Below, in pieces: positions 1 to 64,000 of a DNA stretch of 64,000 nt. The notes under the pieces are model-generated. The model had not been told where the DNA came from and did no database searches. It saw nothing but the letters and a program-made list of their open reading frames with translations. Within the stretch, counting starts at the first letter, position 1, and each line of letters opens with the position of its first letter. Source of the DNA: Thermoanaerobaculia bacterium (lineage in GTDB: Bacteria; Acidobacteriota; Thermoanaerobaculia; Multivoradales; J023); contig JAUIJL010000001.1 of NCBI GenBank assembly GCA_030431255.1, positions 868,001-932,000 on the forward strand, written 5' to 3'. Made by a program: the position numbers and the translations under genes.

Positions 1-500
1 TCCAATCGGAAGCCGTGCGGCGCGCGAAAGAAATCCGGATGGCGGACCTCTGCGGCGTAGTGAAAGCTCGAAGGACAAGCCGACAGATAGCGGTCGAGAA
101 TCTGAAGATGAGGGGGCCCGAAGGACGGAGGGAGCTGGATCAAAAAAGGTCCGAGGCGCTCGCCGAGCGGTGCCAAGCGGTCGAAAAACTCACGGCTGGA
201 GTCGCCGGCACCCCGCAAACCCTGCTCATGGGTGATCCAGCGGGGAATCTTGAAGCAAAAGCGGAAATTGTCTGGAACTGACTCGCACCAGCGATCGACG
301 CTCTCTCGGCTCGGAAGGCTGTAGAAGGTCGTATTGCCTTCGACGGTGTTGAAGACTTCGGAGTATTGGCTCAGATGGTCTCTCGGCCGGGTGCGGGCTC
401 GATAGAAATGTCCCGCCCACTGCTTGTGGCCCCAAAAAGGTAATCCGAGATAGAGCGGGGCGGGAAACGGGCGGTCCGGGGACGAAGATGGCGGCTCCAT
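1..500 (-). CDS. DUF72 (YecE-like) protein, 3' end cut by the window edge
   Basis: The frame is open from an ATG at 500 down to base 1, giving the first 166 codons of a longer protein. The visible part carries the DUF72 hallmark: a stretch reading YSEVFNTVEGNTTFY, then a Trp-containing segment, then FRFCFKIPRWITHE. In the family this belongs to a TIM-barrel-like fold and the conserved N-T-F-Y and K-x-P-R-x-I-T-H residues line one face. The biochemical role of DUF72 is not established. It lies 36 nt downstream of the DUF2911 gene on the same strand and is probably co-transcribed with it. The family call is firm; no function is claimed. Confidence 0.85.
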   Translation of the reverse strand, partial: MEPPSSSPDRPFPAPLYLGLPFWGHKQWAGHFYRARTRPRDHLSQYSEVFNTVEGNTTFYSLPSRESVDRWCESVPDNFRFCFKIPRWITHEQGLRGAGDSSREFFDRLAPLGERLGPFLIQLPPSFGPPHLQILDRYLSACPSSFHYAAEVRHPDFFRAPHGFRL

Positions 501-536
501 GGCCTGATCATAATCGAGCCCCGGACGTCCAAGAGA

Positions 537-1727
537 TCAGTTGACGTCCTCTCCCTTGGACAAGGACTCGATCATGCCCTTGAGGCTTTCCCGATTGAGA
601 TCGTCCGGGGCCTGCTCCAGGGCGACCTTGGCGTGCTTCAAGGCTTCGTCGTAACGGCCCAGGGCCGACAATCCCCGTGCCATGCCCACATTGGTGGGCC
701 ATGCTCCGTCGAATCGCTCGAGATTCTTCTTGAAGACGTCGAGCGCCCGCTCTTTTTCACCCATGGTCAGCAGGGTGCGACCCAGCTGGTGGATTTCGCC
801 GGAGGTGGTGGAGGGCAAGCCGATCGCCTTGTCGAGCACCGCGAAGGTCTCTTCGGTCTTTCCGTGTTTGCGGAGCACTTGGGCTTTGGTGGTCAACGTG
901 GTGAAATTCTCGCGGCCTATGAACGGTGCGCCGATCGCGGAATCAATCCACTGCAGGGCGAGGTCGTTGTGCTTGCCTTCTGCGTCTCGGTTGATCAGGA
1001 ATTGTGCCGCCGCATTCCAATTTTGCCAGCTGAATCCGACCGAGCCCGTCAGCTCTTGGCGCATGATGTCGACATAGCGGTCGACCATGTCAGGGACCGA
1101 AACACGGAACGGAATTCGCAGCTTTTCCCAATGCAGGGCGATAACGGTGGAATCCAACCGGCGATCGACGGCGTCGAAGGTCAGCCACTCGCGGAATTCC
1201 GCGGCTTCCGGCTTGACGGTCACCCGCAGGGCGTCCTCGGCCGGATCGTAGAAGAAGCTACCCCAAGCCCGGTGGTTGTGGGAGAAGACGACCGTCCACT
1301 CCGACTCACCGGGAATCATGTGCAAACCGTAGATGCCGGCGGCGAGGGGTTTTCCTTCGACCTCGACATCGTGGGATACCTCGAAGGTGGTGTTCTCATT
1401 GGCACCAGCCCGCCACGGGGTCGGCAACCCGTTGCCGAATCCGGTTTGGCTCATGCCGTAGGGCACCAGCTCTCCCCAGATCTTGCCGGTGCGATCCTCA
1501 CCGGTCGGGCTGGTGACGTCGGGGCTGTTGTAAGTCACCGTCACCGAAACGAAACCCATGTATTGGGTCATGACGGACTTCTGATTGTCGCCACCCGGCG
1601 GGCTGGTCAAACCCGGGAACTGCGCGGCCAGCGGCCCGGCGGTCAGCACCATGGTCGTGATCGCTAGGGCCGCCAGGGTCCGATGAAGCATTCGTGTACC
1701 TACGTTCGATCTCGAGACGTTGAGCAT
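537..1727 (-). CDS. Secreted DUF2911 protein with C-terminal TPR repeats
   Basis: The protein has about 396 residues, with a signal peptide (MLHRTLAALAITTMV... ending LAAQ) followed by a DUF2911 domain. Typical DUF2911 segments are visible: VTYNSPDV, GKIWGELVPYG, WRAGANENTTFE, LAAGIYGLHMIPG and the tryptophan-rich WTVVFSHNHRAWGSFFY. The last 150 residues are TPR-like helices (LGRTLLTMGEKERALDVFKKNLE and a second copy). The start at 1727 is preferred over the ATG at 1733 because GAGG lies 6 nt before it but directly abuts the upstream ATG. DUF2911 proteins are exported beta-rich proteins of unknown function, common in Bacteroidota and Acidobacteriota. It is probably the first gene of a pair with the downstream DUF72 gene. 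Confidence 0.85.
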   Translation of the reverse strand: MLNVSRSNVGTRMLHRTLAALAITTMVLTAGPLAAQFPGLTSPPGGDNQKSVMTQYMGFVSVTVTYNSPDVTSPTGEDRTGKIWGELVPYGMSQTGFGNGLPTPWRAGANENTTFEVSHDVEVEGKPLAAGIYGLHMIPGESEWTVVFSHNHRAWGSFFYDPAEDALRVTVKPEAAEFREWLTFDAVDRRLDSTVIALHWEKLRIPFRVSVPDMVDRYVDIMRQELTGSVGFSWQNWNAAAQFLINRDAEGKHNDLALQWIDSAIGAPFIGRENFTTLTTKAQVLRKHGKTEETFAVLDKAIGLPSTTSGEIHQLGRTLLTMGEKERALDVFKKNLERFDGAWPTNVGMARGLSALGRYDEALKHAKVALEQAPDDLNRESLKGMIESLSKGEDVN

Positions 1728-1998
1728 GGACATCCTCGTTCTTCCAGTTGCTTTATGGGTAGAGCCGGTCTGGCTCGTCCGACTTCAACATAAGGTTCGA
1801 AGAGGAATTACGGCGGCTCGACACCAGGGTTCGAGCCCGGAGCCGTTCCGGACGTCGAGCGGTCTGCAATGGGTGTAGGGCGCGGTTTCTGGGGGTTGTT
1901 CCGCCGGCCTGCTAGCCGGCGCTGCCGGTGGCAGACCAACGGACCGGCAAGCAGAGCCGTGGAAGCTCGGACGAAAAAACTTGGAATAAGAACAAAAC

Positions 1999-2607
1999 CT
2001 ATTGGACGTTGGATTCCGTTGCCGCCACGTGCAGGGGCTGGCGGGGCAAACGGCTGTCCCGGTCGTAGGGGGTGTCTTGGGAGGGGGGGAGCTCGGCCCT
2101 GGAGTTTTCCAGGGCCCATGCCGCACGTTCATCTTTGTCGGCATAGAAGCGCAGACGAAGCAGGTGTTCTTCGTGGGTCGTGCCTCCCACGAGGTCGATG
2201 TGGTACCCGAAGCTGGGATTTTCCGGCAATAGAACCGCCGGACGTCGCAGGCATTCTTTCCACAGCTGGGTGTAGAGCTCGTGATCGCTGAGGTGGTCCG
2301 TGTGGTGGAGGAAGGCGCCGATGAAGGCTAGGCCGTGGATGACCTCCCAAAGCAGGTCATGTACCCGATCCTCGGTCACCTTGAAAGGGGCGGGGAGCTC
2401 GATGCCGCTGTCCGCCAGGACGTCAAAGACCGGCCGCGGCTCGGTGGATTCATAGGCCAGCAAGTCGGACCAGAATGTGTGCTGGACGTCTTCGGGGGTA
2501 TCGGGATCGAGCTCGAGCGCCTCGATGCCCAGCTCCTCCGCCTTCTTCTTGAGGGCTTCAATTTCTTGCAATAGGTTTCGATTCGGATCCTTGGGGCGTC
2601 TGCTCAT
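1999..2607 (-). CDS. Conserved-looking hypothetical protein
   Basis: This 202-residue soluble protein starts at an ATG with GGAGG 4 nt upstream. It opens with a short charged helix (IEALKKKAEELGIEAL), followed by a compact region rich in His, Trp and acidic residues (HTFWSDLLAYE, WEVIHGLAFIGAFLHHTDHLSDHELY). The tail of about 40 residues is low in complexity and probably disordered. There is no signal peptide or membrane segment. I do not recognise the family. The HH-x-D-H cluster near residues 100-106 could bind a metal, but that is inference. It is divergent from hflX, with about 230 bp between the two start regions. Confidence 0.6.
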   Translation of the reverse strand: MSRRPKDPNRNLLQEIEALKKKAEELGIEALELDPDTPEDVQHTFWSDLLAYESTEPRPVFDVLADSGIELPAPFKVTEDRVHDLLWEVIHGLAFIGAFLHHTDHLSDHELYTQLWKECLRRPAVLLPENPSFGYHIDLVGGTTHEEHLLRLRFYADKDERAAWALENSRAELPPSQDTPYDRDSRLPRQPLHVAATESNVQ

Positions 2608-2840
2608 CTTGCCTCCGAATCGAAAAGCCCACTGCTGAGCGCTGTGGGGCGAAAGTTTGTAAGATGGGTCCTGGATAGAGGATTGGATTTCCGTCTACCG
2701 TCGAGGGAGCTGGGCTGGATGGACGGCCGTTCGGCGAGTTGTTTGGAATCCAGATACTCGGAGGTATTCTAACCCTGGTTTTTGTGGATGTCACTGAATC
2801 CTGTTTCTTCCTAACCTTTCCGCTGGTGGAGGAGTGAGCG

Positions 2841-4568
2841 ATAGCCCATCTCGACGGAAACCTCTTGGGATTGAAGGCCTCGCATCGTCGAGCCCTCGAG
2901 CGGACATTCAGACGCCGCATGCGGCCTGAGGAGCTGGTTTCGCCTGAGCTGTGCCGGCATTTGGCAACCATCTCCTGGGAAATAGGACGCCAGGTCGGCG
3001 TGCTTTTGACCCGTGAAGGAGCGGTCCGCAATGTGATTGTCGGGGATGCCCACAAAATCGACCTGCCCGATGTCGGTCGGCTGCGCGGCGGCGTCGGCCG
3101 GTTTAGGGCCCTGCGCTTGGTGCACACCCATTTGCGCGGAGAAGCCCTGTCCAAGGACGACCTCAACGATTTGGCGCTTCTGCGCTTAGATGCCGTGGCC
3201 GTGGTCCAAGTGGGTGAGCAGGGTGAGCCGGAGCGAGTCGAGGTCGCGATGATGCAGCCCGCCGGGCTCGACGAAGCGCTCGACCTGGACGCTCCCCACC
3301 GGGATCCGTTTCGCCGCTTCGAAGCCAACGACATCCACGGCTTGGATCTGGAATTCGATCTGGAAATTCGTGCCCTCGAGGAAGAGCTGACGCGCCTGAC
3401 CCGCGGGGCGGCCGGCCTGACCGCCAAAGAGCGGGCCTTGGTGGTCGGCGTGGTGCCCGAGGATCGGCACTTCGACGAGCTCTTGGAGCTGGTGGCAGCC
3501 GCCGGGGTGGATGTGGCCGGCACGCTCCGCCAAAAACGGTTCAAGGTCCATCCCAAAACCGTGGTCGGCAAAGGAAAGCTACAGGATATCGTGCTCGAGT
3601 CCATGCGCCGGGGTGCTGAGGTCGCGATTTTCGATATCGATCTCAAACCCGCTCAAGCACGGGCGTTCGAGGATGCCACGGGCCTCAAGGCCATCGATCG
3701 AACCCAGCTGATTCTCGATATCTTTGCTCAGCGGGCCACCAGCCGAGACGGCAAGCTGCAGGTGGAGCTGGCTCAGCTCAAATACTCCTTGCCGAGACTG
3801 ACCGACAAAGACGAAGGCCTTTCCCGGCTTGCCGGTGGAATCGGCAGCCGAGGTCCCGGCGAGACGGTTTTGGAAATCGGCCGACGCCGATTGCGGGACC
3901 GCATCCGTTCCCTGGAAAAACAGATCGATCGCCTGTCCAAGCAGAGGGACCTGAGGCGGCGTCGTCGGCGCGAGGAAGACATTCCGATTCTCTCCATCGT
4001 CGGCTATACCAATGCGGGCAAGTCGACCCTTTTGAACGCATTGACGAACGCCGAGGTCGATGCCGAAGACAAATTGTTTATGACCCTGGATCCCACCTCC
4101 CGTCGATTGCGATTTCCCAGGGAAGGGGAGGTGGTGCTGACCGACACGGTGGGTTTCATCAGCGATCTGCCACGGGATCTGCTGACCGCGTTCAAGGCGA
4201 CCCTCGAAGAGCTCGCCGACGCGGATCTATTGCTGCATGTGGTCGATGGGGCGGATCCGGAGGTCGATCAGAAAAAGACCGCGGTGGAGAGCTTGCTCGA
4301 GGAGCTGGGTCTGGGAGAGATCCCCAGCCTTTTGGTAATCAACAAGGCGGATTTGCTACCGCCGGCGGTGGCAGACAATTTGGTCTCAAGGTGGCAAGGG
4401 GTAGGGATCAGCGCCTTGAAGCGGACGGGTTTGCGGCGTTTGATCCTGGCTGCTGAGCGAAAGCTACGGGTATCGAAGCCATTGTTGAGAGAATACGATC
4501 AGGTATCGGGAGCAAGCGTGTCCGAAACCGGGGAACGGTGCGATGGCAGTTTGAAAAGGATCGGATAG
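2841..4568 (+). CDS. hflX: GTPase HflX
   Basis: HflX is a ribosome-associated GTPase that splits stalled or heat-damaged ribosomes. The protein has the N-terminal HflX domain, the glycine-rich linker (LSRLAGGIGSRGPGE), and a GTPase domain with P-loop GYTNAGKST near residue 388, DTVGFISDLP for G3 and NKAD for G4. The start is unusual. The first ATG/GTG/TTG codon in frame is TTG 2865, but the family-like stretch GN-x2-GLKASHRRALER begins before it, and the only strong Shine-Dalgarno (GGAGGAG, 2828-2834) sits 6 nt before an in-frame ATA at 2841. An in-frame stop at 2835 excludes anything further upstream. Initiation at AUA is therefore the best reading; TTG 2865 is the conservative alternative. 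Confidence 0.93.
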   Translation: MAHLDGNLLGLKASHRRALERTFRRRMRPEELVSPELCRHLATISWEIGRQVGVLLTREGAVRNVIVGDAHKIDLPDVGRLRGGVGRFRALRLVHTHLRGEALSKDDLNDLALLRLDAVAVVQVGEQGEPERVEVAMMQPAGLDEALDLDAPHRDPFRRFEANDIHGLDLEFDLEIRALEEELTRLTRGAAGLTAKERALVVGVVPEDRHFDELLELVAAAGVDVAGTLRQKRFKVHPKTVVGKGKLQDIVLESMRRGAEVAIFDIDLKPAQARAFEDATGLKAIDRTQLILDIFAQRATSRDGKLQVELAQLKYSLPRLTDKDEGLSRLAGGIGSRGPGETVLEIGRRRLRDRIRSLEKQIDRLSKQRDLRRRRRREEDIPILSIVGYTNAGKSTLLNALTNAEVDAEDKLFMTLDPTSRRLRFPREGEVVLTDTVGFISDLPRDLLTAFKATLEELADADLLLHVVDGADPEVDQKKTAVESLLEELGLGEIPSLLVINKADLLPPAVADNLVSRWQGVGISALKRTGLRRLILAAERKLRVSKPLLREYDQVSGASVSETGERCDGSLKRIG

Positions 4569-4641
4569 AATCCGGCAACGAATTTGCCGACGTCAGATTT
4601 ATTCAGCAGAGGTAAGCCCGGCCGTAGGGATCGGAAACATC

Positions 4642-6072
4642 TTGAGAATCCTCACCAATCTATCGATCCGCAACAAGCTGATTGGGATCATCCTCGTTTC
4701 GACCGTGTTGTCCTTGGCCGCGGGTTTTGCGTATGTGATCACCACCTCGATTCAGAGGTTTCACGACGACCTGATCACCACCACTGAAACGGTCACCGAG
4801 GCGGTAGGAAATTACACGGCATTGCCTCTGGCCTTCGAAAACCCTGAAGAAGCGCACACCTCACTCCAGCCCCTACGCGCTTTGGAGATGGTGACCGACG
4901 TTTACCTCTTCGATCTCAAGAACGAGCTCTTCGACTATTACAGCAAGGGCGAGAGCATCGAGGTGCCCGAGGTCGAGCAGGAAGAGTTCTCCGAGATCCG
5001 AGACGGCTATGTCCATTGCTTTCGACCCGTGGTATTCGAAGGGGATCGCTACGGCACCATTTACGTGCGAGCGAGCGCGGCTTCCCTGGACCAGCAAATT
5101 CAACAATACCTTTTCTCTATGGGTGGATTGGGATTGGTGCTGGTGCTCTTCGCTGGTGCAACGGCCTACGGCCTTCAAGGGTTCATCTCCAGCCCCATTC
5201 TCGAGCTGGCGGAAACCGCCAGGCAGATCTCCTCCGAGGAAGCCGATTATTCGGTGCGGGTGCGAAAACCGGGCAATGACGAGATCGGCGAGCTGTACGA
5301 CGGCTTCAACGAGATGTTGAGCCAGATTCAGCGTCGTCAAGAAGAGCTGGAACGTTCCAACCGTGACCTCGATCAATTCGCCTACGTGGCATCCCACGAT
5401 CTCAAAGCGCCCCTGCGAGCGATCGCCACCTTGGCCGGCTGGATCGAAGAAGATCTGGAACCGGTGATTACCCCGGAGTCCCGCGAGCAGCTGCAGCTGA
5501 TGCAGAGCCGGGTGGCGCGCATGGACGGTTTGATCGATGGCATTCTTCAATATTCACGGGTCGGGCGGCTCGAATCCGAAGGCGAGGAAGTCGACGCGGA
5601 CGAAATGATCCGTGAGCTGATCGAGGTGCTTTCGCCTCCGGCGGGTATGAAAGTCACGGTCGGCCCGGGCATGCCGGTCTTCATCACCAAACGTTTACGC
5701 CTGGAGCAAGTGTTTTTGAACTTGATTTCAAATGCGATCAAGTATCATGATCATGTAGAAACCGGTTCCATTGAAGTCGGCGTCGAGGAAAAACCTCGAG
5801 AGCTCCAGTTTTACGTCAAAGACGACGGGCCGGGAATCGATCCCCGTCATCATGATCGCGTCTTCTTGATGTTTCAAACTTTGGCGCCACGGGACAAGGT
5901 CGAATCCACCGGTCTCGGATTGTCTCTGGTGACCAAGTTGGTGGAAGAAGAAGGTGGCAAGGTTTGGGTAGAGTCGGAGGTTGGACAAGGGGCGACCTTC
6001 TACTTCACCTGGCCCAAGGAGCCGAAACAAGAACCCCATTCGTACGTTGGACTTGACAGTGAAAATGGTTAA
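4642..6072 (+). CDS. Membrane sensor histidine kinase (CHASE8-like, HAMP, HisKA, HATPase)
   Basis: This is a 476-residue kinase from a TTG start. The order is a transmembrane helix (about 12-35), a periplasmic sensor of about 120 residues resembling CHASE8 (TTETVTEAVGNYTALPLAFEN is a typical segment), a second transmembrane helix near 155-178, HAMP, then a HisKA dimerisation helix with phospho-acceptor H252 in ASHDLKAPLRAI. The ATP-binding domain has the N box NLISNAIKYHD, G1 DDGPGI and G2 STGLGLSLV. The H-box resembles that of bacteriophytochrome-type kinases. A single-domain receiver follows 51 nt downstream and a REC-GGDEF-EAL protein after that, so the three probably form one signalling unit. 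The ligand is unknown. Confidence 0.9.
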   Translation: MRILTNLSIRNKLIGIILVSTVLSLAAGFAYVITTSIQRFHDDLITTTETVTEAVGNYTALPLAFENPEEAHTSLQPLRALEMVTDVYLFDLKNELFDYYSKGESIEVPEVEQEEFSEIRDGYVHCFRPVVFEGDRYGTIYVRASAASLDQQIQQYLFSMGGLGLVLVLFAGATAYGLQGFISSPILELAETARQISSEEADYSVRVRKPGNDEIGELYDGFNEMLSQIQRRQEELERSNRDLDQFAYVASHDLKAPLRAIATLAGWIEEDLEPVITPESREQLQLMQSRVARMDGLIDGILQYSRVGRLESEGEEVDADEMIRELIEVLSPPAGMKVTVGPGMPVFITKRLRLEQVFLNLISNAIKYHDHVETGSIEVGVEEKPRELQFYVKDDGPGIDPRHHDRVFLMFQTLAPRDKVESTGLGLSLVTKLVEEEGGKVWVESEVGQGATFYFTWPKEPKQEPHSYVGLDSENG

Positions 6073-6123
6073 ACTAGCAAGCCCGCGAAGGATTTCACCT
6101 CCGCCTCGAACAAAGGAACGACT

Positions 6124-6546
6124 GTGAGAGTGATGAGAGGAAACAAACCCCTGCTGCTGGTCGAGGACGACGAAGTCGACGTCCTGACAGTTCGGAGAGC
6201 CCTGCGCGATCTGCGCGTTGCGAACGAGCTGATGGTGGCCGGTGATGGGGAAGAGGCTTTGACCATTCTTAGGGATCCCGAGCGGCCCAGGCCGGCGCTG
6301 ATCCTTTTGGACCTGAATATGCCGCGGATGAACGGCCTGGAATTCCTGCGCGCGGCCCGTGAGGAAGAAGTCGCACGGGGGATTCCCATTGTCGTGCTGA
6401 CGACCTCACGCCAAGACCAAGACATCTTCGAGGGTTTTGATCTCAACGTTGCTGGGTACATGGTCAAACCGGTCGACTATAGAAAATTCGTCGAGGTGAT
6501 GCAGGCCATCGATCTGTATTGGACGCTGAGCGAATTACCCCGATAG
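6124..6546 (+). CDS. Single-domain response regulator, Rcp1-like
   Basis: A 140-residue receiver with no output domain. Acidic pocket E14-D15-D16, phospho-acceptor D63 in LLDLNMPRMNG, Thr in VVLTTS and K115 in GYMVKPVD are all present, so it should be phosphorylatable. The sequence type (LVEDDEVDV at the start, GYMVKPVD followed by a long last helix) matches the Rcp1 group that pairs with phytochrome-like kinases. GTG 6124 is chosen as start because AGGA lies about 6 nt before it. It sits between the kinase and the cyclic-di-GMP protein and may shuttle phosphate; that relay is inferred from gene order. Confidence 0.9.
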   Translation: MRVMRGNKPLLLVEDDEVDVLTVRRALRDLRVANELMVAGDGEEALTILRDPERPRPALILLDLNMPRMNGLEFLRAAREEEVARGIPIVVLTTSRQDQDIFEGFDLNVAGYMVKPVDYRKFVEVMQAIDLYWTLSELPR

Positions 6547-6628
6547 CGCGAGCCCAGCCGGGATCAGCATGGCCGAAAGCTGTCCGCCGGAAGAGCCGAG
6601 GCCGGCTGAGCGCGCGTGAGGCGGAGGG

Positions 6629-9142
6629 ATGAACGCCGAAGTGATAGACATGACTCTCTCGACCGAAGATCCGCTACTGCTCGAAACCGACCGTCTGCCG
6701 GAGGTGGTTCGGGTTCTGGTGGTCGAGGACGATGAGGTCGATCGCATGGCCTTCGAGCGTCTGGTCCGCCGCGAGAAGCTGCCCTACGATTGTCGTGTTG
6801 CGGCCAGCCTAGGAGAAGCCTGCAGCCTCCTCGGGCGAGAGTCCTTCGACGTGATCCTGACCGATTTTCATCTCGGAGACGGCAGCGGTCTCGATCTGCT
6901 CGATGTGCAATCCGACATTCCCATGGTGGTGATCACCGGAGCCGGAGGTGAGGAAACCGCCGTGCGGGCCCTGAGATCGGGGGCCTTCGATTACCTGGTC
7001 AAGGACACCCACGGACGCTATCTCGAGATGGTGCCGGTGATCGTCGAAAACGCCTTGCGTCACCACGCCGTGGAGCGGCGGGTTCAAGTGTTGACCCAGG
7101 CCCTGAAGTCGATCAACGATGCCATCTTCGTGACCGATTTGAAGGGCAAGCTGATCTTCGTCAACGAGACCTTCTCGCGCATGTACGGATATGGCCAGAT
7201 GGAGGTCTTGGGCCGCCCTTCCGACATGCTCTGGTCCCAAGCGGGGGAGCACGAGCTGGAGCCTATCCTGCCCGGGGACTTACCTCGCTCGGGTCAGCGG
7301 GGCGAGTGTCTGCAACGGCGTTGGGACGGCTCGGAGTTCCCCGCGCTCCTTTCACGCTCCGTGATCTTCGACGAGCAAGGCGATCGCGTGGCAGCGGTCG
7401 GCGCGGTGCGAGACATCAGCGAGCGGAAGCGTTGGGAAGAAGCGCTGCGGGTGAGCGAGGAACGTTACGCCCTGGCGGCCTCCGGAGCCAACGATGGTCT
7501 GTGGGACTGGGATCTGCGTACGGACCAGGTCTACTACTCCAGCCGGTGGAAGACCACCCTCGGATATGCCGAGGACGAAATCGGTGATCACATCGATTCA
7601 TGGCTCGATTTGGTCCACCCCGAAGATATCGATTTATTGAAGACCCAGCTCGACGCCCACATCGAAGGGCAGTCCCCGTATTTTGAGAACGAGCATCGGA
7701 TCCTGACTCGAGCGGGGGAATACCGGTGGGTTCAAGTCAGGGGTTTGGCGGTACAGTCTGAAGAGAGGGCTACCCGCTTGGCGGGATCTCAACGGGACGT
7801 CACTGACCGCAAGCGTGCGGAGGCCCAGCTGATCCATGCGGCTCTTCACGACGACCTCACCGGTTTGCCCAATAGAACGCTGTTCATGGATCGCCTGGAG
7901 ACCGCGCTCGCCAGGGCCCAGCGTCACTCCCATACCTTCGGGGTGATCTTTCTCGATTTGGATCGCTTCAAGCTGATCAACGACAGCCTCGGCCACCAAG
8001 CCGGCGATGAGCTGCTCCGGGCGATCGGTCAACGCCTATCCGCCTGCTTGCGCCAAGTAGACACGGTGGCGCGTCTAGGTGGCGACGAGTTTGCGATCCT
8101 TTTGGATGACTACACCGAGGTCAACGCGGTGGCGGAGCGGGTGCAAACGGCTCTCAAAGCCCCTTTCGACATCAACGGCCACGAGTGTTTCACCAGCGCC
8201 AGCCTCGGAATTGCCCTTTCGTCCGCGGAATACTCCAAACCCGAAGACTTGCTGCGAGACGCGGATATCGCCATGTATCGTGCCAAGTCTTTGGGACGCC
8301 GGCGCCAGGTGATTTTTCAGCCCCATATGCACTCCCAAGCGATGGCCGCTCTGCACTTGGAGAATGATTTGCGCCGGGCGGTCGAGCGGGAAGAGCTCGA
8401 GGTGCATTTTCAGCCCATTATCGACCTGCGAAACGGTCGCTTAGCCGCCTTTGAAGCGTTGGTGCGATGGCAACATCCAGAGCGTGGGCTGGTGATGCCC
8501 GGCGAGTTTCTCGGCGTGGCTCAGGAATCGGATCTTTCCGCCGACATCGGATGGTGGGTTTTGTCCGAGAGCTGCCGCCTGCTGAGCAAGTGGGGGCAGG
8601 CGGCAGCGGACGTCGCGGTGAGCGTCAACCTGGATGGACGCCAGGTGTCGGCCTTTGATTTGGTGAATCGGGTGGAAAAGACCTTGGCGCGGAATCGTCT
8701 GAGCCCCGAACGGCTGCGCCTTGAGATCACCGAGAGCATGATCATCCACAATCCGGAGCTCGTGGCCTCGGTCTTGGGTCGCTTGCGCAAGCGGGGAGTG
8801 CATCTCCACATCGACGACTTCGGTACCGGCTACTCATCCCTCAGCCAGCTCAAGGCCTTTCCCGTGGACTCCCTCAAGATCGATCGGTCCTTCGTATTCC
8901 GGATGCAGGAAAAAGGCGATGACCACGAGATCGTTCGGGCCATTGTTCAGCTCGCCCACAATCTCGGCTTGGAGGTCATGGCCGAGGGGATTGAGCAAGA
9001 AACGCAATTGAGGGAGCTCCAGGGCATGGGCTGTGAATACGGCCAGGGCTATTTATTTGCCAAAGCCTTGCCGGCGGCTGAGGTGGAAGCGCTACTGGGA
9101 TCACGCCTGAAATTTCCCGGATTCAATGAGGGCTCCCCGTAA
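6629..9142 (+). CDS. REC-PAS-PAS-GGDEF-EAL cyclic-di-GMP protein
   Basis: This 837-residue cytoplasmic protein begins with a receiver domain (D79 in LTDFHLGDGSG), followed by two PAS domains (about 140-265 and 275-405), GGDEF and EAL. GGDEF is intact at residues 484-488 with an RQVD inhibitory-site motif just before it. The EAL domain keeps the active-site signatures: EAL at 609-611, RLEITES, DDFGTGYSS, KIDRSF and MAEGIE. Both diguanylate cyclase and phosphodiesterase activities are therefore possible. GGAGGG precedes the ATG. It is the third gene of a kinase/receiver/c-di-GMP cluster, so its receiver is the probable phosphate sink. Confidence 0.93.
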   Translation: MNAEVIDMTLSTEDPLLLETDRLPEVVRVLVVEDDEVDRMAFERLVRREKLPYDCRVAASLGEACSLLGRESFDVILTDFHLGDGSGLDLLDVQSDIPMVVITGAGGEETAVRALRSGAFDYLVKDTHGRYLEMVPVIVENALRHHAVERRVQVLTQALKSINDAIFVTDLKGKLIFVNETFSRMYGYGQMEVLGRPSDMLWSQAGEHELEPILPGDLPRSGQRGECLQRRWDGSEFPALLSRSVIFDEQGDRVAAVGAVRDISERKRWEEALRVSEERYALAASGANDGLWDWDLRTDQVYYSSRWKTTLGYAEDEIGDHIDSWLDLVHPEDIDLLKTQLDAHIEGQSPYFENEHRILTRAGEYRWVQVRGLAVQSEERATRLAGSQRDVTDRKRAEAQLIHAALHDDLTGLPNRTLFMDRLETALARAQRHSHTFGVIFLDLDRFKLINDSLGHQAGDELLRAIGQRLSACLRQVDTVARLGGDEFAILLDDYTEVNAVAERVQTALKAPFDINGHECFTSASLGIALSSAEYSKPEDLLRDADIAMYRAKSLGRRRQVIFQPHMHSQAMAALHLENDLRRAVEREELEVHFQPIIDLRNGRLAAFEALVRWQHPERGLVMPGEFLGVAQESDLSADIGWWVLSESCRLLSKWGQAAADVAVSVNLDGRQVSAFDLVNRVEKTLARNRLSPERLRLEITESMIIHNPELVASVLGRLRKRGVHLHIDDFGTGYSSLSQLKAFPVDSLKIDRSFVFRMQEKGDDHEIVRAIVQLAHNLGLEVMAEGIEQETQLRELQGMGCEYGQGYLFAKALPAAEVEALLGSRLKFPGFNEGSP

Positions 9143-9247
9143 GTTTAGGCTTGGTTTGATCTATAAATAGGTCGGTCCAATGTCTACACAAGGCGAGCAA
9201 AGTCGGATAACCTTGCGGCATCTATTTCAAGCCTTCGGGATCCGGTG

Positions 9248-10276
9248 ATGACGCTCGACGATAAGAAAGCCCCAAAGCTTCCTCCTGGTCAAATTCTGAC
9301 CAAGAAATTTCCGGTCGTGGGCGAAAAACAGCCCACCGACGCCGCCCTCGACCTAGGGAAATGGCGACTTCGAGTCCACGGTCTAGTCAACCGTCCATTC
9401 ACTTGGACGTGGTCGGATTTCAAAATATTGGCCGAGGACGAACGGGTCGCCGATATTCATTGCGTGACCGGTTGGTCGCGCTACGATTGTCACTTTACGG
9501 GCGTGCCCCTGAAGACCATTCTCGAATATGTCGGCATCATGCCCGAGGCGAGGTTCGTGCGGTTCGAAGCCTACTCCTCGCGCCGACACGCCACTTCTTT
9601 GCCCCTTGAGCTGGCCCTCGAAGACACCTGGCTGGTCCATTCCTTCGACGGCAAACCTTTGGATCACGCCCATGGCTTCCCCCTCCGGGTGCTGACCCCT
9701 ACTCGCTACTTCTACAAGAGCTTGAAATGGCTCCATCGGATCGAGCTCATGGCCCAGGATCGTCTCGGCTATTGGGAACGCGAGAGCAGCTACCACAACA
9801 ACGGGGATCCCTGGGCCGGCAACGAGCGATTCACCACCGGCTCCTTGAGGCCCGAGCAAGTGCTTCAGCTCCGTGAGGCGACGTCGTTCGACCGATGGCG
9901 GGTGAAGCGCAAAGTCCTGATTGGGCTCGATCTCGAAGGCTGGGAGCCGAAGAGCAAAGATTTGCGGAACCTGCAGCTCAAGAATTGCAATCTTCAGGGA
10001 GCCAATCTCGCGGGTTGTGACTTGCGGGAATGTAATCTGAGCGTTTCCAACCTAGACGGAGCCAACCTCGAAGGCGCCGATCTTCGAGGCTCCGACTTGG
10101 AGGGTGCGAGCTTTCTCAGTGCCAACCTCAAAAACGCCGACTTCCGGGACTGCTTGTTGGTGGCCGCTCGCTTTGTCGATCCTGAAAACGGCAATGGGGC
10201 TCAGGTCGAAGGTCTTCGTTTGGACGGTTCTTCGGGGCTGCTCGGTAGCCAAGAAGCCTACTTAAAGCAGACGTAG
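9248..10276 (+). CDS. SuoX/YuiH-type molybdopterin oxidoreductase fused to pentapeptide repeats
   Basis: Residues 25-185 form an oxidoreductase molybdopterin-binding domain of the cytoplasmic sulfite-oxidase-like (YuiH) type. C72 in DIHCVTGWSRYD is the expected Mo ligand, and HGFPLRVLTPTRYFYKSLKW is the family's second conserved block. There is no signal peptide. From about residue 238 to 310 the protein changes to pentapeptide repeats (A/D-N/D-L-x-x units: LQGANLAGCDL, LDGANLEGADLRGSDL, SANLKNADFRD), predicted to make a right-handed quadrilateral beta-helix. This tail is not normal for the family, which usually ends after about 200 residues. The substrate is unknown. It precedes the 7TM hybrid kinase by 13 nt and may be co-transcribed. 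Confidence 0.88.
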   Translation: MTLDDKKAPKLPPGQILTKKFPVVGEKQPTDAALDLGKWRLRVHGLVNRPFTWTWSDFKILAEDERVADIHCVTGWSRYDCHFTGVPLKTILEYVGIMPEARFVRFEAYSSRRHATSLPLELALEDTWLVHSFDGKPLDHAHGFPLRVLTPTRYFYKSLKWLHRIELMAQDRLGYWERESSYHNNGDPWAGNERFTTGSLRPEQVLQLREATSFDRWRVKRKVLIGLDLEGWEPKSKDLRNLQLKNCNLQGANLAGCDLRECNLSVSNLDGANLEGADLRGSDLEGASFLSANLKNADFRDCLLVAARFVDPENGNGAQVEGLRLDGSSGLLGSQEAYLKQT

Positions 10277-10289
10277 GCCGGGCCCTGAG

Positions 10290-12827
10290 ATGGGCTTTCC
10301 GCGAGAGACACAGCTGCTCTGGGGCGGGCCCTTGCTCGCACGAGCCGTGGCGGCCTCTCTGCTCTGCTGGCTCTGCATCGCCTGCTCGACTGGCGGGGGC
10401 CCGACCGCGGGCCGCAATCAGGCCGATCCGGGGTCCGAGACCTCCGGAAACCACATCATCGATCTACAAGGCGATTGGAAGCTGAGCCCGGGAGACGATC
10501 CTTCCTGGGCCTCGCCTGTATTTGACGACAGCGGCTGGGCTTCGATTCGAATCCCTACCGGATTCGGTCGGCGGGACCTCAAGTCTCAGATGGCTTGGTA
10601 TCGACGCCGAGTCGACGTGAGCGATAGGCGCGAGGTCTTGACCACGGCTGAGATCGCTGAGCTGCGGTTGGGAATCACCGTCGGCAAGGTCGATAGCGCC
10701 TACCAAATTTTCGCCGGGGGATATTTGCTCGGCGGAATCGGAGCGATGCCCCCGACACCCCGGATGGACTACGACCGGCACGGGATTTACCAAATCCCGG
10801 CCGCGGCCATCAGTCCCCAGGGACAGATCTTGATCGCGTTGCGGGTATGGAAGAGCCCCCAGACCCGTTCAGCGGTAGGTGGTCCCCATGGAGGCCCCTA
10901 TCTGCTCGGACCCATGCGTGCGTTGGTGGAGCGGGAGCTCAAGTCTGAGTTGCTGTCGATGTTGCTCGCCGGCTGGTTCTTGCTCACGGGGATTGTGCAC
11001 CTTGAGCTTTTCCGTCGCCGTCCGGCGCTTACCGGCTACCTGTGGTTCGCCCTCCTGTGCTGCTCCTTCGCCACCTACAGCTTCCTCCGCACTCAGTGGA
11101 AGTATCAGCTGACCGACCATTTTGAGCTGCTCAAAGAGCTAGAGCATGGGGTCATCTATTCCGCGTTGATCCTGTTCATTCAGGTGATGTGGCCGATCTT
11201 GGGCCAGAAGATCGGGCCGGTGCTGCGGGCCGTCCAGGGGGCTTGTGGGGTCGCTATCCTGCTCGTAGCCCTTCCCGGTCTGCGGCTCAATGTCGTGCTT
11301 TTACCGTTCTGGCAGATCGCCATGATGTCGGTCTTGGTTCTCTTCATCGTTCACGTATTCCGCCGGCTGCGGCAAGGGCATCCGGAAGCGAAGTATGTGG
11401 CAGCCGGCGCATGGGTGGTTCTGGCGGGATTCGTCTACGAGACCGGGATCGATCGCGGTTTCTACCTCGGACCCAGGCTCGCCGAGCTGAGCTTCGTTTT
11501 CTTTGTCGTTTGCCTGGCCCTTTCCCTTGCGGGGCAATTCGCCCGCGTCTATTCCGAGCTCGAGACCCTACGCCGGAATGAGCGGGAGGCCGCGGCCGCG
11601 AGCCGGGCAAAGACCGAATTCCTGGCGAACATGAGCCACGAGATCCGGACTCCGATGACGGGCATTCTGGGGGCCGCGGACTTGATGCTCCGTCAAGATT
11701 TGGATCGCGGTGCTAGGCGCTACGCCGAGGTCATCAACGAATCGGCTCAGGCTTTGCTCGGCCTCATCGACGATATCCTCGACTTTTCGAAGATGGAGTC
11801 CGGTCGGCTGAGGCTGGAGCGGATCGATTTCTCGGTGTCCACTGTGGTCACAGGCGTTTGCGAGCTGCTGCAGCCCCGGGCGGAAGCCAAGGGAATTCGC
11901 TTGCGCTCGACGGCAGGAGCGGACGTGCCCGCGCTGGTCTCCGGTGATCCGCTGCGTTTACGTCAGATCTTGATCAACTTGATGGCCAATGGGGTGAAAT
12001 TTACCCGTGAGGGCGAGGTCCGATTGTCGGTGGAGTGCTTAGGGCCGGCCGACCCCAACCCTTCCGAAGACGACCTGGCCCCCACGAAAGCCGACCGTCC
12101 TGGAGTCTGGCTCAGGTTCAAGGTTTTCGACACGGGCATCGGAATTGCCGGGGATGTGCGGGAGAGCCTATTCGAGCCGTTCAGCCAAGCGGATACCTCC
12201 ACCGCCCGCAGATTCGGAGGCACGGGTTTGGGCCTATCGATCAGCAGGCGTTTGGTGGAGCTGATGGACGGGCACCTGCAAGTGGATAGCGAGCCCGGGC
12301 GGGGCTCCACTTTTTGGTTCGACGCCCATTTCGGAGAGGCTCAGGGTGAGCTCGGTTCAGATGAGCAGGGAGCTGAAACCAGCTCGATCAAAGCCGACTT
12401 CGCCGCCAAGATTCTATTGGCGGAGGACACACCGGTCACCCGGATCGTGCTGACGGAGCAGCTGGCGGGCTTGGGCTATTCGGTGGAGACCGCGAGCAAC
12501 GGCCTTGAAGTGCTTGAGCTGCTGAAAACCCAAAGATTTGACCTCGTGCTCATGGACTGCCAGATGCCCGAGCTCGACGGATACGAAACGACCCGCCGAA
12601 TTCGGGCCCAAGAAACCACCGGACGAAGGCTGCCGGTGATCGCCCTGACGGCCCATGCCATGGCCGGTGACCGCGAAAAATGTTTGGCTGCGGGAATGGA
12701 CGACTATTTGAGAAAGCCTTGTACCGAGCAGCAGCTCGCCCAAATGATCCGTGCGCATTTAATGGGTTCTTTGCTCGGCCGAGAATCGAAGGAGCATCTC
12801 GATCGAGAGCCGGAGAATCCGGTATGA
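10290..12827 (+). CDS. Hybrid histidine kinase with GH2-like sensor and 7TM region
   Basis: An 845-residue hybrid kinase. An N-terminal signal or lipobox-like segment (residues 15-35) leads to an extracytoplasmic jelly-roll resembling the sugar-binding domain of glycoside hydrolase family 2 (LQGDWKLSPGDDPSW, FDDSGWASIRIPTGF, then a domain reaching about residue 200). Seven hydrophobic helices (about 215-410) match the 7TMR-DISM architecture. HisKA follows with H450 in ANMSHEIRTPMTGI, then HATPase_c (NGVKFTREGE, GTGLGLSISRRLVELM) and a C-terminal receiver with D756 in LVLMDCQMPELDGYE. It may sense a carbohydrate or another small ligand, by analogy only. The partner output regulator is not obvious nearby. 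Confidence 0.88.
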   Translation: MGFPRETQLLWGGPLLARAVAASLLCWLCIACSTGGGPTAGRNQADPGSETSGNHIIDLQGDWKLSPGDDPSWASPVFDDSGWASIRIPTGFGRRDLKSQMAWYRRRVDVSDRREVLTTAEIAELRLGITVGKVDSAYQIFAGGYLLGGIGAMPPTPRMDYDRHGIYQIPAAAISPQGQILIALRVWKSPQTRSAVGGPHGGPYLLGPMRALVERELKSELLSMLLAGWFLLTGIVHLELFRRRPALTGYLWFALLCCSFATYSFLRTQWKYQLTDHFELLKELEHGVIYSALILFIQVMWPILGQKIGPVLRAVQGACGVAILLVALPGLRLNVVLLPFWQIAMMSVLVLFIVHVFRRLRQGHPEAKYVAAGAWVVLAGFVYETGIDRGFYLGPRLAELSFVFFVVCLALSLAGQFARVYSELETLRRNEREAAAASRAKTEFLANMSHEIRTPMTGILGAADLMLRQDLDRGARRYAEVINESAQALLGLIDDILDFSKMESGRLRLERIDFSVSTVVTGVCELLQPRAEAKGIRLRSTAGADVPALVSGDPLRLRQILINLMANGVKFTREGEVRLSVECLGPADPNPSEDDLAPTKADRPGVWLRFKVFDTGIGIAGDVRESLFEPFSQADTSTARRFGGTGLGLSISRRLVELMDGHLQVDSEPGRGSTFWFDAHFGEAQGELGSDEQGAETSSIKADFAAKILLAEDTPVTRIVLTEQLAGLGYSVETASNGLEVLELLKTQRFDLVLMDCQMPELDGYETTRRIRAQETTGRRLPVIALTAHAMAGDREKCLAAGMDDYLRKPCTEQQLAQMIRAHLMGSLLGRESKEHLDREPENPV

Positions 12828-12852
12828 GCCGGACTGACCCGAGACAAGAAAA

Positions 12853-12881
12853 CCCCGCCTCGTAAGGCGGGGCTCATCTTT
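12853..12881. terminator. Bidirectional rho-independent terminator
   Basis: An 8-bp perfect G+C stem, CCCCGCCT / AGGCGGGG, with loop CGTA. Read on the minus strand it is followed by TTTTCTT, a good U-run for ending the DUF1508 gene. Read on the plus strand it is followed by CTCATCTTT, a weaker tail that can serve the hybrid kinase gene. Confidence 0.8.
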
Positions 12882-12945
12882 GGGCGAAGGCCCGGGCACT
12901 CGTCATGCCGGGTGGAACGTGCAAGGGGTTAAGCGCGGGTTCAAA

Positions 12946-12990
12946 CCGTTTGATGTTTAAGCCGTTTGAGCTTAAGCCGTTTGATCTTCC
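12946..12990. repeat. Three short tandem units at the 3' end of the DUF1508 gene
   Basis: Three units of 14-16 bp, each starting CCGTTTGA, lie head to tail (12946, 12962, 12977). The stop codon of the minus-strand DUF1508 gene falls inside the second unit, so the repeat has shaped the end of that gene. Confidence 0.6.
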
Positions 12991-13313
12991 ACCGGAGCGT
13001 CGGCGCAGTTGGTCTTGACCGATTCGATGCCCGTGTCCCGGGAAGCTGCGCTGGCGTACATTTGACTGGAGCTGATGACCTGCTTGTTGGCGGCCAGCAG
13101 GTTGAAAAAGAACTTGCCGTTGGCGGCTTCCTTGCGCTCGTAGCGCTCGTCCAAGGGACCGTTCTTGCGGACGGACTCGATGCCGTTCTTACAACCCTTT
13201 TTGTCCGCGTAGCCCTGGCTGGCGAGAATCTGTTGACCGTTCTTGGCGTTGAGGCGGAAATAAATCTTGTCGTTTTTGCCGGCAAAGATCTGGAATTTCG
13301 GATTCTTGACCAC
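12972..13313 (-). CDS. DUF1508 (YegP-like) protein
   Basis: A 113-residue protein made of two copies of the DUF1508 (UPF0339) module: FQIFAGKNDKIYFRLNA...ILASQGYADKKGCKNGIESV, then GKFFFNLLAANKQVISSSQMY...GIESVKTN. Each copy is a small beta-beta-beta-alpha unit, as in E. coli YegP, whose function is not known. The GTG start at 13313 has GAGG about 8 nt upstream. It stands alone, with a strong minus-strand terminator downstream. Confidence 0.9.
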   Translation of the reverse strand: MVKNPKFQIFAGKNDKIYFRLNAKNGQQILASQGYADKKGCKNGIESVRKNGPLDERYERKEAANGKFFFNLLAANKQVISSSQMYASAASRDTGIESVKTNCADAPVEDQTA

Positions 13314-13454
13314 AGAGCTGTCCTCGCTGAAAGGGAGCCGAGCCTGTCGGCTTCGGCACCGGTGTTCATGTCAGGGGGGCTGTTCCGTTGATGCTAAGGC
13401 CAGCCGGGGACGGGTTCAAGCCCTTTCTGCCCACGGTGTAGGATTTCTCAAGGG

Positions 13455-14903
13455 CTAGTCCTCATCCCGGCGGAGCTCGACGGACGCTTCGTCGACCCCT
13501 ACGATCTCAATTCCGTGGATCTTCTCACCGGAGGCGGCGACCTGCACGGTGCCCGATTGGGTGCGAAGAATAGCTTTAGGTACGTCGTCGATGACAGCCG
13601 TGCCGACATAGGCCAAGGGAATGTCCGGTCTGCCGGGAGCATCTGGAGCTTGCGCCGGAGCGATGCCCGGGGAGCGGCGAGCTGGAGTGTACCGCCGCCG
13701 TGGAGCCGCTGGGCTCGGGACCTTCGAGCTCGAGCTTCTACCGGAGGGTCTTAGGTCGCCCGCTGCACCCAACGCGCGGTTCGAGTTGCCCGTCTGTGCC
13801 TCGGAGCCCGTCCAGTACAGCCGGTCGTCCAGCTCGGGCCTTGGTGCTGGGCGAACGACCCGGGCTTTGACCAGCACGGCAATTTCCAAAGGCGCGGGGC
13901 GCCGATTCAGCTCCCCGAGACGTCCCATCCAATAGCCGAATCCCTTTTCGAGGTGGAAGTTGGAGGCGATCTCTCGATGCTCGTCGGGATGGGCAGCGCC
14001 CACCGGTGTGACCCGGGTTTTGGCTTTCATCCACAGACTCAGGCTTTCGGTTTCATCGTCCTCATCCAAATCCATGCTCAGCTCGAGCCGAAGCTCGTGG
14101 TCGGGCTCGCCGTGGCCTCCCGAAAGCGTCTTGACCAGGCTGTGACGGCCCAGCTCGCCGCCCATGATGCTGACGGTCGCCCGATCTAGGACCTCGGCGT
14201 CTCGGCGGCGCTTGGCGCCTTCGATTTCCGTCGCCGGGATGCGACCTGTCTCCCAGTCTTCGACCGGTTTGAGCAACAACCATTCGATGTCGACATCGAA
14301 TTCAGCCCTGGGGAGATCCAAGCTCTGCACCAAGACCTGGGTCAGCTCGAGCTTAGGCAAGGTGTCGCGGACCAGAATTCGCCGGCCGTCCTCGTCGAAA
14401 GCGATGTGTTTCAGCCCGAGCAGGGAACGCAGAGCCGTGCCGACCTGTTTGAGGCTGGCGTGTTTTAGCCGGAATGATCTCAGGGCCTGATGCGCGTAGC
14501 TCTGACGCATCTGAGCCGTGTTGTCGGCAATCACCGCGGTCTCGGGGCCCAACGGGGAAAAGAAGTGGCCGGCGGCCCGGGTCACGGCTTCCAGTGCTTC
14601 GAGCGCGGTGACGTCATCAAGCTTCAGCTGGATCGCTTTGGGTTTGAGCTGTGGGTCCATCACTAGGCTCAGCTCAAAGATTTCTCCGAGCGCCGCGTAA
14701 ATTTCAACCGCAGGTGTCGGAGCCGGAAAGTTGAGATCTACGCGCTTCTCGGTGTCGAGGACTAGATGGGGCGGCTCCTGCCATGAAGCGCTCTCTTCGG
14801 GCGGTTCCTGAGCCTGTGAAACAGCGCCGATTCCCAGGCACGCGATAAGGCATAGAATTCGAATCATGATGGGGAGGGTATTTGATGCGGCGATCTTGGG
14901 CAT
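13455..14903 (-). CDS. Exported protein with secretin N-type (STN) domain and PilP/GspC-like C terminus
   Basis: The ATG at 14903 is chosen because GGAG lies about 5 nt upstream; ATG 14867, just before the signal peptide core (IRILCLIACLGIGAVSQAQ), is the alternative. After the signal peptide comes an STN-like fold (VDLNFPAPTPAVEIYAALGE, IQLKLDDVTALEALEAVT), then a secretin-N-like region (FRLKHASLKQVGTALRSLLG, RRILVRDTLPKLELTQVLVQ). There is no secretin beta-barrel domain. A Pro/Ser/Arg-rich linker leads to a C-terminal segment (YVGTAVIDDVPKAILR, KIHGIEIVGVDEASVELR) resembling the homology region of GspC or PilP. No type II secretion or pilus genes flank it. A periplasmic scaffold role is inference. 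Confidence 0.7.
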   Translation of the reverse strand: MPKIAASNTLPIMIRILCLIACLGIGAVSQAQEPPEESASWQEPPHLVLDTEKRVDLNFPAPTPAVEIYAALGEIFELSLVMDPQLKPKAIQLKLDDVTALEALEAVTRAAGHFFSPLGPETAVIADNTAQMRQSYAHQALRSFRLKHASLKQVGTALRSLLGLKHIAFDEDGRRILVRDTLPKLELTQVLVQSLDLPRAEFDVDIEWLLLKPVEDWETGRIPATEIEGAKRRRDAEVLDRATVSIMGGELGRHSLVKTLSGGHGEPDHELRLELSMDLDEDDETESLSLWMKAKTRVTPVGAAHPDEHREIASNFHLEKGFGYWMGRLGELNRRPAPLEIAVLVKARVVRPAPRPELDDRLYWTGSEAQTGNSNRALGAAGDLRPSGRSSSSKVPSPAAPRRRYTPARRSPGIAPAQAPDAPGRPDIPLAYVGTAVIDDVPKAILRTQSGTVQVAASGEKIHGIEIVGVDEASVELRRDED

Positions 14904-15041
14904 GTGGGCTCCGGCCGTCGACGGGTCCATAGAATGGCTTGGCGAAGCTAGTAGATTGGCTTTTCCAGCTCCCGTCACGGCTTCGGGCCGGGTAGACCCG
15001 GCGTGGGGAGCAGACGGGGACTTTCAAGGACGGAGCGACCT

Positions 15042-15812
15042 CTGAATTTTCTATTGCATCGACATCTGGCGGCTCGCGATTTGGGCTCAGCGGCGGCCGG
15101 GCTCGGGGCCATGCTGCCCGACCTATGGCGGATGGCGGATCGCCGAATGCGGGCGAAAGCGGCGATACCGGCCAGGGTCTTCGAGGCGAACGATGTCGTC
15201 GAGGCGAACGATGTCGTCGAGGCGAACGATGTCATCGAGGTGGACGATAGGGTGTTGCTCGATCTTGCCCGCGGAGTCGAGCATCATTTGGAGGTCGACC
15301 ACTGGTTCCATCGACATCCCGCCTTCCTAGAAGGGGAAGCCGAAACGCGTGCGCTCTTCACCGACGGAACTATTCGGGCGGACCGAATGGGTCTGCTTTC
15401 CCATGTGGCTTGGGAGCTGTGTCTCGACGGGGCGCTGCTTCGCCGAGAAGGCGTTGAGGCGACCCTCACTCGAGTCCGCGAGATCATCGAGGCTTGTCGT
15501 GGAGAGCCGCTGCGCCGATTGAGACGCCGGCATCGGCCTCCCTTTGCCGAGGACCATCAGCGGGTGGCCAGATTCGACGTCCGGCTCGAAAAACTGCTGG
15601 ATCAGCTGGCCTACGGCACCTGGATTGAAGGCTACGCCGTGGGGCTGGGGCTTGTGGACCGACTCGCCGGGGTTCGGCGTAGGGTCGGTCTCGCGGCTTT
15701 CGACCCATCGGACCGAGCTCGGCTGGCGGAGAAGTCGGAATTTCTGATCTCGCAGGCCTCGACCGCGTTGGATCAGCTCGAAGCCTTCCGCCCGTCCGGC
15801 GGGAAGATTTGA
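15042..15812 (+). CDS. AcpH-like (acyl-carrier-protein phosphodiesterase-like) protein with repeat insert
   Basis: The start NFLLHRHLAA and the later EHHLEVDHWFHRHPAF resemble the N-terminal and His/Asp segments of the ACP phosphodiesterase (AcpH) family, a helical HD-like fold. Similarity is partial, so the enzyme activity is uncertain. No ATG is available. GTG 15003 is in frame, but the family-like start coincides with CTG 15042, which has GGAG exactly 6 nt upstream, so CTG initiation is preferred. Residues 48-71 are a 6-residue repeat (EANDVV) encoded by an 18-bp tandem repeat and inserted before the second conserved block. The gene is divergent from the secretin-N gene and lies 42 nt upstream of the aldehyde dehydrogenase. 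Confidence 0.6.
   Translation: MNFLLHRHLAARDLGSAAAGLGAMLPDLWRMADRRMRAKAAIPARVFEANDVVEANDVVEANDVIEVDDRVLLDLARGVEHHLEVDHWFHRHPAFLEGEAETRALFTDGTIRADRMGLLSHVAWELCLDGALLRREGVEATLTRVREIIEACRGEPLRRLRRRHRPPFAEDHQRVARFDVRLEKLLDQLAYGTWIEGYAVGLGLVDRLAGVRRRVGLAAFDPSDRARLAEKSEFLISQASTALDQLEAFRPSGGKI
15183..15236 (+). repeat. In-frame 18-bp tandem repeat, three copies
   Basis: The unit GAGGCGAACGATGTCGTC occurs at 15183, 15201 and 15219 (the third with one change, GTC to GTC/ATC). A degraded fourth copy follows at 15237-15254. It encodes E-A-N-D-V-V repeats within the AcpH-like protein. Near-identity of the copies suggests a recent or unstable expansion. Confidence 0.9.
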
Positions 15813-15854
15813 TTTGTTCAAGCCGAAGGAAACTCAAGCAAAAGGAAACGATTC

Positions 15855-17234
15855 ATGAGCTTCGACGTCATTGATCCGAGCACCTCTCAAGTTTTCGGAT
15901 CTTACGCCGCCTTGGACGACCATGGTGTGGAGCAAGCCTTGGATGGGGCTTTCCAATGCCAAAAGACATGGGCAGGAGCAGCAGTGAAGCAACGGGCCGA
16001 GGTGTTGAAGACCTGGGCTCGCGGCCTACGTGACCGGAAAAAAGAGCTGGCGGAGCTGATGACCCGTGAGATGGGCAAGAGGCATGAAGAAGGGGAAGCT
16101 GAGGTCGAAAAATGCGCTTGGGTTTGTGAATTCTATGGCGATCGAGGCCCGGACATGCTGGCCCCGAGCCCTATGGAATCCGATGCCGGCAAAAGCTATG
16201 TGGCCTATCGACCCCTGGGGGTGATCCTGGCGATCATGCCTTGGAATTTCCCGCTGTGGCAGGTGTTTCGTTTTTTGGCCCCGGCGTTTATGGCCGGCAA
16301 CGCGGCGCTCTTAAAACACGCGCCGAACGTGCCCGGCTGTTCTCTGGCGATCCAGGGGCTGGTGCGAGACGCTCTGCGAGACCATGGGCACGATCCCATG
16401 CTCTTCAGCTCGCTGCTGATTGAGCACCAGCGGGTAGAGGCGATCATCGCCGATCGTCGGGTGCGAGGGGTCACCCTCACGGGCAGCACCCGAGCGGGAA
16501 GGGCGGTCGCGGCCATGGCCGGCAAGGCCTTGAAGAAGACCGTGCTGGAGCTGGGAGGAAATGATCCATATGTGGTGCTGGCCGATGCGGATGTGGAGCA
16601 TGCCGCCGAGGTCTGTGTCACCAGCCGGATGATCAACGGAGGGCAGAGCTGTATCGCAGCCAAACGGTGGATTGTGGTCGACGATGTGCGGGAGAGCTTC
16701 GAGCGGCAGGTCGCCGTGCGTCTCTCGACGATGCGTGTGGGAGATCCCGCTGATCGCGATACGGATTTGGGACCCATGGCCCGGCAAGATCTGCGGGACA
16801 CCTTGCATCGGCAGGTGGAGGACAGCGTCCGCGCCGGGGCGCGTTTGGTCATGGGGGGTGAGATACCCGATGGCCCGGGCTTTTTTTACCCGCCGACGCT
16901 TCTTTCCGACGTGCGCCCCGGCATGCCCGCCTTTGATGAAGAGCTCTTCGGTCCCGTCGCCGCGTTGATCCCTGCTGCTTCGGAGGACGAGGCGTTGGAG
17001 CTGGCCAATACCAGTGACTACGGTCTCGGTGCGGCCGTCTTCTCCCGGAATTCGGAACGGGCGGAAAGCTTGGCTCGGGATCGTCTGGAGGCCGGCTGTT
17101 GTTTCGTCAACGACTTCGTCCGGTCCGATCCCCGTCTTCCTTTCGGCGGCATCAAAGACAGCGGGTATGGACGAGAGCTGTCGACCCTGGGGCTGATGGA
17201 GTGGGTCAACCCCAAGACGATTTGGATCCGCTAG
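15855..17234 (+). CDS. NAD(P)-dependent aldehyde dehydrogenase, succinate-semialdehyde type
   Basis: A 459-residue cytosolic ALDH that oxidises an aldehyde to the acid. Active-site residues are present: Asn in IMPWNFPLWQ, E232 in VLELGGNDPYVV and nucleophile C266 in GGQSCIAAKR. The last third has the usual FDEELFGPVAALI and LPFGGIKDSGYGREL blocks. Length and sequence type fit the GabD1/Sad (succinate-semialdehyde dehydrogenase) branch, but the substrate cannot be settled from sequence. No GABA transaminase is nearby. The ATG is preceded by an AAGGAAACG purine tract. Confidence 0.9.
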   Translation: MSFDVIDPSTSQVFGSYAALDDHGVEQALDGAFQCQKTWAGAAVKQRAEVLKTWARGLRDRKKELAELMTREMGKRHEEGEAEVEKCAWVCEFYGDRGPDMLAPSPMESDAGKSYVAYRPLGVILAIMPWNFPLWQVFRFLAPAFMAGNAALLKHAPNVPGCSLAIQGLVRDALRDHGHDPMLFSSLLIEHQRVEAIIADRRVRGVTLTGSTRAGRAVAAMAGKALKKTVLELGGNDPYVVLADADVEHAAEVCVTSRMINGGQSCIAAKRWIVVDDVRESFERQVAVRLSTMRVGDPADRDTDLGPMARQDLRDTLHRQVEDSVRAGARLVMGGEIPDGPGFFYPPTLLSDVRPGMPAFDEELFGPVAALIPAASEDEALELANTSDYGLGAAVFSRNSERAESLARDRLEAGCCFVNDFVRSDPRLPFGGIKDSGYGRELSTLGLMEWVNPKTIWIR

Positions 17235-17481
17235 CTAGGTTCCGTCCAGAAATGGGCTCGCAGGGTGTCGGCTGGGTGGCCTGCGGGCGTCACTACGAAC
17301 TCGCGCCGCCGCTGAGGAACCGCCATAAATTACTGATGTGGTGGAGCTTAAGCCGATTCATGGGCTGTGCCGCTCAGACAAGCTTCGTTTCCGTCCTCGG
17401 TCCACCCAGCCTCATGTTGGCTCGAAAGTTCCATTTCTGGATGAGATCTAGCTCAGACGATGCCGGTCGATGGCTCGAGTT

Positions 17482-18018
17482 TCAGGTATAGGCGGAGAGA
17501 AAGAAGAAAATCGCCACGCCGGTAATCGACACGTAGAGCCAAACCGGCAAGGTCCAGCGAGCTATTTTCTTGTGGCTGCGGAAGCGTCGAGCCTTGGCAA
17601 AAAAGAGGGTCGAGAGCACCATCGGAATCGCCACGATGGACAGCAAAATGTGGCTGATCAAGATGGTGAAGTAGACCGGGCGGACCCAACCTTGACCTGG
17701 AAACCGGGTATCACCATGAAAGTGGTGATACGTGAGGTAGCTGGCGAAGAAGAGAATCGAGAGGGTCACGGCCGACAGCATGAACTGCCGATGTCGTTCC
17801 TTGTCGCCCCTGCGGATGGCCGCATAGCCGGCCAGCAGACAGCAAGCGCAGAAGGTGTTGAAGGTGGCGTTGGCGGCGGGCAGCAAGGAAATCCACTCGG
17901 CTTCCGGTGTGGCGGTGGTTTTGAAATAGATCCACCAGACCAGAAATCCGACGGCTGCCGCTGAGATCGCGAGGATCCAGGGAAGTGGATTGCTTTGCGA
18001 TGGTTTTGGAGTCGACAT
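17482..18018 (-). CDS. DUF420 membrane protein (cytochrome oxidase assembly-like)
   Basis: From ATG 18018 this is a 178-residue membrane protein with about five hydrophobic helices. Conserved DUF420 features are visible: ANATFNTFCACCLLAGY, a His-Arg loop (KERHRQFMLSAVTLS) and the His-rich SYLTYHHFHG before the third helix. The helices continue through HILLSIVAIPMVL. DUF420 proteins are often found near haem-copper oxidase genes and have been linked to oxidase assembly, but no oxidase genes lie in this window. A GTG 51 nt upstream is possible but would add an unlikely extension. It is convergent with the aldehyde dehydrogenase. Confidence 0.85.
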   Translation of the reverse strand: MSTPKPSQSNPLPWILAISAAAVGFLVWWIYFKTTATPEAEWISLLPAANATFNTFCACCLLAGYAAIRRGDKERHRQFMLSAVTLSILFFASYLTYHHFHGDTRFPGQGWVRPVYFTILISHILLSIVAIPMVLSTLFFAKARRFRSHKKIARWTLPVWLYVSITGVAIFFFLSAYT

Positions 18019-18158
18019 GGAGGGGTTTCCAAGAGGGTTGGCGCCGAAGCCGGCTGCTCGATTCAGCACGGCTGCTCATCCAACAGGTGTAGAGCCCGGT
18101 CTTGGACCGGGCAGCGGTGGCTTCCGAGAGCGGTCCGCCACCTTGCGTAGCGGTCGTC

Positions 18159-18638
18159 TCAGTGTTTGTGCTCGCCCAGATACGAAGCCTCGAAAGCATC
18201 GATCAGCTTGCCGAGGGCTTCCGTGTGGGCGGTATCCGTCGTTTGCTTCGCCTTCATGGAGTGCACCAACATCTGGTGTAGCAGGGCGATTTCTTTTTGA
18301 TATTTCGCTTTGGTGGCATCGTCGGCATCGGCCGCCGGCGGTTTGATCCGTTGGGTCATGAAGTAGTAGGTCACGATCTCCGAGAGCTCGTCGGCGTGAG
18401 TTTCCTTATTTTCGACCCAGCGGACGAGCTGGTTCCAATCGGTGGGCGAGGCTTTGCCCAGCTCCTGGATCTTGGTCATCGATTTTTCGATGGTGGTGAC
18501 ATGCTCCCGGAGGATGACGAAACGGGTCTCATCTCCGTAGATGCCACAGGGAATTTGACAGTGAGCGTAAACGGCCGGGCCGATCAGAGCGGCCATAATC
18601 AAACCGGAAATGAGAAGGGAAAACTTCGGGAGTCGCAT
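18159..18638 (-). CDS. sodN: Nickel superoxide dismutase with Sec-type signal peptide
   Basis: Converts superoxide to oxygen and peroxide at a Ni centre held by the N-terminal 'Ni hook'. The hook H-C-x-x-P-C-G-x-Y is complete (HCQIPCGIY), and the rest of the helical bundle shows SodN features (VRWVENKETHADELSEIVTYYF, RIKPP, LLHQMLVHSM). Ni ligation needs the hook His as the free N-terminus. Here it directly follows a leader of 25 residues (from ATG 18638) with a basic start, hydrophobic core and AVYA cleavage site, so signal peptidase I would expose His1 on export. ATG 18638 is chosen because AGGAG lies 7 nt upstream; ATG 18644 is too close to it. The SodX-type protease that processes cytoplasmic SodN is absent nearby. 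Confidence 0.93.
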   Translation of the reverse strand: MRLPKFSLLISGLIMAALIGPAVYAHCQIPCGIYGDETRFVILREHVTTIEKSMTKIQELGKASPTDWNQLVRWVENKETHADELSEIVTYYFMTQRIKPPAADADDATKAKYQKEIALLHQMLVHSMKAKQTTDTAHTEALGKLIDAFEASYLGEHKH

Positions 18639-18759
18639 GGTCATTCTCCTTATCCTTCAGCTTTGGGGTTCCTAGGTCGGGGTGTTCTTCGGGGGTGGCG
18701 TCAAGCACGAAGAAACTGTATCACCGGGTGAGGAGTTTTACGTTCTATTCGGAGTCGGC

Positions 18760-19773
18760 TCAAGAATCTGGAGACGACTGAGCGGATTCGGCCCGGCATA
18801 GCTCGAAGCCTGCCCGTAGATGCTCGATATTGGCCCTGGCTTGGACCAGATAGTCATAGACTTTCCCGTCCGTGGGTTGGTCCAATAGATCGATGTGAGC
18901 CGCGCAAGGCTCGGCTGCCGGCTCCTGGCTCGGAGGCACGATCCACAGCAGCTCCGGGGAGCCCGCTTGCTCGCTTCGCTCGACCTTAAAGCCGTATTTC
19001 CGTTGCCAATATCCGTATCGCTCGGGTTCCGAGGCTCGGAAGGTCCGAGCTTCTAGTCCTTCGGGATCGAATAGGTCCTGCAGGTCGTCATCCAATGCGC
19101 GCAGCTGCTCTTCGAGGCTGCTGAGCCGTTCGCGGGTCGGTGCCGCCAGCTCCGGCCAGAGCTCAGCCAGGCTCCGTTGAACGACTTCCGCTTGCTGCCG
19201 GAGAAGACTCGGATCCATCCAAGTTTTGGGGTCGACAGCCGTATGGCTGTGCTCCCCTTGGCGGCCATGGGAGTGGGTTCGCCCGGTGGTCCTCACGACG
19301 TCGAGCTCTTTCGCCGTTCGGACGATCTTGGATTCCGGCAGGCTGGCGGTGGTCATCCACTGCTCATAGCCGAGACCGTGGGAGATCACCAGGTCCGCGG
19401 ATTGCACGGCGAGGATCTGCTCGGAGGTGGGGGAGCCGTGAGCGGGATCGCCTTCAGCAGGAACGACGAGCTCGAGATCGACGAGATCTTCGGCAAGATA
19501 AGCGACGACGAATGCCGGCGGATGGGAGGTCGCCACGATGCGGGGCTTTGTGGACGGCTCAGGGGCGGCTTGCTCTCGCACTGATGGAGTGGAGGGCGCG
19601 CAACCCGTGGCAAAGAGCCCAACGATCAAACCGAGCGTGGGGATCAAGAGGCTGAGCCGGCCGCGCAACCCGGATCGGCGGGCTGGTAGCAAAGAGCGGA
19701 TCGTCCAGGGATCCACGGCGGTGGGGTCCACATCGGTGAAAGGGACTCCTGTGCTGAATTCGACTCGGCTCAT
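18760..19773 (-). CDS. ZnuA/TroA-like metal-binding lipoprotein, orphan
   Basis: A cluster A-I substrate-binding protein of about 337 residues. GGAG lies 5 nt before ATG 19773. After an Arg-rich start, a hydrophobic stretch ends in the lipobox FATGC (C58). The first lobe matches ZnuA/TroA (ATSHPPAFVVAYLAE, GDPAHGSPTSEQILAVQSADLVI). A His-rich loop THSHGRQGEHSHT sits where ZnuA proteins carry theirs. The second metal motif, normally DPHxWxDP, reads DPKTWMDP, so one expected ligand is Lys. No ABC ATPase or permease accompanies it. It lies 121 bp upstream of the Ni-SOD gene on the same strand, which makes Ni or another metal conceivable, but specificity cannot be read. Confidence 0.8.
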   Translation of the reverse strand: MSRVEFSTGVPFTDVDPTAVDPWTIRSLLPARRSGLRGRLSLLIPTLGLIVGLFATGCAPSTPSVREQAAPEPSTKPRIVATSHPPAFVVAYLAEDLVDLELVVPAEGDPAHGSPTSEQILAVQSADLVISHGLGYEQWMTTASLPESKIVRTAKELDVVRTTGRTHSHGRQGEHSHTAVDPKTWMDPSLLRQQAEVVQRSLAELWPELAAPTRERLSSLEEQLRALDDDLQDLFDPEGLEARTFRASEPERYGYWQRKYGFKVERSEQAGSPELLWIVPPSQEPAAEPCAAHIDLLDQPTDGKVYDYLVQARANIEHLRAGFELCRAESAQSSPDS

Positions 19774-19948
19774 AGGCTCTCCGGGAGACGGCTTAACGGG
19801 GGCGTCGGTAGGCAAGATGGGCAGGGTCTTCAAATTTCATCCAACGGGCGGGGGGGAGGTGTGATGGAATCGAGAGGCACCGCCGATGGCCGGATTCCTG
19901 AAGATCGGGCCGTCGGATTGCTCACCCCTACAAAAGGACGACCATCCG

Positions 19949-20950
19949 ATGGACGAATTAGAGTTTACCGCTTTTGACCTGCCCATACGTCCGCGAAGAA
20001 ATCGCCGCACCGCCGCCCTGCGCGCGCTAGTCCGTGAGACGAGCCTCTCTCCGGACCAGTTGATCTACCCCCTTTTCGTCATCGACGGCAAGGGGGAGCA
20101 ACAAGCCGTCGGCTCCATGCCCGGGGTCTATCGATGGTCGATCGATCTCCTGGTGGAGGAGGCCAAGGCTGCTCATCAGGCCGGCGTGCCCGCGATCGCC
20201 CTTTTTCCGGCCCTGGACGAAAGCCTCAAGGATAAGGTGGCTTCCGAGTCGACCCACGCCGATGGTTTGTTGCAGCGCACGATACGGGAGGTCAAAGCAG
20301 CTTGCCCGTCATTGTTGGTGATCACCGATGTGGCTATGGATCCGTATTCTTCGGACGGCCACGACGGCTACGTGAAAGACGGGCAGATCTTGAACGATCC
20401 CACCCTCGAGATTCTGGCGGAGATGGCGGTGTCTCAAGCCCAAGCGGGCGCGGATGTGGTCGCGCCGTCGGACATGATGGACGGACGGGTCGGCATCCTG
20501 CGGGAGGCCTTGGACGACGAAGGCTTCGAGGATGTGGGCATCTTGGCGTATTCGGCCAAATATGCCTCGGCGTTCTACGGTCCTTTTCGTGAGGCGTTGG
20601 ATTCCCAGCCCCGAGCCGGGGATAAGAAGACTTATCAGATGGATCCGGCCAACGTGCGCGAGGCCATCCGAGAGGTGCTCTTGGATGTGGAAGAGGGGGC
20701 CGACATGGTGATGGTCAAACCGGGTCTGCCCTATCTGGACGTGGTGCGCCGGGTTCGGGACGCGGTTCAAGTGCCGGTGGCGGCCTACCAGGTCAGTGGC
20801 GAGTACGCCATGATCCAGGCGGTCGCCGAAAACGGTTGGATGGACGGTGACCAGCTGATGCTCGAAACTCTGACGGCCTTCCGCCGCGCGGGCAGCGACA
20901 TGATCCTGACCTACTTCGCCCACCGGGCGGCGCAGGTCCTCGGCGGCTAG
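19949..20950 (+). CDS. hemB: Delta-aminolevulinic acid dehydratase (porphobilinogen synthase)
   Basis: Joins two 5-aminolevulinate molecules to porphobilinogen in tetrapyrrole synthesis. The 333-residue length is normal. Both Schiff-base lysines are present: K204 in AYSAKYASAFYGPF and K257 in MVMVKPGLPYLD. The metal-site loop reads DVAMDPYSSDGHDGYV, with Asp in place of the Cys cluster, which marks the Mg-type, zinc-independent form. ATG 19949 is used; AGGA lies 10 nt upstream, and the longer frame from 19886 adds residues not seen in the family. Its stop overlaps the convergent glpK stop by 4 nt. Confidence 0.96.
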   Translation: MDELEFTAFDLPIRPRRNRRTAALRALVRETSLSPDQLIYPLFVIDGKGEQQAVGSMPGVYRWSIDLLVEEAKAAHQAGVPAIALFPALDESLKDKVASESTHADGLLQRTIREVKAACPSLLVITDVAMDPYSSDGHDGYVKDGQILNDPTLEILAEMAVSQAQAGADVVAPSDMMDGRVGILREALDDEGFEDVGILAYSAKYASAFYGPFREALDSQPRAGDKKTYQMDPANVREAIREVLLDVEEGADMVMVKPGLPYLDVVRRVRDAVQVPVAAYQVSGEYAMIQAVAENGWMDGDQLMLETLTAFRRAGSDMILTYFAHRAAQVLGG

Positions 20951-22437
20951 CGGGTTCGGGTCCTGCGGACCGCCTCGAGCCAGCCGGCGTAGAGGCGGTC
21001 GCGGTCCTCGGACGGCATCCTCGGCTCGAATCGCCGCTCTCTGCGGCGAGCGTGGGCGACTTCGTTCGGATCGTGCCAGAATCCCACCGCTAAGCCGGCC
21101 AGGAACGCAGCGCCCATGGCGGTGGTCTCTACCAGGGTCGGTCGGTCCACTGGCAAACCGCTGATATCCGCTTGGAATTGCATCAGAAAATTGTTGGCGC
21201 TGGCGCCGCCGTCGACCCGCAGCTCGGTGATCGGCCGTCCGGACTCTCGATTCATCAGGTCGAGCACGTCTCGGCTTTGGAATGCGATGGACTCGAGCGC
21301 CGCTCTGACCACATGGGAACGACCGGATCCTCGGGTCAAGCCAACCAAGGTGCCACGGGCGTCCATATCCCAATAGGGAGCTCCGAGACCCGAGAAGGCG
21401 GGCACCAAGTAGACCCCAAGGGTGTTGTCGACGGATTCCGCCACCGCCTCGCTCTCGTCCGCGCGCCGGAGCATCCGCATCTCGTCCCGCAGCCATTGAA
21501 TGGCGGCGCCGGCGGTGAAAACCGAGCCTTCGAGGCAGAAGACCGGTTCGCCCTTCGAATCACATCCCAAGGTGGTGAGAAGCCCGGAGTTGCTGATCAC
21601 CGACTGCTCGCCCATATTCATCAGCAGGAAACAGCCGGTGCCGTAGGTGTTTTTGGCTTGACCCGGATGCCAGCACCCCTGTCCATAAAGGGCGGCTTGC
21701 TGATCTCCGGCGATGCCCGAAATCGGGATGCCGGCGGGCAGCTCGGCGAAATCGACGGTTTCCCCGAAGACCATGGCCGACCTCGGGGCGACCTCCGGCA
21801 GCATGGCTTCGGGAATCGACAAGAGATCCAAAAGCTCCGGTGCCCATTGTCGTTCTTGGATGTCGTAGAGCAGGGTTCGGGAGGCATTGGTGGGCTCGGT
21901 GCGATGGGACTTGCCGCCCGTGAGCTTCCACAGCAGCCAGGTGTCGATGGTGCCGAAGAGAACGTCTCCGGCCTCAGCGTTGGATTGGATTTCCGGATAC
22001 TGATCGAGAATCCATCGGATCTTGGTGGCCGAGAAATACGCATCGACCACCAAGCCGGTTTTGGAGCGGAAAACGTCTTCGTGCCCTTGGTCACGTAGCG
22101 ATTCACAAATACTTGCGGTTTGGCGGCTCTGCCAGACGATGGCGCGGTGAATAGGGCGACCGGTTTTCCGATCCCAGACCACCGTCGTTTCCCGCTGGTT
22201 GGTGATTCCGATCGCGGCGAGATCCCGTCGGCCGAGGCCCGCGTCCGCCACGGCAGCGGCCATCACCTTGAGACTGACTCGCCAAATCTCGTCGGCATCG
22301 TGCTCGACCCAGCCCGGCTGGGGGAAATGTTGGGTGAATTCCGAATAGGCGCGGCCGAGAATCGCTCCGCTGTGGGAGAAGACCAGGGCTGTGCTGCCGG
22401 TGGTTCCCTGGTCCAATGCAAGCACTGCTTTTGACAT
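20947..22437 (-). CDS. glpK: Glycerol kinase
   Basis: Phosphorylates glycerol to glycerol-3-phosphate. It is 496 residues, typical for GlpK, with the FGGY-family start LALDQGTTGSTALVF, the QHFPQPGWVEHD block, ITNQRETTVVWDRKTG, and the ATP-side segments YGTGCFLLMN and RVDGGASANNFLMQFQAD. AGGA lies 7 nt before the ATG. No glpF or glpD is adjacent. The 3' end overlaps hemB by 4 nt in convergent orientation. Confidence 0.96.
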   Translation of the reverse strand: MSKAVLALDQGTTGSTALVFSHSGAILGRAYSEFTQHFPQPGWVEHDADEIWRVSLKVMAAAVADAGLGRRDLAAIGITNQRETTVVWDRKTGRPIHRAIVWQSRQTASICESLRDQGHEDVFRSKTGLVVDAYFSATKIRWILDQYPEIQSNAEAGDVLFGTIDTWLLWKLTGGKSHRTEPTNASRTLLYDIQERQWAPELLDLLSIPEAMLPEVAPRSAMVFGETVDFAELPAGIPISGIAGDQQAALYGQGCWHPGQAKNTYGTGCFLLMNMGEQSVISNSGLLTTLGCDSKGEPVFCLEGSVFTAGAAIQWLRDEMRMLRRADESEAVAESVDNTLGVYLVPAFSGLGAPYWDMDARGTLVGLTRGSGRSHVVRAALESIAFQSRDVLDLMNRESGRPITELRVDGGASANNFLMQFQADISGLPVDRPTLVETTAMGAAFLAGLAVGFWHDPNEVAHARRRERRFEPRMPSEDRDRLYAGWLEAVRRTRTR

Positions 22438-22958
22438 GTGATGATCCTATCTTTAAATCAGCCTATGGTACGATCCGTCCTTGTGGGCTTGCTGGGAGAC
22501 TAGGACTTGGAGCTCGCCTACATCTCTGATATTTTTCTTGGTTTTTTGTGTGTCTGCGCCATCTATCTGATTGATCAGTTCCTGATTTGCAAAAGGCGAA
22601 TCGGGCCCGCCCCCATTGATCTGCTCCTCGAGATAGAGCTTGCGCGAATTCCAACCGCTTTGTTCTAGAGTGAGACCCTGAATTGAAGACTTTAGCTGAC
22701 GAAAGCTCGTCGCCGCAGGTCGGGCGTAGCCGAGCCTATGAGACCCCGAAGATCCTCTTCCGAGAAACGATTGAAGCCATGGCCTCTACTTGCGGTGGCT
22801 TGGGGGGAAAAGGTGATCCGATTGTCTGCCCTTCGGGGCCGATTCAAAGCTGAGGCCGGAGCTCGTTGAGCTTTCTGCTCGGTAAGGGCCGCGACTCGGC
22901 CTCTTGCCGGGCCCCTTCCTGGGCTAGGCTCGGGCCGCCCAAATCCGGGTCAGGCCGG
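22438..22958. other. 521-bp intergenic region between glpK and a thioesterase gene
   Basis: The only coding candidate seen is the 53-codon plus-strand frame at 22507-22668, listed separately. The rest is unremarkable and I see no RNA gene, repeat or clear terminator. The half next to glpK is richer in A+T and should hold its promoter. Confidence 0.5.
22507..22668 (+). CDS. Possible small single-pass membrane protein
   Basis: A 53-codon frame from TTG, with GGGAG about 8 nt upstream. It encodes an acidic start, a hydrophobic stretch (ISDIFLGFLCVCAIYLIDQF), then LICKRRIG, which follows the positive-inside rule, and an amphipathic tail. It does not overlap any other gene and lies in a 521-bp gap. 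I know no homologue, and short hydrophobic frames can arise by chance. Confidence 0.3.
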   Translation: MELAYISDIFLGFLCVCAIYLIDQFLICKRRIGPAPIDLLLEIELARIPTALF

Positions 22959-23390
22959 TCAGGCCGTTAGCACGTCGGGATCCAGCGCCAGGATTCTCTG
23001 GCGAAGATCATCGGGCAAAGGAATGGACTTTCCGTGCTCGTAGTCGATCCAAACCACCACCGAGGTGCCGTCCGCCGCCGGCCGTTCTCCTCCTTCTATG
23101 AATATCGCGTAGTCGAGCTGGAAGCTGGACCTCCCGAGGCGGACGGCTCGGGCTCCCACCTCCAGCCGGGCGGGGTGGTGCACTTGCCGGCGAAAGCTCA
23201 GGGAAGCCTGCGCCAACGCGGGGCCGTGGCTGGGTTTCGTCTTGGCTTCTTCTAGCCGAATCGCATCAAAGTAGGCCATGCGGGCCGATTCGCAATAGGT
23301 GAAGTAAACCGCGTTATTGACGTGGCCGTAGGAGTCCATGTCGGCCCAACGGACCTCCATGGGAATGAAAAACCGAAATGTGTCTCGCAT
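22959..23390 (-). CDS. Acyl-CoA thioesterase, 4-hydroxybenzoyl-CoA thioesterase (YbgC/FadM) type
   Basis: A 143-residue hotdog-fold thioesterase. The diagnostic N-terminal block VRWADMDSYGHVNNAVYFTYCESAR carries the catalytic Asp and the family's DxxGHVNN-type loop. VHHPARLEVGARAVRLGRSSF forms the central strands. It hydrolyses acyl-CoA esters, substrate unknown. It is divergent from the FKBP gene, with about 160 bp between the two starts. Confidence 0.88.
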   Translation of the reverse strand: MRDTFRFFIPMEVRWADMDSYGHVNNAVYFTYCESARMAYFDAIRLEEAKTKPSHGPALAQASLSFRRQVHHPARLEVGARAVRLGRSSFQLDYAIFIEGGERPAADGTSVVVWIDYEHGKSIPLPDDLRQRILALDPDVLTA

Positions 23391-23550
23391 GCTGGAAGCC
23401 TATCAAGACCTCGAGGTAGCGTTGGCCTGGTCGTTACAGGATCTAGACACCAGCGGCTTGCGACCGCCGACCGATGGCGATAGCGTTTCGTTGCAAGCTG
23501 GCCGAGCCGAAGAGTCCGGTCAAGTCGCCATAGATCAACGAGAGTACCGA

Positions 23551-24405
23551 ATGCAAAAATCCTGCTCGCTTTTCCTCAGATCGCTTTTCTGCGCTTTCAC
23601 GGCCGTATATCTATTAGGCAGTCCTTTGGTCGCGGAGGTGGCTGCTCCTACCGCCGAGGAGCTGAAAAATCCCCCTGCCCACGCGGAGCGACATGCCTCG
23701 GGCCTAGTTTCCTTGAAGCTCGAGGAGGGCACTGGAAAACGTCACCCCGATCCCAACGACATCGCTCGGGTCCATTTCACGGGTTGGACGTTGGAAGGAG
23801 CCGTATTCCGCACGACACGGGGCGATAAGCCGGGCTCCTTTCCCCTCGACAAAGTATTTCCCGGCTGGAGCGAAGGCATTCAGCTGATGGTGGTGGGCGA
23901 AAAACGTCGGCTCTGGGTGCCTGAGCATTTGGGGCCACCCAATGCGAGATCCGGGCCCAATGCGGCCGTTTTCGACGTGGAGCTCTTGGACATTTTGGAT
24001 CTTCCCGAGCCGCCGGCCTCGCTCAAGAAGCCCGATCCGACCGCTGAGCGTCTTCCCACCGGAACCTTCAGCAAGCAGATCGAGCCGGGGGAAGGCGGAC
24101 AAAAACCGGGACCCACGGGCCGTGTTTTGTTGCACTACACCCTGTGGAACGAGCAGGGTACGACGTTGGACTCCACGTTCAACCGCAACCGGCCGACCGC
24201 ATTCCTGCTCGACAGGGTCATGCCCGCGTTTTCCGAGGCCGTGCAGACCATGACCTTGGGAGAAAGCCGCTATTTGTGGATCCCCCAATTCGCTCACCAG
24301 GGACAATGGCCGAACGGCCCCAAAGGCATGATGATCTTCGAGATCAAGCTGGTTCGCATCTTGCCGGAGAGTGTTTTGCAGCCCCAGGAAGAGTCCGGAG
24401 AGTAG
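23551..24405 (+). CDS. Secreted protein with two FKBP-type peptidyl-prolyl isomerase domains
   Basis: From ATG 23551 the protein has 284 residues with a signal peptide (SLFLRSLFCAFTAVYLLGSPLVA). Two FKBP domains follow. The first, at about 45-145, has DIARVHFTGWTLEGAVFRTT and FPGWSEGIQLMVVGEKRRLWVP. The second, at about 165-272, has GRVLLHYTLWNEQGTTLDST and MPAFSEAVQTMTLGESRYLWIP. Each keeps the V/L-H-Y/F-T-x-W core and the G-E-K/S-R-x-L-W-I/V-P end. Isomerase pockets look slightly degenerate, so a chaperone role is possible. A longer frame from 23338 exists but overlaps the divergent thioesterase. The next gene starts 3 nt after its stop. Confidence 0.88.
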   Translation: MQKSCSLFLRSLFCAFTAVYLLGSPLVAEVAAPTAEELKNPPAHAERHASGLVSLKLEEGTGKRHPDPNDIARVHFTGWTLEGAVFRTTRGDKPGSFPLDKVFPGWSEGIQLMVVGEKRRLWVPEHLGPPNARSGPNAAVFDVELLDILDLPEPPASLKKPDPTAERLPTGTFSKQIEPGEGGQKPGPTGRVLLHYTLWNEQGTTLDSTFNRNRPTAFLLDRVMPAFSEAVQTMTLGESRYLWIPQFAHQGQWPNGPKGMMIFEIKLVRILPESVLQPQEESGE

Positions 24406-24408
24406 GCG

Positions 24409-25185
24409 ATGATCGGCTCTCAATCGCGCAGAGGGACCATCGACTTCGGCCTGGACGGCCCGATTCCCAGAGATATTCTGGTCTTGATGGCCTGCCTTTT
24501 CGTCACCTATTCGTTGAGCGCTTTTCAAGCGACCCTCGAGCTGGTGGCAGCCGCGCAGCTTTCTCGGGCGATTTGGCAGGAAGGTTTCTTCTGGCAGTTT
24601 GTGACCTATCCCTTCGCGGCAGGCTACGGAAATCCTCTGGGATTGATCCTCAGCCTTTGGATGATTCTCGTCTTCGGCAAGCAGGTCTACTACTTCGTGG
24701 GGCGGAAGGCGTTTTGGAAGACCTTCTTCTCGTCGACCATGGCGGCCGCCGGGGTCGCGGTGACGATTCAATACCTCATGGATTGGGCAGGCATGTCTCC
24801 CACGTTCTTTCTGCCTTTCGGCATGATGCAAGGGCAGTTGATCGTATTGACGGTGCTGATCACCGGCTTTGCGACCCTCTACGGACATTCCACGATTTAT
24901 TTGATGTTCGTTTTGCCGGTGAAGGCGTCCTGGTTTATCGGCCTAGAGATCTTATTTGCATTTCTCGCCTTCCTTTCCTCAAAGGATTTGGCGGGATTCA
25001 TCGGAATCTGCACCGCGGTCACCGTTGCCTACTTCCTTTTTTCTGGGGTGAGCCCCAAGCGCTTCTTGCATGAAATCCGCCTGAGAATCCAGCGCAAGCT
25101 GATCGAAGCCCGGTTGCGCAGGATGCGAAAAGGGAAGGGTAAGGGAGGTGATGACGGCGTCGTCCAAGGACCCTGGGTCCACTGA
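24409..25185 (+). CDS. Rhomboid-like membrane protein lacking the catalytic GxSG motif
   Basis: A 258-residue protein with about six hydrophobic helices and a basic cytoplasmic tail (RIQRKLIEARLRRMRKGKGK). The first loop, FFWQFVTYPFAAGYGNPLGLILSLWMILVFGK split over two helices, resembles the rhomboid L1 loop (W-R-x-x-T-Y...). The position where a rhomboid protease would have GxSG reads PFGMMQGQL, and no His fits the last helix, so it is probably an inactive rhomboid-fold protein, akin to derlin or TMEM115-like proteins. It is coupled to the tandem-FKBP gene with a 3-nt gap. The fold assignment is moderate; the loss of catalysis is seen directly. Confidence 0.65.
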   Translation: MIGSQSRRGTIDFGLDGPIPRDILVLMACLFVTYSLSAFQATLELVAAAQLSRAIWQEGFFWQFVTYPFAAGYGNPLGLILSLWMILVFGKQVYYFVGRKAFWKTFFSSTMAAAGVAVTIQYLMDWAGMSPTFFLPFGMMQGQLIVLTVLITGFATLYGHSTIYLMFVLPVKASWFIGLEILFAFLAFLSSKDLAGFIGICTAVTVAYFLFSGVSPKRFLHEIRLRIQRKLIEARLRRMRKGKGKGGDDGVVQGPWVH

Positions 25186-25203
25186 AACCAATCCCGGATT
25201 CGT

Positions 25204-26043
25204 TCAGATCGCTCTGTCTTCTGCGTCTCTACCTGAGAGATCGTGAAAGATAGCGACCAGATATCCGACTCCGAACGGGTGCTCGTAGGAGAGCACCTCT
25301 CCGCCCTCGGCTTCGAAGGACGATGCCGCAGTCACGATCATTGAGGTTTCCAAAGCATCCTCGGCCGCCACGGATTTGAGCTCCGGGTCCATCTCGGCAA
25401 TCGCGCGGTATTGCTTCTTCTCAATCAGAGACGTTAAGCAGCGATCGAATTCGACCCCGCGGGCATGAAAGCCGGCGGGGGCCCCGGGCAAGCATCGGTG
25501 GCTCATATCACCGGAAGCCACCATCGCCACCCGCCCCGGAAGCTCGGCGACCGTGGCGGCGAGCAGCTCACCGATTCGCCAGTAGGCCTGATCACCGACA
25601 GGCACGGCGGGCAGGGATAGGATCGTCGTTGGGCCGGACCATCCCGCTTCCTGCAGAAACCACAGCGGTACCACGGCGCCGTGGTCGAGCGGCTCCGTCG
25701 GAATGCTCCAAAAGTCACTATGTCCTGAGCCTTTCGAAAGGAGTGTGTCACCCCATCGCTTATCGGTCGGCAGGTCTATCGCTGCGCCGGGCGCGCCGAA
25801 GCGCCCCAAGTCTCCGTGCAGAGAGCTGCCCGTCCAGATCCCGAAACTCCTTTCCCGCCTAGGGGAATGGGGTGAGATCAGAATCAAGCGATCAGGGTGA
25901 GCGGCCACCACCCGATGAGCGGCCTGTCGGCAAGCCGAAACCGTAGCGGTGCAGGTCTTCAGTCGATCCCGTCCGACCTCAGGCACGATAATCGGAGGGT
26001 GGGGGAGGAGCACGCTGATCTGAATTTGGCGGGTTGAATCCAC
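25204..26043 (-). CDS. Class III extradiol dioxygenase-like (LigB family) protein
   Basis: This 279-residue protein matches the LigB-like fold often paired with AMMECR1/Memo-type proteins. Candidate Fe ligands and catalytic His are in place: H15 in LLPHPPIIVPEVG, H59 in LILISPHSPRR, H121 in LDHGAVVPLWF and H182 in VASGDMSHR. AMMECR1 or radical SAM partners are not nearby. It could be an aromatic ring-cleavage enzyme or belong to the poorly understood AmmeMemoRadiSam group. The start is a GTG with AGGA 10 nt upstream. An A+T-rich palindrome lies just upstream of the gene. Confidence 0.78.
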   Translation of the reverse strand: MDSTRQIQISVLLPHPPIIVPEVGRDRLKTCTATVSACRQAAHRVVAAHPDRLILISPHSPRRERSFGIWTGSSLHGDLGRFGAPGAAIDLPTDKRWGDTLLSKGSGHSDFWSIPTEPLDHGAVVPLWFLQEAGWSGPTTILSLPAVPVGDQAYWRIGELLAATVAELPGRVAMVASGDMSHRCLPGAPAGFHARGVEFDRCLTSLIEKKQYRAIAEMDPELKSVAAEDALETSMIVTAASSFEAEGGEVLSYEHPFGVGYLVAIFHDLSGRDAEDRAI

Positions 26044-26069
26044 GTGTCGACATTCCTATTAAAATATTT

Positions 26070-26093
26070 AAAATAGCAGATGTTTGCTATTTT
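26070..26093. promoter_or_regulatory. Perfect 9-bp inverted repeat, possible operator
   Basis: AAAATAGCA, a 6-nt spacer and TGCTATTTT form a perfect dyad 27 nt upstream of the LigB gene start. The low G+C of the arms is unusual here. It could be a repressor site overlapping the LigB promoter; a transcript hairpin is possible too, as no U-run follows it. Confidence 0.45.
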
Positions 26094-26160
26094 ACCTGGA
26101 ACTGCTTGCGGTTGCCCGAGGGATCTCCCTCTGCCGGAGAATTCTGCGGCTACAAGGTCG

Positions 26161-26183
26161 AACCTTCTAAGTTTGAGAAGGTT
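26161..26183. repeat. 8-bp inverted repeat
   Basis: AACCTTCT and AGAAGGTT flank a 7-nt loop. It lies mid-way in the intergenic region. There is no U-run on either strand, so it is not a standard terminator. Confidence 0.4.
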
Positions 26184-26430
26184 TACGAGGCGAGCTAGAT
26201 TGACCCTTTCAGGGGTGCCTGCTATTCTTGCAGATATCTTTTTGTCATTGCCTCGTAAGGTGCGTACACCCTAAATCTAATCTTTCAAGAGTCGACTCTA
26301 AAATCGTTGGACTCTACCACCCACGTCGAGCCTAGGAGGCGCAGCCCGCGCACGGGCAGATCCGTCATTGGGGAAGACGGATCTCCGATTCTCGACATTC
26401 TATTCTTCGAACCAGGAGGCTAGGAACATC

Positions 26431-28020
26431 GTGACCCAGACCACGAAGCTAGTAACCGTCTTTGCTCTCGCTCTCACGCTTCTCGCGGCGCCCTCTTTTG
26501 CCGCGACCGCTGAGCTCACCGCCACCAGTCACCAGATCCATTGGAATGCCGGCGATGATTTGTCGCGCGCCGATCTTCGGATCAGCGGTCCGGATGGATT
26601 CACCTTTCAGAAGGTCTTTGCCGCCGGCGAAGACCCGTCCTTCAGTCTTGATGCGGTTTTGGGTGAGATTCCCAGGGGCTCCTACACCTGGAGCTTGACC
26701 ACGATTTCCGGCCTGAGCCCGGAGCTTTTGGACGCGATGAAGGCTGCGCGTGCTGCCGGCGATGTCGCCGCCACTGAAGAGATGAAGGCCGCGGCAGGTT
26801 TTAGCGCTACTCGCCAATCCGGCGCGTTCTACTACGACGGCTTGCAGCTGATCGTACCGAGTCGAGATTCGATCTCAGAAGTCGACATTCCGACCAAGGA
26901 TCAACAGATCCTCGACGACCTGATCGTGGTCGGCAGCATCTGCGCCGGTTTGGATTGTGTGAATGGAGAGTCGTTCGGTTTCGATACCCTGCGGTTGAAA
27001 GAGAACAATCTGCGCATCAAAGCTCAAGATACCAGCAACTCCGCCAGCTTCCCGAGCAACGATTGGCAGCTCACCTTCAACGACTCGACAAACGGTGGCA
27101 AGAACAAATTCTCCATCGACGACATCGACGGCGGTCGCACCCCGTTCACGATTGAAGCGGGCGCTCCGAGCAATTCCCTCTACGTGGAAGATGGTGGCCG
27201 CATTGGTTTCGGCACCGCCACACCGACTGTGGAGCTTCACGTGGTGGACGGCAACACCCCGACTCTTCGTTTGGAGCAAGACGGAAGTGACGGTTTTACT
27301 CCGCAGACCTTTGACGTGGCCGCCAACGAAGCCAACTTCTTCGTTCGGGACGTGACCAACGGCTCGAAGCTGAGCTTCAGAATCCGTCCCGGTGCACCGG
27401 AAAGCTCCATCGACATCGCGGCTGACGGTGACGTCGGTTTGGGAACCTCCTCCCCAGGGGCCGACCTTCACGTCCGTGGCTCGGACGGTGGAACTGACAT
27501 GAAGGTCGAAGAGGTGAGTGGTACCACTTTGCAGAGAGTCATGATGTCGTTGATCAACAACGGACCTCCGAGCTTTTTGATGGAGAATACTAGCGGTGCG
27601 GACAACCGCTGGGTCTTCACCGTGACGGATACCGAGTTCCAGATCTCCAAAGCACAGACCACTCGCAACGAGATGCGGATCGACGGTGACGGCAACACTT
27701 TCATAACCGGTGAGCTGACCGTGTGCAGCGGCTCCGCGATTTGCACTCCGCAAACCACATATCCAGACTACGTCTTCGAGGAAGGATATGAGCTCATGCC
27801 GCTGGACGAGCTCAAGGCTTTCATTGAGGTCAATAAGCACCTGCCGCGAGTTCCCACGGTCGCAGAGGTCACCCAAGAGGGAATCAACATGACCACCTTG
27901 CAGATGCGACTCTTGGAGAAAGTGGAGGAGCTGACCCTCTACACCCTCTCCCAACAGGAGCTGATCGAAAAGCAAGGCGCCTTGATCGAGGAGCTGCAGA
28001 AACAGCTGACGAATCCATAA
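26431..28020 (+). CDS. Exported modular surface protein with tail-fibre-like repeats
   Basis: From GTG 26431 (AGGA 5 nt upstream) the protein has 529 residues with a clear signal peptide (LVTVFALALTLLAAPSFA). The middle carries repeated beta-rich modules of about 85 residues: FNDSTNGGKNKFSI...GRIGFGTATPTVELHV and VRDVTNGSKLSFRI...GDVGLGTSSPGADLHV, plus a shorter third copy. The G-x-G-T-x-x-P-x-x-x-L-H-V signature is common in fibre-like surface proteins. The end has the block PDYVFEEGYELMPLDELKAF then HLPRVPT, also known from such proteins, and a terminal coiled coil. It is likely a trimeric or fibrous surface protein. Function is unknown. A strong terminator follows. Confidence 0.75.
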   Translation: MTQTTKLVTVFALALTLLAAPSFAATAELTATSHQIHWNAGDDLSRADLRISGPDGFTFQKVFAAGEDPSFSLDAVLGEIPRGSYTWSLTTISGLSPELLDAMKAARAAGDVAATEEMKAAAGFSATRQSGAFYYDGLQLIVPSRDSISEVDIPTKDQQILDDLIVVGSICAGLDCVNGESFGFDTLRLKENNLRIKAQDTSNSASFPSNDWQLTFNDSTNGGKNKFSIDDIDGGRTPFTIEAGAPSNSLYVEDGGRIGFGTATPTVELHVVDGNTPTLRLEQDGSDGFTPQTFDVAANEANFFVRDVTNGSKLSFRIRPGAPESSIDIAADGDVGLGTSSPGADLHVRGSDGGTDMKVEEVSGTTLQRVMMSLINNGPPSFLMENTSGADNRWVFTVTDTEFQISKAQTTRNEMRIDGDGNTFITGELTVCSGSAICTPQTTYPDYVFEEGYELMPLDELKAFIEVNKHLPRVPTVAEVTQEGINMTTLQMRLLEKVEELTLYTLSQQELIEKQGALIEELQKQLTNP

Positions 28021-28063
28021 TCCTCGCGAGATCGTGAGCAGCCCGGCGTCGGCCCCGGCCGTT

Positions 28064-28104
28064 AAAGGCCCGCGTTCCTGAGAAGGACCGCGGGCCTTTC
28101 TCGT
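28064..28104 (+). terminator. Rho-independent terminator of the surface-protein gene
   Basis: An 11-bp stem, AAAGGCCCGCG with CGCGGGCCTTT, extended inside by TCCT/AGGA. The stem ends in TTT followed by CTC. The hairpin starts 44 nt after the stop codon. Confidence 0.75.
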
Positions 28105-28181
28105 GGGCTTGAGTTTGGGTATGCTGACCTTATTGGTTTCATTCAATATCTCCACGTCCAACGAATGAGGACCCGGCGAGC

Positions 28182-29036
28182 ATGTTCGAGTTTTCCACCA
28201 TCGCAGGCCGATACAGCGTGACCCGCTTGTTGTATACCCGGGGTGTCTCGAGCAGCTACTTGGCGACCGACAACCGGGATAGTGACCGACAGGTGCTGTT
28301 GGAAGTCGCGCCGGTGGGAGAGGTGTCGGTGTCACGGCAGCTGTTCTTGGATCAGCTGTCCGGCTTGACCGACCGGCTGATGGCCCTCGAGCATTCGAAC
28401 CTCACCCCGATTCGCAGCTTCTTGCACGACGGGCCCTACTACGGCTTCGTCAAGACCTTCGAAGGAGGCGAGCTGCTGGAAGCCTGGCTCGAAGAAGGAC
28501 GAGACACCGCCTCCGACAACCTCCGCATCGGGTTTTGTCGCGACATCCTGGAAGGACTGGCGGCTTTGCACAGCGTCGGAATTCTGCATAGAGATCTCAG
28601 CCCACGGTGTATTTGGTTGAGGGCCGCCGACGAGCAGAGCGCGCGGCCGGTGGCGCAGATCGACCATTTTTACCGCAGCGTGTTGGAAACGGAATACACC
28701 TTGGACCGGGAGCTTTTGCTGTCTACGGGAAGGGTGGCACCGGAGGTGAGCGCCGGTGATGCCTACAGCCCCGGGAGCGATGTCTTCTCCGTTGGGCTGC
28801 TGCTGTGGGAAATTCTCGGCCGAGCTCGCAGGCGCGGTCTTGGGGAGCTCGAAACGACATCGAGCTTGTCGGAAGAGGAGATCCGCGACCAAGTTCCGGC
28901 GCCCTACTCCGAAGTCGTCATCCGGGCGACCCGACCGTCCCGCTTGGAGCGCTTCCAGGACGGTCTCGATCTGCTGGCAGCTTTCGATGCCATGGATATC
29001 GAGCGTCGCCTAGGGGGTGCGCCCGACGCCGGTTAG
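28182..29036 (+). CDS. Ser/Thr kinase-fold protein, probable pseudokinase
   Basis: A 284-residue protein with the outline of a bacterial eukaryotic-like kinase: an N-lobe start IAGRYSVTRLLYTRGVSSSYLA, helix C region, HRD (136-138), an APE-like APEVS and a C-lobe helix SDVFSVGLLLWEIL. Key catalytic residues are changed. The ATP-binding Lys of VAxK is E41 (VLLEVAP), the metal-binding Asn after HRDLSP is C143 (HRDLSPRCIWL), and DFG is DHF (161-163). It has no transmembrane helix or sensor domain. It may act as a scaffold or ligand-binding protein. It follows the surface protein after a terminator, so it has its own promoter. It overlaps the next convergent gene by 4 nt. Confidence 0.82.
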   Translation: MFEFSTIAGRYSVTRLLYTRGVSSSYLATDNRDSDRQVLLEVAPVGEVSVSRQLFLDQLSGLTDRLMALEHSNLTPIRSFLHDGPYYGFVKTFEGGELLEAWLEEGRDTASDNLRIGFCRDILEGLAALHSVGILHRDLSPRCIWLRAADEQSARPVAQIDHFYRSVLETEYTLDRELLLSTGRVAPEVSAGDAYSPGSDVFSVGLLLWEILGRARRRGLGELETTSSLSEEEIRDQVPAPYSEVVIRATRPSRLERFQDGLDLLAAFDAMDIERRLGGAPDAG

Positions 29037-29698
29037 CTCGTGCTCAGTGAGGCTAAGTGATGAAGGACTTGCGTGATGTACCGCTCGGCTCCCTTCAGCA
29101 CCTTGGAAGGCATGAGGTTGACCAAGAAGCGGTCGGAGCTCATCTCCATTTGGTATTCGATTCGAGTCCCCTCCGGATCCCGCTTTTCAAGTATCCAGGT
29201 GACGTTCTGGGTGTGGAAGAAGGGGGCGTGAGGACGCTCTTTCGATTGCCAGCGCTCTAGATCCGGCGCCACGGGATGGGAAAGGCTGATCTCAATGCTT
29301 TGTGGGTTCCGATGGATGGACACGTCGGTCCAATAGCTCGCGTCGAGGATGTCGTCGATTTTCGTCCAGGTGCTCATCCGCCCTTGCTCGAAGGAGCCGT
29401 GCACGATTTCAGCCCGCTCGATAGAAGGTACCTCCACGGCGCATCCTCTCTTGCATTGGCGGTGAAAGTCCGTGATCGCCCTGGCGACGATCAATGGCGG
29501 AGCCTGGACTCGCTCCAACGACGCGGTAACGACATACCGGCCTTTGCTCGGGCTGGCGGAGTGAATCTCGAAAGAGGGTAGCTCCTTCTCTTGTCCAAGA
29601 GCGGAATGAGAGCTTCCTAAGGCTAAGAGTATCCCCAGCAGCACGGTCACCCACCGACCTCGTCCGGGGGTGGGGATGCATGGATCGCGTCCGGACAT
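29033..29698 (-). CDS. Exported START/polyketide-cyclase-like lipid-binding protein
   Basis: From ATG 29698 the protein has 221 residues with a signal peptide (WVTVLLGILLALGSSHSALGQ). The rest fits a START-like helix-grip fold: an opening strand-helix (YVVTASLERVQAPPLIVARAITDF), central strands around WTKIDDILDASYWTDVSIH, and a long C-terminal helix (MPSKVLKGAERYITQVLHHLASL). Such proteins bind a hydrophobic ligand. The family call rests on pattern only. Its start is divergent from the YhhQ-like gene by about 40 bp, and it is convergent with the pseudokinase. Confidence 0.65.
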   Translation of the reverse strand: MSGRDPCIPTPGRGRWVTVLLGILLALGSSHSALGQEKELPSFEIHSASPSKGRYVVTASLERVQAPPLIVARAITDFHRQCKRGCAVEVPSIERAEIVHGSFEQGRMSTWTKIDDILDASYWTDVSIHRNPQSIEISLSHPVAPDLERWQSKERPHAPFFHTQNVTWILEKRDPEGTRIEYQMEMSSDRFLVNLMPSKVLKGAERYITQVLHHLASLSTS

Positions 29699-29738
29699 AG
29701 TTGACGCGGTCTCAGGCCATGGGTAGTCTGCCGCCGAG

Positions 29739-30554
29739 ATGTTGAAAGCACAATTTGACCGCGCGGCTGATCGGGAAGACGAGTCGGACCTAAAAGAAAT
29801 TCCTATGGGCAGCGTCATCGAGATCCGCCGAGAGCGGGTCTTCTTGGTGCTTGCGGGGCTGTTTCTCGGCTCGATGACCATGCTGAATATCCTCGGCGTG
29901 ACGCGTTTTCTCGATCTATCGTTTGAGATTTTCGGCTTGCAGATACCCATGCCGTTAGCGGTTGGGGTGTTGCCTTACCCGATCACCTTTCTTTGCACCG
30001 ACTTCATTTCCGAGATCTACGGCCGGCGCCGGGCCAATTTCTTGGTCTGGGTCGGTTTCATGGTCAATATCTGGCTGATGGTGGTGCTGTGGATCGGCGG
30101 TGTCTTGCCGGGCTTCGACCAAGCGGTTCCCGACGCCGGGGGGCGTTTACCGGTTTTCTTTGAAATCCGAAAGCTGGCGCTCGGTGCGGTGGTCGCCTCC
30201 ATGGTGGCCTATTTGGTGGCGCAGCTGGTGGATGTGCATGTCTTCCATTTCTGGAAAAGACTTACCCAAGGCAGGCACCTTTGGCTGCGGAACAACGGAT
30301 CCACGTTGGTGTCCCAATTCGTCGATAGCTTCGCCGTGATCACCATCACCCATTTTTACGCAGGTGGCATTCCGGTGGTTGCAGATTCGCCGATTTGGCC
30401 ACAGCTGTGGACGTTCATTCTCACCGGCTATTGTTTCAAGGTGGTCGCGGCCTTATTCGACACCATCCCCTTCTATTTCGGCACCCATTGGCTGCGGCGA
30501 TATCTGGCAATCGACTCCGAGCCTTCCCCGGATTCCCAAGGAGCCTCGAGCTGA
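29739..30554 (+). CDS. Queuosine precursor transporter, YhhQ/VUT family
   Basis: A membrane protein with about six helices. It matches the YhhQ family: FLVLAGLFLGSMTMLNIL..., then the conserved LPYPITFLCTDFISEIYG, which carries the hallmark D-x-I-x-E-x-Y-G motif, and later VSQFVDSFAVITITHFYAG and GYCFKVVAALFDTIPFYFG. The family imports preQ0/preQ1 for tRNA queuosine synthesis. ATG 29805 is an alternative start that would remove 22 acidic residues. No queuosine biosynthesis gene is in the window. The NTF2-like gene starts 2 nt after its stop. Confidence 0.9.
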   Translation: MLKAQFDRAADREDESDLKEIPMGSVIEIRRERVFLVLAGLFLGSMTMLNILGVTRFLDLSFEIFGLQIPMPLAVGVLPYPITFLCTDFISEIYGRRRANFLVWVGFMVNIWLMVVLWIGGVLPGFDQAVPDAGGRLPVFFEIRKLALGAVVASMVAYLVAQLVDVHVFHFWKRLTQGRHLWLRNNGSTLVSQFVDSFAVITITHFYAGGIPVVADSPIWPQLWTFILTGYCFKVVAALFDTIPFYFGTHWLRRYLAIDSEPSPDSQGASS

Positions 30555-30556
30555 AG

Positions 30557-31060
30557 ATGCGATCCTCGCACTACCTCTACGTGATACTCGCTGTGGCCGC
30601 CGCTGTTTGGTGGCTTGCGGGCCTCGGATCCGATGATGAGGCCGCGATCCTGTCCGAGCTCGATCGAATGGCCGAGCTGATCAAGAAAGAACCCGGCGAG
30701 AAGGCCTTAGAAGCGGCAGACCGGGCCCGCCGCTTGGCCGACCACTTCACCTCCGACTTTGAGGTGGAGCTGCGTCCCGTGGGGGCGCGGGTCACCAACA
30801 CCGCCGAGCTCGCACGGCCGTTCGTAGGTCTTCGCCGACAAGCTCAGGAGCTGAGCGTGTCGTTCGAGGTCGAGGAATTGGAGATCTCCGAGGACTTCCC
30901 CACAGCGACCATGTCCGCAGCAGCCTCCCTGACGGGAACCGTGAACGGACCTCGTGAGAGCGCGACCTATAGGGTGCTTTTCGCATGGAAGCGACAAGGC
31001 GGCGACTGGAAAATCGAGTCACTGCAGGTCACAGAACGCATCGAAGGCGATTTGTTCTAG
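30557..31060 (+). CDS. Membrane-anchored NTF2-like/SnoaL-like protein
   Basis: A 167-residue protein with an N-terminal transmembrane anchor or signal (HYLYVILAVAAAVWWLAGL), then a cone-shaped NTF2-like fold outline: two helices (ILSELDRMAELIKK, ALEAADRARRLADHF) and strands ending ATYRVLFAWKRQGGDWKIESLQVTE. There are no catalytic residues I can name. It follows the YhhQ-like gene by 2 nt and its stop lies within a tandem 18-bp repeat. Confidence 0.65.
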   Translation: MRSSHYLYVILAVAAAVWWLAGLGSDDEAAILSELDRMAELIKKEPGEKALEAADRARRLADHFTSDFEVELRPVGARVTNTAELARPFVGLRRQAQELSVSFEVEELEISEDFPTATMSAAASLTGTVNGPRESATYRVLFAWKRQGGDWKIESLQVTERIEGDLF

Positions 31061-31086
31061 GCGAGCTCTTTGTTCTAGCCGAGCTC
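31051..31086. repeat. Tandem 18-bp duplication spanning two convergent stop codons
   Basis: TTTGTTCTAGGCGAGCTC (31051-31068) is followed directly by the same 18-mer with one change (31069-31086). The CTAG in copy one ends the plus-strand NTF2-like gene; the CTAG in copy two ends the minus-strand sirtuin gene. Confidence 0.92.
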
Positions 31087-31965
31087 TAGCGGGCCGAGTC
31101 CCAGGTCTTCGCAGAGGCGGGGTAGGAGCGATTCCGATTCTTCTCGCAGGGTCGTCAAGCCGTCCAGGGAGGACTCCGGGCTGGGATCGATGGAGAAGGC
31201 CGGGATGCCTCGCATCAGGGCGGTTTGCAGGAATGCGTCCGTGACGCCCACCGAGAACGAGGTGCCGACGAAGAGCACGACATCCATGGTTCTGATGGTC
31301 TCTTGGACCCGCAGCCATTGATAGTCCTCATGGTCGGCATAAAACTCGTCGAACCAGAGCACGTGCTGCCGGATCAAATCTTCGCACAGGGCGCAGCGGG
31401 GTAGGGTATCTACGCTCGGATCGGCCAGGAAACGGTCGATGCCGATGTCCGAAATCGGCACGGAGCCCCGGGGAGCGCCGTTCGGACAACCCAGATCTGA
31501 GGCGCAGCGGGCTCGATCGACGGTGCCGTGGACCTTGATCAAATCGTCGCTGCCGGCTTGCTCGTGCAAGGTGTCGATATTTTGGGTCAGGGTGGTCACG
31601 CGGCCACCCCGGGAGGGCAGCTCCCGGCCCAACGTTGCGACGGCAACATGGCCGGGGTTGGGGCGCGCGGCCGGCAGCTCGGAGAAGATTCGGCTCGACC
31701 ACAACCAGCTGGCCACGGGATCCGAGCGGAAATAGCTGTAAGTGCCCTTTTCGAGCACATCGTGGTTCCAAACGGCACCCGGGTCCTTACCGCGAAAAGT
31801 CGGAACGCCGCTGGCCAAGGAAATGCCGGCTCCGGTGACGATCGCCAAATGGCCCGTCTCCAGATTTCTCAGTGTGTCGACCAAATCCCGGTATTCGGAA
31901 CTGGCGTGGGTTTCTCGGCTCTCGGGGGATTTGCCGTTCCGTTCCCCGAGCTTGGGCTCATCCAT
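31075..31965 (-). CDS. Sir2-family NAD-dependent deacylase (sirtuin)
   Basis: Removes acyl groups from lysine using NAD. The 296-residue protein has the NAD motifs TGAGISLASGVPTFRG (GAG at 45-47) and TQNIDTLHEQAG, catalytic H146 in IKVHG, FVGTSFSVG, and four zinc cysteines (C154, C160, C191, C194). The first pair is C-x5-C instead of the usual C-x2-C. An Arg and Tyr pair of the desuccinylase (SIRT5-like) class is not obvious. It overlaps the upstream threonine dehydratase gene by 8 nt and is the last gene of the M16 operon. Confidence 0.92.
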   Translation of the reverse strand: MDEPKLGERNGKSPESRETHASSEYRDLVDTLRNLETGHLAIVTGAGISLASGVPTFRGKDPGAVWNHDVLEKGTYSYFRSDPVASWLWSSRIFSELPAARPNPGHVAVATLGRELPSRGGRVTTLTQNIDTLHEQAGSDDLIKVHGTVDRARCASDLGCPNGAPRGSVPISDIGIDRFLADPSVDTLPRCALCEDLIRQHVLWFDEFYADHEDYQWLRVQETIRTMDVVLFVGTSFSVGVTDAFLQTALMRGIPAFSIDPSPESSLDGLTTLREESESLLPRLCEDLGLGPLELG

Positions 31966-32932
31966 GGTCGATCACGGCCTCGATATCGACATTGCCGCCG
32001 GAAAGAATGATGCCGACGGATTTTCCCCCGGCCTCGATTTGACCGGCCATCAAGGCGGCCACCGGCACGGCGGCCGACGGCTCGATGAGGATCTTCATGC
32101 GGTCCCAGACCCATCGCATGGCGGCCCGGATGTCAGCTTCCTGGACTCTCACCATCTGGTCGACGTATTTGTGGATCAGCTCGAAGGTCAGCTGGGACAG
32201 CTGGCCCCGCAGCCCGTCGGCGATGGTGGCGGGACTTTCTACCGGAACCCGGCGCCCGAGCTCCACGGAGCGGCAAGCGTCGTCGGCTCCCGCCGGCTCA
32301 CAGCCGATCACACGGGTGGAGGGTGAGAAATAGCGGGCGGCGAGGGCTGTGCCCGAAGCCAGTCCGCCTCCGCCGACCGGCACCAGGATCAGATCCAGGG
32401 GACGTCCAGCTTGCTCGATCAGCTCCCGAGCCGCAGTGGACTGCCCGGCGATCACCCGCGGATCGTCGAAGGGGTGAATCAATGCCGCCCCGGTCCGCTC
32501 GATGATTTGGGTAGCGCCAGACTCCCGTTCAGCCATGGTGGGCTCGCAGAGCACGATCTCCGCGCCGTAACCCTCCATGGCTTGAAGCTTGACCTGCGGA
32601 GCGTTCTTCGGCACCACCACGTAAGCCTTGGTGTGGTCGAAGAGCTTGGCGGCTAAGGCCACGGCTTGACCGTGATTGCCCGAAGAGTGGGTCACCACCC
32701 CTCGCGCACGCTCGGCCGGCTCCAGCGACGCCACTGTATTGAAGGCACCACGGAATTTGAAGGCTCCCATCCGTTGGAAGCATTCGCATTTGAAGAACAC
32801 CCGGGCTCCCGTGATGTCGTCGAATTGGGACGACGTCATCACGGGCGTCCGGTGGGCGACTCCTTCGAGACGCTCCGCAGCTCGGTGCAGATCCGTCACT
32901 TCAGGAGCCTTCGCTCCAGAAACTACGTTCAT
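31958..32932 (-). CDS. PLP-dependent serine/threonine dehydratase (threonine ammonia-lyase)
   Basis: A 324-residue fold-type II PLP enzyme that deaminates threonine or serine. K59 in RMGAFKFRGAFN binds PLP; SSGNHGQAVALAA binds the substrate carboxylate; VPVGGGGLASGTALA holds the phosphate; SGGNVDIEAV is near the end. There is no C-terminal ACT regulatory domain, so it resembles catabolic (TdcB-type) enzymes or serine racemases. It overlaps the upstream M16 gene by 4 nt and the sirtuin gene by 8 nt. A link between an amino-acid lyase and peptidases is inference. Confidence 0.93.
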   Translation of the reverse strand: MNVVSGAKAPEVTDLHRAAERLEGVAHRTPVMTSSQFDDITGARVFFKCECFQRMGAFKFRGAFNTVASLEPAERARGVVTHSSGNHGQAVALAAKLFDHTKAYVVVPKNAPQVKLQAMEGYGAEIVLCEPTMAERESGATQIIERTGAALIHPFDDPRVIAGQSTAARELIEQAGRPLDLILVPVGGGGLASGTALAARYFSPSTRVIGCEPAGADDACRSVELGRRVPVESPATIADGLRGQLSQLTFELIHKYVDQMVRVQEADIRAAMRWVWDRMKILIEPSAAVPVAALMAGQIEAGGKSVGIILSGGNVDIEAVIDHG

Positions 32933-34488
32933 TCTTGAAAGATGTCCTCCACCGCCACGGTTTCAATTCCACCTTCGGCGATGCCCAAGGGATAGGTGGA
33001 GATTTCCTTGTCCTCTTCCAGGATCTCGGGGGATTTAGGACTTTCGTAGCTGATGGGAGTCGGCTCGTTCTGGGCCAAAGTTTGCTCCAAGGCCTCGGCT
33101 TCACCGGTGACGATGGCGATCTTGAGGCGGTCCACCTGCCAATGCTTGCGAATGGCGGCGTTGACCTCTTCCAGTGTCAGGGTGGGCAGCACCTCGGCGA
33201 AGCGTGCCAAATGACCCTTGCCCTCGATCCCGTAGAAGGAATCGTCGATGCGGTAACCCAGGCGGTTTTCGGTCGTGGGCGCGAAGTGCAGGTGGTATTT
33301 GGTCATAAACGATCGAGTGAGCTCGAAATCATCTTCGCTCATGCCGTCTTGCACCAGCTTGTCGACCTCCCGCAGGGCGGCTCGCAAGGCGAAAATCGCT
33401 TGGGCATTGGGCAAGGTTCGGATCCACACCTCGAAGATCTGGTGCCGGCGCGCCACGTTGACCGGCGGCATCTGACGGCGACCTCCCTCGGGGAAAGCCT
33501 CGATGTAGGAGTAATCGCCGTAGTTGAGGCCGCGCAGCTCGCGGATGACCTGGAAGAGATGGCTGGAGGTATTGCGATGCTCACCCAGCCAAGAGTTGGC
33601 TACCCAGAGGGCGTAGAGCTCGCGCTCGCCACGTTTGAGATCGATGGGGAAGCCGAAGCTGATGGATGCGTCCGCGCCGGGCTTTTGCACCAATCGGACG
33701 CGGCGGCCTTCAATTGCGGCGGGCTCGATGGCCACCGACCCGGAGGGCTCACCGTCGGGCAGCTGAGCGAGGCTCGCCTGCATGCGCTCCACCAGAGCTT
33801 GGTCAAAGCCCCCACCCAAGCCGAGAGTGACGTTGTTCTTATTGAAATGGCGTTGGTAGAACTGCTTGACGTCCTCGAGGGTCAGGCTCTCCACGCCCGC
33901 GACGGTTCCCGCCACGGGATGGGCGTTGGCGGTGTCTCGATAGATGAAGTCACGCAGCGCGGCCTTGCCCAGCTCCTCGTCGTCGGCGAAACGCAGCTGG
34001 GTCTTCAGGCTGTTGAGCTGATTGCTTTTCAGACGGTCGAAATCCCCTTGCTCAAACGCCGGGCTGAGCACCGCATCGGTCAGCAGCTCGACGAAAAGCT
34101 CGAGATTGTCGACGTGGGCTCGGCCGGTCAACGTGGTCATCTCTTTGTCGACCCTGACCTCGTAGCTCGACGCCAGCGGGTAAAGCTTGTCGAGGATTTC
34201 GGGATACGAGTGCTTTTCGGTCGCACCGGCGGCCACCATCGAGCCTGTCAGAGCCGCCAGCCCTTCCTTGCCGGAGGGATCGTGAATCGAGCCGAATTTA
34301 AACCACAGGCTGAAGCTGACGGTGGGGTCCGTCGGCACCTCGAGCAAGACGGTCGGAACACCGGCGGGAGTTGAGCCGGTGTCGCCGCTCTCTTTCGTGC
34401 CGCCGCACGCGGTCAACACCACCGCCAGCAAGGCGAGCCACAACGGTGCGGAGACCCATCGCGAAAGGTTCTCGAAGCGTTTCATCAC
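32929..34488 (-). CDS. M16-family peptidase-like lipoprotein, non-catalytic partner
   Basis: A 519-residue M16 protein with a lipoprotein signal (APLWLALLAVVLTACGG). The zinc-binding HxxEH motif is missing: the aligned position reads GLAALTGSMVAAG. Other M16 features remain: the YPEILDKLYPLASSYEV segment, a second domain with FYQRHFNKNNVTLGLGG and the typical C-terminal half. Start is GTG 34488 or ATG 34485, with AAGGAG just upstream. It is the usual inactive half of an M16 pair, like PqqF/POR-type heterodimers. It overlaps its active partner by 4 nt and the dehydratase gene by 4 nt. Confidence 0.92.
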   Translation of the reverse strand: MMKRFENLSRWVSAPLWLALLAVVLTACGGTKESGDTGSTPAGVPTVLLEVPTDPTVSFSLWFKFGSIHDPSGKEGLAALTGSMVAAGATEKHSYPEILDKLYPLASSYEVRVDKEMTTLTGRAHVDNLELFVELLTDAVLSPAFEQGDFDRLKSNQLNSLKTQLRFADDEELGKAALRDFIYRDTANAHPVAGTVAGVESLTLEDVKQFYQRHFNKNNVTLGLGGGFDQALVERMQASLAQLPDGEPSGSVAIEPAAIEGRRVRLVQKPGADASISFGFPIDLKRGERELYALWVANSWLGEHRNTSSHLFQVIRELRGLNYGDYSYIEAFPEGGRRQMPPVNVARRHQIFEVWIRTLPNAQAIFALRAALREVDKLVQDGMSEDDFELTRSFMTKYHLHFAPTTENRLGYRIDDSFYGIEGKGHLARFAEVLPTLTLEEVNAAIRKHWQVDRLKIAIVTGEAEALEQTLAQNEPTPISYESPKSPEILEEDKEISTYPLGIAEGGIETVAVEDIFQE

Positions 34489-35837
34489 TGGGCTCCTTTG
34501 AGCACCGCTACGGTCCGGCGCTGGGAATCGAAATAGGTGCGGGCGGCTTCTTGGATGTCTTCGGGAGCCACCTCGGACATGGTGGTGAAATAGGTATCGA
34601 CGGTCTTCAGCTCGCCGGACACCGCCAGGATGCGCGCCATCATGGAGGCGACATTCGAGGCCGCATCCAGAGCCATCAGAAAGCTGTACTTGCGGCGTTT
34701 TTGAACTTTTTCCAGCTCCTCGGCGCTGGGAGGATTCTCGACGATCGCGGCGATGGCTTGGTCGATCTCCTGGAGCACCCGCTCCACGTTGGCGGGGTCC
34801 TTGACCCGTGTGTAGACGTCGATCACGCTGGGATCTCGATTCATGTTGGTCCCGGAGTCCAAAAGCTCCACCAATTGCTCCTCGAGCACCAATTTGTTGT
34901 AGAGAGTGCTGGTTTCACCGAAGGCCAGGTCGCAGAGAAGATCGGCGGCGGCGAGGGATTTGTCGGCGGGATCAAAGGCTGGTGATTTGTAGGCAAGCCA
35001 TACGATCGGCAAGCTGGAGCCTTCATAGCTGACCTCTATCCTGCGCTCTGCCTTTTGCTCCGGCTCCGGTGTAATCTCGGGGCTTTGGTATCCGCTTTTC
35101 CAGGAGCCGTAATACTTCTTGATCATCTCCATGGTCGGGCCGACCTCGAGATCGCCGACGATCATGAGGATGGAGTTGTCCGGTCGGTAAAAGCGATCGA
35201 AGAAGCCCAGCGAGTAGTCGAAGAGCTGGGGCATACCCTGGATATCTTGCACATAACCCATGGCGGTGTGGCCGTAGGTGTGCTCGTCGAAGGCGGCTTG
35301 GCGCATGCCTTCATAGATGGTGAAGAACGGGCTGGCTCGGTTCTTCCTGTACTCGCCGTAGACGGCACCGGCTTCGGTTTGGAAGACGGCTTTCGAATAC
35401 GAGAGATTTTGGAAACGGTCGCTTTCCAAATCCATCACGGTTTCCAGATCGCCGGCGGCGATGTCGAGGTGGTAAGCCGTAAAGTCGTCCGTGGTGTAGG
35501 CGTTGGAGCTGGCACCGATACGGGTGATGATTTCGTTGAATTTTTCGGCAGGGTACTTTTCGGTACCGCGAAACATCATGTGCTCGAAGAAATGAGCGAA
35601 ACCGGTGCGGCCCGGTTCCACCTCGTCGCGGGCACCGGTTCTCACCAGAGTCCAATAGGACAGCAGGCCGCCGGACTCCATGGGAATGAGGACCACGCTC
35701 AGGCCGTTGTCCAGGGTCTCGGAGTGGGATTCGTAGGGGAAGAATCGCTCTTGAGCTTGCAAGGCCGTGGGCATCGAGAGGGTGAGAGCAAGGGCCGAGA
35801 GGCCAAGGATTGCTCGGCAAGAAAAGCTGATATTCAC
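34485..35837 (-). CDS. M16-family zinc metallopeptidase (active subunit)
   Basis: A 450-residue periplasmic peptidase with a signal peptide (LGLSALALTLSMPTALQAQ). The inverted zinc motif is complete: H82-F-F-E85-H86, with the third ligand E162 76 residues later in GAVYGEYRKN. The second half holds a conventional M16 domain with FYRPDNSILMIVGDLE. It would degrade small peptides in the periplasm with the next protein. Start is GTG with AGGAG about 8 nt upstream. It is the first gene of a four-gene operon whose members all overlap. Confidence 0.95.
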   Translation of the reverse strand: MNISFSCRAILGLSALALTLSMPTALQAQERFFPYESHSETLDNGLSVVLIPMESGGLLSYWTLVRTGARDEVEPGRTGFAHFFEHMMFRGTEKYPAEKFNEIITRIGASSNAYTTDDFTAYHLDIAAGDLETVMDLESDRFQNLSYSKAVFQTEAGAVYGEYRKNRASPFFTIYEGMRQAAFDEHTYGHTAMGYVQDIQGMPQLFDYSLGFFDRFYRPDNSILMIVGDLEVGPTMEMIKKYYGSWKSGYQSPEITPEPEQKAERRIEVSYEGSSLPIVWLAYKSPAFDPADKSLAAADLLCDLAFGETSTLYNKLVLEEQLVELLDSGTNMNRDPSVIDVYTRVKDPANVERVLQEIDQAIAAIVENPPSAEELEKVQKRRKYSFLMALDAASNVASMMARILAVSGELKTVDTYFTTMSEVAPEDIQEAARTYFDSQRRTVAVLKGAQ

Positions 35838-36063
35838 GTTGGGATCTCCTTCACTTGGGTAACCCGGCAGGTCGGGCCGCTTCCGTGGGCGGCTAGGATA
35901 TCGTATGCCGTCGGCTTCCGGGGGCTTTAGCCAAGGGGGTCAGGGCCGACGGTTCCAAACCTTCCCGCCAGGTGGGCGTTGTATGCTTACGCGGCTGGGT
36001 TCCCGGCCATCGTCGAGAGCTTTTGAGGAGCACTTCGGAAACCGTTGAGGAGAAGGTTGGCCG

Positions 36064-37125
36064 ATGAGCGGCAAACGCGGTGAAGAGGCCATGATCGAGG
36101 TCGAAGGCCTGTCCAAATCCTTCTGGGTGCATCAAAAAGCGCCGGGTCTCATGGGCTCCATCCGCTCCTTGGTCCGGCGGGAGAAAATCGAAAAACGAGC
36201 TTTGCAGTCGATCTCTTTTCGCGTCCAAGAGGGGGAGGTGGTCGGTCTCGTCGGGGCGAACGGTGCCGGAAAAACGACCCTAGTGAAGATCTTGGCGGGA
36301 ATCGTCCATCCGTCAGACGGCGACGCTCGGGTTTTGGGCTATCGACCCTGGCAACGTGACGATCGGCTGCGGCGGCGCATGGCGCTGATCATGGGCCAAA
36401 AGGCCCAGCTGTGGTGGGATCTGCCGGCCGCCGACGGTTTTCTATTGTTGCGCGAGATCTACCAAGTTCCCAAAGAACGGTTTGAAGAGAGTCTCGAACG
36501 TTTGGTGGCTCTTTTAGGAGTCGAGGATCAGCTCCAGGTGCAAGTCCGAAGGCTTTCCCTGGGAGAGCGGATGAAGATGGAGCTGATCGCGGCGTTGTTG
36601 CACAGCCCAAAGGTGGTCTATTTGGACGAGCCGACCATCGGTCTCGATCTGGGAGCCCAGCGGGCGATCCGGGAGTTTATCCTGGCGTACCAACAAACGG
36701 ATCGTCCGGCCATGCTGGTCACCAGCCACTACATGGAAGATATCGAACGGTTGTGCGAGCGGATTTTGATCCTGCGTCAAGGGCGGTTGGTCTACGACGG
36801 CTCGCGCCGTCAAGTGACGGAGCGATTTGCCCGCTACAAGCTGATCAAAGTGTTGTTGCGCAAGCCGGCTGAGGCTGACGATCTGGCCTATGTGGACACC
36901 ATCGGCAGACGGCTGGCCCACTCGGAGGACCAGATCCAATTGGAGGTCGAACGGAATCAAGTGGCGTCCGTGGCCTCGGCGCTGATGGCCCGCCTCAGTG
37001 TGGTGGATCTAGCGATTGAGGAAGAGCCCTTGGGTCATATCGTCGAGCGGTTGCAGCGTGCCCAACAGGAGGAAGAGAACGAGCAAATGCTCTTCGACGT
37101 GGGCATGCAGTCGGGGATTTCGTGA
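36064..37125 (+). CDS. ABC-2 type transporter ATP-binding protein
   Basis: A 353-residue ATPase with Walker A GANGAGKTT, signature RRLSLGERMK and Walker B VVYLDEPTIGLD, plus the H-loop Ser-His in LVTSHYMEDIERLC. The long insert before Walker A (MGSIRSLVRREKIEKRALQ) and the alpha-helical C terminus are typical of the DrrA/EbsC-like group that works with ABC-2 permeases. It overlaps the first permease gene by 4 nt. Start is ATG 36064 or ATG 36091, which would begin IEVEGLSKSF. Confidence 0.93.
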   Translation: MSGKRGEEAMIEVEGLSKSFWVHQKAPGLMGSIRSLVRREKIEKRALQSISFRVQEGEVVGLVGANGAGKTTLVKILAGIVHPSDGDARVLGYRPWQRDDRLRRRMALIMGQKAQLWWDLPAADGFLLLREIYQVPKERFEESLERLVALLGVEDQLQVQVRRLSLGERMKMELIAALLHSPKVVYLDEPTIGLDLGAQRAIREFILAYQQTDRPAMLVTSHYMEDIERLCERILILRQGRLVYDGSRRQVTERFARYKLIKVLLRKPAEADDLAYVDTIGRRLAHSEDQIQLEVERNQVASVASALMARLSVVDLAIEEEPLGHIVERLQRAQQEEENEQMLFDVGMQSGIS

Positions 37126-37934
37126 GAGCCGGTCTATTTACCAGGGTGGTATCCCTCGAAGCACGCAAGCAAATGAGCTATCGCGTGGACTTCTGGATCA
37201 ACGCGGTGATGGGCTTCGTCGCCGAGCTGACCATTGCCTATTTTCTGTGGGCGGCGATTTTTCAGGCCCGAGGGGCGGACCGTATCGGCGGCTTCACTTT
37301 CGAGGGCATGGCCCTCTATTACGTCGCCGCGATCCTCTTGGCCAAGCTGGTGCGCGGCCAATCCAAGGACCTGACCATTGCGCGGGATATCTATGAAGGA
37401 TCTCTAACCCGCTACCTCATCTATCCGTGCTCCTATGTGCTGTTCAAATATGCAGAGCATTTGGGCAGCTTGGTGCCGGCCTTGCTTCAGACGCTCGTGT
37501 TCGGAGTCATGGCCCTTTTCTGGATGCAGATCCCTGGGGATGTACAGATCGACAGTCTGTCGGTGGCCATGGCGTTGACGTTAGTGGTGGTCGCCAACAT
37601 GCTCGCCTTTTTGCTGCGATTCCCCATCCAGGGTGTCGCCTTTTGGGCCGACAACGTCTGGAGCCTAAACGTCATGCTGCGCCTCGCGACGGAGCTGCTC
37701 GGCGGATTGCTCCTGCCCCTGAGCCTCTTTCCACCGGCAGCGCAGGCTTTTTTGGCGTGGCTGCCCTTCCCCTACTTCTTCTATGTGCCGGTCCAGACCT
37801 TATTCGGTCGGGTGAGCGTGGGGGAGTGGCTGGCGGCGCTCGGGGTGATGAGCGTTTGGTGTGTGGTCATCGGCGCCATCGGAGCGATGGTATGGCGTCG
37901 CGGGCATCGGGTGTATACCGGGGTCGGCATATGA
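37122..37934 (+). CDS. ABC-2 type permease, first subunit
   Basis: A 270-residue protein with six hydrophobic helices, matching the ABC-2/DUF990-type permease paired with the preceding ATPase (ARKQMSYRVDFWINAVMG, RDIYEGSLTRYLIYPCSY). The RYLIYP loop and later FPIQGVAFWADNVWSLNVM are typical of this group. Overlaps the ATPase by 4 nt and the second permease by 4 nt. Confidence 0.88.
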   Translation: MRAGLFTRVVSLEARKQMSYRVDFWINAVMGFVAELTIAYFLWAAIFQARGADRIGGFTFEGMALYYVAAILLAKLVRGQSKDLTIARDIYEGSLTRYLIYPCSYVLFKYAEHLGSLVPALLQTLVFGVMALFWMQIPGDVQIDSLSVAMALTLVVVANMLAFLLRFPIQGVAFWADNVWSLNVMLRLATELLGGLLLPLSLFPPAAQAFLAWLPFPYFFYVPVQTLFGRVSVGEWLAALGVMSVWCVVIGAIGAMVWRRGHRVYTGVGI

Positions 37935-38728
37935 CCAGGGGCGTGATGCGTTACATCCGCCTCTACGGCTCGTTCCTAAGATTTTCGTTTTCAAAAGCTA
38001 TGGAATTCCGCTTGGACTTCTACTTCCGAGTGGTGATGGACATGGTTTTCTACGCCGTCCATCTCCTCTTCTTCACCATCATCTACGACCACACGTCCAT
38101 GCTGGGGGGCTGGACCCTGGATCAGATCTACGTCTTCGTCTGTGGTGCGATGCTGGTCGATGCGCTGCATATGACGATTTTCGCCAACAACCTGTGGTGG
38201 CTGCCGATTTACATCAATCGGGGAGATCTGGACTACTACTTGGTGCGACCCGTTTCGTCGCTTTTCTTCTTGTCCGTGCGGGAATTCGCCGCCAACTCTT
38301 TCCTGAATTTAATCGCGGCGTCGGCTTTGGTGGTGTGGGCGTTAGGGCGTCACGGCGGGTTAGATCCCGTGGGCATTCTGGTCTACCTGCTCTTCCTGGT
38401 GGCCGGAACGTTCATCCACTACTTGGTCCGGATCACCTTCATCATCCCCGTATTCTGGTTGCATTCCAACCGGGGATTGGATGAGATGGCTTGGACCCTG
38501 CACCGACTTTCGGAGCGCCCCCATCAGATCTACCCAGGACCCTTGCGCTGGATTCTATTGAGCGTCTTGCCGCTCGCCTTCACCGTTTCCTATCCCGCCC
38601 ACGTGCTGTTCGGTGGCTTGACCTGGCAAGCCGTGGCTCACCTCCTCACGGTGGTGGCCGGGCTTTTTCTATTCGTGGTGTGGTTTTGGAACCTTGCCCT
38701 CAAGGCCTATTCTTCGGCATCTTCTTGA
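37931..38728 (+). CDS. ABC-2 type permease, second subunit
   Basis: A 265-residue protein with six hydrophobic helices. Its first half resembles the previous permease (FSKAMEFRLDFYFRVVMDMV, NRGDLDYYLVRPVSSLFF), so it and the previous gene arose by duplication and form a heterodimer. The start is ATG 37931 within an ATGA overlap. Substrate is unknown; related systems export drugs or lipid-like compounds. Confidence 0.88.
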   Translation: MTRGVMRYIRLYGSFLRFSFSKAMEFRLDFYFRVVMDMVFYAVHLLFFTIIYDHTSMLGGWTLDQIYVFVCGAMLVDALHMTIFANNLWWLPIYINRGDLDYYLVRPVSSLFFLSVREFAANSFLNLIAASALVVWALGRHGGLDPVGILVYLLFLVAGTFIHYLVRITFIIPVFWLHSNRGLDEMAWTLHRLSERPHQIYPGPLRWILLSVLPLAFTVSYPAHVLFGGLTWQAVAHLLTVVAGLFLFVVWFWNLALKAYSSASS

Positions 38729-38797
38729 AGATGATGCAAGGGCAGGGACGGAGCAGTGCGCGAGGCCGCACCCCGTGACCTCAAAGCCTCTGCGCCG

Positions 38798-39760
38798 TTA
38801 AGGCTCGGCGGGCAAGATCCAAGTTCCGGTCTTGCCGTCGAGAGCGTCTTCGAGGGTGGCGATATCGGTGATCAAGGCTCGGTGTCCACCGCTTTCGACG
38901 AAACGACAAGCGGCGTCGATCTTCGGCCCCATGCTGCCCGGGGGGAAGTGGCCTTGGTCGAGATAGGCGCGGGCCTGGGTGGTGGTCATGGAGTCGATCT
39001 TCTCTTCTTCCGGGGTGCCGAAATGCAGGGCCACCTGGTCTACACCGGTGAGGATGAAGAGCTCTTCGGCGTCGGTATCCCGGGCGAGCACGGCGGAGGC
39101 GAGGTCCTTGTCGACCACCGCCTCGACACCCCTCAAGCGGCCGTCTTCCAAGCGAGCCACGGGAATACCGCCGCCGCCGGTGACGATCATCAAGATGCCG
39201 AGGTCCATCAGAGCGCGGATTTCAGCGGTCTCGACCACGGCGATGGGATCCGGTGAAGCGACCACTCGACGCCAGCCGCGTCCTTTGTCTTCTTTCATCA
39301 ACCAACCCCGTTCGGAGGTCAGCTTTTCGACTTCCTCTTCCGGGAAGAAGGGCCCGACGAATTTGGTCGGGTTGGAGAGGGCGGGGTCGTCGAGAGAGAC
39401 CTCCACCAACGTCAGCAACCCACACACGGGCTGCCGAAGGTCGGCGGCGTGCAATTTGTTGCGCAGGACTCTTTCGATCATGTAGCCGAGGCCACCTTGA
39501 AGGTCGGCGACGACCACGTCCAACGGGAGGTCCGGGGCCATGCCGCGCGCCATCTCGACTCGGATCATTTGATTGCCGACTTGAGGCCCGTTTCCGTGGG
39601 TCAGGGTGACATGGTATCCGCGCTTGATCAGCCGCAGGATGCCATCGAGGCTGGTGTGCAGGTTGATGTAATCCGTGGCCACGCTGCCGTCATCACCGGG
39701 CCGAGTAATTGCATTGCCGCCCAAGGCCACCACCACACGCTTCTGGTGTCGCTTCCCCAT
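38798..39760 (-). CDS. arcC: Carbamate kinase
   Basis: Transfers phosphate from carbamoyl phosphate to ADP, or the reverse. The 320-residue protein has the amino-acid kinase hallmarks VVVALGGNAITRPG, HGNGPQVGNQM, VVASPDPIAVVE and VTGGGGIPVARLEDG, with KIDAACRFVESGGHRALIT near the end. No arcA or arcB neighbour is present, so its role outside arginine deiminase metabolism is open. Convergent with the ABC-2 permease gene, with 69 bp between the stops. Confidence 0.93.
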   Translation of the reverse strand: MGKRHQKRVVVALGGNAITRPGDDGSVATDYINLHTSLDGILRLIKRGYHVTLTHGNGPQVGNQMIRVEMARGMAPDLPLDVVVADLQGGLGYMIERVLRNKLHAADLRQPVCGLLTLVEVSLDDPALSNPTKFVGPFFPEEEVEKLTSERGWLMKEDKGRGWRRVVASPDPIAVVETAEIRALMDLGILMIVTGGGGIPVARLEDGRLRGVEAVVDKDLASAVLARDTDAEELFILTGVDQVALHFGTPEEEKIDSMTTTQARAYLDQGHFPPGSMGPKIDAACRFVESGGHRALITDIATLEDALDGKTGTWILPAEP

Positions 39761-40247
39761 ACCTGAACCTCGGGGTCACTGCGAAGGATGGGGAGCGGAA
39801 TGTAACCTCACCCGAGTCGCTGGACCCTGGACATTTAATTCGAGAAGTGAGTGAGCCAGCAAACCTATTCGCTGGATCCTCGAAGGTCGCGGATTTTAAA
39901 GCTCCAATCCATGGATGACAAGTTCCTATTCATCCGGGCAATGGGTTGCCATCTGAGGTTTCATCGTCTGGCGAGCGCGCGCCCCGAGAAGCACACCCAT
40001 GCGGGAGCGTCGGTCAGGCGTTCCCGGAAAGCTGGGATCCGGGATATCTGTGATTTAATAGGAACATGCTGCGGGCAGAGAGTACGACGAAGCCTAGGTC
40101 TCAGCCGGGGCCTCACTCGGACCTATCTTCGGTTGCCGCGACGCGATACCATGCGGCCGAAGCGAGGCAGGTCGTATCCCGTCCAGCTTTTGACACGCAC
40201 GAGAACGCCGGGAGCACGGCGAGGCAACTAGGACTTAGAGGAGAAGA
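39761..40247. other. 487-bp intergenic region, no feature recognised
   Basis: Divergent region between arcC and the NarL-type regulator. Open frames here are short and lack coding character. It must hold the promoters for both genes, but no -35/-10 pair stands out. A GAGGAG ribosome site lies just before 40248. Confidence 0.6.
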
Positions 40248-40937
40248 ATGGCGATGAGCCGAAAGATCCGAATCATGATCGCCGACGATCACGCCGACCA
40301 AGGCATTCCAGAGCTCATCACGGCGCAGGATGATATGGAGCTGCTCGGGGTGATCACCGATGGCGAGCAGTTGGTGGCTGAGGCTTGCCGGCTGTCTCCG
40401 GATCTCGTGATCATGGATCTCTCGTTGGCGGGAGGCGGGCTGAGGGCCCTCGAGCATCTCTCCGATACTCGCCCGGATATTCGCACGATCGTGTTGGCGC
40501 TGCACGAGGACATCTCGCTGTTGAGAACCGTGCTGGCGGTCGGCGCCTTGGGTTATGTGGTGAACCGCACGCACAAAGCCGAGCTGATCAACGTGATTCG
40601 AAAAATCGCCCAAGGGCGCGGCTACGTCGATGTGCCGACCGGAGGGTTGCCGGTGGATCCGCGGCTCAAGCCTCAAGTGCCGCGAAGCAAGGACATCCAA
40701 GAGAAATTGGATTTGCTGTCGAAGCGTGAGAGCGAGGTGCTGAAGGCGGTCGCTTACGGGTTCACCAACCGCGAAATCGCCGAGCGTCTCGGCATCAGTG
40801 TGAAGAGCATTGAAACTTACCGCTACCGGGTGGCCGAGAAGCTGAGCTTCAACAGTCGAGCGGACTTGGTGCGATTCGCCCTCGAAGCGGGCTTGCTACT
40901 GATGGGAGGCGAAGGTCTTCCAGATCCCACCGCCTGA
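40248..40937 (+). CDS. NarL/LuxR-type response regulator with degenerate receiver
   Basis: A 229-residue protein with a receiver (1-125) and a LuxR-type HTH (LSKRESEVLKAVAYGFTNREIAERLGISVKSIETYRYRVAEKL, about 158-200). The acidic pair D13-D14 and phospho-acceptor D57 are kept, but the switch Thr is A84 (IVLALHED) and the conserved Lys of the last loop is N106 (GYVVNRTHK). Phosphorylation-driven switching may be impaired. The DNA-binding domain looks intact. No histidine kinase is adjacent, which suits a regulator controlled by other means. A strong terminator follows. Confidence 0.9.
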   Translation: MAMSRKIRIMIADDHADQGIPELITAQDDMELLGVITDGEQLVAEACRLSPDLVIMDLSLAGGGLRALEHLSDTRPDIRTIVLALHEDISLLRTVLAVGALGYVVNRTHKAELINVIRKIAQGRGYVDVPTGGLPVDPRLKPQVPRSKDIQEKLDLLSKRESEVLKAVAYGFTNREIAERLGISVKSIETYRYRVAEKLSFNSRADLVRFALEAGLLLMGGEGLPDPTA

Positions 40938-40959
40938 AAAACCGTCGTGACTCGAATCC

Positions 40960-40988
40960 AAAGCCGCCTCCGGGCGGCTTTGTTGCTT
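40960..40988 (+). terminator. Rho-independent terminator of the NarL-type regulator gene
   Basis: A 9-bp stem AAAGCCGCC / GGCGGCTTT with tetraloop TCCG, then GTTGCTTT. It lies 23 nt after the stop codon. The A-run before the stem lets it also act weakly for the convergent thioesterase gene. Confidence 0.82.
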
Positions 40989-41010
40989 TAGGGGCCGGAG
41001 CCTAGGTTGT

Positions 41011-41352
41011 TTAGGGGCCTAAGGCGGCAAATTGCACGGAGACTTTGGCGACCAGCCGGTCGTTTTGGTAGACCTCGCCTTCGCAGGAGATGAGTCTCTT
41101 GCCCCGTTTGAGCAGGATCCCCTTACCCACCAGACGGCCGGGCACGGCCCGCCGCATGAGCTGGACGTGTAGGCTGGAGGGAACCACGGATGCTGCCGCG
41201 GCTCTAGAGGCCGCGACTTCCGCCAAGGTGGTCAGCACCGCAAAGTGAACGGTTCCAGGCATCACATCATGCTCGGGTCGGGTGTCGAGAAGCACAGTGT
41301 TTTCGTCTTCACCGGCCCGAAATCCCATCCAGCCGTTGAAACCTATCGACAT
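41011..41352 (-). CDS. Hotdog thioesterase-like protein (PaaI/DUF4442 type)
   Basis: A 113-residue hotdog-fold protein: TRPEHDVMPGTVHFAVLTTLAEVAA covers the first strand and central helix, then LHVQLMRRAVPGRLVGKGILLKRGKRLISCEGEVYQNDRLVAKVSVQF the remaining strands. A catalytic Asp or Glu is less clear than in YbgC-type members. The ATG overlaps the M29 peptidase stop as TGATG, with GGAG upstream, so it is translationally coupled. It is the last gene of the operon. Confidence 0.75.
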   Translation of the reverse strand: MSIGFNGWMGFRAGEDENTVLLDTRPEHDVMPGTVHFAVLTTLAEVAASRAAAASVVPSSLHVQLMRRAVPGRLVGKGILLKRGKRLISCEGEVYQNDRLVAKVSVQFAALGP

Positions 41353-42611
41353 CAAATACTCTCCGCGAAAAATTGCTCGGGATAAACACCGTTCCGGATC
41401 AGGATGAGGCGGGAGCCGTCGGGCATGACCAAATCGACCTCGGGCACGGAGATCTGAGGTTGGGTCTCCGGTAGGTAGACTCGATCGATGTGCACGGCGT
41501 TCTCCGGTTTGGAGAAGAGACCGGGAGCGGTGATGCCACCGAAGTGGTCACTACGACCGAAGGCGATGTGCAGGCCCAGCTTTTCGTCCAGCAGAATTTC
41601 GCCGATCGGTCGGAGGCCAAAGTCCGCCAGCACACCGAGCCCCAGCTCGGCAATGTTGCCGTAGGCGGGCTCTTTTCGCAGCAGCTCACGCTCCCTCTCG
41701 GCGACGGGTCCCGATCCTTCTACCCCCACGGCCCGGTTACCTTCGATGGAGTAGACCACCACCTCACCGTCGAGCTCGACGGGCATTTTGCCCCGGCTTT
41801 GGCTGGGCACCGAGGGAAGCTCACCCTCGTACGGCACGATATAAGTCTCCCCGGACGGGAGGTTTCCCGCCGTGGACGGCGTGGTCAGCAAACCGGAGGA
41901 GACGTGGCTGGTGCGATGCCGCAGATCCAGGGTCAGCTCAAAAGTGCCCGCGGCTTCGTGTCGGAAGACGAATTCGGCGGCCTCCGCGCGGTCGAGGAGG
42001 GATTGGAGATGTCGACATCTGCGATCGATCTCGCCGTAGTCGAGGCGTAGGGCCGGTGTCATCTCGGGCGAGAATCGAGGCATGGTCGCGGCCCGGAAGC
42101 CGTGTTGCTTGGCCGCCAGCTTGAGCGGAGCGGTCGCGGAAAGCTCGGTGGGCGCCAAGAAGATCTGGTGCTCGTCGAAGATCTGGGCGAAGGGGATCTC
42201 GCGGCTGCCCTGGTAGGCGGACGCATCGTCCGCAATCGGCTGCCCAGCCTCAACTTGCCAGGCGACGTCGGGCAGGGGAGCGTTGTTGGTTCTGGCGTTG
42301 CGGAAGACGAAGAGGCCGAGCTGCAATCCGAGCTCGCCGGCCGTCGACGCCAGCTGCTCGTGCCACCGTTGGGCCAGGCGCCGGCGAGCCTTCCATGCCG
42401 GCCGATCCGGCAGCTCGGAATCCGGCAGATCGACCAAGAGAGCGATGGCTCGATCGGAGGGCCGGCGACCGAACACACGCCGGATCAGGTCGATCCACTC
42501 GCGGTCGGCGAGCTGGAGGTTTTCGGCTGACGAGCGGTCCGCCGGCTGATCGTGTGCTGGGTTCGAAAAGTTGTTCGAGTGTTGGGACAAGCCGCAGATC
42601 TCCCCGTGCAA
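41352..42611 (-). CDS. M29-family aminopeptidase-like protein
   Basis: The last 170 residues carry the M29 (aminopeptidase T) metal-site motifs: E254 in GNLPSGETYIVP, E322 in NIAELGLG, H348 in GLHIAFG, and H374/D376 in VHIDRVYLP. The fold needs two metal ions for N-terminal residue hydrolysis. The same family includes the ring-cleaving enzyme NicX, so peptide cleavage is probable, not certain. The first 30 residues (Asn/Ser-rich) are poorly conserved-looking, and the TTG start at 42611 is uncertain. It lies 16 nt downstream of the P450 gene and overlaps the thioesterase gene. Confidence 0.8.
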   Translation of the reverse strand: MHGEICGLSQHSNNFSNPAHDQPADRSSAENLQLADREWIDLIRRVFGRRPSDRAIALLVDLPDSELPDRPAWKARRRLAQRWHEQLASTAGELGLQLGLFVFRNARTNNAPLPDVAWQVEAGQPIADDASAYQGSREIPFAQIFDEHQIFLAPTELSATAPLKLAAKQHGFRAATMPRFSPEMTPALRLDYGEIDRRCRHLQSLLDRAEAAEFVFRHEAAGTFELTLDLRHRTSHVSSGLLTTPSTAGNLPSGETYIVPYEGELPSVPSQSRGKMPVELDGEVVVYSIEGNRAVGVEGSGPVAERERELLRKEPAYGNIAELGLGVLADFGLRPIGEILLDEKLGLHIAFGRSDHFGGITAPGLFSKPENAVHIDRVYLPETQPQISVPEVDLVMPDGSRLILIRNGVYPEQFFAESI

Positions 42612-42627
42612 TTCGACGTGTTGAGGC

Positions 42628-43983
42628 TCAACGCAGTCGAACTCTAACAGGCAATCCTCCCGCTGGGGCGAGGAGATGCCCGCAGCGCTCGACTTGGATC
42701 TGCTCGTGAACGGGCTCTATCTCTACCTTGCGAACGATCGTAGCTACCGCCACCTGGAGCTCGAGCATGGCCAAGCCCCTGCCGGTACAAACCCGCCCAC
42801 CACCGCCGAAGGGGGTCCAATCGTAGGCGTTGTGGTCGCCACGAAGGAAACGCTCCGGCTCAAAGCTTTCGGGGTTCGGAAAGAGGTCTGCCCGCTTTCC
42901 CATGATCGGAAAACACTGGGCGACCACAAATCCCGCCGGCAAGACGAAGCGACCCCGCTCACCCTCCAGCTCGATGGGCTGAGCCACGGTTCGGAACGAG
43001 GAGAACGGTCCGGCCGGTCGAAATCTGAAAGTCTCCTGGATCACCGCGGTCAAATAGGGCACCTTATCCAAATGCTCGGGGCCGAAGGGTTGATCGCCAA
43101 CGACCTCATCCAGCCGGCTCAAGAGCTCAGCCCGAATGTTGGGATGTCCCGCGAGACATTCCAAACACCAAGTGAGGAATCCTCCAGTAGTTTCGTGGCC
43201 GGCGAAGAGCAAGTTCATGATTTCGTCGATGAGACTTTCGTCTCCTAGAAATTCTCCGCCGCCGTCGGCTTTGAAAATCAGCTGATCGAGGATGGAGTCC
43301 TCAACTAGGGAGCGATCCCGGCGAGCAGCGACGATTTTGTCGCGAATCAGGCTTCTGACTTCTTCTCTCGCATGGATGATCTTTCCCCACGGGCTCCAGC
43401 GACCGAGGTTCCATTGCAGCTTCGGCATGGCTACCAGCTGTGAGCGGGCACCGAGGGCCGAGAAGTGCTCGAACCTTTCCGACAGCTGAGCGTTGAATTG
43501 GGGATCCTTGCCTCCTAACACCAAACGCACCAAGAATTGCAACGAAAGTCGATGCATCTCGGTGAGGAGGGGAAAGACTCGATCGCTTTCCCAGCTGAGG
43601 ACTCGTTCCTCGATCATTTGCCGAAAAAGGGACACGTGGCGGGCGTTGGCCTTGGTGCTGAGCAGTGGGACCAGCATCTTCTGGCGATTCTTGTGGGCTT
43701 GGCCGTCGAGGCAAAAAGTAGCATCGGTACCGAATAGAGCGCCGAGAAATCGGCTGTGGATTTGGGCGGCAGCGAGGTGATCCCGGGGAGCGCGGAAGAG
43801 CTGCCGCGCGGCATGGGGAGAGCTGAGAAAAGCCCAATGCTCAGCACCTGGAAACTTCAGGCAGAAAATGTCGCCTAGGGTTTCACTGCATTCGGTCAAC
43901 AGCTCGAGGGGCTCCTTGGCAAAGCGAGCCGCCTGCTTCCAGCTCGGCAGCGGACAAATGGGCGGAAGGGGTAGTGATTGCAT
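42628..43983 (-). CDS. Cytochrome P450
   Basis: A class-I-type bacterial P450 of about 451 residues. The I-helix motif FAGHETTGGFLTW, the K-helix ExxR (QETFRFRPAG), the PERF-type FEPERFLRGD and the haem loop FGGGGRVCTGRG (Cys399) are complete. Electron partners are not adjacent. Starts considered: ATG 43983, giving a standard Pro-rich N terminus (SLPLPPICPLPSW), and TTG 44052, which overlaps the RND stop as TTGA and would be translationally coupled. It lies within the RND operon, which points to oxidation of a compound the pump handles. Confidence 0.92.
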   Translation of the reverse strand: MQSLPLPPICPLPSWKQAARFAKEPLELLTECSETLGDIFCLKFPGAEHWAFLSSPHAARQLFRAPRDHLAAAQIHSRFLGALFGTDATFCLDGQAHKNRQKMLVPLLSTKANARHVSLFRQMIEERVLSWESDRVFPLLTEMHRLSLQFLVRLVLGGKDPQFNAQLSERFEHFSALGARSQLVAMPKLQWNLGRWSPWGKIIHAREEVRSLIRDKIVAARRDRSLVEDSILDQLIFKADGGGEFLGDESLIDEIMNLLFAGHETTGGFLTWCLECLAGHPNIRAELLSRLDEVVGDQPFGPEHLDKVPYLTAVIQETFRFRPAGPFSSFRTVAQPIELEGERGRFVLPAGFVVAQCFPIMGKRADLFPNPESFEPERFLRGDHNAYDWTPFGGGGRVCTGRGLAMLELQVAVATIVRKVEIEPVHEQIQVERCGHLLAPAGGLPVRVRLR

Positions 43984-44048
43984 CGAATGAAATTCCAAAG
44001 ATCGAAAGAGATGGGCCACTTTCTCAGCGGCGAGCGGAGAGAAAAAGA

Positions 44049-47000
44049 TCAATAGCGACCGGTCGGTTGGCTATCGATATCGCCAGAGCTTATCAGTAAA
44101 TTCTCGTGCTCCAGCGGATCCGATTTCAGTGGCCCGGAGGTCAAAGGTAAATGTTTCGAGTCCAGGTCTTCATCTATCGGATTTGGGCTTGCCGGCTCCG
44201 CAGGTAGGTCTCTGCGATCGAAAAGGGCGAGGGTCGCCGGCACCAAGAAGAGGATCAGCAGAGAAGCCACCAACAAGCCGAATGCAATGGAGACGGCCAT
44301 TGGAATCAGAAATTGGGCTTGAAGGCTCCGCTCGAGCATCAACGGAGCGAGCCCGGCAAAGGTCGTGAACGATGTCAGCAGAATGGGGCGGAAGCGCGCT
44401 CGGCCGGCGAGATGCAAAGCTTCGTGGACGGCGTGGCCCTGGGCGCGAGCTTGGTTGTAAAACCCGACCAACACGAGACTGTCATTAACGATGACCCCGC
44501 TCAGGGCGATGATGCCGAAAAACGAGTAGATGTTGAGGTCGAGGCCGAGCAAGGTGTGGCCCCAGAAGGCGCCGATCAAGCCGAAGGGCACGGCCGCAAC
44601 CACCACCAGCGGCTGAAAGAACGAGCCGCAGAAGAGAGCGAGCACGATGTAAATCCCGAACATTGCGAAAAAGAAACCACGCACCAAGCCGCCGATGGCT
44701 TTGCTCTGATCTTCCTGGCCTCCGGCCCATCGGTGCTTCACGTTGGGAAAGTCCGCCAGCACGGACGGTAGGACCTCCGATTCCAAGGTGCTCAATATGG
44801 TCTTCGGGTCCCCGTGGGGAGCCGCGGACCCGGCGATTTCCGCAACCCGTTTACCGTTGATCCGAGTGATCGTGTGGAGACCGGTCCTGAAGTCGAGGCG
44901 AGCCACGCTCTCCAAGGGCACAAAATGGCCGGCCGGAGTGAGAATCGGCAGATGCCGGAGAAACTCCAAGGAATCTCTCTCCGACTTGGCATAGCTGACC
45001 CGAATCCGTAGCTCGTCTTGATCTCGCTGGGAGCGTTGGGCTTCGATGCCGAAATAGGCATGGCGGGTTTGGCGTGCAATGTCCCGGCTGGAGAGCCCGA
45101 GGGTGTGAGCAGCGGGCAGCGGAGTGATGTTGATTTCCCGTGGGCCTGCCCCCAGGGAATTGGAGATGTCGAGGACACCGGGTAGCTTCAGCAGGGCCGC
45201 CTCCATGGCGGACGCCGCATCGCGCAAATCGTCTAAGTCCGGGGACGTCAGCTCCAGGGAAACCGTCGGTCCGGCCGAGAACATCGAGGATTCGTAACGC
45301 AGGTGCTCGACCCCGGCCACCGAGCCGACTCTTTGTCGCCACCCGGCGAGCAGGTGCGACGCCTTTGCCTCACGCGCTTCCGCGGGCCTCAGGGCCACGT
45401 TGACCTCGCCCAAGCTCGCGCCCACAATCTCCACGGTGCGTCCGGTGGACGCCAGGATCTGTTGGGCTACGAAAGGCTGGTGACCCACCGAGATCAAGGT
45501 GTTGCTGAGGGGAGACGGCATGCCTTCGGGCTGGGAATCAGCGGCGGCTCCGTCGGCGATCTGTCGCAACGCCTGCTCGGTGGCGCTTGGGGTGGTGCCG
45601 CTGGCCAGCTCAACGATCGCCACCATATTTTCCGCTTCCACTGGTGGAAAGAAAGTGAAACGCAGGTGGCCCGTCAGCAACGGCAAAAGGGAGATCACCA
45701 GGAGCAGAACGCCGACGATCCAGGTCATGGCACGGAGCTTGAGGGATCTGGCCAGCCAGGGAAGATACCAGCGGTCGCGGACGGCGTTCAGGCGGGAGGA
45801 TGCGGCCGAGCGCAAGCGTTCCATGGGGCCCGGATCGGAGCGCGTTTTGGTGGAGCCGGACAAATGATGGGGCAGGATCAGCACCGACTCTATGAGCGAG
45901 AACAGCAACGTGAGGATGACCGCTCCGGCGATCGCCGCCATCGCCGGGCCGGTCTTGCCCGGAATAAACAACATGGGAGCGAAGGCGATGAGGGTGGTCA
46001 GCACCGAGACAAAAACCGGTGCCGAAACTTCGTGAACCCCCCGCGCGGCGGCCTCAGCACCCTCGACGCCCTGCTCGATCAGCTGAAAAACACGCTCGCC
46101 GACGATGATGGCATCGTCGACCACGATTCCGAGCACCAGAATCAAGGCGAAGAGTGAAATCAAATTGAATGACATGCCGAAGGCCGGCATCCACCAAAAT
46201 GTGCCGAAGAACGAGATCGGCACCCCCAGACTCACCCACCAAGCGAGGCGCCAATGCAGGAAGAGTGAGAGGGTCAACAGGACGAGCAAAAAACCCGCGA
46301 CGGCGTTGCGCACCAACAGCTCGATTTGAGATCGGAAGAATCGACTCTCGTCTTGCCAGAGCAGTAGGCTGATGGAATCCGGCAGAGAGCGGCGTTTGTC
46401 GGCGACGAACCCCTGGACCTCTTCCGCAATTCGTAGGACATCCTGCGAGCCGACCCGAGAGATCGACAACATCAGTGCCGGCCGACCATCGAGAAGGGTC
46501 CATTGGCGTTTCTCCGCTAGCCCGTCCCGCAGGGTCGCCACCTCACCCAACAAGACGATGCTGCCGTCGGAACGACTGATCAAGGGAAGGCGGGCAAGGT
46601 CAGAGCGAGTCAAAGCCCGATGGTCGGAGCGCAGCTGAGATTCCCGCCCGCCGAGCTCGAGACGACCCGCGGGCAGATCTGAGGAGCCCTGGCGAATAGC
46701 TTCCGCGACCTGCTCCAAGCTGAGCCCCAGACGCCGAAGCTCGGATTCCGGCATGTCCACCGAGATCTCCCACCGGCGAGCCCCCAAGATATCGACTTTG
46801 GTGACGTCCGGTAGCTCGAGCAGGCCTCGCCGGATCTCTTCCGCCAGCCTTCGGAGAGCTACCTCGTCCAAGTCGCCGGAGACCACCACTCCAAGGGCCT
46901 GCTGGCTGCGGAGCACCAGCTTCACGTTGGGACGCTCGATGTCGGCGGGGAAGGTGTCGATGGAGTCGATGCGTGCCCGCACGTCCGCGAGGGTTTCATG

Positions 47001-47306
47001 GACCGGGCTACCGCGACGGATCTGGGCCGAGATGCGGGCTTCTCCTTGGGCCGCCGTGGAGTGGATACGCTCCAGGGATTGTAGGTCCTTGAGGCTGTCT
47101 TCCACTCGCAGGACGAGCCCGGTCTCGACCTCACGAGGACCTGCCCCGGGGAGCTCGATGGTGACCTCGATGCGGTCGCTTTGAAAATCCGGGAAAATCT
47201 GTCGCCGAATGCTGCCGATCGAGGCCAGCCCGCCCAAAATGATCAGGAGCATCAGGAGGTTGGCGGCCACCGGTGATCGGACCATGGCCTGAAGCAAGGC
47301 TTTCAA
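44049..47306 (-). CDS. RND-family efflux permease
   Basis: A 1085-residue inner-membrane transporter with two halves, each with a first transmembrane helix, a large periplasmic loop and a bundle of helices: VAANLLMLLIILGGLASIGSIRRQIFPDF, LRVEDSLKDLQSLERIHSTA, the helix-4 region FNLISLFALILVLGIVVDDAII with its Asp pair, and the second-half counterpart SFFGIIALSGVIVNDSLVLV. The type resembles HAE/CusA-like exporters. Start TTG 47306 overlaps the membrane-fusion gene stop (TTGA) and gives the usual N-terminal helix. The TolC partner is not in the operon. Confidence 0.95.
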   Translation of the reverse strand: MKALLQAMVRSPVAANLLMLLIILGGLASIGSIRRQIFPDFQSDRIEVTIELPGAGPREVETGLVLRVEDSLKDLQSLERIHSTAAQGEARISAQIRRGSPVHETLADVRARIDSIDTFPADIERPNVKLVLRSQQALGVVVSGDLDEVALRRLAEEIRRGLLELPDVTKVDILGARRWEISVDMPESELRRLGLSLEQVAEAIRQGSSDLPAGRLELGGRESQLRSDHRALTRSDLARLPLISRSDGSIVLLGEVATLRDGLAEKRQWTLLDGRPALMLSISRVGSQDVLRIAEEVQGFVADKRRSLPDSISLLLWQDESRFFRSQIELLVRNAVAGFLLVLLTLSLFLHWRLAWWVSLGVPISFFGTFWWMPAFGMSFNLISLFALILVLGIVVDDAIIVGERVFQLIEQGVEGAEAAARGVHEVSAPVFVSVLTTLIAFAPMLFIPGKTGPAMAAIAGAVILTLLFSLIESVLILPHHLSGSTKTRSDPGPMERLRSAASSRLNAVRDRWYLPWLARSLKLRAMTWIVGVLLLVISLLPLLTGHLRFTFFPPVEAENMVAIVELASGTTPSATEQALRQIADGAAADSQPEGMPSPLSNTLISVGHQPFVAQQILASTGRTVEIVGASLGEVNVALRPAEAREAKASHLLAGWRQRVGSVAGVEHLRYESSMFSAGPTVSLELTSPDLDDLRDAASAMEAALLKLPGVLDISNSLGAGPREINITPLPAAHTLGLSSRDIARQTRHAYFGIEAQRSQRDQDELRIRVSYAKSERDSLEFLRHLPILTPAGHFVPLESVARLDFRTGLHTITRINGKRVAEIAGSAAPHGDPKTILSTLESEVLPSVLADFPNVKHRWAGGQEDQSKAIGGLVRGFFFAMFGIYIVLALFCGSFFQPLVVVAAVPFGLIGAFWGHTLLGLDLNIYSFFGIIALSGVIVNDSLVLVGFYNQARAQGHAVHEALHLAGRARFRPILLTSFTTFAGLAPLMLERSLQAQFLIPMAVSIAFGLLVASLLILFLVPATLALFDRRDLPAEPASPNPIDEDLDSKHLPLTSGPLKSDPLEHENLLISSGDIDSQPTGRY

Positions 47307-48943
47307 GGTGGCGCCCCGAATACGATGACGACACCTTGAGGCCCGACCTCAATCACGGGCGGGGGGATAGCTCGGTCCAGCTCGATCACCACTCGGGCAA
47401 TCGGCGGGTCGTGGTTGAATTGAGCCAAACGAGCTCGACGGAAAGGGCCTGCGTCAAGGATTTCGACATCCGGAGCGTGGGGCCAGGAGCTTCCCCTCAA
47501 ATCGGCGACCCAGCGGTGGGGTTGCTCCAAGGCAAAAAGCTGAGGGTCGCCGATGCGGTCTCCAGACACATGGACGCGCAAAGTCTCCCCGTCCTGATCG
47601 ACGCTCCAAGTCGTGAGCGTCGACTGCCCTTGGGAGATGTGAGGGGTAGGCTCCGGATGGGCATCCAATGGGTCGGCCAACAGTTCAGAGTTGGGGGCCA
47701 CGGCCGAGGATTCGAAGGGCTCCAGCGCTGCAGGAGGACGGCTGCCCACCAGCGCGTAGAGATCCTCCGTGTCCATGGGAAGCGGCTCGATCAACATGCC
47801 GTCAGTGGCCCAGGAGGGAGGTGAATAGCACACTCGATCTCCGTCCTGAAGACCTGAGCTCACGGCCAGCCACGTGTCTCGGTCGGCTCCGATTTGAATG
47901 TCGCGGCGTTCCAAGGCTCCGGCTTGCCCCAAGACTAAAACCGAGCTTTCCGCGAGCAACGCTGCTCGGGGAATCCAGAATCCGCGGCGAGGTTGCTCAA
48001 GCACGATACGGGCGGCGACCAAAGCGCCGGCGCGAGCCAATGGGTTTAGGGGGGTGCCGTCGGGACGGGTCTCGGGGACGAGCCTGACCACTAGGTGGCC
48101 CAGGCCCGTTTCGGGGTCGATTTGGGGCTCGATCCGCTCAGGCTGAGCGATGCCGAGGACGGCGGATTCGGGCTGGTCTTGAGGGGAGAGCACCACCCGA
48201 GCTTCTTTCGGGTTTCGCTCGATCCATTTCAGATGACGGCTCGAAACGGGAAGACGGGCTTCGAGGAACTCCGTGGATTGGAGCTCGGCGATCGGATCCC
48301 CAACCCGAAGATATTGACCGGGCTCCACCAGCCGGGCGGTGATCCAAGCCGAATAGGGAGCTGTGAGCTGAGTCCGAGAGAGGTCTAAACGGGCTTTCTC
48401 CAAAGCTGCCCGGGCTGCTTCGAGACGGGCTTCCGCTGCTTTGAGCTGGGGTCGTCGGGTTGCCAGCTCATGGTGTGGAGAGGCCTCAGCCTCAGCGGTG
48501 TCGAGGGCCCGTCGTGCTTGCCATTCCGCCTCAGCAGCCTGGGCCTCAGCCCGTTCTTGATGCCAGTGCAGCTCGGCTGCGGCCAATGACGCCTCGAGCT
48601 GCACGACGGCTAGTTGATAGTCCCGGGGATCGATTCGCGCCAGGGAGTCGCCGGCAGCAATGATCTCGCCCGGATAGAGTCTGCTCGAAACTCGAGTGAC
48701 TACCCCCGCGACCTGTGCCGAGAGCCGAGTTTCCACACCCGGTCGGAGCCGTCCCCAGGCCTTGGTTTCGAGGTGGTAGACCCCTTCTTCGGCGATGAAG
48801 ACCCTGACGGTCGGTGGGGCGGAGTCGGCGGGCTCCGGAGGCAGGTCTGCCCGGCCGCAGGCCAAGGCCCCAAACAGCGACATGCCCAGGAGGAGGTGGC
48901 CAAGCTTGTCCGATCCTCGTCTGAGACGACCTGGGCGTCGCAT
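47303..48943 (-). CDS. Membrane-fusion lipoprotein (HlyD/MFP) with C-terminal AMIN domain
   Basis: From ATG 48943 (GGAG 5 nt upstream) the protein has 546 residues. A lipobox LFGALACG is followed by the MFP barrel-sandwich (VETRLSAQVAGVVTRVSSRLYPGE), a long coiled coil (AAELHWHQERAEAQAAEAEW...), the lipoyl return (TAPYSAWITARLVEPGQYLRVGD) and beta-barrel domains (LERRDIQIGADRDTWLAVSSGLQ). About 95 residues at the C terminus form an AMIN-like domain (VHVSGDRIGDPQLFAL, RWVADLRG, IARVVIELD). AMIN domains bind peptidoglycan or septal sites in amidases and PilQ; their presence on an RND adaptor is unusual. Overlaps the pump gene by 4 nt. Confidence 0.88.
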   Translation of the reverse strand: MRRPGRLRRGSDKLGHLLLGMSLFGALACGRADLPPEPADSAPPTVRVFIAEEGVYHLETKAWGRLRPGVETRLSAQVAGVVTRVSSRLYPGEIIAAGDSLARIDPRDYQLAVVQLEASLAAAELHWHQERAEAQAAEAEWQARRALDTAEAEASPHHELATRRPQLKAAEARLEAARAALEKARLDLSRTQLTAPYSAWITARLVEPGQYLRVGDPIAELQSTEFLEARLPVSSRHLKWIERNPKEARVVLSPQDQPESAVLGIAQPERIEPQIDPETGLGHLVVRLVPETRPDGTPLNPLARAGALVAARIVLEQPRRGFWIPRAALLAESSVLVLGQAGALERRDIQIGADRDTWLAVSSGLQDGDRVCYSPPSWATDGMLIEPLPMDTEDLYALVGSRPPAALEPFESSAVAPNSELLADPLDAHPEPTPHISQGQSTLTTWSVDQDGETLRVHVSGDRIGDPQLFALEQPHRWVADLRGSSWPHAPDVEILDAGPFRRARLAQFNHDPPIARVVIELDRAIPPPVIEVGPQGVVIVFGAPP

Positions 48944-48960
48944 AGCGACTCCGAACAGAG

Positions 48961-49854
48961 TCAGGCCGGTGGAGCAGGTGGTTTGAAGGAGGTGGCCATT
49001 CCGGTCTTGCCGGCGGAGAGATCGGCGGCGAAATCGGCCCAAGACCTTGGGGTAATGCCCAGCTGCCCAAGGGTGTCGGTGGTGAAGGAGGAAGTACCCT
49101 CTCGAATCCGTCGGAAGACGTAAGCCACGTGTGCGACCGAGGAGCCCGCAACGCCCATGGCTTTCATGGCGGCCGACATTTGCTCGGGCGGAATATCCGC
49201 ATAAACGATGGTTTTACCCAGGGATTTGCTCAGGATGCCGGCGATTTCATCCATGGTCAACGAGGCTGGGCCGGTGATCTCGTAAGTCTGATTGTGGTGC
49301 CGGTCCTCCGTGAGGCAGGTGAGCACCGCAAGGGCGACGTCGCGAATATCGAGATAAGGGGCATCGCCTTGACCGGCGGGCGCCGGCATCAGACCCTGGC
49401 TTTCGATGGTCGCCGCGGACATCCAGAAGACGGTTTGGAAAAAACCGTGGGGCCGAATAATGGTGTAGTCGATACCGGAGCTCTTGAGGTGACTTTCCGA
49501 GGCGGCGTGCAGTCGCAGATTCGGGCTCGGAGACTCCAGGTCGGTCCAGAAGGCGGATAGCTTGACGATTTTTGAGACGCCGGCTTGTTTTGCGGCATCG
49601 ATCATCGCGATCTCACGATCGGCCAAGTGTTGGTCCGGGGTGCAAACCAAATACAGCTTATCGACTCCGCCCAGAGCCGAAGGAAGGGTCTCCGGAGCAT
49701 CGAAATCTCCGAGCACCGCATCGATACCCTGAGCGCTCAGGGTGCCGAGAGCTTCCGGCCGACGGACCATGCAGCGGAAAGGGTGGTCGGATTCCGACAG
49801 CAGTCTCACCAGCTCGCTACCGGTTCCTCCGGTGGCGCCTGTTACGAGGATCAT
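48961..49854 (-). CDS. NmrA-like NAD(P)-binding reductase
   Basis: A 297-residue Rossmann protein starting ILVTGATGGTGSELVRLL, with the NmrA/SDR (atypical) outline: FDAPETLPSALGGVDKLYLV, KIVKLSAFWTDLE, IRPHGFFQTVFWMSA, ITGPASLTMDEIAGILS. The usual SDR Tyr-x3-Lys is not obvious. Members act as azoreductases, quinone-sensing regulators or isoflavone-type reductases. ATG 49854 has GGAGG 5 nt upstream and is chosen over TTG 49866. It is the first gene of the pump operon, ending 17 nt before the membrane-fusion gene. Confidence 0.88.
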   Translation of the reverse strand: MILVTGATGGTGSELVRLLSESDHPFRCMVRRPEALGTLSAQGIDAVLGDFDAPETLPSALGGVDKLYLVCTPDQHLADREIAMIDAAKQAGVSKIVKLSAFWTDLESPSPNLRLHAASESHLKSSGIDYTIIRPHGFFQTVFWMSAATIESQGLMPAPAGQGDAPYLDIRDVALAVLTCLTEDRHHNQTYEITGPASLTMDEIAGILSKSLGKTIVYADIPPEQMSAAMKAMGVAGSSVAHVAYVFRRIREGTSSFTTDTLGQLGITPRSWADFAADLSAGKTGMATSFKPPAPPA

Positions 49855-50041
49855 ATGGGCCTCCAAAACCTTGTGGCCGGATCGAGCCGGCGGGACACGA
49901 GAGCTTCAGCAAAAAAGGATAGACGGGCCGCTCCAGAGGAGCTGAGCCCATTTTAATCCAATGCGAATTCTATCGAGGATCCGGTTTGGGAGCCAGACGC
50001 CGACGACAGATGCCGTCGGTAACTCTGTCAGAAAACGAAGC

Positions 50042-51295
50042 TCAGAAACTCACAGCAAGAGAAAGAATTGAATAATTACCGTTTCTGAAGGGTGTGAGGA
50101 CGGGATCTAGGAGAAAAGATCCATCCGGGAAAGGAGTCGGAATGAACCCGAGGGCCTCTTCCTCAACCCAGTGATATTCCCCTTTCAACACCACATTGGA
50201 GCTGAAGCGATAGTTGATGGAGACACCGGTGTCGGTGCGGACGTCTTGGACCGCCGGCCGAGTAAAGAAGTCCGAGGTCTGGGTGACCTCAGATTGCTCC
50301 CACTGCGCGAACGCGTGGATTTTTTCGGTGAAATAGTAGCCGAATTGATACCAGGTCACGCGATCCACAGCCTTGGAGGAAAAGCCTAAAAGCGGGCTGT
50401 TCAGCTGGCCGGTCAGGGCCCGATGCTCGGCTCTGAGAATAAAGCGCCGGGCGGGAAGCTCCGCGGATACGTACCAATCTTCAAATTCAGTGGCCTCACC
50501 GATGGGCCGGAAGATGCCCTCTTGACCCCCGAAGACATCCCGTTTTTGGCCTCCCAATCCAATCCGCAGACCCGAGTAAGGCGTGTTGAGCCAAAGTTGA
50601 ATCCCCCTTGCATCTTTGGCTTCGGCAATGGCGGGTGGGTCGTCGGGGACGAATACCGCCTGCTCGACGAGCTCGTACTCACCGTAGAAGACGTCCACGT
50701 CGAGAGGCCAGTCGGTTTCGCCGAAGAAGGAATGATGGAGCAGGGCTCCATCCACCGTCTCGCTGGTGAAGCTGCCTTCCCGATAGAAAATGTAGGGTGG
50801 ACGATAGAAAGGCAAGATGGTGCCGACGTCGCGAATTTCGTTGAAGATGCCGAGAGGAATCTGGACCCGGCCGATTTTGACGGAGGTATTGTCCGTAAGC
50901 CGTCGCTGATAGAACGCCCAATCCAGCTCGATATCGTCTTCGATCTTGTTGATGGGGCTGTCGCCGAGGCTGCGGCTGCTGAGCTGGACCACCAGGAGAT
51001 CTTTCTCGGAAATCTCATAGCGGAATTGGAGCGCCAAGAATCGGTAGTCGGTCGTCCCGCTTTCGGGGATGCCGACGATGACCTCATTGGGAGTGGGGCC
51101 GCCGTCCGTAAAGCTCGATTGGGCATATGCTTGGGTCATAAACCCATGGAATTGGAATTTTTCGCTCAGCTCATCTGCAAACGCTGCCGGGGCTGCGGTG
51201 AGGAGAAGCAGGAGCAGCGGCCAGAGCCGGAATGGATGAGGGCCGAGCTGCAAGCAGGACCGGCAAACGGGCGAAGAAAAACACTTGCTCGTCAT
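50042..51295 (-). CDS. Outer-membrane beta-barrel porin-like protein
   Basis: A 417-residue protein with a signal peptide (LWPLLLLLLTAAPAAFA), then repeating amphipathic strands with aromatic girdle residues (FHGFMTQAYAQSSF, LALQFRYEISEKDLLVVQL, SVKIGRVQIPLGIFNEI, WYVSAELPARRFILRAEH, GYYFTEKIHAFAQWEQ). It ends in the C-terminal Phe (SLAVSF) expected for BAM-dependent barrels. It resembles phosphate-type or poorly defined porins; the solute is unknown. AGGAG lies 5 nt before the ATG. It is not in the pump operon: about 175 bp separate the two. Confidence 0.85.
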   Translation of the reverse strand: MTSKCFSSPVCRSCLQLGPHPFRLWPLLLLLLTAAPAAFADELSEKFQFHGFMTQAYAQSSFTDGGPTPNEVIVGIPESGTTDYRFLALQFRYEISEKDLLVVQLSSRSLGDSPINKIEDDIELDWAFYQRRLTDNTSVKIGRVQIPLGIFNEIRDVGTILPFYRPPYIFYREGSFTSETVDGALLHHSFFGETDWPLDVDVFYGEYELVEQAVFVPDDPPAIAEAKDARGIQLWLNTPYSGLRIGLGGQKRDVFGGQEGIFRPIGEATEFEDWYVSAELPARRFILRAEHRALTGQLNSPLLGFSSKAVDRVTWYQFGYYFTEKIHAFAQWEQSEVTQTSDFFTRPAVQDVRTDTGVSINYRFSSNVVLKGEYHWVEEEALGFIPTPFPDGSFLLDPVLTPFRNGNYSILSLAVSF

Positions 51296-51773
51296 CTTTG
51301 CTCCTAAGCTGAATGAATCGTCGTGTGACTGCTATCTTACGGGCTGCCGGAAGTTTGGGTCAAGCGGACTACTCAAGGCGGATGGACCAAAGGTTTCGGC
51401 CGTGACTCTGATCCGAGGGAGAGGGTGAATTTCGATAGCGCGAGCATGCCGAGATGTTCGGGAACTGGGTGCCAAAATGGCATTTTGAGGCGTTGGAGGA
51501 ACCATGAGACTTGGGGTAGGTGCTTTTGTTTTCGGCACTTCGGAGGGCATTCAGAAGCCGTTCATTGGCTCAGCCCCTTCCAAAGATGGCCCGCGGGATC
51601 TTGGCCCCATTCTTGCTTGGGGGAACCTGGTGAGACATCGATCGAGCCCCCGGACCACCCATCGCGTCCAGGCCGTCGATACATCCACCATTGAAACGAT
51701 TGGCTAGTCTTCGGAATATCAAGCTTTTAAAGATTCAGCGATCCAACAGGTAAGGACTCCCAAGGAGGGTCAG
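51296..51773. other. 478-bp intergenic region with one palindrome
   Basis: Divergent region between the porin and htrA genes. It holds the near-perfect palindrome CAAAATG-G-CATTTTG at 51473-51487. A short frame at 51504-51707 has a good ribosome site but no coding character (see rejected items). The htrA ribosome site GGAGG lies 5 nt before 51774. Confidence 0.6.
51473..51487. promoter_or_regulatory. Palindromic site, possible operator
   Basis: CAAAATG and CATTTTG flank a single G, giving a 7-bp dyad of low G+C. It lies about 180 bp upstream of the porin start and 290 bp upstream of htrA. It could be a regulator site; nothing else supports this. Confidence 0.3.
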
Positions 51774-53276
51774 ATGAAGGAAGACACGGGGCGTCGACCC
51801 ATCACTCTGGTTTTGGTAGCAGCGGCATTGGTGTTCGGCATGGTGCTGGCGGGGGGCATGAATTTAGCGCCCAAGAGCTTCGCCGAATCGAACGATACTT
51901 CTGAGCATGCGGTGAAGGTGGAGACTCCGATCTCCAACGGGCTGCCCGGATTCGCGGACTTGGCCGAAGCTGTCTCACCGGCGGTGGTTTCGATCCAGGC
52001 CACTAAGATCGAACGTCGCGGCGGGGGCGACCCCAGGGGTCAGGATCCGTTTGAATTCTTTTTCGGTCCTCGCGGTCGCGACCGTGGGGAGCGGCAACCC
52101 CAACGGGCCGACTCCTCGGGCAGCGGATTCGTGATCAGCGCCGACGGGCTCGTGGTCACCAATCATCACGTGATTGAGGACGCGGAGTCTTTGACCGTTT
52201 TCCTGAACGGACGGGAGTATCCGGCGACGGTCAAGGGCGACGATCCCGCGACCGATATAGCGCTGCTGAAAATCGATCCGGAGGAGCCCTTGACCTATTT
52301 GGAGCTGTCGAGCAGTGACACTCTGCGCGTGGGTGATTGGATCATGGTCATCGGTAGCCCCTTGCAGCTCGACAACAGCGTTTCGGTAGGAGTGGTGAGC
52401 GCCAAGGGGCGGAGCATCAACATTACCCCGGACTCTTCGCTTGAAAACTTCATTCAAACCGACGCGGCGATCAACTTCGGCAACTCCGGCGGTCCCTTGG
52501 TCAATCTCAAGGGTGAGGTGGTGGGCATTGCCACCGCGATCAACTTCGGTGCCGAGAACATCGGATTTGCGGTGCCGGTCGATACCCTTCTGACGATCCT
52601 GCCGCAGCTCCGCGATACCGGAGTGGTCCGTCGGGGATATCTTGGCGTGAACATCGTGGATTTGGGTTATGAGGAAGCGGAGGCTTTCGGTCTCAAATCC
52701 ACCGACGGTGCCTTGGTCACGCGGGTGATGGAGAATAGCCCGGCCGAAGATGCCGGACTGAAATATGGAGACATCATCGTTGAGGTCAACGGCAAGCGAA
52801 TCAGCAGCAATCGTGAGCTGATCGACTATGTGTCGGCCCGTCCTCCCGGCGAGAAAGTGAAGCTCCGAGCGTTCCGGAACGGGGACTATGTGGATGTCGA
52901 GCTCACCCTTGGAGAGCGTCCGGGTGTGGATGTGCCGGTGGTCGAGACTCGTGAGGAAGAGTCGAGCGAGATCGATTGGTTGGGTATCAAATACCAAGAT
53001 ATCGACAACCAGACCCGCCAAAACCACAGCATGCCCGACGAGTTGGAGGGCGTTTGGGTGACTCAGGTGGCTCCCGACAGCCCCCTCTACGACAAAGGGG
53101 TGCGTCCGGGCGATGTGATCGTCGACGTCAACGGCAATAAAATCACCAGCGGTAAGGATCTCGAATCCGTGGCCGGCGAGGTGCCTTCGGGCCAATTCCT
53201 GCGCATCTACTTGAATCGGATCGATCCGCGTAGCGGTGTGGCCAATTCCTACTTCGCGGTGATCCGCGTCCCGTGA
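51774..53276 (+). CDS. degP: Periplasmic serine protease HtrA/DegP type
   Basis: A 500-residue protease/chaperone for envelope protein quality control. An N-terminal hydrophobic segment (ITLVLVAAALVFGMVLAGGM) anchors or exports it. The trypsin-like domain has the triad H132 (VTNHHVIED), D161 (ATDIALLK) and S238 (INFGNSGGPL). Two PDZ domains follow (about 285-375 and 400-500: DGALVTRVMENSPAEDAGLKYGD, EGVWVTQVAPDSPLYDKGVRPGD). GGAGG lies 5 nt upstream of the ATG. A terminator ends it before the NtrC-type gene. Confidence 0.95.
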   Translation: MKEDTGRRPITLVLVAAALVFGMVLAGGMNLAPKSFAESNDTSEHAVKVETPISNGLPGFADLAEAVSPAVVSIQATKIERRGGGDPRGQDPFEFFFGPRGRDRGERQPQRADSSGSGFVISADGLVVTNHHVIEDAESLTVFLNGREYPATVKGDDPATDIALLKIDPEEPLTYLELSSSDTLRVGDWIMVIGSPLQLDNSVSVGVVSAKGRSINITPDSSLENFIQTDAAINFGNSGGPLVNLKGEVVGIATAINFGAENIGFAVPVDTLLTILPQLRDTGVVRRGYLGVNIVDLGYEEAEAFGLKSTDGALVTRVMENSPAEDAGLKYGDIIVEVNGKRISSNRELIDYVSARPPGEKVKLRAFRNGDYVDVELTLGERPGVDVPVVETREEESSEIDWLGIKYQDIDNQTRQNHSMPDELEGVWVTQVAPDSPLYDKGVRPGDVIVDVNGNKITSGKDLESVAGEVPSGQFLRIYLNRIDPRSGVANSYFAVIRVP

Positions 53277-53354
53277 AGGGGCGGCGCCGAGCGTTGAACG
53301 GCCGAGGCCCTCGACGCGGTAAATAGGTCCAACCCAATCTACGTAGCTCTCATC

Positions 53355-53382
53355 AGGCCGGCCTCGTGCCGGCCTTTCCTTT
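53355..53382 (+). terminator. Rho-independent terminator of htrA
   Basis: An 8-bp stem AGGCCGGC / GCCGGCCT with loop CTCGT, then TTCCTTT. It begins 78 nt after the htrA stop and separates it from the response regulator gene. Confidence 0.8.
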
Positions 53383-53462
53383 ACCTCTCGCCCCGAATCT
53401 CGGGGTAAGCTCGGCGTTCGAGAGAGGAAAATCAGAAATGCCTGAGCCCACGGAGAATTTCG

Positions 53463-54830
53463 ATGGCTGATCTTGGCAAGGCCCAAGGCACCGTGTTGTT
53501 GGTCGACGACGAGCGCTCCATTCGCGAGAGCTTGCGCATGATCCTCGAATTCGAGGGATATAAGGTCGAGGAAGCCGCCAGCGGCTCAGAGGCTTTGACC
53601 CGGGTGGCGGAGCGGGCTCCCGACGCGGTGGTGCTGGACATCAAAATGCCCGAAATGGACGGCCTATCTGTGCTGTCGTCCTTCCGTGAGCGCGGTTACG
53701 ACATGCCGGTGCTGATCATCAGCGGTCATGGGGATGTGGAGACCGCGGTCGACGCCACCCGTCGAGGCGCGTTCGACTTCTTCGAGAAGCCGCTCCAACG
53801 GGATCGGGTGCTGCTCGGGGTCCGCAATGCCATCGACGGTTATCGGCTCAAAACGGAAAATCGGATCCTCCGCCACGAGCCCGATCAGCTGATCGGCGAT
53901 TCGCCGGCATTCGCCGCTTTGCGGGAAACCATCTCCCGCGCGGCGCCGACCACCGCCACTGTGTTGGTCACGGGTGAGAGCGGCACGGGCAAAGAGCTGG
54001 TGGCCCGAGCCATCCATCACCAAAGCCCTCGCCGCGACAAATCCTACGTTCAAGTGAATTGCGCAGCGATTCCCGACGAGCTGATCGAATCCGAGCTCTT
54101 TGGACATGAGAAAGGCAGCTTCACGGGCGCCTCTCGCAAGCAGATCGGCAAATTCGTCGCGGCCCACGGCGGCACGCTCTTTCTCGACGAGATCGGAGAT
54201 ATGTCCGCGCGCACCCAGGCCAAAGTGCTCCGAGCCCTACAAGAAGGCGAGGTGGAGCCCGTGGGCGCCGCCAAGACCGTCAAAGTCGACGTCAGGGTCG
54301 TGGCGGCCACCCATCGCAATCTCCAGGAAGCGATCGAGAAGGGAGAGTTTCGGGAAGACCTTTTCTATCGCTTGAACGTGATCCCCATTCGGACCCCACC
54401 TCTGCGTGAGCATCTGGAGGACGTGCCCGCTTTGGTGGACTATTTTGTGCGCCGCAACGCCGAGGTGGCCAACTACAAGGCCAAACCCTTTTCCGACGAC
54501 GCGCTGCAACATCTCCAAACCCTGCCTTGGAAGGGCAATGTTCGGGAGCTCAAGAACCTGGTGGAGCGGTTGTTGATCCTCAGTCCGGGCGAGGAGATCA
54601 CCAAGCAGGATGTGCTGCAGATCGTCGGTGGTGGACATGCCCAGCTTTCCGAGTCGCTGCTCTCGATCCCCACCCTGAGAGAGTTCCGAGAGCAATCGGA
54701 AAGACTGTACCTCCTGCATCAGCTGGAAAAACACGGCTGGAACGTCACCCAAACCGCGCAAAGCGTCGACACCCCGCGCTCCAATCTCTACAAGAAGATG
54801 GAGCAATACGACATCAAAAGAGACTCCTGA
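53463..54830 (+). CDS. Sigma54-dependent response regulator (NtrC family)
   Basis: A 455-residue activator with a receiver (D59 in VVLDIKMPEMDG), an AAA+ domain (Walker A GESGTGKEL at 171, GSFTGA at 218-223 in place of the consensus GAFTGA, Walker B GGTLFLDEIGD, arginine finger region) and a Fis-type HTH at the C terminus (WNVTQTAQSVDTPRSNLYKKMEQY). It would activate sigma54 promoters; the overall type is close to NtrX. GGAG lies 8 nt before the ATG. Its kinase is not in this neighbourhood. Confidence 0.95.
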   Translation: MADLGKAQGTVLLVDDERSIRESLRMILEFEGYKVEEAASGSEALTRVAERAPDAVVLDIKMPEMDGLSVLSSFRERGYDMPVLIISGHGDVETAVDATRRGAFDFFEKPLQRDRVLLGVRNAIDGYRLKTENRILRHEPDQLIGDSPAFAALRETISRAAPTTATVLVTGESGTGKELVARAIHHQSPRRDKSYVQVNCAAIPDELIESELFGHEKGSFTGASRKQIGKFVAAHGGTLFLDEIGDMSARTQAKVLRALQEGEVEPVGAAKTVKVDVRVVAATHRNLQEAIEKGEFREDLFYRLNVIPIRTPPLREHLEDVPALVDYFVRRNAEVANYKAKPFSDDALQHLQTLPWKGNVRELKNLVERLLILSPGEEITKQDVLQIVGGGHAQLSESLLSIPTLREFREQSERLYLLHQLEKHGWNVTQTAQSVDTPRSNLYKKMEQYDIKRDS

Positions 54831-54839
54831 TTCGTCGAC

Positions 54840-55736
54840 GTGGCCGCCGCCCGCCGCCGATCCGACAAGCCCCAGGGGCAGACGACCCGGGGCAAAACCG
54901 CGCGCAATCGTCTGCGCCGCCTCGACCATTTGCTCTCGGCGTACGACGCCCCGCTTCTGCGTCGTCGAGACGGGCCTTGGAGAGACGCCGTCTGGGTGGA
55001 CTTGGGCTACGGTGCGGAGCCGTACACGACCCTCGAAACCGCAGACAGGTGGTGCCGGGTGGCCCCACATCTGCGCGGGCTGGGCGTGGAAATCGATGCG
55101 CAACGGGTCGCCCGAGCCGAGCCTTTTGCCGACCATCGGGTGAGCTTCCGCCAAGGGGGCTTCAATATGCCCTTGCGCCCCAGTGAGCCCGTCCGGCTGA
55201 TTCGCGCTTTCAACGTGCTGCGTCAGTATTCCGTCGAAGCGGTCGATGAAGCGTTGGCGGAGATGTCGGTCGGCGTCTTGCCGGGAGGTTTGTTGGTGGA
55301 GGGCACCTCGGATCCCCCGGGTCGAGCATGGGTGGCCAATCTATATCGTCGGCTCGAGCTGGAGCCGTCTTCCGTGGCTTGGCGGCGGGAGGCGTTGGTG
55401 TTCAGCATCAGCTTCCGCAGCGGCTTGGATCCGGTGCAGCTTCAGGCGGTTCTGCCCAAAGACCTCATCCACGAAATGGTACCCGGTACCAGAATTTTCG
55501 CCTTCTTCGAGCATTGGAAAACAGCGCTCCGGGACAGCCGGGCTTGGTCCGATTGGGGTCTGCGTCAATGGTTCGGCGAAGCCGCGAGACGCTTGGCGAG
55601 CCACGGCTATGACCTGGATTTGCGTCGGCGCTACCTGCGTCGAGGTTATTTGATCTGGCGTCGGCCCGAAGTCGACGACCGCAGACAGGCCACGGGCAGC
55701 GATAATGCTGACACAACACTGTCATCTATTGATTAG
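54840..55736 (+). CDS. SAM-dependent methyltransferase, class I-like
   Basis: A 298-residue soluble protein. The SAM-binding motif I appears as VWVDLGYGAEPYTTLE, followed by a motif II-like LGVEIDAQRVARAE and RAFNVLRQY. The C-terminal half has Arg-rich and aromatic segments. It is a conserved class I methyltransferase type of unknown substrate; DNA, RNA and small molecules are all possible. GTG 54840 is the start, 10 nt after the NtrC-type gene, so it is likely co-transcribed with it. Confidence 0.78.
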   Translation: MAAARRRSDKPQGQTTRGKTARNRLRRLDHLLSAYDAPLLRRRDGPWRDAVWVDLGYGAEPYTTLETADRWCRVAPHLRGLGVEIDAQRVARAEPFADHRVSFRQGGFNMPLRPSEPVRLIRAFNVLRQYSVEAVDEALAEMSVGVLPGGLLVEGTSDPPGRAWVANLYRRLELEPSSVAWRREALVFSISFRSGLDPVQLQAVLPKDLIHEMVPGTRIFAFFEHWKTALRDSRAWSDWGLRQWFGEAARRLASHGYDLDLRRRYLRRGYLIWRRPEVDDRRQATGSDNADTTLSSID

Positions 55737-55779
55737 GGGCATCTTGAGCCCCGGGATCGACGGCTGCTAGGGTCGACCC

Positions 55780-57777
55780 ATGACGGACTTCAAGATTGTT
55801 TCGAATTTCACACCCCAGGGTGATCAACCCCAAGCCATCGAGCAATTGGTCCAGGGGGTCGAGGCCGGAGAGCGGGATCAAGTGCTGCTCGGTGTGACGG
55901 GCTCGGGCAAGACGTTTACCATCGCCCAGGTGGTGGAGAAGCTCAATCGACCGACCCTCGTGTTGAGCCACAACAAGATTCTGGCCGCCCAGCTCTATCA
56001 GGAATTCAAGTCGTTCTTCCCCCACAACGCGGTGGAGTACTTCGTTTCCTACTACGACTACTATCAACCCGAAGCCTATGTCCCCCAGAGTGACACGTTC
56101 ATCGAGAAAGAAACCTCGGTCAACGAAGATATCGACCGCCTGCGGCTGAGGGCGACCAAATCCCTCTTCGAGCGCAGGGACGTGCTGATCGTCGCGTCGG
56201 TGTCTTGTATTTACGGTCTCGGCTCGCCGGAAGCGTTCAAAGGCATGCTGCGCTTCTTCGAGCTGGGTGACGACCAGGGCCTCGATTCTGCCCTCGAGGC
56301 CCTGGTCGCCATGCAATACGAGCGCACTCAGATGGACCTCTATCCCGGGGCTTTTCGGGTGCGTGGCGATGTGCTCGAAATCCTGCCCTATTACGACGAG
56401 GAGGGCCTGCGGATCGAGTACTTCGGCGACGAGATCGAGAGGATCAGCCGGTTCGACGTGCTCAGGGGCATCGTTCTCGACGATTTGGAGCGGGTCTCGG
56501 TCTTTCCAAAGTCCCACTATGTGACCCCCGAAGATCAAATGCGTCGGGCGATCCGGGATATTGAAGACGAGCTGCGATTTGCCCTCCAGGACTTCGACCG
56601 TCAAGAGAAGCTGTTGGAGGCCCAGAGGTTGGAGCAGCGGACCATGTTCGACCTCGAAATGTTGCGGGAAATGGGCTTCTGCCACGGCATTGAGAACTAC
56701 TCGAGACATCTGACCGGGCGATCTCCGGGGGAGCCGCCACCGACGCTTTACGAATACCTGCCCGACGACATGCTTCTGGTGGTCGACGAGAGCCATCAGA
56801 CCGTGCCTCAGGTTCGTGGCATGTACAACGGTGATCGAGCCCGCAAGCAGACCCTGGTCGACTTCGGGTTCCGCCTGCCGAGCGCCTTGGACAATCGTCC
56901 GCTGACCTTTGAAGAATGGGACGCCCAACCATGTAGCAGGATCTTCGTCTCCGCAACACCTGGACCTTGGGAGCTCAATCAAGTCCAAGGGGTGGTGGCG
57001 GAGCAGCTGATCCGTCCGACGGGTCTTCTCGATCCCGACATCGAGGTGCGTCCGGCCACCGGCCAAGTGGACGACCTGCTGGAAGAGGTGCGAAAAACCA
57101 CCAGCTTCGGTTTTCGTGTCTTGATCACCACGCTGACCAAGCGCATGGCGGAGGAGCTGACCCAATATTTTCAAGAGCTCGGGGTCAACGTTCGCTATCT
57201 ACACTCGGACATCGACACCCTGGAGAGGGTGGAGATCATCACCGCCCTGCGCCGTGGGGAATTCGACGTCCTGGTAGGCATCAACTTGCTGCGCGAGGGC
57301 TTGGATCTGCCGGAGGTGGCGCTGGTGGCCGTGCTCGACGCCGACAAAGAGGGCTTTCTGCGTTCGGAAACCTCGTTGGTTCAAACCGCGGGACGCGCGG
57401 CACGAAACGCCCAAGGGCGGGTGATTTTCTACGCGGATCGGGTGACCGACTCGATGCGCAGAGCCCTGGACGAGACCGCGCGGCGGCGTGCCAAGCAAGA
57501 CGCCCACAACCGAGCCAACGGCATCGAGCCGGCGACGATCATGAAGGACATCCACTCGCCCTTGGTGAGAATGGGAGATCTGGGATTTACCTACTCTACG
57601 GGTGGGCCCGATCCCAATTGGGTGGCGCAGAATGAAGCTTCGGACCGCCCGATCAGCGAGCGGATCAAGGTTCTGGAGAAGAAGATGCGCGAGGCGGCCA
57701 AGAATCTGGAATTCGAAGAAGCCGCGGCCTACCGCGATCAGCTCAAAGAGCTCAAGGAAGTGCAGATCTATGCTTGA
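55780..57777 (+). CDS. uvrB: Excinuclease ABC subunit B
   Basis: The helicase-like damage-verification subunit of nucleotide excision repair. The 665-residue length is normal. Walker A is GVTGSGKTF, the beta-hairpin region is [23 protein letters not shown]-like ([19 protein letters not shown]), DEAD-box motif DESH, and motif VI-like QTAGRAARN. The C-terminal UVR motif ([14 protein letters not shown]) binds UvrC. uvrC starts 16 nt downstream. Confidence 0.98.
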
Positions 57778-57792
57778 GCTCCGTAGCGCGTC

Positions 57793-59640
57793 GTGACGAT
57801 CGTCCAACAGGCCGTGGCCAAGCAGATCCGGAAGCTGCCGGATCGTCCGGGTATCTACATCTTTAAAGATGCCTCCGGAGCTTCCCTCTACGTCGGAAAA
57901 GCGAAGTCCCTGCGAAAACGCGGGGCCAGCTATCTGCGCGACGACTTCGGTCCGCGCCTGTGGCGGATGCTGAATGAATCGGCGCGGCTGGATTACATGA
58001 TCGCCGATTCCGAGGCTGAAGCCTTGGTCCTGGAAAACAATTGGATCAAGCAGCAGAAGCCCCGGTTCAACATTCGCCTTCGGGACGACAAGACCTACCC
58101 CTACCTGAAGCTCACCTTGGCTGAGGATTGGCCGAGAATCGTCTTTACCCGACGAATCCTGAACGACGGATCCGAGTATTACGGTCCGTATTTGCCCGCG
58201 GGTCTGGCGCGCAAAGCCATCAAGCTGGTGCAGAAGCTGTTCGGCGTACGGGTTTGCCACATCCCGATCGACGGGTCGTTGCCGCGACCTTGCCTTTACC
58301 ACGACATGCACCGGTGCTTGGGGCCGTGCGTCGATGGTCTGACTTCCTTGGAGACCTATGGGGCGGCGGTGGAGCAGGCGCGTCTTTTCCTCAAGGGGCG
58401 CAACGACGAGCTGCTGCGGGATTTGAAGCAGCAAATGTGGCAGGCCTCGGAGCAGCTGAGCTTTGAGGAGGCGGCACGTTTGAGGGATTTGGTGGCCGAG
58501 GTGGAGGATATTTCGGAGCGTCGCCGGGTTTCGTCCGTGCGCGGTGAGGATATCGACATATTCGGCTTGTTCGCGTTGGGAGGAAATGTCTGTTTGACGG
58601 TTTTGGTGATGCGAAATGGGCAGATTCTCGACCGTCGTGAGCTGTTCTGGGAAGGGCGTCCCGAGGAGGAAATCGAAGCCTCTGCTTTATTGGATCAGGT
58701 CTTGCCCCAGATCTACGACGTCACCACTTTCATACCCAAAGAAATTCACCTGCCGGCGCCGGTGGAAGGGGAAGATGCCTTGGTGGAGTGGCTCTCGGAG
58801 AAAAAAGGCGAACGGGTCTATGTTCGGATGCCGTCGCGCGGGCCGAAGGCCGACCGGGTGGCGTTGGCCTCCCGCAATGCCGAGCTGGCGTTCCGACGGA
58901 GATTCCGAGCCGAGGGCAGGGGGGCGTTGGCGGCCAAGGCATTGTCGGAGCACCTCGGCCTGATCGATCCACCGAGGCGGATCGAAGGGTTCGACATCTC
59001 CCACTTTCAAGGCGCTCAAACCGTCGCCTCCATGGTGGTGTGGGAAGAGGGCAAGATGCGCAAAGGGGAGTACCGCTCATTCAACATTAAAGGCCTTGAG
59101 GGTCCCGATGACTTTGCGTCCATGAATCAAGCGGTCGAGCGGCGGTACCGCCGTGTGCTGGACGAAGTGGGAGCCATGCCGGATTTGATTCTGATCGATG
59201 GTGGCCGAGGTCAGCTGAATGCGGCTCTGGCAGCCTTGGAGGTGCTCGGCGTGGAGGAAACGTCGATCATCGGCTTGGCAAAACGGGAAGAGGAGATCTA
59301 CGTGCCGGGGCGCCCGGAGCCGCTGAGGCTGCCCAAGGACGACCCGGGATTGCAGCTTTTGATGGAGGTTCGAGACGAATCCCATCGATTTGCCGTGGCT
59401 CGTCACCGGCGACGACGTCAGAAGAGCACCCTCGGCAGCCGATTGGACGGTATCCAAGGAATCGGTCCCAAACGTCGGCGTCAGCTGCTCAGCCACTTCG
59501 GCAGCTTGACGGGAGTCGAGTCCGCTTCGAGAGAAGATCTACGGTCATTTCTCGGGCCGAAGCTGGGTGATCAGGTCTACGAGCAGCTCCATCCGCCGGA
59601 ACCGCTCGATGGGCAAGCTCAGACCGACCGGCAATCCTAG
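57793..59640 (+). CDS. uvrC: Excinuclease ABC subunit C
   Basis: Makes the dual incisions in nucleotide excision repair. The 615-residue protein has an N-terminal GIY-YIG nuclease (PDRPGIYIFKDASGASLYVGKAKSLRKR), a UVR motif (LSFEEAARLRDLVAEV), the RNase H-like endonuclease domain (IEGFDISHFQG with catalytic Asp, LILIDGGRGQLNAAL, then Asp/His) and tandem helix-hairpin-helix motifs (LDGIQGIGPKRRRQLLSHFG). Start is GTG. It is transcribed with uvrB; uvrA is not in the window. Confidence 0.98.
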   Translation: MTIVQQAVAKQIRKLPDRPGIYIFKDASGASLYVGKAKSLRKRGASYLRDDFGPRLWRMLNESARLDYMIADSEAEALVLENNWIKQQKPRFNIRLRDDKTYPYLKLTLAEDWPRIVFTRRILNDGSEYYGPYLPAGLARKAIKLVQKLFGVRVCHIPIDGSLPRPCLYHDMHRCLGPCVDGLTSLETYGAAVEQARLFLKGRNDELLRDLKQQMWQASEQLSFEEAARLRDLVAEVEDISERRRVSSVRGEDIDIFGLFALGGNVCLTVLVMRNGQILDRRELFWEGRPEEEIEASALLDQVLPQIYDVTTFIPKEIHLPAPVEGEDALVEWLSEKKGERVYVRMPSRGPKADRVALASRNAELAFRRRFRAEGRGALAAKALSEHLGLIDPPRRIEGFDISHFQGAQTVASMVVWEEGKMRKGEYRSFNIKGLEGPDDFASMNQAVERRYRRVLDEVGAMPDLILIDGGRGQLNAALAALEVLGVEETSIIGLAKREEEIYVPGRPEPLRLPKDDPGLQLLMEVRDESHRFAVARHRRRRQKSTLGSRLDGIQGIGPKRRRQLLSHFGSLTGVESASREDLRSFLGPKLGDQVYEQLHPPEPLDGQAQTDRQS

Positions 59641-59899
59641 AAAGATGGAGGTCCTTCAACCCATACGGGGGATCCGTCGAGAGAGTCCGTTTAACGCTTC
59701 TGCACACGATTTTGATATTGTCTTCATTCGTTAGCTGTCCCGAGCTGATTCGCTGGAGCGCACGCTTACGGCTGCTCTCCGGCCTTCCGTCGAATCCATT
59801 GCCCCCCTCTCTCATAGGCCGTCTGCGGTTTCAGGCCGATACGTCTTGCGCTGCCCTTGTTGGGCCGTCATCTGCCTGTGTAGAAAGGAAGCTGATTTC

Positions 59900-61351
59900 A
59901 TGGTGATCGGTGCCGAATCTGCCGGCAAATCTCAGAGCTGGTTGGAATTGTTGAGAAGCGCTTATTTGGCGCGCAAAAGCGGAAGCCTGATCTTCGAAGG
60001 CTCCGGTGACGAAATCTATCTCCGGCGTGGGGAGGTTTTCGTCGATCGAGACGGCCCCTTAGCCGAAGGCCTGCACGCGGCGGTCAAAAAGGCTGCGGAT
60101 AATCCTCGCCCGGCGTCGGATCCCATCGTACGTATGTCCGTCGCGGAGCTCACCCAAAAGATTCTCGAAAGATGCCACGGTGAGCCGCTGGTTCGTTGGC
60201 GGCAGGACGGACCCGGAGGCGTCGAGCTCTTGGGCCCGTTGCCGACCGTTTGCATGTTGCTTCAAGGAATCGCCGGCGGCATGGACGAGCCCTCCCTGAT
60301 CCGGCTGTTGGGTGGGGAATCCACCAAGCTACAGAATCGGGAAACCACACCGGCCTTGGAGCAGCTGCCGGCCTTGGAGCCGGAGATGACCCGGGCACTG
60401 GTGCTTCTGGAACGCCCCTCGACCTTGGCGGACCTGTTGCGGTCCGGAGGAGACCGGACCGGGCTTCTACGCGGGCTGGCTCAGCTATGGGTAGTAGGTT
60501 TGGTCGACGGCGGGCAAGTCGCGGATCCAACCAAAAAATCGTTGGTCTCCGCCAAGATCGTCGGCCGCTTCCTGGAGCGTATTGGGGAGTCGTTGGACTT
60601 CCAGGAAACCGAGCTCGATCTGGCCGAGCACCGCAAGAAGATCGCGGATCTGCTGAGCAAAGTCGGGGATTTGGACCATTACGAGCTTCTGGGCCTCGAG
60701 GTCGACGCCAAGGAGTCGGCGGTTCCGGAAGCCTACGAGCGATTGGCTCGGGAAGTGCATCCCAAACACGCGACCCGACTCGGTTTGGTGGGTAAGGAAG
60801 ATGCCCTGCGATTGCTCTTCGAAAAGGCCACGGATGCCTATCTGAGCCTCTCGGATCCTGTCCGCCGGTCGAGCTACAACACCATGATGGGCCTGCACCA
60901 AAAAGTCGAGGTGGATCCCGAGCGGCGCGACGAAGAAAAGAAGATCATGGCCAAGCGGAACTTCATTCAGGGCTCCTCTTGCTTGGCGGATATGGAGTAT
61001 TCCATGGCCGTCGAGCTGCTCAAGGAAGCCGCCCGCATGGATCCAAGGCCCGAGTATTACGCGGCTTTGGGGCAAGCCCAGAGCAAGAATCCACGCTGGC
61101 GTCGACACGCGGTGGACAGCTATCGCCAAGCCCTTGAAGGAGCCCCCGAGGATGCGGGGCTCTACCTGGCCCTCGGCAAGCTGCTAGAAGACGAGGAGCG
61201 GGTGGACGAGGCCCGTAAAAATTACCAAAAGGCCCTGGACCTGATGCCCGACAACGCGGCCGCTTCCGAGGGTTTGGGCCGGCTCGGCGTTTCCGGCTCG
61301 GCGCCTTCCGCGGGCGGTCTTCGAGGGATCCTCAGACGCTCGAAGGGGTGA
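59900..61351 (+). CDS. DUF4388-like, J-domain-like and TPR protein
   Basis: A 483-residue protein from ATG 59900. The N-terminal 120 residues resemble DUF4388/PATAN sensory domains (LLRSAYLARKSGSLIFEG, DEIYLRRGEVFVDR). A linker with helices follows. Residues 265-330 are a J-domain outline (LDHYELLGLEVDAKESAVPEAYERLAREVHPKHATRL, with FEKATDAYLSLSDPVRRSSYN), but HPD reads H287-P288-K289, so DnaK stimulation is unlikely. The last 120 residues are TPR-like (AVELLKEAARMDPRPEYYAALGQA, YRQALEGAPEDAGLYLALGKLL, ARKNYQKALDLMPDNAAASEGLGRL). Role unknown; such architectures are common in Acidobacteriota and Myxococcota. Confidence 0.82.
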   Translation: MVIGAESAGKSQSWLELLRSAYLARKSGSLIFEGSGDEIYLRRGEVFVDRDGPLAEGLHAAVKKAADNPRPASDPIVRMSVAELTQKILERCHGEPLVRWRQDGPGGVELLGPLPTVCMLLQGIAGGMDEPSLIRLLGGESTKLQNRETTPALEQLPALEPEMTRALVLLERPSTLADLLRSGGDRTGLLRGLAQLWVVGLVDGGQVADPTKKSLVSAKIVGRFLERIGESLDFQETELDLAEHRKKIADLLSKVGDLDHYELLGLEVDAKESAVPEAYERLAREVHPKHATRLGLVGKEDALRLLFEKATDAYLSLSDPVRRSSYNTMMGLHQKVEVDPERRDEEKKIMAKRNFIQGSSCLADMEYSMAVELLKEAARMDPRPEYYAALGQAQSKNPRWRRHAVDSYRQALEGAPEDAGLYLALGKLLEDEERVDEARKNYQKALDLMPDNAAASEGLGRLGVSGSAPSAGGLRGILRRSKG

Positions 61352-61405
61352 TCCAGCCCCTGTGCGGTCTCCCCGTTTGCTTTCGGATTCGGATAGGATT
61401 CGCGA

Positions 61406-61772
<367 letters not shown>

Positions 61773-61820
61773 CTATCTTCTTGCGGGATTGATCGTTGCG
61801 GGAGCGAGCCCACCATCGAG

Positions 61821-62765
61821 ATGACTTCTGTGTTACATCCTAGGAGTACAAGGAACGCGGAGCTGCCACCACCGGTATTCCCCGGGGATCGTGTGGGTGT
61901 GGCGGCTCTCTCGGGCCCAGTGGATTCCGACCGGCTAGATGCGGGTTTGAACGCCTTGGGTCGCCTTGGATTCGAAGTCGTCACCGCGCCCAATATCCGG
62001 CAGCGTCACGGTCTCTTCGCGGGCTCGGATACAGAGCGGCTGGAAGGATTCTACGAGCTGGTGGACGATCCTTCGGTGAAAGCGATTTTCTTCACTCGTG
62101 GGGGATGGGGGCTCAACCGACTTTTACCGCGTTTGGATTGGCGTCGTGTCGTGCGGCACCCGCGGGCCTATTTGGGGTATTCCGACCTCACCCCTCTGCT
62201 CAACGGAATCGTCACCAGGGCGGGTTTGGTGACCTTCCACGGGCCGATGGTCGCAGCGGATCTGGCACGAGGATTGACCCCGGCCGAGCAGGAAAGCCTT
62301 TTGCAGGCCTTGGCCGGCAGCTATCCCCAGTCTTTTGAGGTCCGCGCTTGTGAGCAAGGTCAACCGGTCGAGGGAGTGCTGCTCGGCGGCTGTTTGAGTC
62401 TTTTGGTCTCGCTTTTGGGTACGCCCTGGGAGGTGGATCTCGAGGGCGCGGTGCTTTTTATTGAAGATCTCAATGAGCCGCCTTACCGCCTCGACCGCAT
62501 GTTGACCCACTTGCGCCTGTCGGGTACGCTGACCAAGATCAAGGCTCTGATCGTTGGTTACTTACACGGCGAAGGCGGCAAGGAGCCTACCGCCATGGAT
62601 GGGGAAATCACCCTCGAAATGGTGCTGGATGCCTTGGCAAGGGATTTTCCCTGGCCTCTGGCTAAAGGCCTGGAAGCTGGACACGCGAGTCCCAGCCTGA
62701 CTCTTCCTTTGGGCCTAAACGCGCGGCTCGATCCGCCGGCAGGCCGACTTTGGGTCTGCCCATGA
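61821..62765 (+). CDS. LD-carboxypeptidase (S66 family)
   Basis: Trims the terminal D-Ala from murein tetrapeptides during cell-wall recycling. The 314-residue protein has nucleophile S121 in YLGYSDLTPLL, the acidic block FIEDLNEPPYRLDRML with E214/E219, and H288 in KGLEAGHASPSLTLP, the Ser-Glu-His triad layout of LdcA. It has no signal peptide, so it acts in the cytoplasm. Start ATG 61821 lies 48 nt after rnpB. Confidence 0.93.
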   Translation: MTSVLHPRSTRNAELPPPVFPGDRVGVAALSGPVDSDRLDAGLNALGRLGFEVVTAPNIRQRHGLFAGSDTERLEGFYELVDDPSVKAIFFTRGGWGLNRLLPRLDWRRVVRHPRAYLGYSDLTPLLNGIVTRAGLVTFHGPMVAADLARGLTPAEQESLLQALAGSYPQSFEVRACEQGQPVEGVLLGGCLSLLVSLLGTPWEVDLEGAVLFIEDLNEPPYRLDRMLTHLRLSGTLTKIKALIVGYLHGEGGKEPTAMDGEITLEMVLDALARDFPWPLAKGLEAGHASPSLTLPLGLNARLDPPAGRLWVCP

Positions 62766-62815
62766 GGGGATCTGGACCCATCTGGATCTCGACATGACGT
62801 TGAGGGCGATGACAC

Positions 62816-63589
62816 ATGGTGAGAACAGTCTTCAAGTCCACGAGCTCGAAAAAAGCGAAGCTGACGGTTCAGCTCGGCGCTGACGAATTCGTTTTTCGTG
62901 AGGGTGAGCTCGGCACGGAAATGTATGTGCTGCAGGAGGGGCAGGTCGAGATCCTGAAGCAATTCAAGGGTGAGGAACGGCGTCTCACCGTGCTCTCCCA
63001 AGGTGATTTTTTCGGCGAGATGTCCATTCTCGAAGACAAGCCGAGAACCGCGAGCGCTCGTGCGCTGGGCGAGGTCCGCCTGTTGCCGATCAATGGCTCG
63101 ACCTTCGACTCCATGTTGAAAAAGAATCCGGAGATCGCGGTGCGCATGATGCGCAAGCTCTCGCGACGCCTTCGGGACACGGACCAAATGCTGAGGCAGG
63201 TCTTGGGCTCGACGGAAAGCCAAGCGCCGGAAGTGCCGGCCCAGGACGGAGCCCAATCCGCCAAAGGTCCGGAGAGGTTGATCCAAGAAGGCTCGGGCAT
63301 CGAGTTCTACCTCGCCGCGGGCAGTGAGACGACCGTCGGCCGGCGAGATCCGGTGACCGGCATCAATCCGGATATCGATCTCACTCCCGCGGACGCCCAA
63401 CGTTCCATCAGCCGGCGACATGCCAAGATTTTCCGGCGCGGCGAGAAATTCTATTTGCGCGAAGAGATCGGCACCATGAACGGCACGTTCATCAACAGCG
63501 AAAGGGTCGAAACCGGTGTTCCCGTGGAATTTCACGAAGGTGATGAAGTCCGCTTCGGTTTGATCAAGACCATTTTTCATTTGACCTGA
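62816..63589 (+). CDS. Cyclic-nucleotide-binding domain plus FHA domain protein
   Basis: A 257-residue soluble protein. The first domain (15-115) is a cNMP-binding fold with the pocket motif FGEMSILEDKPRTASARAL and the N-terminal FREGELGTEMYVLQEGQVEI. After a linker, the FHA domain (165-257) shows TTVGRRDP, RSISRRHAKIFRRGEKFYLRE and NGTFINSERV, the phosphothreonine-recognising core. It has no DNA-binding domain, so it is a signalling adaptor linking cyclic nucleotide and Ser/Thr phosphorylation. scpA follows after 286 bp. Confidence 0.9.
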   Translation: MVRTVFKSTSSKKAKLTVQLGADEFVFREGELGTEMYVLQEGQVEILKQFKGEERRLTVLSQGDFFGEMSILEDKPRTASARALGEVRLLPINGSTFDSMLKKNPEIAVRMMRKLSRRLRDTDQMLRQVLGSTESQAPEVPAQDGAQSAKGPERLIQEGSGIEFYLAAGSETTVGRRDPVTGINPDIDLTPADAQRSISRRHAKIFRRGEKFYLREEIGTMNGTFINSERVETGVPVEFHEGDEVRFGLIKTIFHLT

Positions 63590-63612
63590 GCTACTGGGAG
63601 AGCGGTCCGTTG

Positions 63613-63657
63613 GCCCAGCGGGCCGCTGGGCTTGTGGCACTGATGCTGTGGCACTGA
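63613..63657. repeat. Palindrome and direct repeat after the FHA-protein gene
   Basis: GCCCAGCGG-G-CCGCTGGGC (63613-63631) is a 9-bp dyad. Just after it TGTGGCACTGA occurs at 63633 and again at 63647. It lies 24 nt after the FHA-protein stop. The dyad lacks a U-run, so only a weak terminator is possible. Confidence 0.5.
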
Positions 63658-63875
63658 ATCCTGTGGCCGCGCCTGATGCGGTGGCTCCAAGCACCCGATG
63701 GGCGATGCGGTGACCCCTCAGATCGCAGCCGTCCGGCGAGCGCCCAGCGAACGTGGCTTGCCAGGGGAGAAGAGCTCTACTACCGAGACGATTCCTGTAT
63801 AGTCCGCCGTCCCACCGACCAGGCCTTACGACTCCAAAAAGCGAGAGCCGAGACCCGACTTCAAAGCGTACAGCC

Positions 63876-64000
63876 ATGGCCAGTCCACTGATTACAACCG
63901 GTTCTTTGCCGGAATCCTGGCGCGTTCGGCTGCCGGAATTCGAAGGCCCGCTGGATCTCCTGCTCAATCTGATCCGTCTCAATAAGGTCGAGCTGATCGA
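63876..64000 (+). CDS. scpA: Segregation and condensation protein ScpA, 5' part
   Basis: The first 41 codons are visible and the gene runs off the window edge. The N-terminal block WRVRLPEFEGPLDLLLNLIR followed by LNKVELI is diagnostic of ScpA, the kleisin that bridges SMC heads with ScpB for chromosome condensation. Start is ATG 63876. scpB would be expected downstream. Confidence 0.9.
   Translation, partial: MASPLITTGSLPESWRVRLPEFEGPLDLLLNLIRLNKVELI

Follow-up and report, generated by a model that had tools for sequence, protein, structure and literature searches.

Do six closely packed genes in a Thermoanaerobaculia bacterium, encoding a pump and several enzymes, work together, and if so on what? 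The window, meaning the whole stretch of DNA analysed (64,000 nucleotides), had earlier been read from the sequence alone as holding an operon that joins a reductase, an AMIN-tagged RND pump, a P450, an M29 peptidase and a thioesterase. Our analysis points, with about as much chance of being right as wrong, to one transcription unit assembled in this lineage by rearranging family neighbours, any shared task most likely concerning a hydrophobic small molecule. By the window's list of open reading frames and the letters at the junctions, all six genes are real ORFs, tightly packed on the minus strand:

48961..49854, minus strand: NmrA-type NAD(P)H-dependent reductase (ATG start; NmrA Pfam match, nucleotide motif GxxGxxG)
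47303..48943, minus strand: periplasmic adaptor of the RND pump (HlyD/RND_mfp), ending in an AMIN domain (ATG start; HlyD_3, AMIN, TIGR01730)
44049..47306, minus strand: very divergent RND permease (TTG start; ACR_tran, VVDDAI motif)
42628..43983, minus strand: cytochrome P450 (ATG 43983, TTG 44052 possible; p450 match, heme, I-helix and ExxR motifs)
41352..42611, minus strand: M29-fold metalloenzyme, here M29L (TTG 42611 or TTG 42590; no Pfam or NCBIfam match; AF2 model, conserved ligands)
41011..41352, minus strand: hotdog-fold thioesterase-like protein of 113 aa (4HBT match, H-x8-E motif)

Four neighbouring features also bear on the question:

50042..51295, minus strand: porin-like protein, the next gene, 187 nt upstream of NmrA (no Pfam match; low-confidence model)
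40959..40982, no strand assigned: ten-pair hairpin, probable terminator, 3' of the hotdog stop, where the hotdog and regulator genes converge
40248..40937, plus strand: converging response regulator, receiver plus LuxR-type HTH (Pfam; placed and oriented alike in G002, 61%)
38798..39760, minus strand: amino-acid-kinase family (AA kinase) gene (AA_kinase 82.8 bits; M29L neighbour in relatives)

The junctions bore out the packing that had been described: gaps of 17 nt (NmrA to adaptor) and 16 nt (P450 to M29L), and overlaps of 4 nt between the adaptor and permease genes (TTGA) and 1 nt between the M29L and hotdog genes (TGATG). The proposed overlap of the P450 start with the pump stop, again of 4 nt, is obtained with TTG 44052, but ATG 43983, which leaves a 65-nt gap, is the more likely start because similarity to homologues begins at about that position. 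In 99 other loci (each at least 15 kb, some overlapping each other; crude gene caller), 7 of 941 runs comprised at least 6 co-directional genes with gaps of at most 70 nt, and the window's longest run has 6 genes; such a run is uncommon, not extraordinary.

These tight junctions, and the hairpin after the last gene, suggest a single transcript, although the T-run of the hairpin fits the converging plus-strand gene better than the hotdog gene. A weak terminator-like site of 6 pairs (44031-44015), between the pump stop and the P450 ATG, argues against one transcript; it may be a product of chance, since scanning yielded 11 such sites versus 9.8 in shuffles. No promoter-like site was found on the minus strand between the porin and NmrA genes, folding of that gap (z -2.5, first stem not followed by a T-run) led nowhere, and a scan of base composition revealed no sharp break.

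The M29L, P450, RND, adaptor, porin, hotdog and NmrA proteins served as queries against 118 genomes (the window's own among them), with a limited number of candidates per genome scored for RND (at most six) and adaptor. Across these genomes and seven proteins, with homologues taken above thresholds and flanks fetched for part of the matches, the six-gene order was observed in the window's genome only, as were the joining of adaptor, permease and P450 and the NmrA neighbour. Among the RND matches listed (at most six scored per genome), not one is within 100 kb of any of the 11 other P450 matches. Since the order was likewise not found in 80 M29L loci, we rejected it as a conserved module.

What does recur is part of the set. 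G003 has M29L, an RND permease (42%), a porin (52%) and a P450 inside ~10 kb, on mixed strands. The order there is SecA, a 361-aa protein, RNaseD, P450B and porin, then, on the opposite strand, the permease and an FG-GAP/ASPIC protein, and finally M29L and AA kinase; the orientation of this permease is divergent, and the P450, at 26%, is from another subfamily. The arrangement in G006 looks the same, spread over contigs C454 and C482. G002 carries M29L, hotdog, regulator and AA kinase in the same order as the window (55, 64, 61 and 66% identity) without the pump. The expectation of the sequence-only reading that the P450, M29 and thioesterase genes accompany the pump in relatives thus held in part: M29L and a P450 are near a permease in G003 and G006, whereas the M29L-hotdog pair of G002 has no pump. 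Six genomes have both M29L and hotdog genes, and in two of them the genes adjoin; AA kinase neighbours M29L, directly or at a short distance, in G002, G003 and G006 (66-70% identity). A porin is found no more than 6 kb from a P450 in six of seven family genomes (G000, G001, G002, G003, G004 and G006), and not in the stretch read of G005; in G000, G001, G002 and G004 this P450 belongs to the window's subfamily, and G001, G002, G003 and G006 have one of a second subfamily there. Of the 117 other genomes, 8 have NmrA homologues at E up to 1e-30, none more than 39% identical; in G003 and G006 these are on different contigs from the locus itself.

Among the 80 M29L loci (3 to 21 kb), clear matches to the window's other genes were found in four only, all from the same taxonomic family, with distant matches beside M29L in two (L206, P450 28%; L233, RND 27%). 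M29L has no widely conserved neighbour in the 68 loci used for clustering (12 were dropped because the gene caller missed M29L): the largest clusters cover 9 of the 68, mostly records labelled Holophagaceae or Geothrix. Judged by sequence comparison, then, pieces of the six-gene set are old neighbours within the same taxonomic family.

Inheritance and rearrangement alone might have produced this layout, with the pump, the P450/porin and the M29L/hotdog genes serving separate functions; we regard this as a serious possibility, if on balance an improbable one. It fits the finding of the exact order in one genome only, the lack of a widely recurrent M29L neighbour, the separate partners of the M29L-hotdog pair in G002 and the terminator-like site, not above chance, between pump and P450. 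In addition, the housekeeping genes SecA and RNaseD belong to the same old neighbourhood, so linkage need not be functional. Against it, SecA and RNaseD are on another contig (C48) in the window's genome, and porin, P450, RND, M29L and AA kinase are together there nonetheless; the six genes are moreover co-directional, with short or overlapping junctions. A joint task is therefore plausible yet unproven, because parts of the set are old neighbours but the whole operon was found only in this genome. The operon looks evolutionarily young, and mainly illustrates a family-specific neighbourhood rearranged into one unit.

The identity of M29L bears on what such a task could be. The window protein (419 aa) gave no Pfam match, Peptidase_M29 included, and no NCBIfam match above cut-off; of the 22 members aligned, 9 hit Peptidase_M29 with E values no higher than 0.1, and NCBIfam searches with the 22 members and a PHROGs search led nowhere. 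Its AF2 model (pLDDT 91.1) has as best fold match the 2,5-dihydroxypyridine dioxygenase NicX (7cn3; Z 25.5, rmsd 3.4, 309 residues aligned), which Foldseek also ranks first, versus Z 17.0-19.2 for M29 aminopeptidases (4icr 19.2, 2ayi 18.6, 1zjc 17.3). Five residues, E255, E322, H348, H374 and D376, are invariant in 22/22 and 37/37 aligned rows; assigned as ligands by spacing and by alignment to AmpT, they are spaced almost as in AmpS, whose metal ligands are given as E253, E319, H348, H381 and D383 (PMC7023490). M29L thus shares fold and five metal ligands with the M29 aminopeptidases (AmpS, AmpT, PepS), but lacks the catalytic Tyr of their EEHYHD motif: the window protein has no Tyr between H348 and H374, and none is conserved there in 22 rows. 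The earlier label of M29 peptidase accordingly stands for the fold and the five ligands and falters on the missing Pfam match, the missing Tyr and the closer NicX fold; we rejected it as a plain name given the last two, and an actual metallo-aminopeptidase is not established.

Could M29L instead be a NicX-like non-heme iron dioxygenase that cleaves an aromatic or heterocyclic ring, with the P450 as hydroxylase, the NmrA and hotdog proteins assisting, and porin and pump providing uptake and efflux? The fold ranking speaks for this, as do the NmrA protein, nearest to triphenylmethane reductase, and the HxD motif (H374, D376), whose spacing matches H318/D320 of NicX, the only pair of its ligands that could be matched. 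The NicX site is mononuclear Fe(II), with iron ligands given as H265, S302, H318 and D320 (PMC7910607), whereas the M29L set is Glu-rich: E255, E322 and H348, part of the M29 two-metal ligand set, are kept in every aligned row, and His265 of NicX would fall, by spacing, at the position of E322. Moreover, the only M29-fold chain retrieved by sequence profile was aminopeptidase T (E 0.0027 with one alignment, 0.28 with the other), while NicX was not listed at E up to 10. We rejected the plain label of NicX dioxygenase owing to the retained Glu ligands, and consider ring cleavage by the locus quite unlikely.

M29L also resembles CgnE and CgnB of crocagin biosynthesis (Z 14.4 and 13.2), likewise M29-derived folds outside Pfam, of which CgnB is described as retaining a two-metal site (PMC10070186). 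Biosynthesis of a ribosomal (RiPP) or other peptide, on which the P450 and M29L would act as in crocagin before export by the pump, strikes us as very improbable. The P450 scores 138.9 bits against the RiPP P450 model ApyO, far below the cut-off of 525; no RiPP enzyme family was found above cut-off among the proteins scanned, and none was recognised beside M29L, which is longer than CgnB/CgnE and present in hundreds of genome stretches. M29L represents a large, conserved family, with a fold between aminopeptidases and a ring-cleaving dioxygenase and a reaction that is directly testable.

Together with M29L, the AMIN-tailed adaptor is the most unusual part of the locus. The reductase, AMIN-tagged pump, P450 and thioesterase families named by the sequence-only reading all pass Pfam cut-offs; the adaptor matches HlyD_3 (53.1 bits, above cut-off), TIGR01730 (160.8 bits, cut-off 94.9) and AMIN (28.6 bits, cut-off 20.5), and the permease ACR_tran (503.2 bits, cut-off 28), with VVDDAI at residue 395, which we take to be the Asp pair of the TM4 proton relay. 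The permease forms a long branch without a sister (end branch 2.94, median 0.27) in a tree of 24 RND proteins (one row cut to 1150 residues); it is not clearly orthologous to the permease near M29L in G003/G006, although a common clade was not rejected (p-AU 0.207).

As in tripartite efflux systems of the AcrAB/MdtABC type, adaptor and permease match their families and their genes overlap by 4 nt. Unlike in those systems, the adaptor ends in AMIN, the pump genes are followed by P450, M29L and hotdog genes, and no outer-membrane factor gene is recognised beside the pump, no such family matching among the nine locus proteins scanned, porin-like protein included; the factor may have its gene elsewhere in the genome. 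AMIN domains of PilQ bind peptidoglycan (PMC5285504); here it is an RND adaptor that carries the domain, in its C-terminal part (about residues 450-546 of 546). We found no paper joining AMIN with a membrane fusion protein and RND, or with HlyD. Adaptors with AMIN occur in four other genomes (G003, 30.6 bits; G006, 29.3; G047, 21.4; G049, 21.8). Tethering of the adaptor to peptidoglycan, if true, would be a new way to hold or place an RND pump in the envelope.

The P450 (Pfam p450, 195 bits) carries the heme motif FGGGGRVCTG, the I-helix motif AGHETT and ETFR as ExxR; its nearest solved structure is CYP120 (2ve3, E 2.8e-28), and in a tree of 16 rows it has no supported sister, the top identity being 42% (G002). 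No redox partner was recognised among the nine locus proteins scanned, and we found no paper on Thermoanaerobaculia with cytochrome P450. Among solved structures, triphenylmethane reductase 2vrc (E 2.7e-28) and the ketoreductase SimC7 come closest to the window's reductase (NmrA, 91.9 bits, cut-off 27; GATGGTG at residue 6), and the hotdog protein matches 4HBT at 30 bits (cut-off 20.6).

Under the one-unit reading that we favour, two old neighbour sets (porin and P450; M29L, hotdog, regulator and AA kinase) would have been rearranged, with a divergent RND pump pair, its adaptor ending in AMIN, and an NmrA reductase added. The reductase and P450 would modify a hydrophobic small molecule, probably aromatic or lipid-like, in the cytoplasm, and the pump would extrude it, its adaptor held to peptidoglycan through AMIN; cleavage of the compound or of a conjugate could fall to M29L and the thioesterase, unless the two are simply long-standing neighbours transcribed along with the rest. 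The locus may have an export or detoxification role, as first proposed. The observations establish gene order, junctions, families, conserved metal ligands and partial synteny; a single transcript, the class of substrate, the hold on peptidoglycan and a joint function are inferred from them. A bolder version, in which the peptidoglycan-anchored pump, its own P450, NmrA protein, M29-fold enzyme that is not an aminopeptidase and thioesterase form a dedicated machine that oxidises, reduces, cleaves and exports, making or clearing one hydrophobic metabolite, we hold to be unlikely.

The porin-like ORF was not part of the original gene count and is linked to P450 genes in relatives. Its model has 16 strands and was used for the strand count only, given its low confidence (pLDDT 54); a promoter-like site lies ~40 nt upstream of its start.

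ORF and junction reading recovered all six minus-strand genes where the sequence-only reading had placed them and in the same order (NmrA reductase, adaptor, RND permease, P450, M29-fold protein and hotdog thioesterase-like protein), in an operon that is new as an arrangement and built from known kinds of parts. The genome, G000, comprises 10.2 Mb in 54 contigs, with the window at C15:868001-932000. A P450 start overlapping the pump stop, as suggested earlier, is possible from TTG 44052, but ATG 43983 fits the homologues better and leaves 65 nt between the pump stop and the P450; for the M29-fold protein (M29L) the sequence offers no ATG, and TTG 42611 or TTG 42590 would serve instead. Curated family cut-offs were passed by the hotdog protein, P450, RND permease, adaptor with its AMIN domain and NmrA protein, and the P450, NmrA and hotdog sequence motifs were all found. 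The nearest solved structures were CYP120 for the P450, and triphenylmethane reductase and SimC7 for the NmrA protein.

With E values up to 0.001 accepted, neither Pfam nor NCBIfam gave a family for the M29L window protein. Among 22 aligned members, 9 touched Peptidase_M29 with E values no higher than 0.1, the lowest being 5.5e-5, and an NCBIfam scan of the same 22 returned nothing useful; aminopeptidase T was reached by a 22-row profile at E 0.0027 and by a 37-row profile only at E 0.28. A good AlphaFold2 model (pLDDT 91.1) gave NicX as top fold match (Z 25.5, rmsd 3.4, 309 residues), also ranked first by Foldseek, followed by the M29 enzymes PepS (Z 19.2), AmpT (18.6) and AmpS (17.3) and the crocagin proteins CgnE (14.4) and CgnB (13.2), with the next match at 6.7. 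Residues E255, E322, H348, H374 and D376 do not vary in the 22-row and 37-row alignments, and their spacing (67/26/26/2) resembles that of AmpS (66/29/33/2), whose ligands are E253, E319, H348, H381 and D383 (PMC7023490). M29L differs from the M29 aminopeptidases in missing the Tyr of their EEHYHD motif, and from NicX (ligands H265, S302, H318 and D320; PMC7910607) in that E322 appears, by spacing, to occupy the H265 position. Taken together, the fold matches, invariant ligands and their spacings make M29L a probable M29-fold metalloenzyme whose ligand set is hydrolase-like; the name "M29 peptidase" given earlier holds for fold and metal ligands, but the missing motif Tyr and the closer fold of NicX count against it. 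Judged by sequence matches, the M29L family (window 41352-42611 and L186-L265) is large and conserved, with a relative encoded in at least 567 of at least 591 pattern-matched genome_contigs stretches. Its records carry the labels Acidobacteriota, Myxococcota, Geothrix, Proteobacteria and others, and class relatives hold a second M29L group at about 35-41% identity.

Eighty loci around M29L (3 to 21 kb each, some with short flanks) were compared with the window's genes. Clear matches to other window genes occurred in four of the 80, those of the same-family genomes G002, G003, G004 and G006, and distant ones in two further loci (L206, P450 28%; L233, RND 27%). Hotdog adjoins M29L in 2 of the 6 genomes having both. 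Linkage of window genes around M29L outside the family differs from that within it.

Within the family (G000-G006), G002 keeps M29L, hotdog, an opposite-strand regulator and an AA kinase in window order, with the porin, P450B (a second P450 subfamily) and a P450 (42%) on a different contig. A single G003 contig carries AA kinase and M29L on the minus strand, an FG-GAP/ASPIC protein and RND permease on the plus strand, then porin, P450B, RNaseD, a 361 aa product and SecA on the minus strand. In G006 the genes lie on two contigs that we infer to be joined: C482 with AA kinase, M29L, permease and the 3' portion of the porin gene, and C454 with the 5' portion of a porin gene together with P450B, RNaseD and SecA. 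G004 holds porin, P450 (41%), RNaseD and M29L inside 10 kb; G001 holds P450B, SecA, RNaseD, porin and a P450 (40%), with no M29L match in a genome search; in G005, M29L is near SecA and no P450 lies by the porin in the stretch read. These layouts link porin and P450, less than 6 kb apart in six of seven family genomes, two P450 subfamilies being involved. Where M29L is held, the porin lies within 10 kb in 4/6 (G000, G003, G004, G006) and the AA kinase accompanies it in 4/6 (G000, G002, G003, G006; the G004 contig ends there). SecA and RNaseD of G000 are on C48, and neither matched anywhere in the window. A SecA, RNaseD, P450B and porin neighbourhood is common to G001, G003 and G006 (L076+L127, L088, L316), with a different gene order in G001, and is absent at the window. 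The porin (window 50042-51295) belongs to a family without a Pfam match and has homologues in 17 of 117 other genomes.

Scanning the operon strand revealed no promoter-like site between porin and NmrA and one some 40 nt ahead of the porin's start codon, so that the transcription unit might begin with the porin. A weak terminator-like site between the pump stop and the P450 ATG speaks against a single transcript. Neither signal is strong, given counts of 4 promoter-like sites vs 1.9 in shuffles and 11 terminator-like sites vs 9.8.

AMIN-tailed RND adaptors were found in four other genomes:
L139:5359-7038, AMIN-tailed RND adaptor
L140:6201-7736, AMIN-tailed RND adaptor
L283:1492-3240, AMIN-tailed RND adaptor
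L286:1480-3066, AMIN-tailed RND adaptor
In G003 and G006 some 6.5 kb separates the adaptor from another RND permease; in G047 and G049 the adaptor directly precedes one, and its AMIN score is just above cut-off. Adaptor matches occurred in 44/297 genomes of a phylum sample; among those listed, only those of G000, G047 and G049 extend past position 500 of the model, into its AMIN part, a count that is probably too low because at most four candidates per genome were scored. Among the literature matches listed, word searches found no description of such an adaptor.

In the likeliest scheme for the locus, a hydrophobic compound would be modified in the cytoplasm by the NmrA reductase and P450 and then exported by the pump, with the adaptor fixed at the cell wall via its AMIN tail. 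PilQ AMIN domains bind peptidoglycan (PMC5285504), and by analogy the adaptor's AMIN domain may do likewise. M29L and hotdog might process the same compound, or might merely be old neighbours that are co-transcribed. The parts of this scheme are observed, and transcript, substrate and joint task are proposals: a common task of pump, P450 and reductase is a tentative possibility, and it is unlikely that all six genes work together. Of the components, it is the AMIN-tailed adaptor and the M29L family that merit further study.

In a tree of 24 permeases, the operon's RND permease (window 44049-47306) stands out as strongly divergent: its end branch is ten times the median (2.94 vs 0.27), and no sister is supported; a clade with the G003 and G006 permeases near M29L was not rejected (p-AU 0.207). 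Compared by residue number, it shows VND at position 940, where AcrB has Lys (Lys940).
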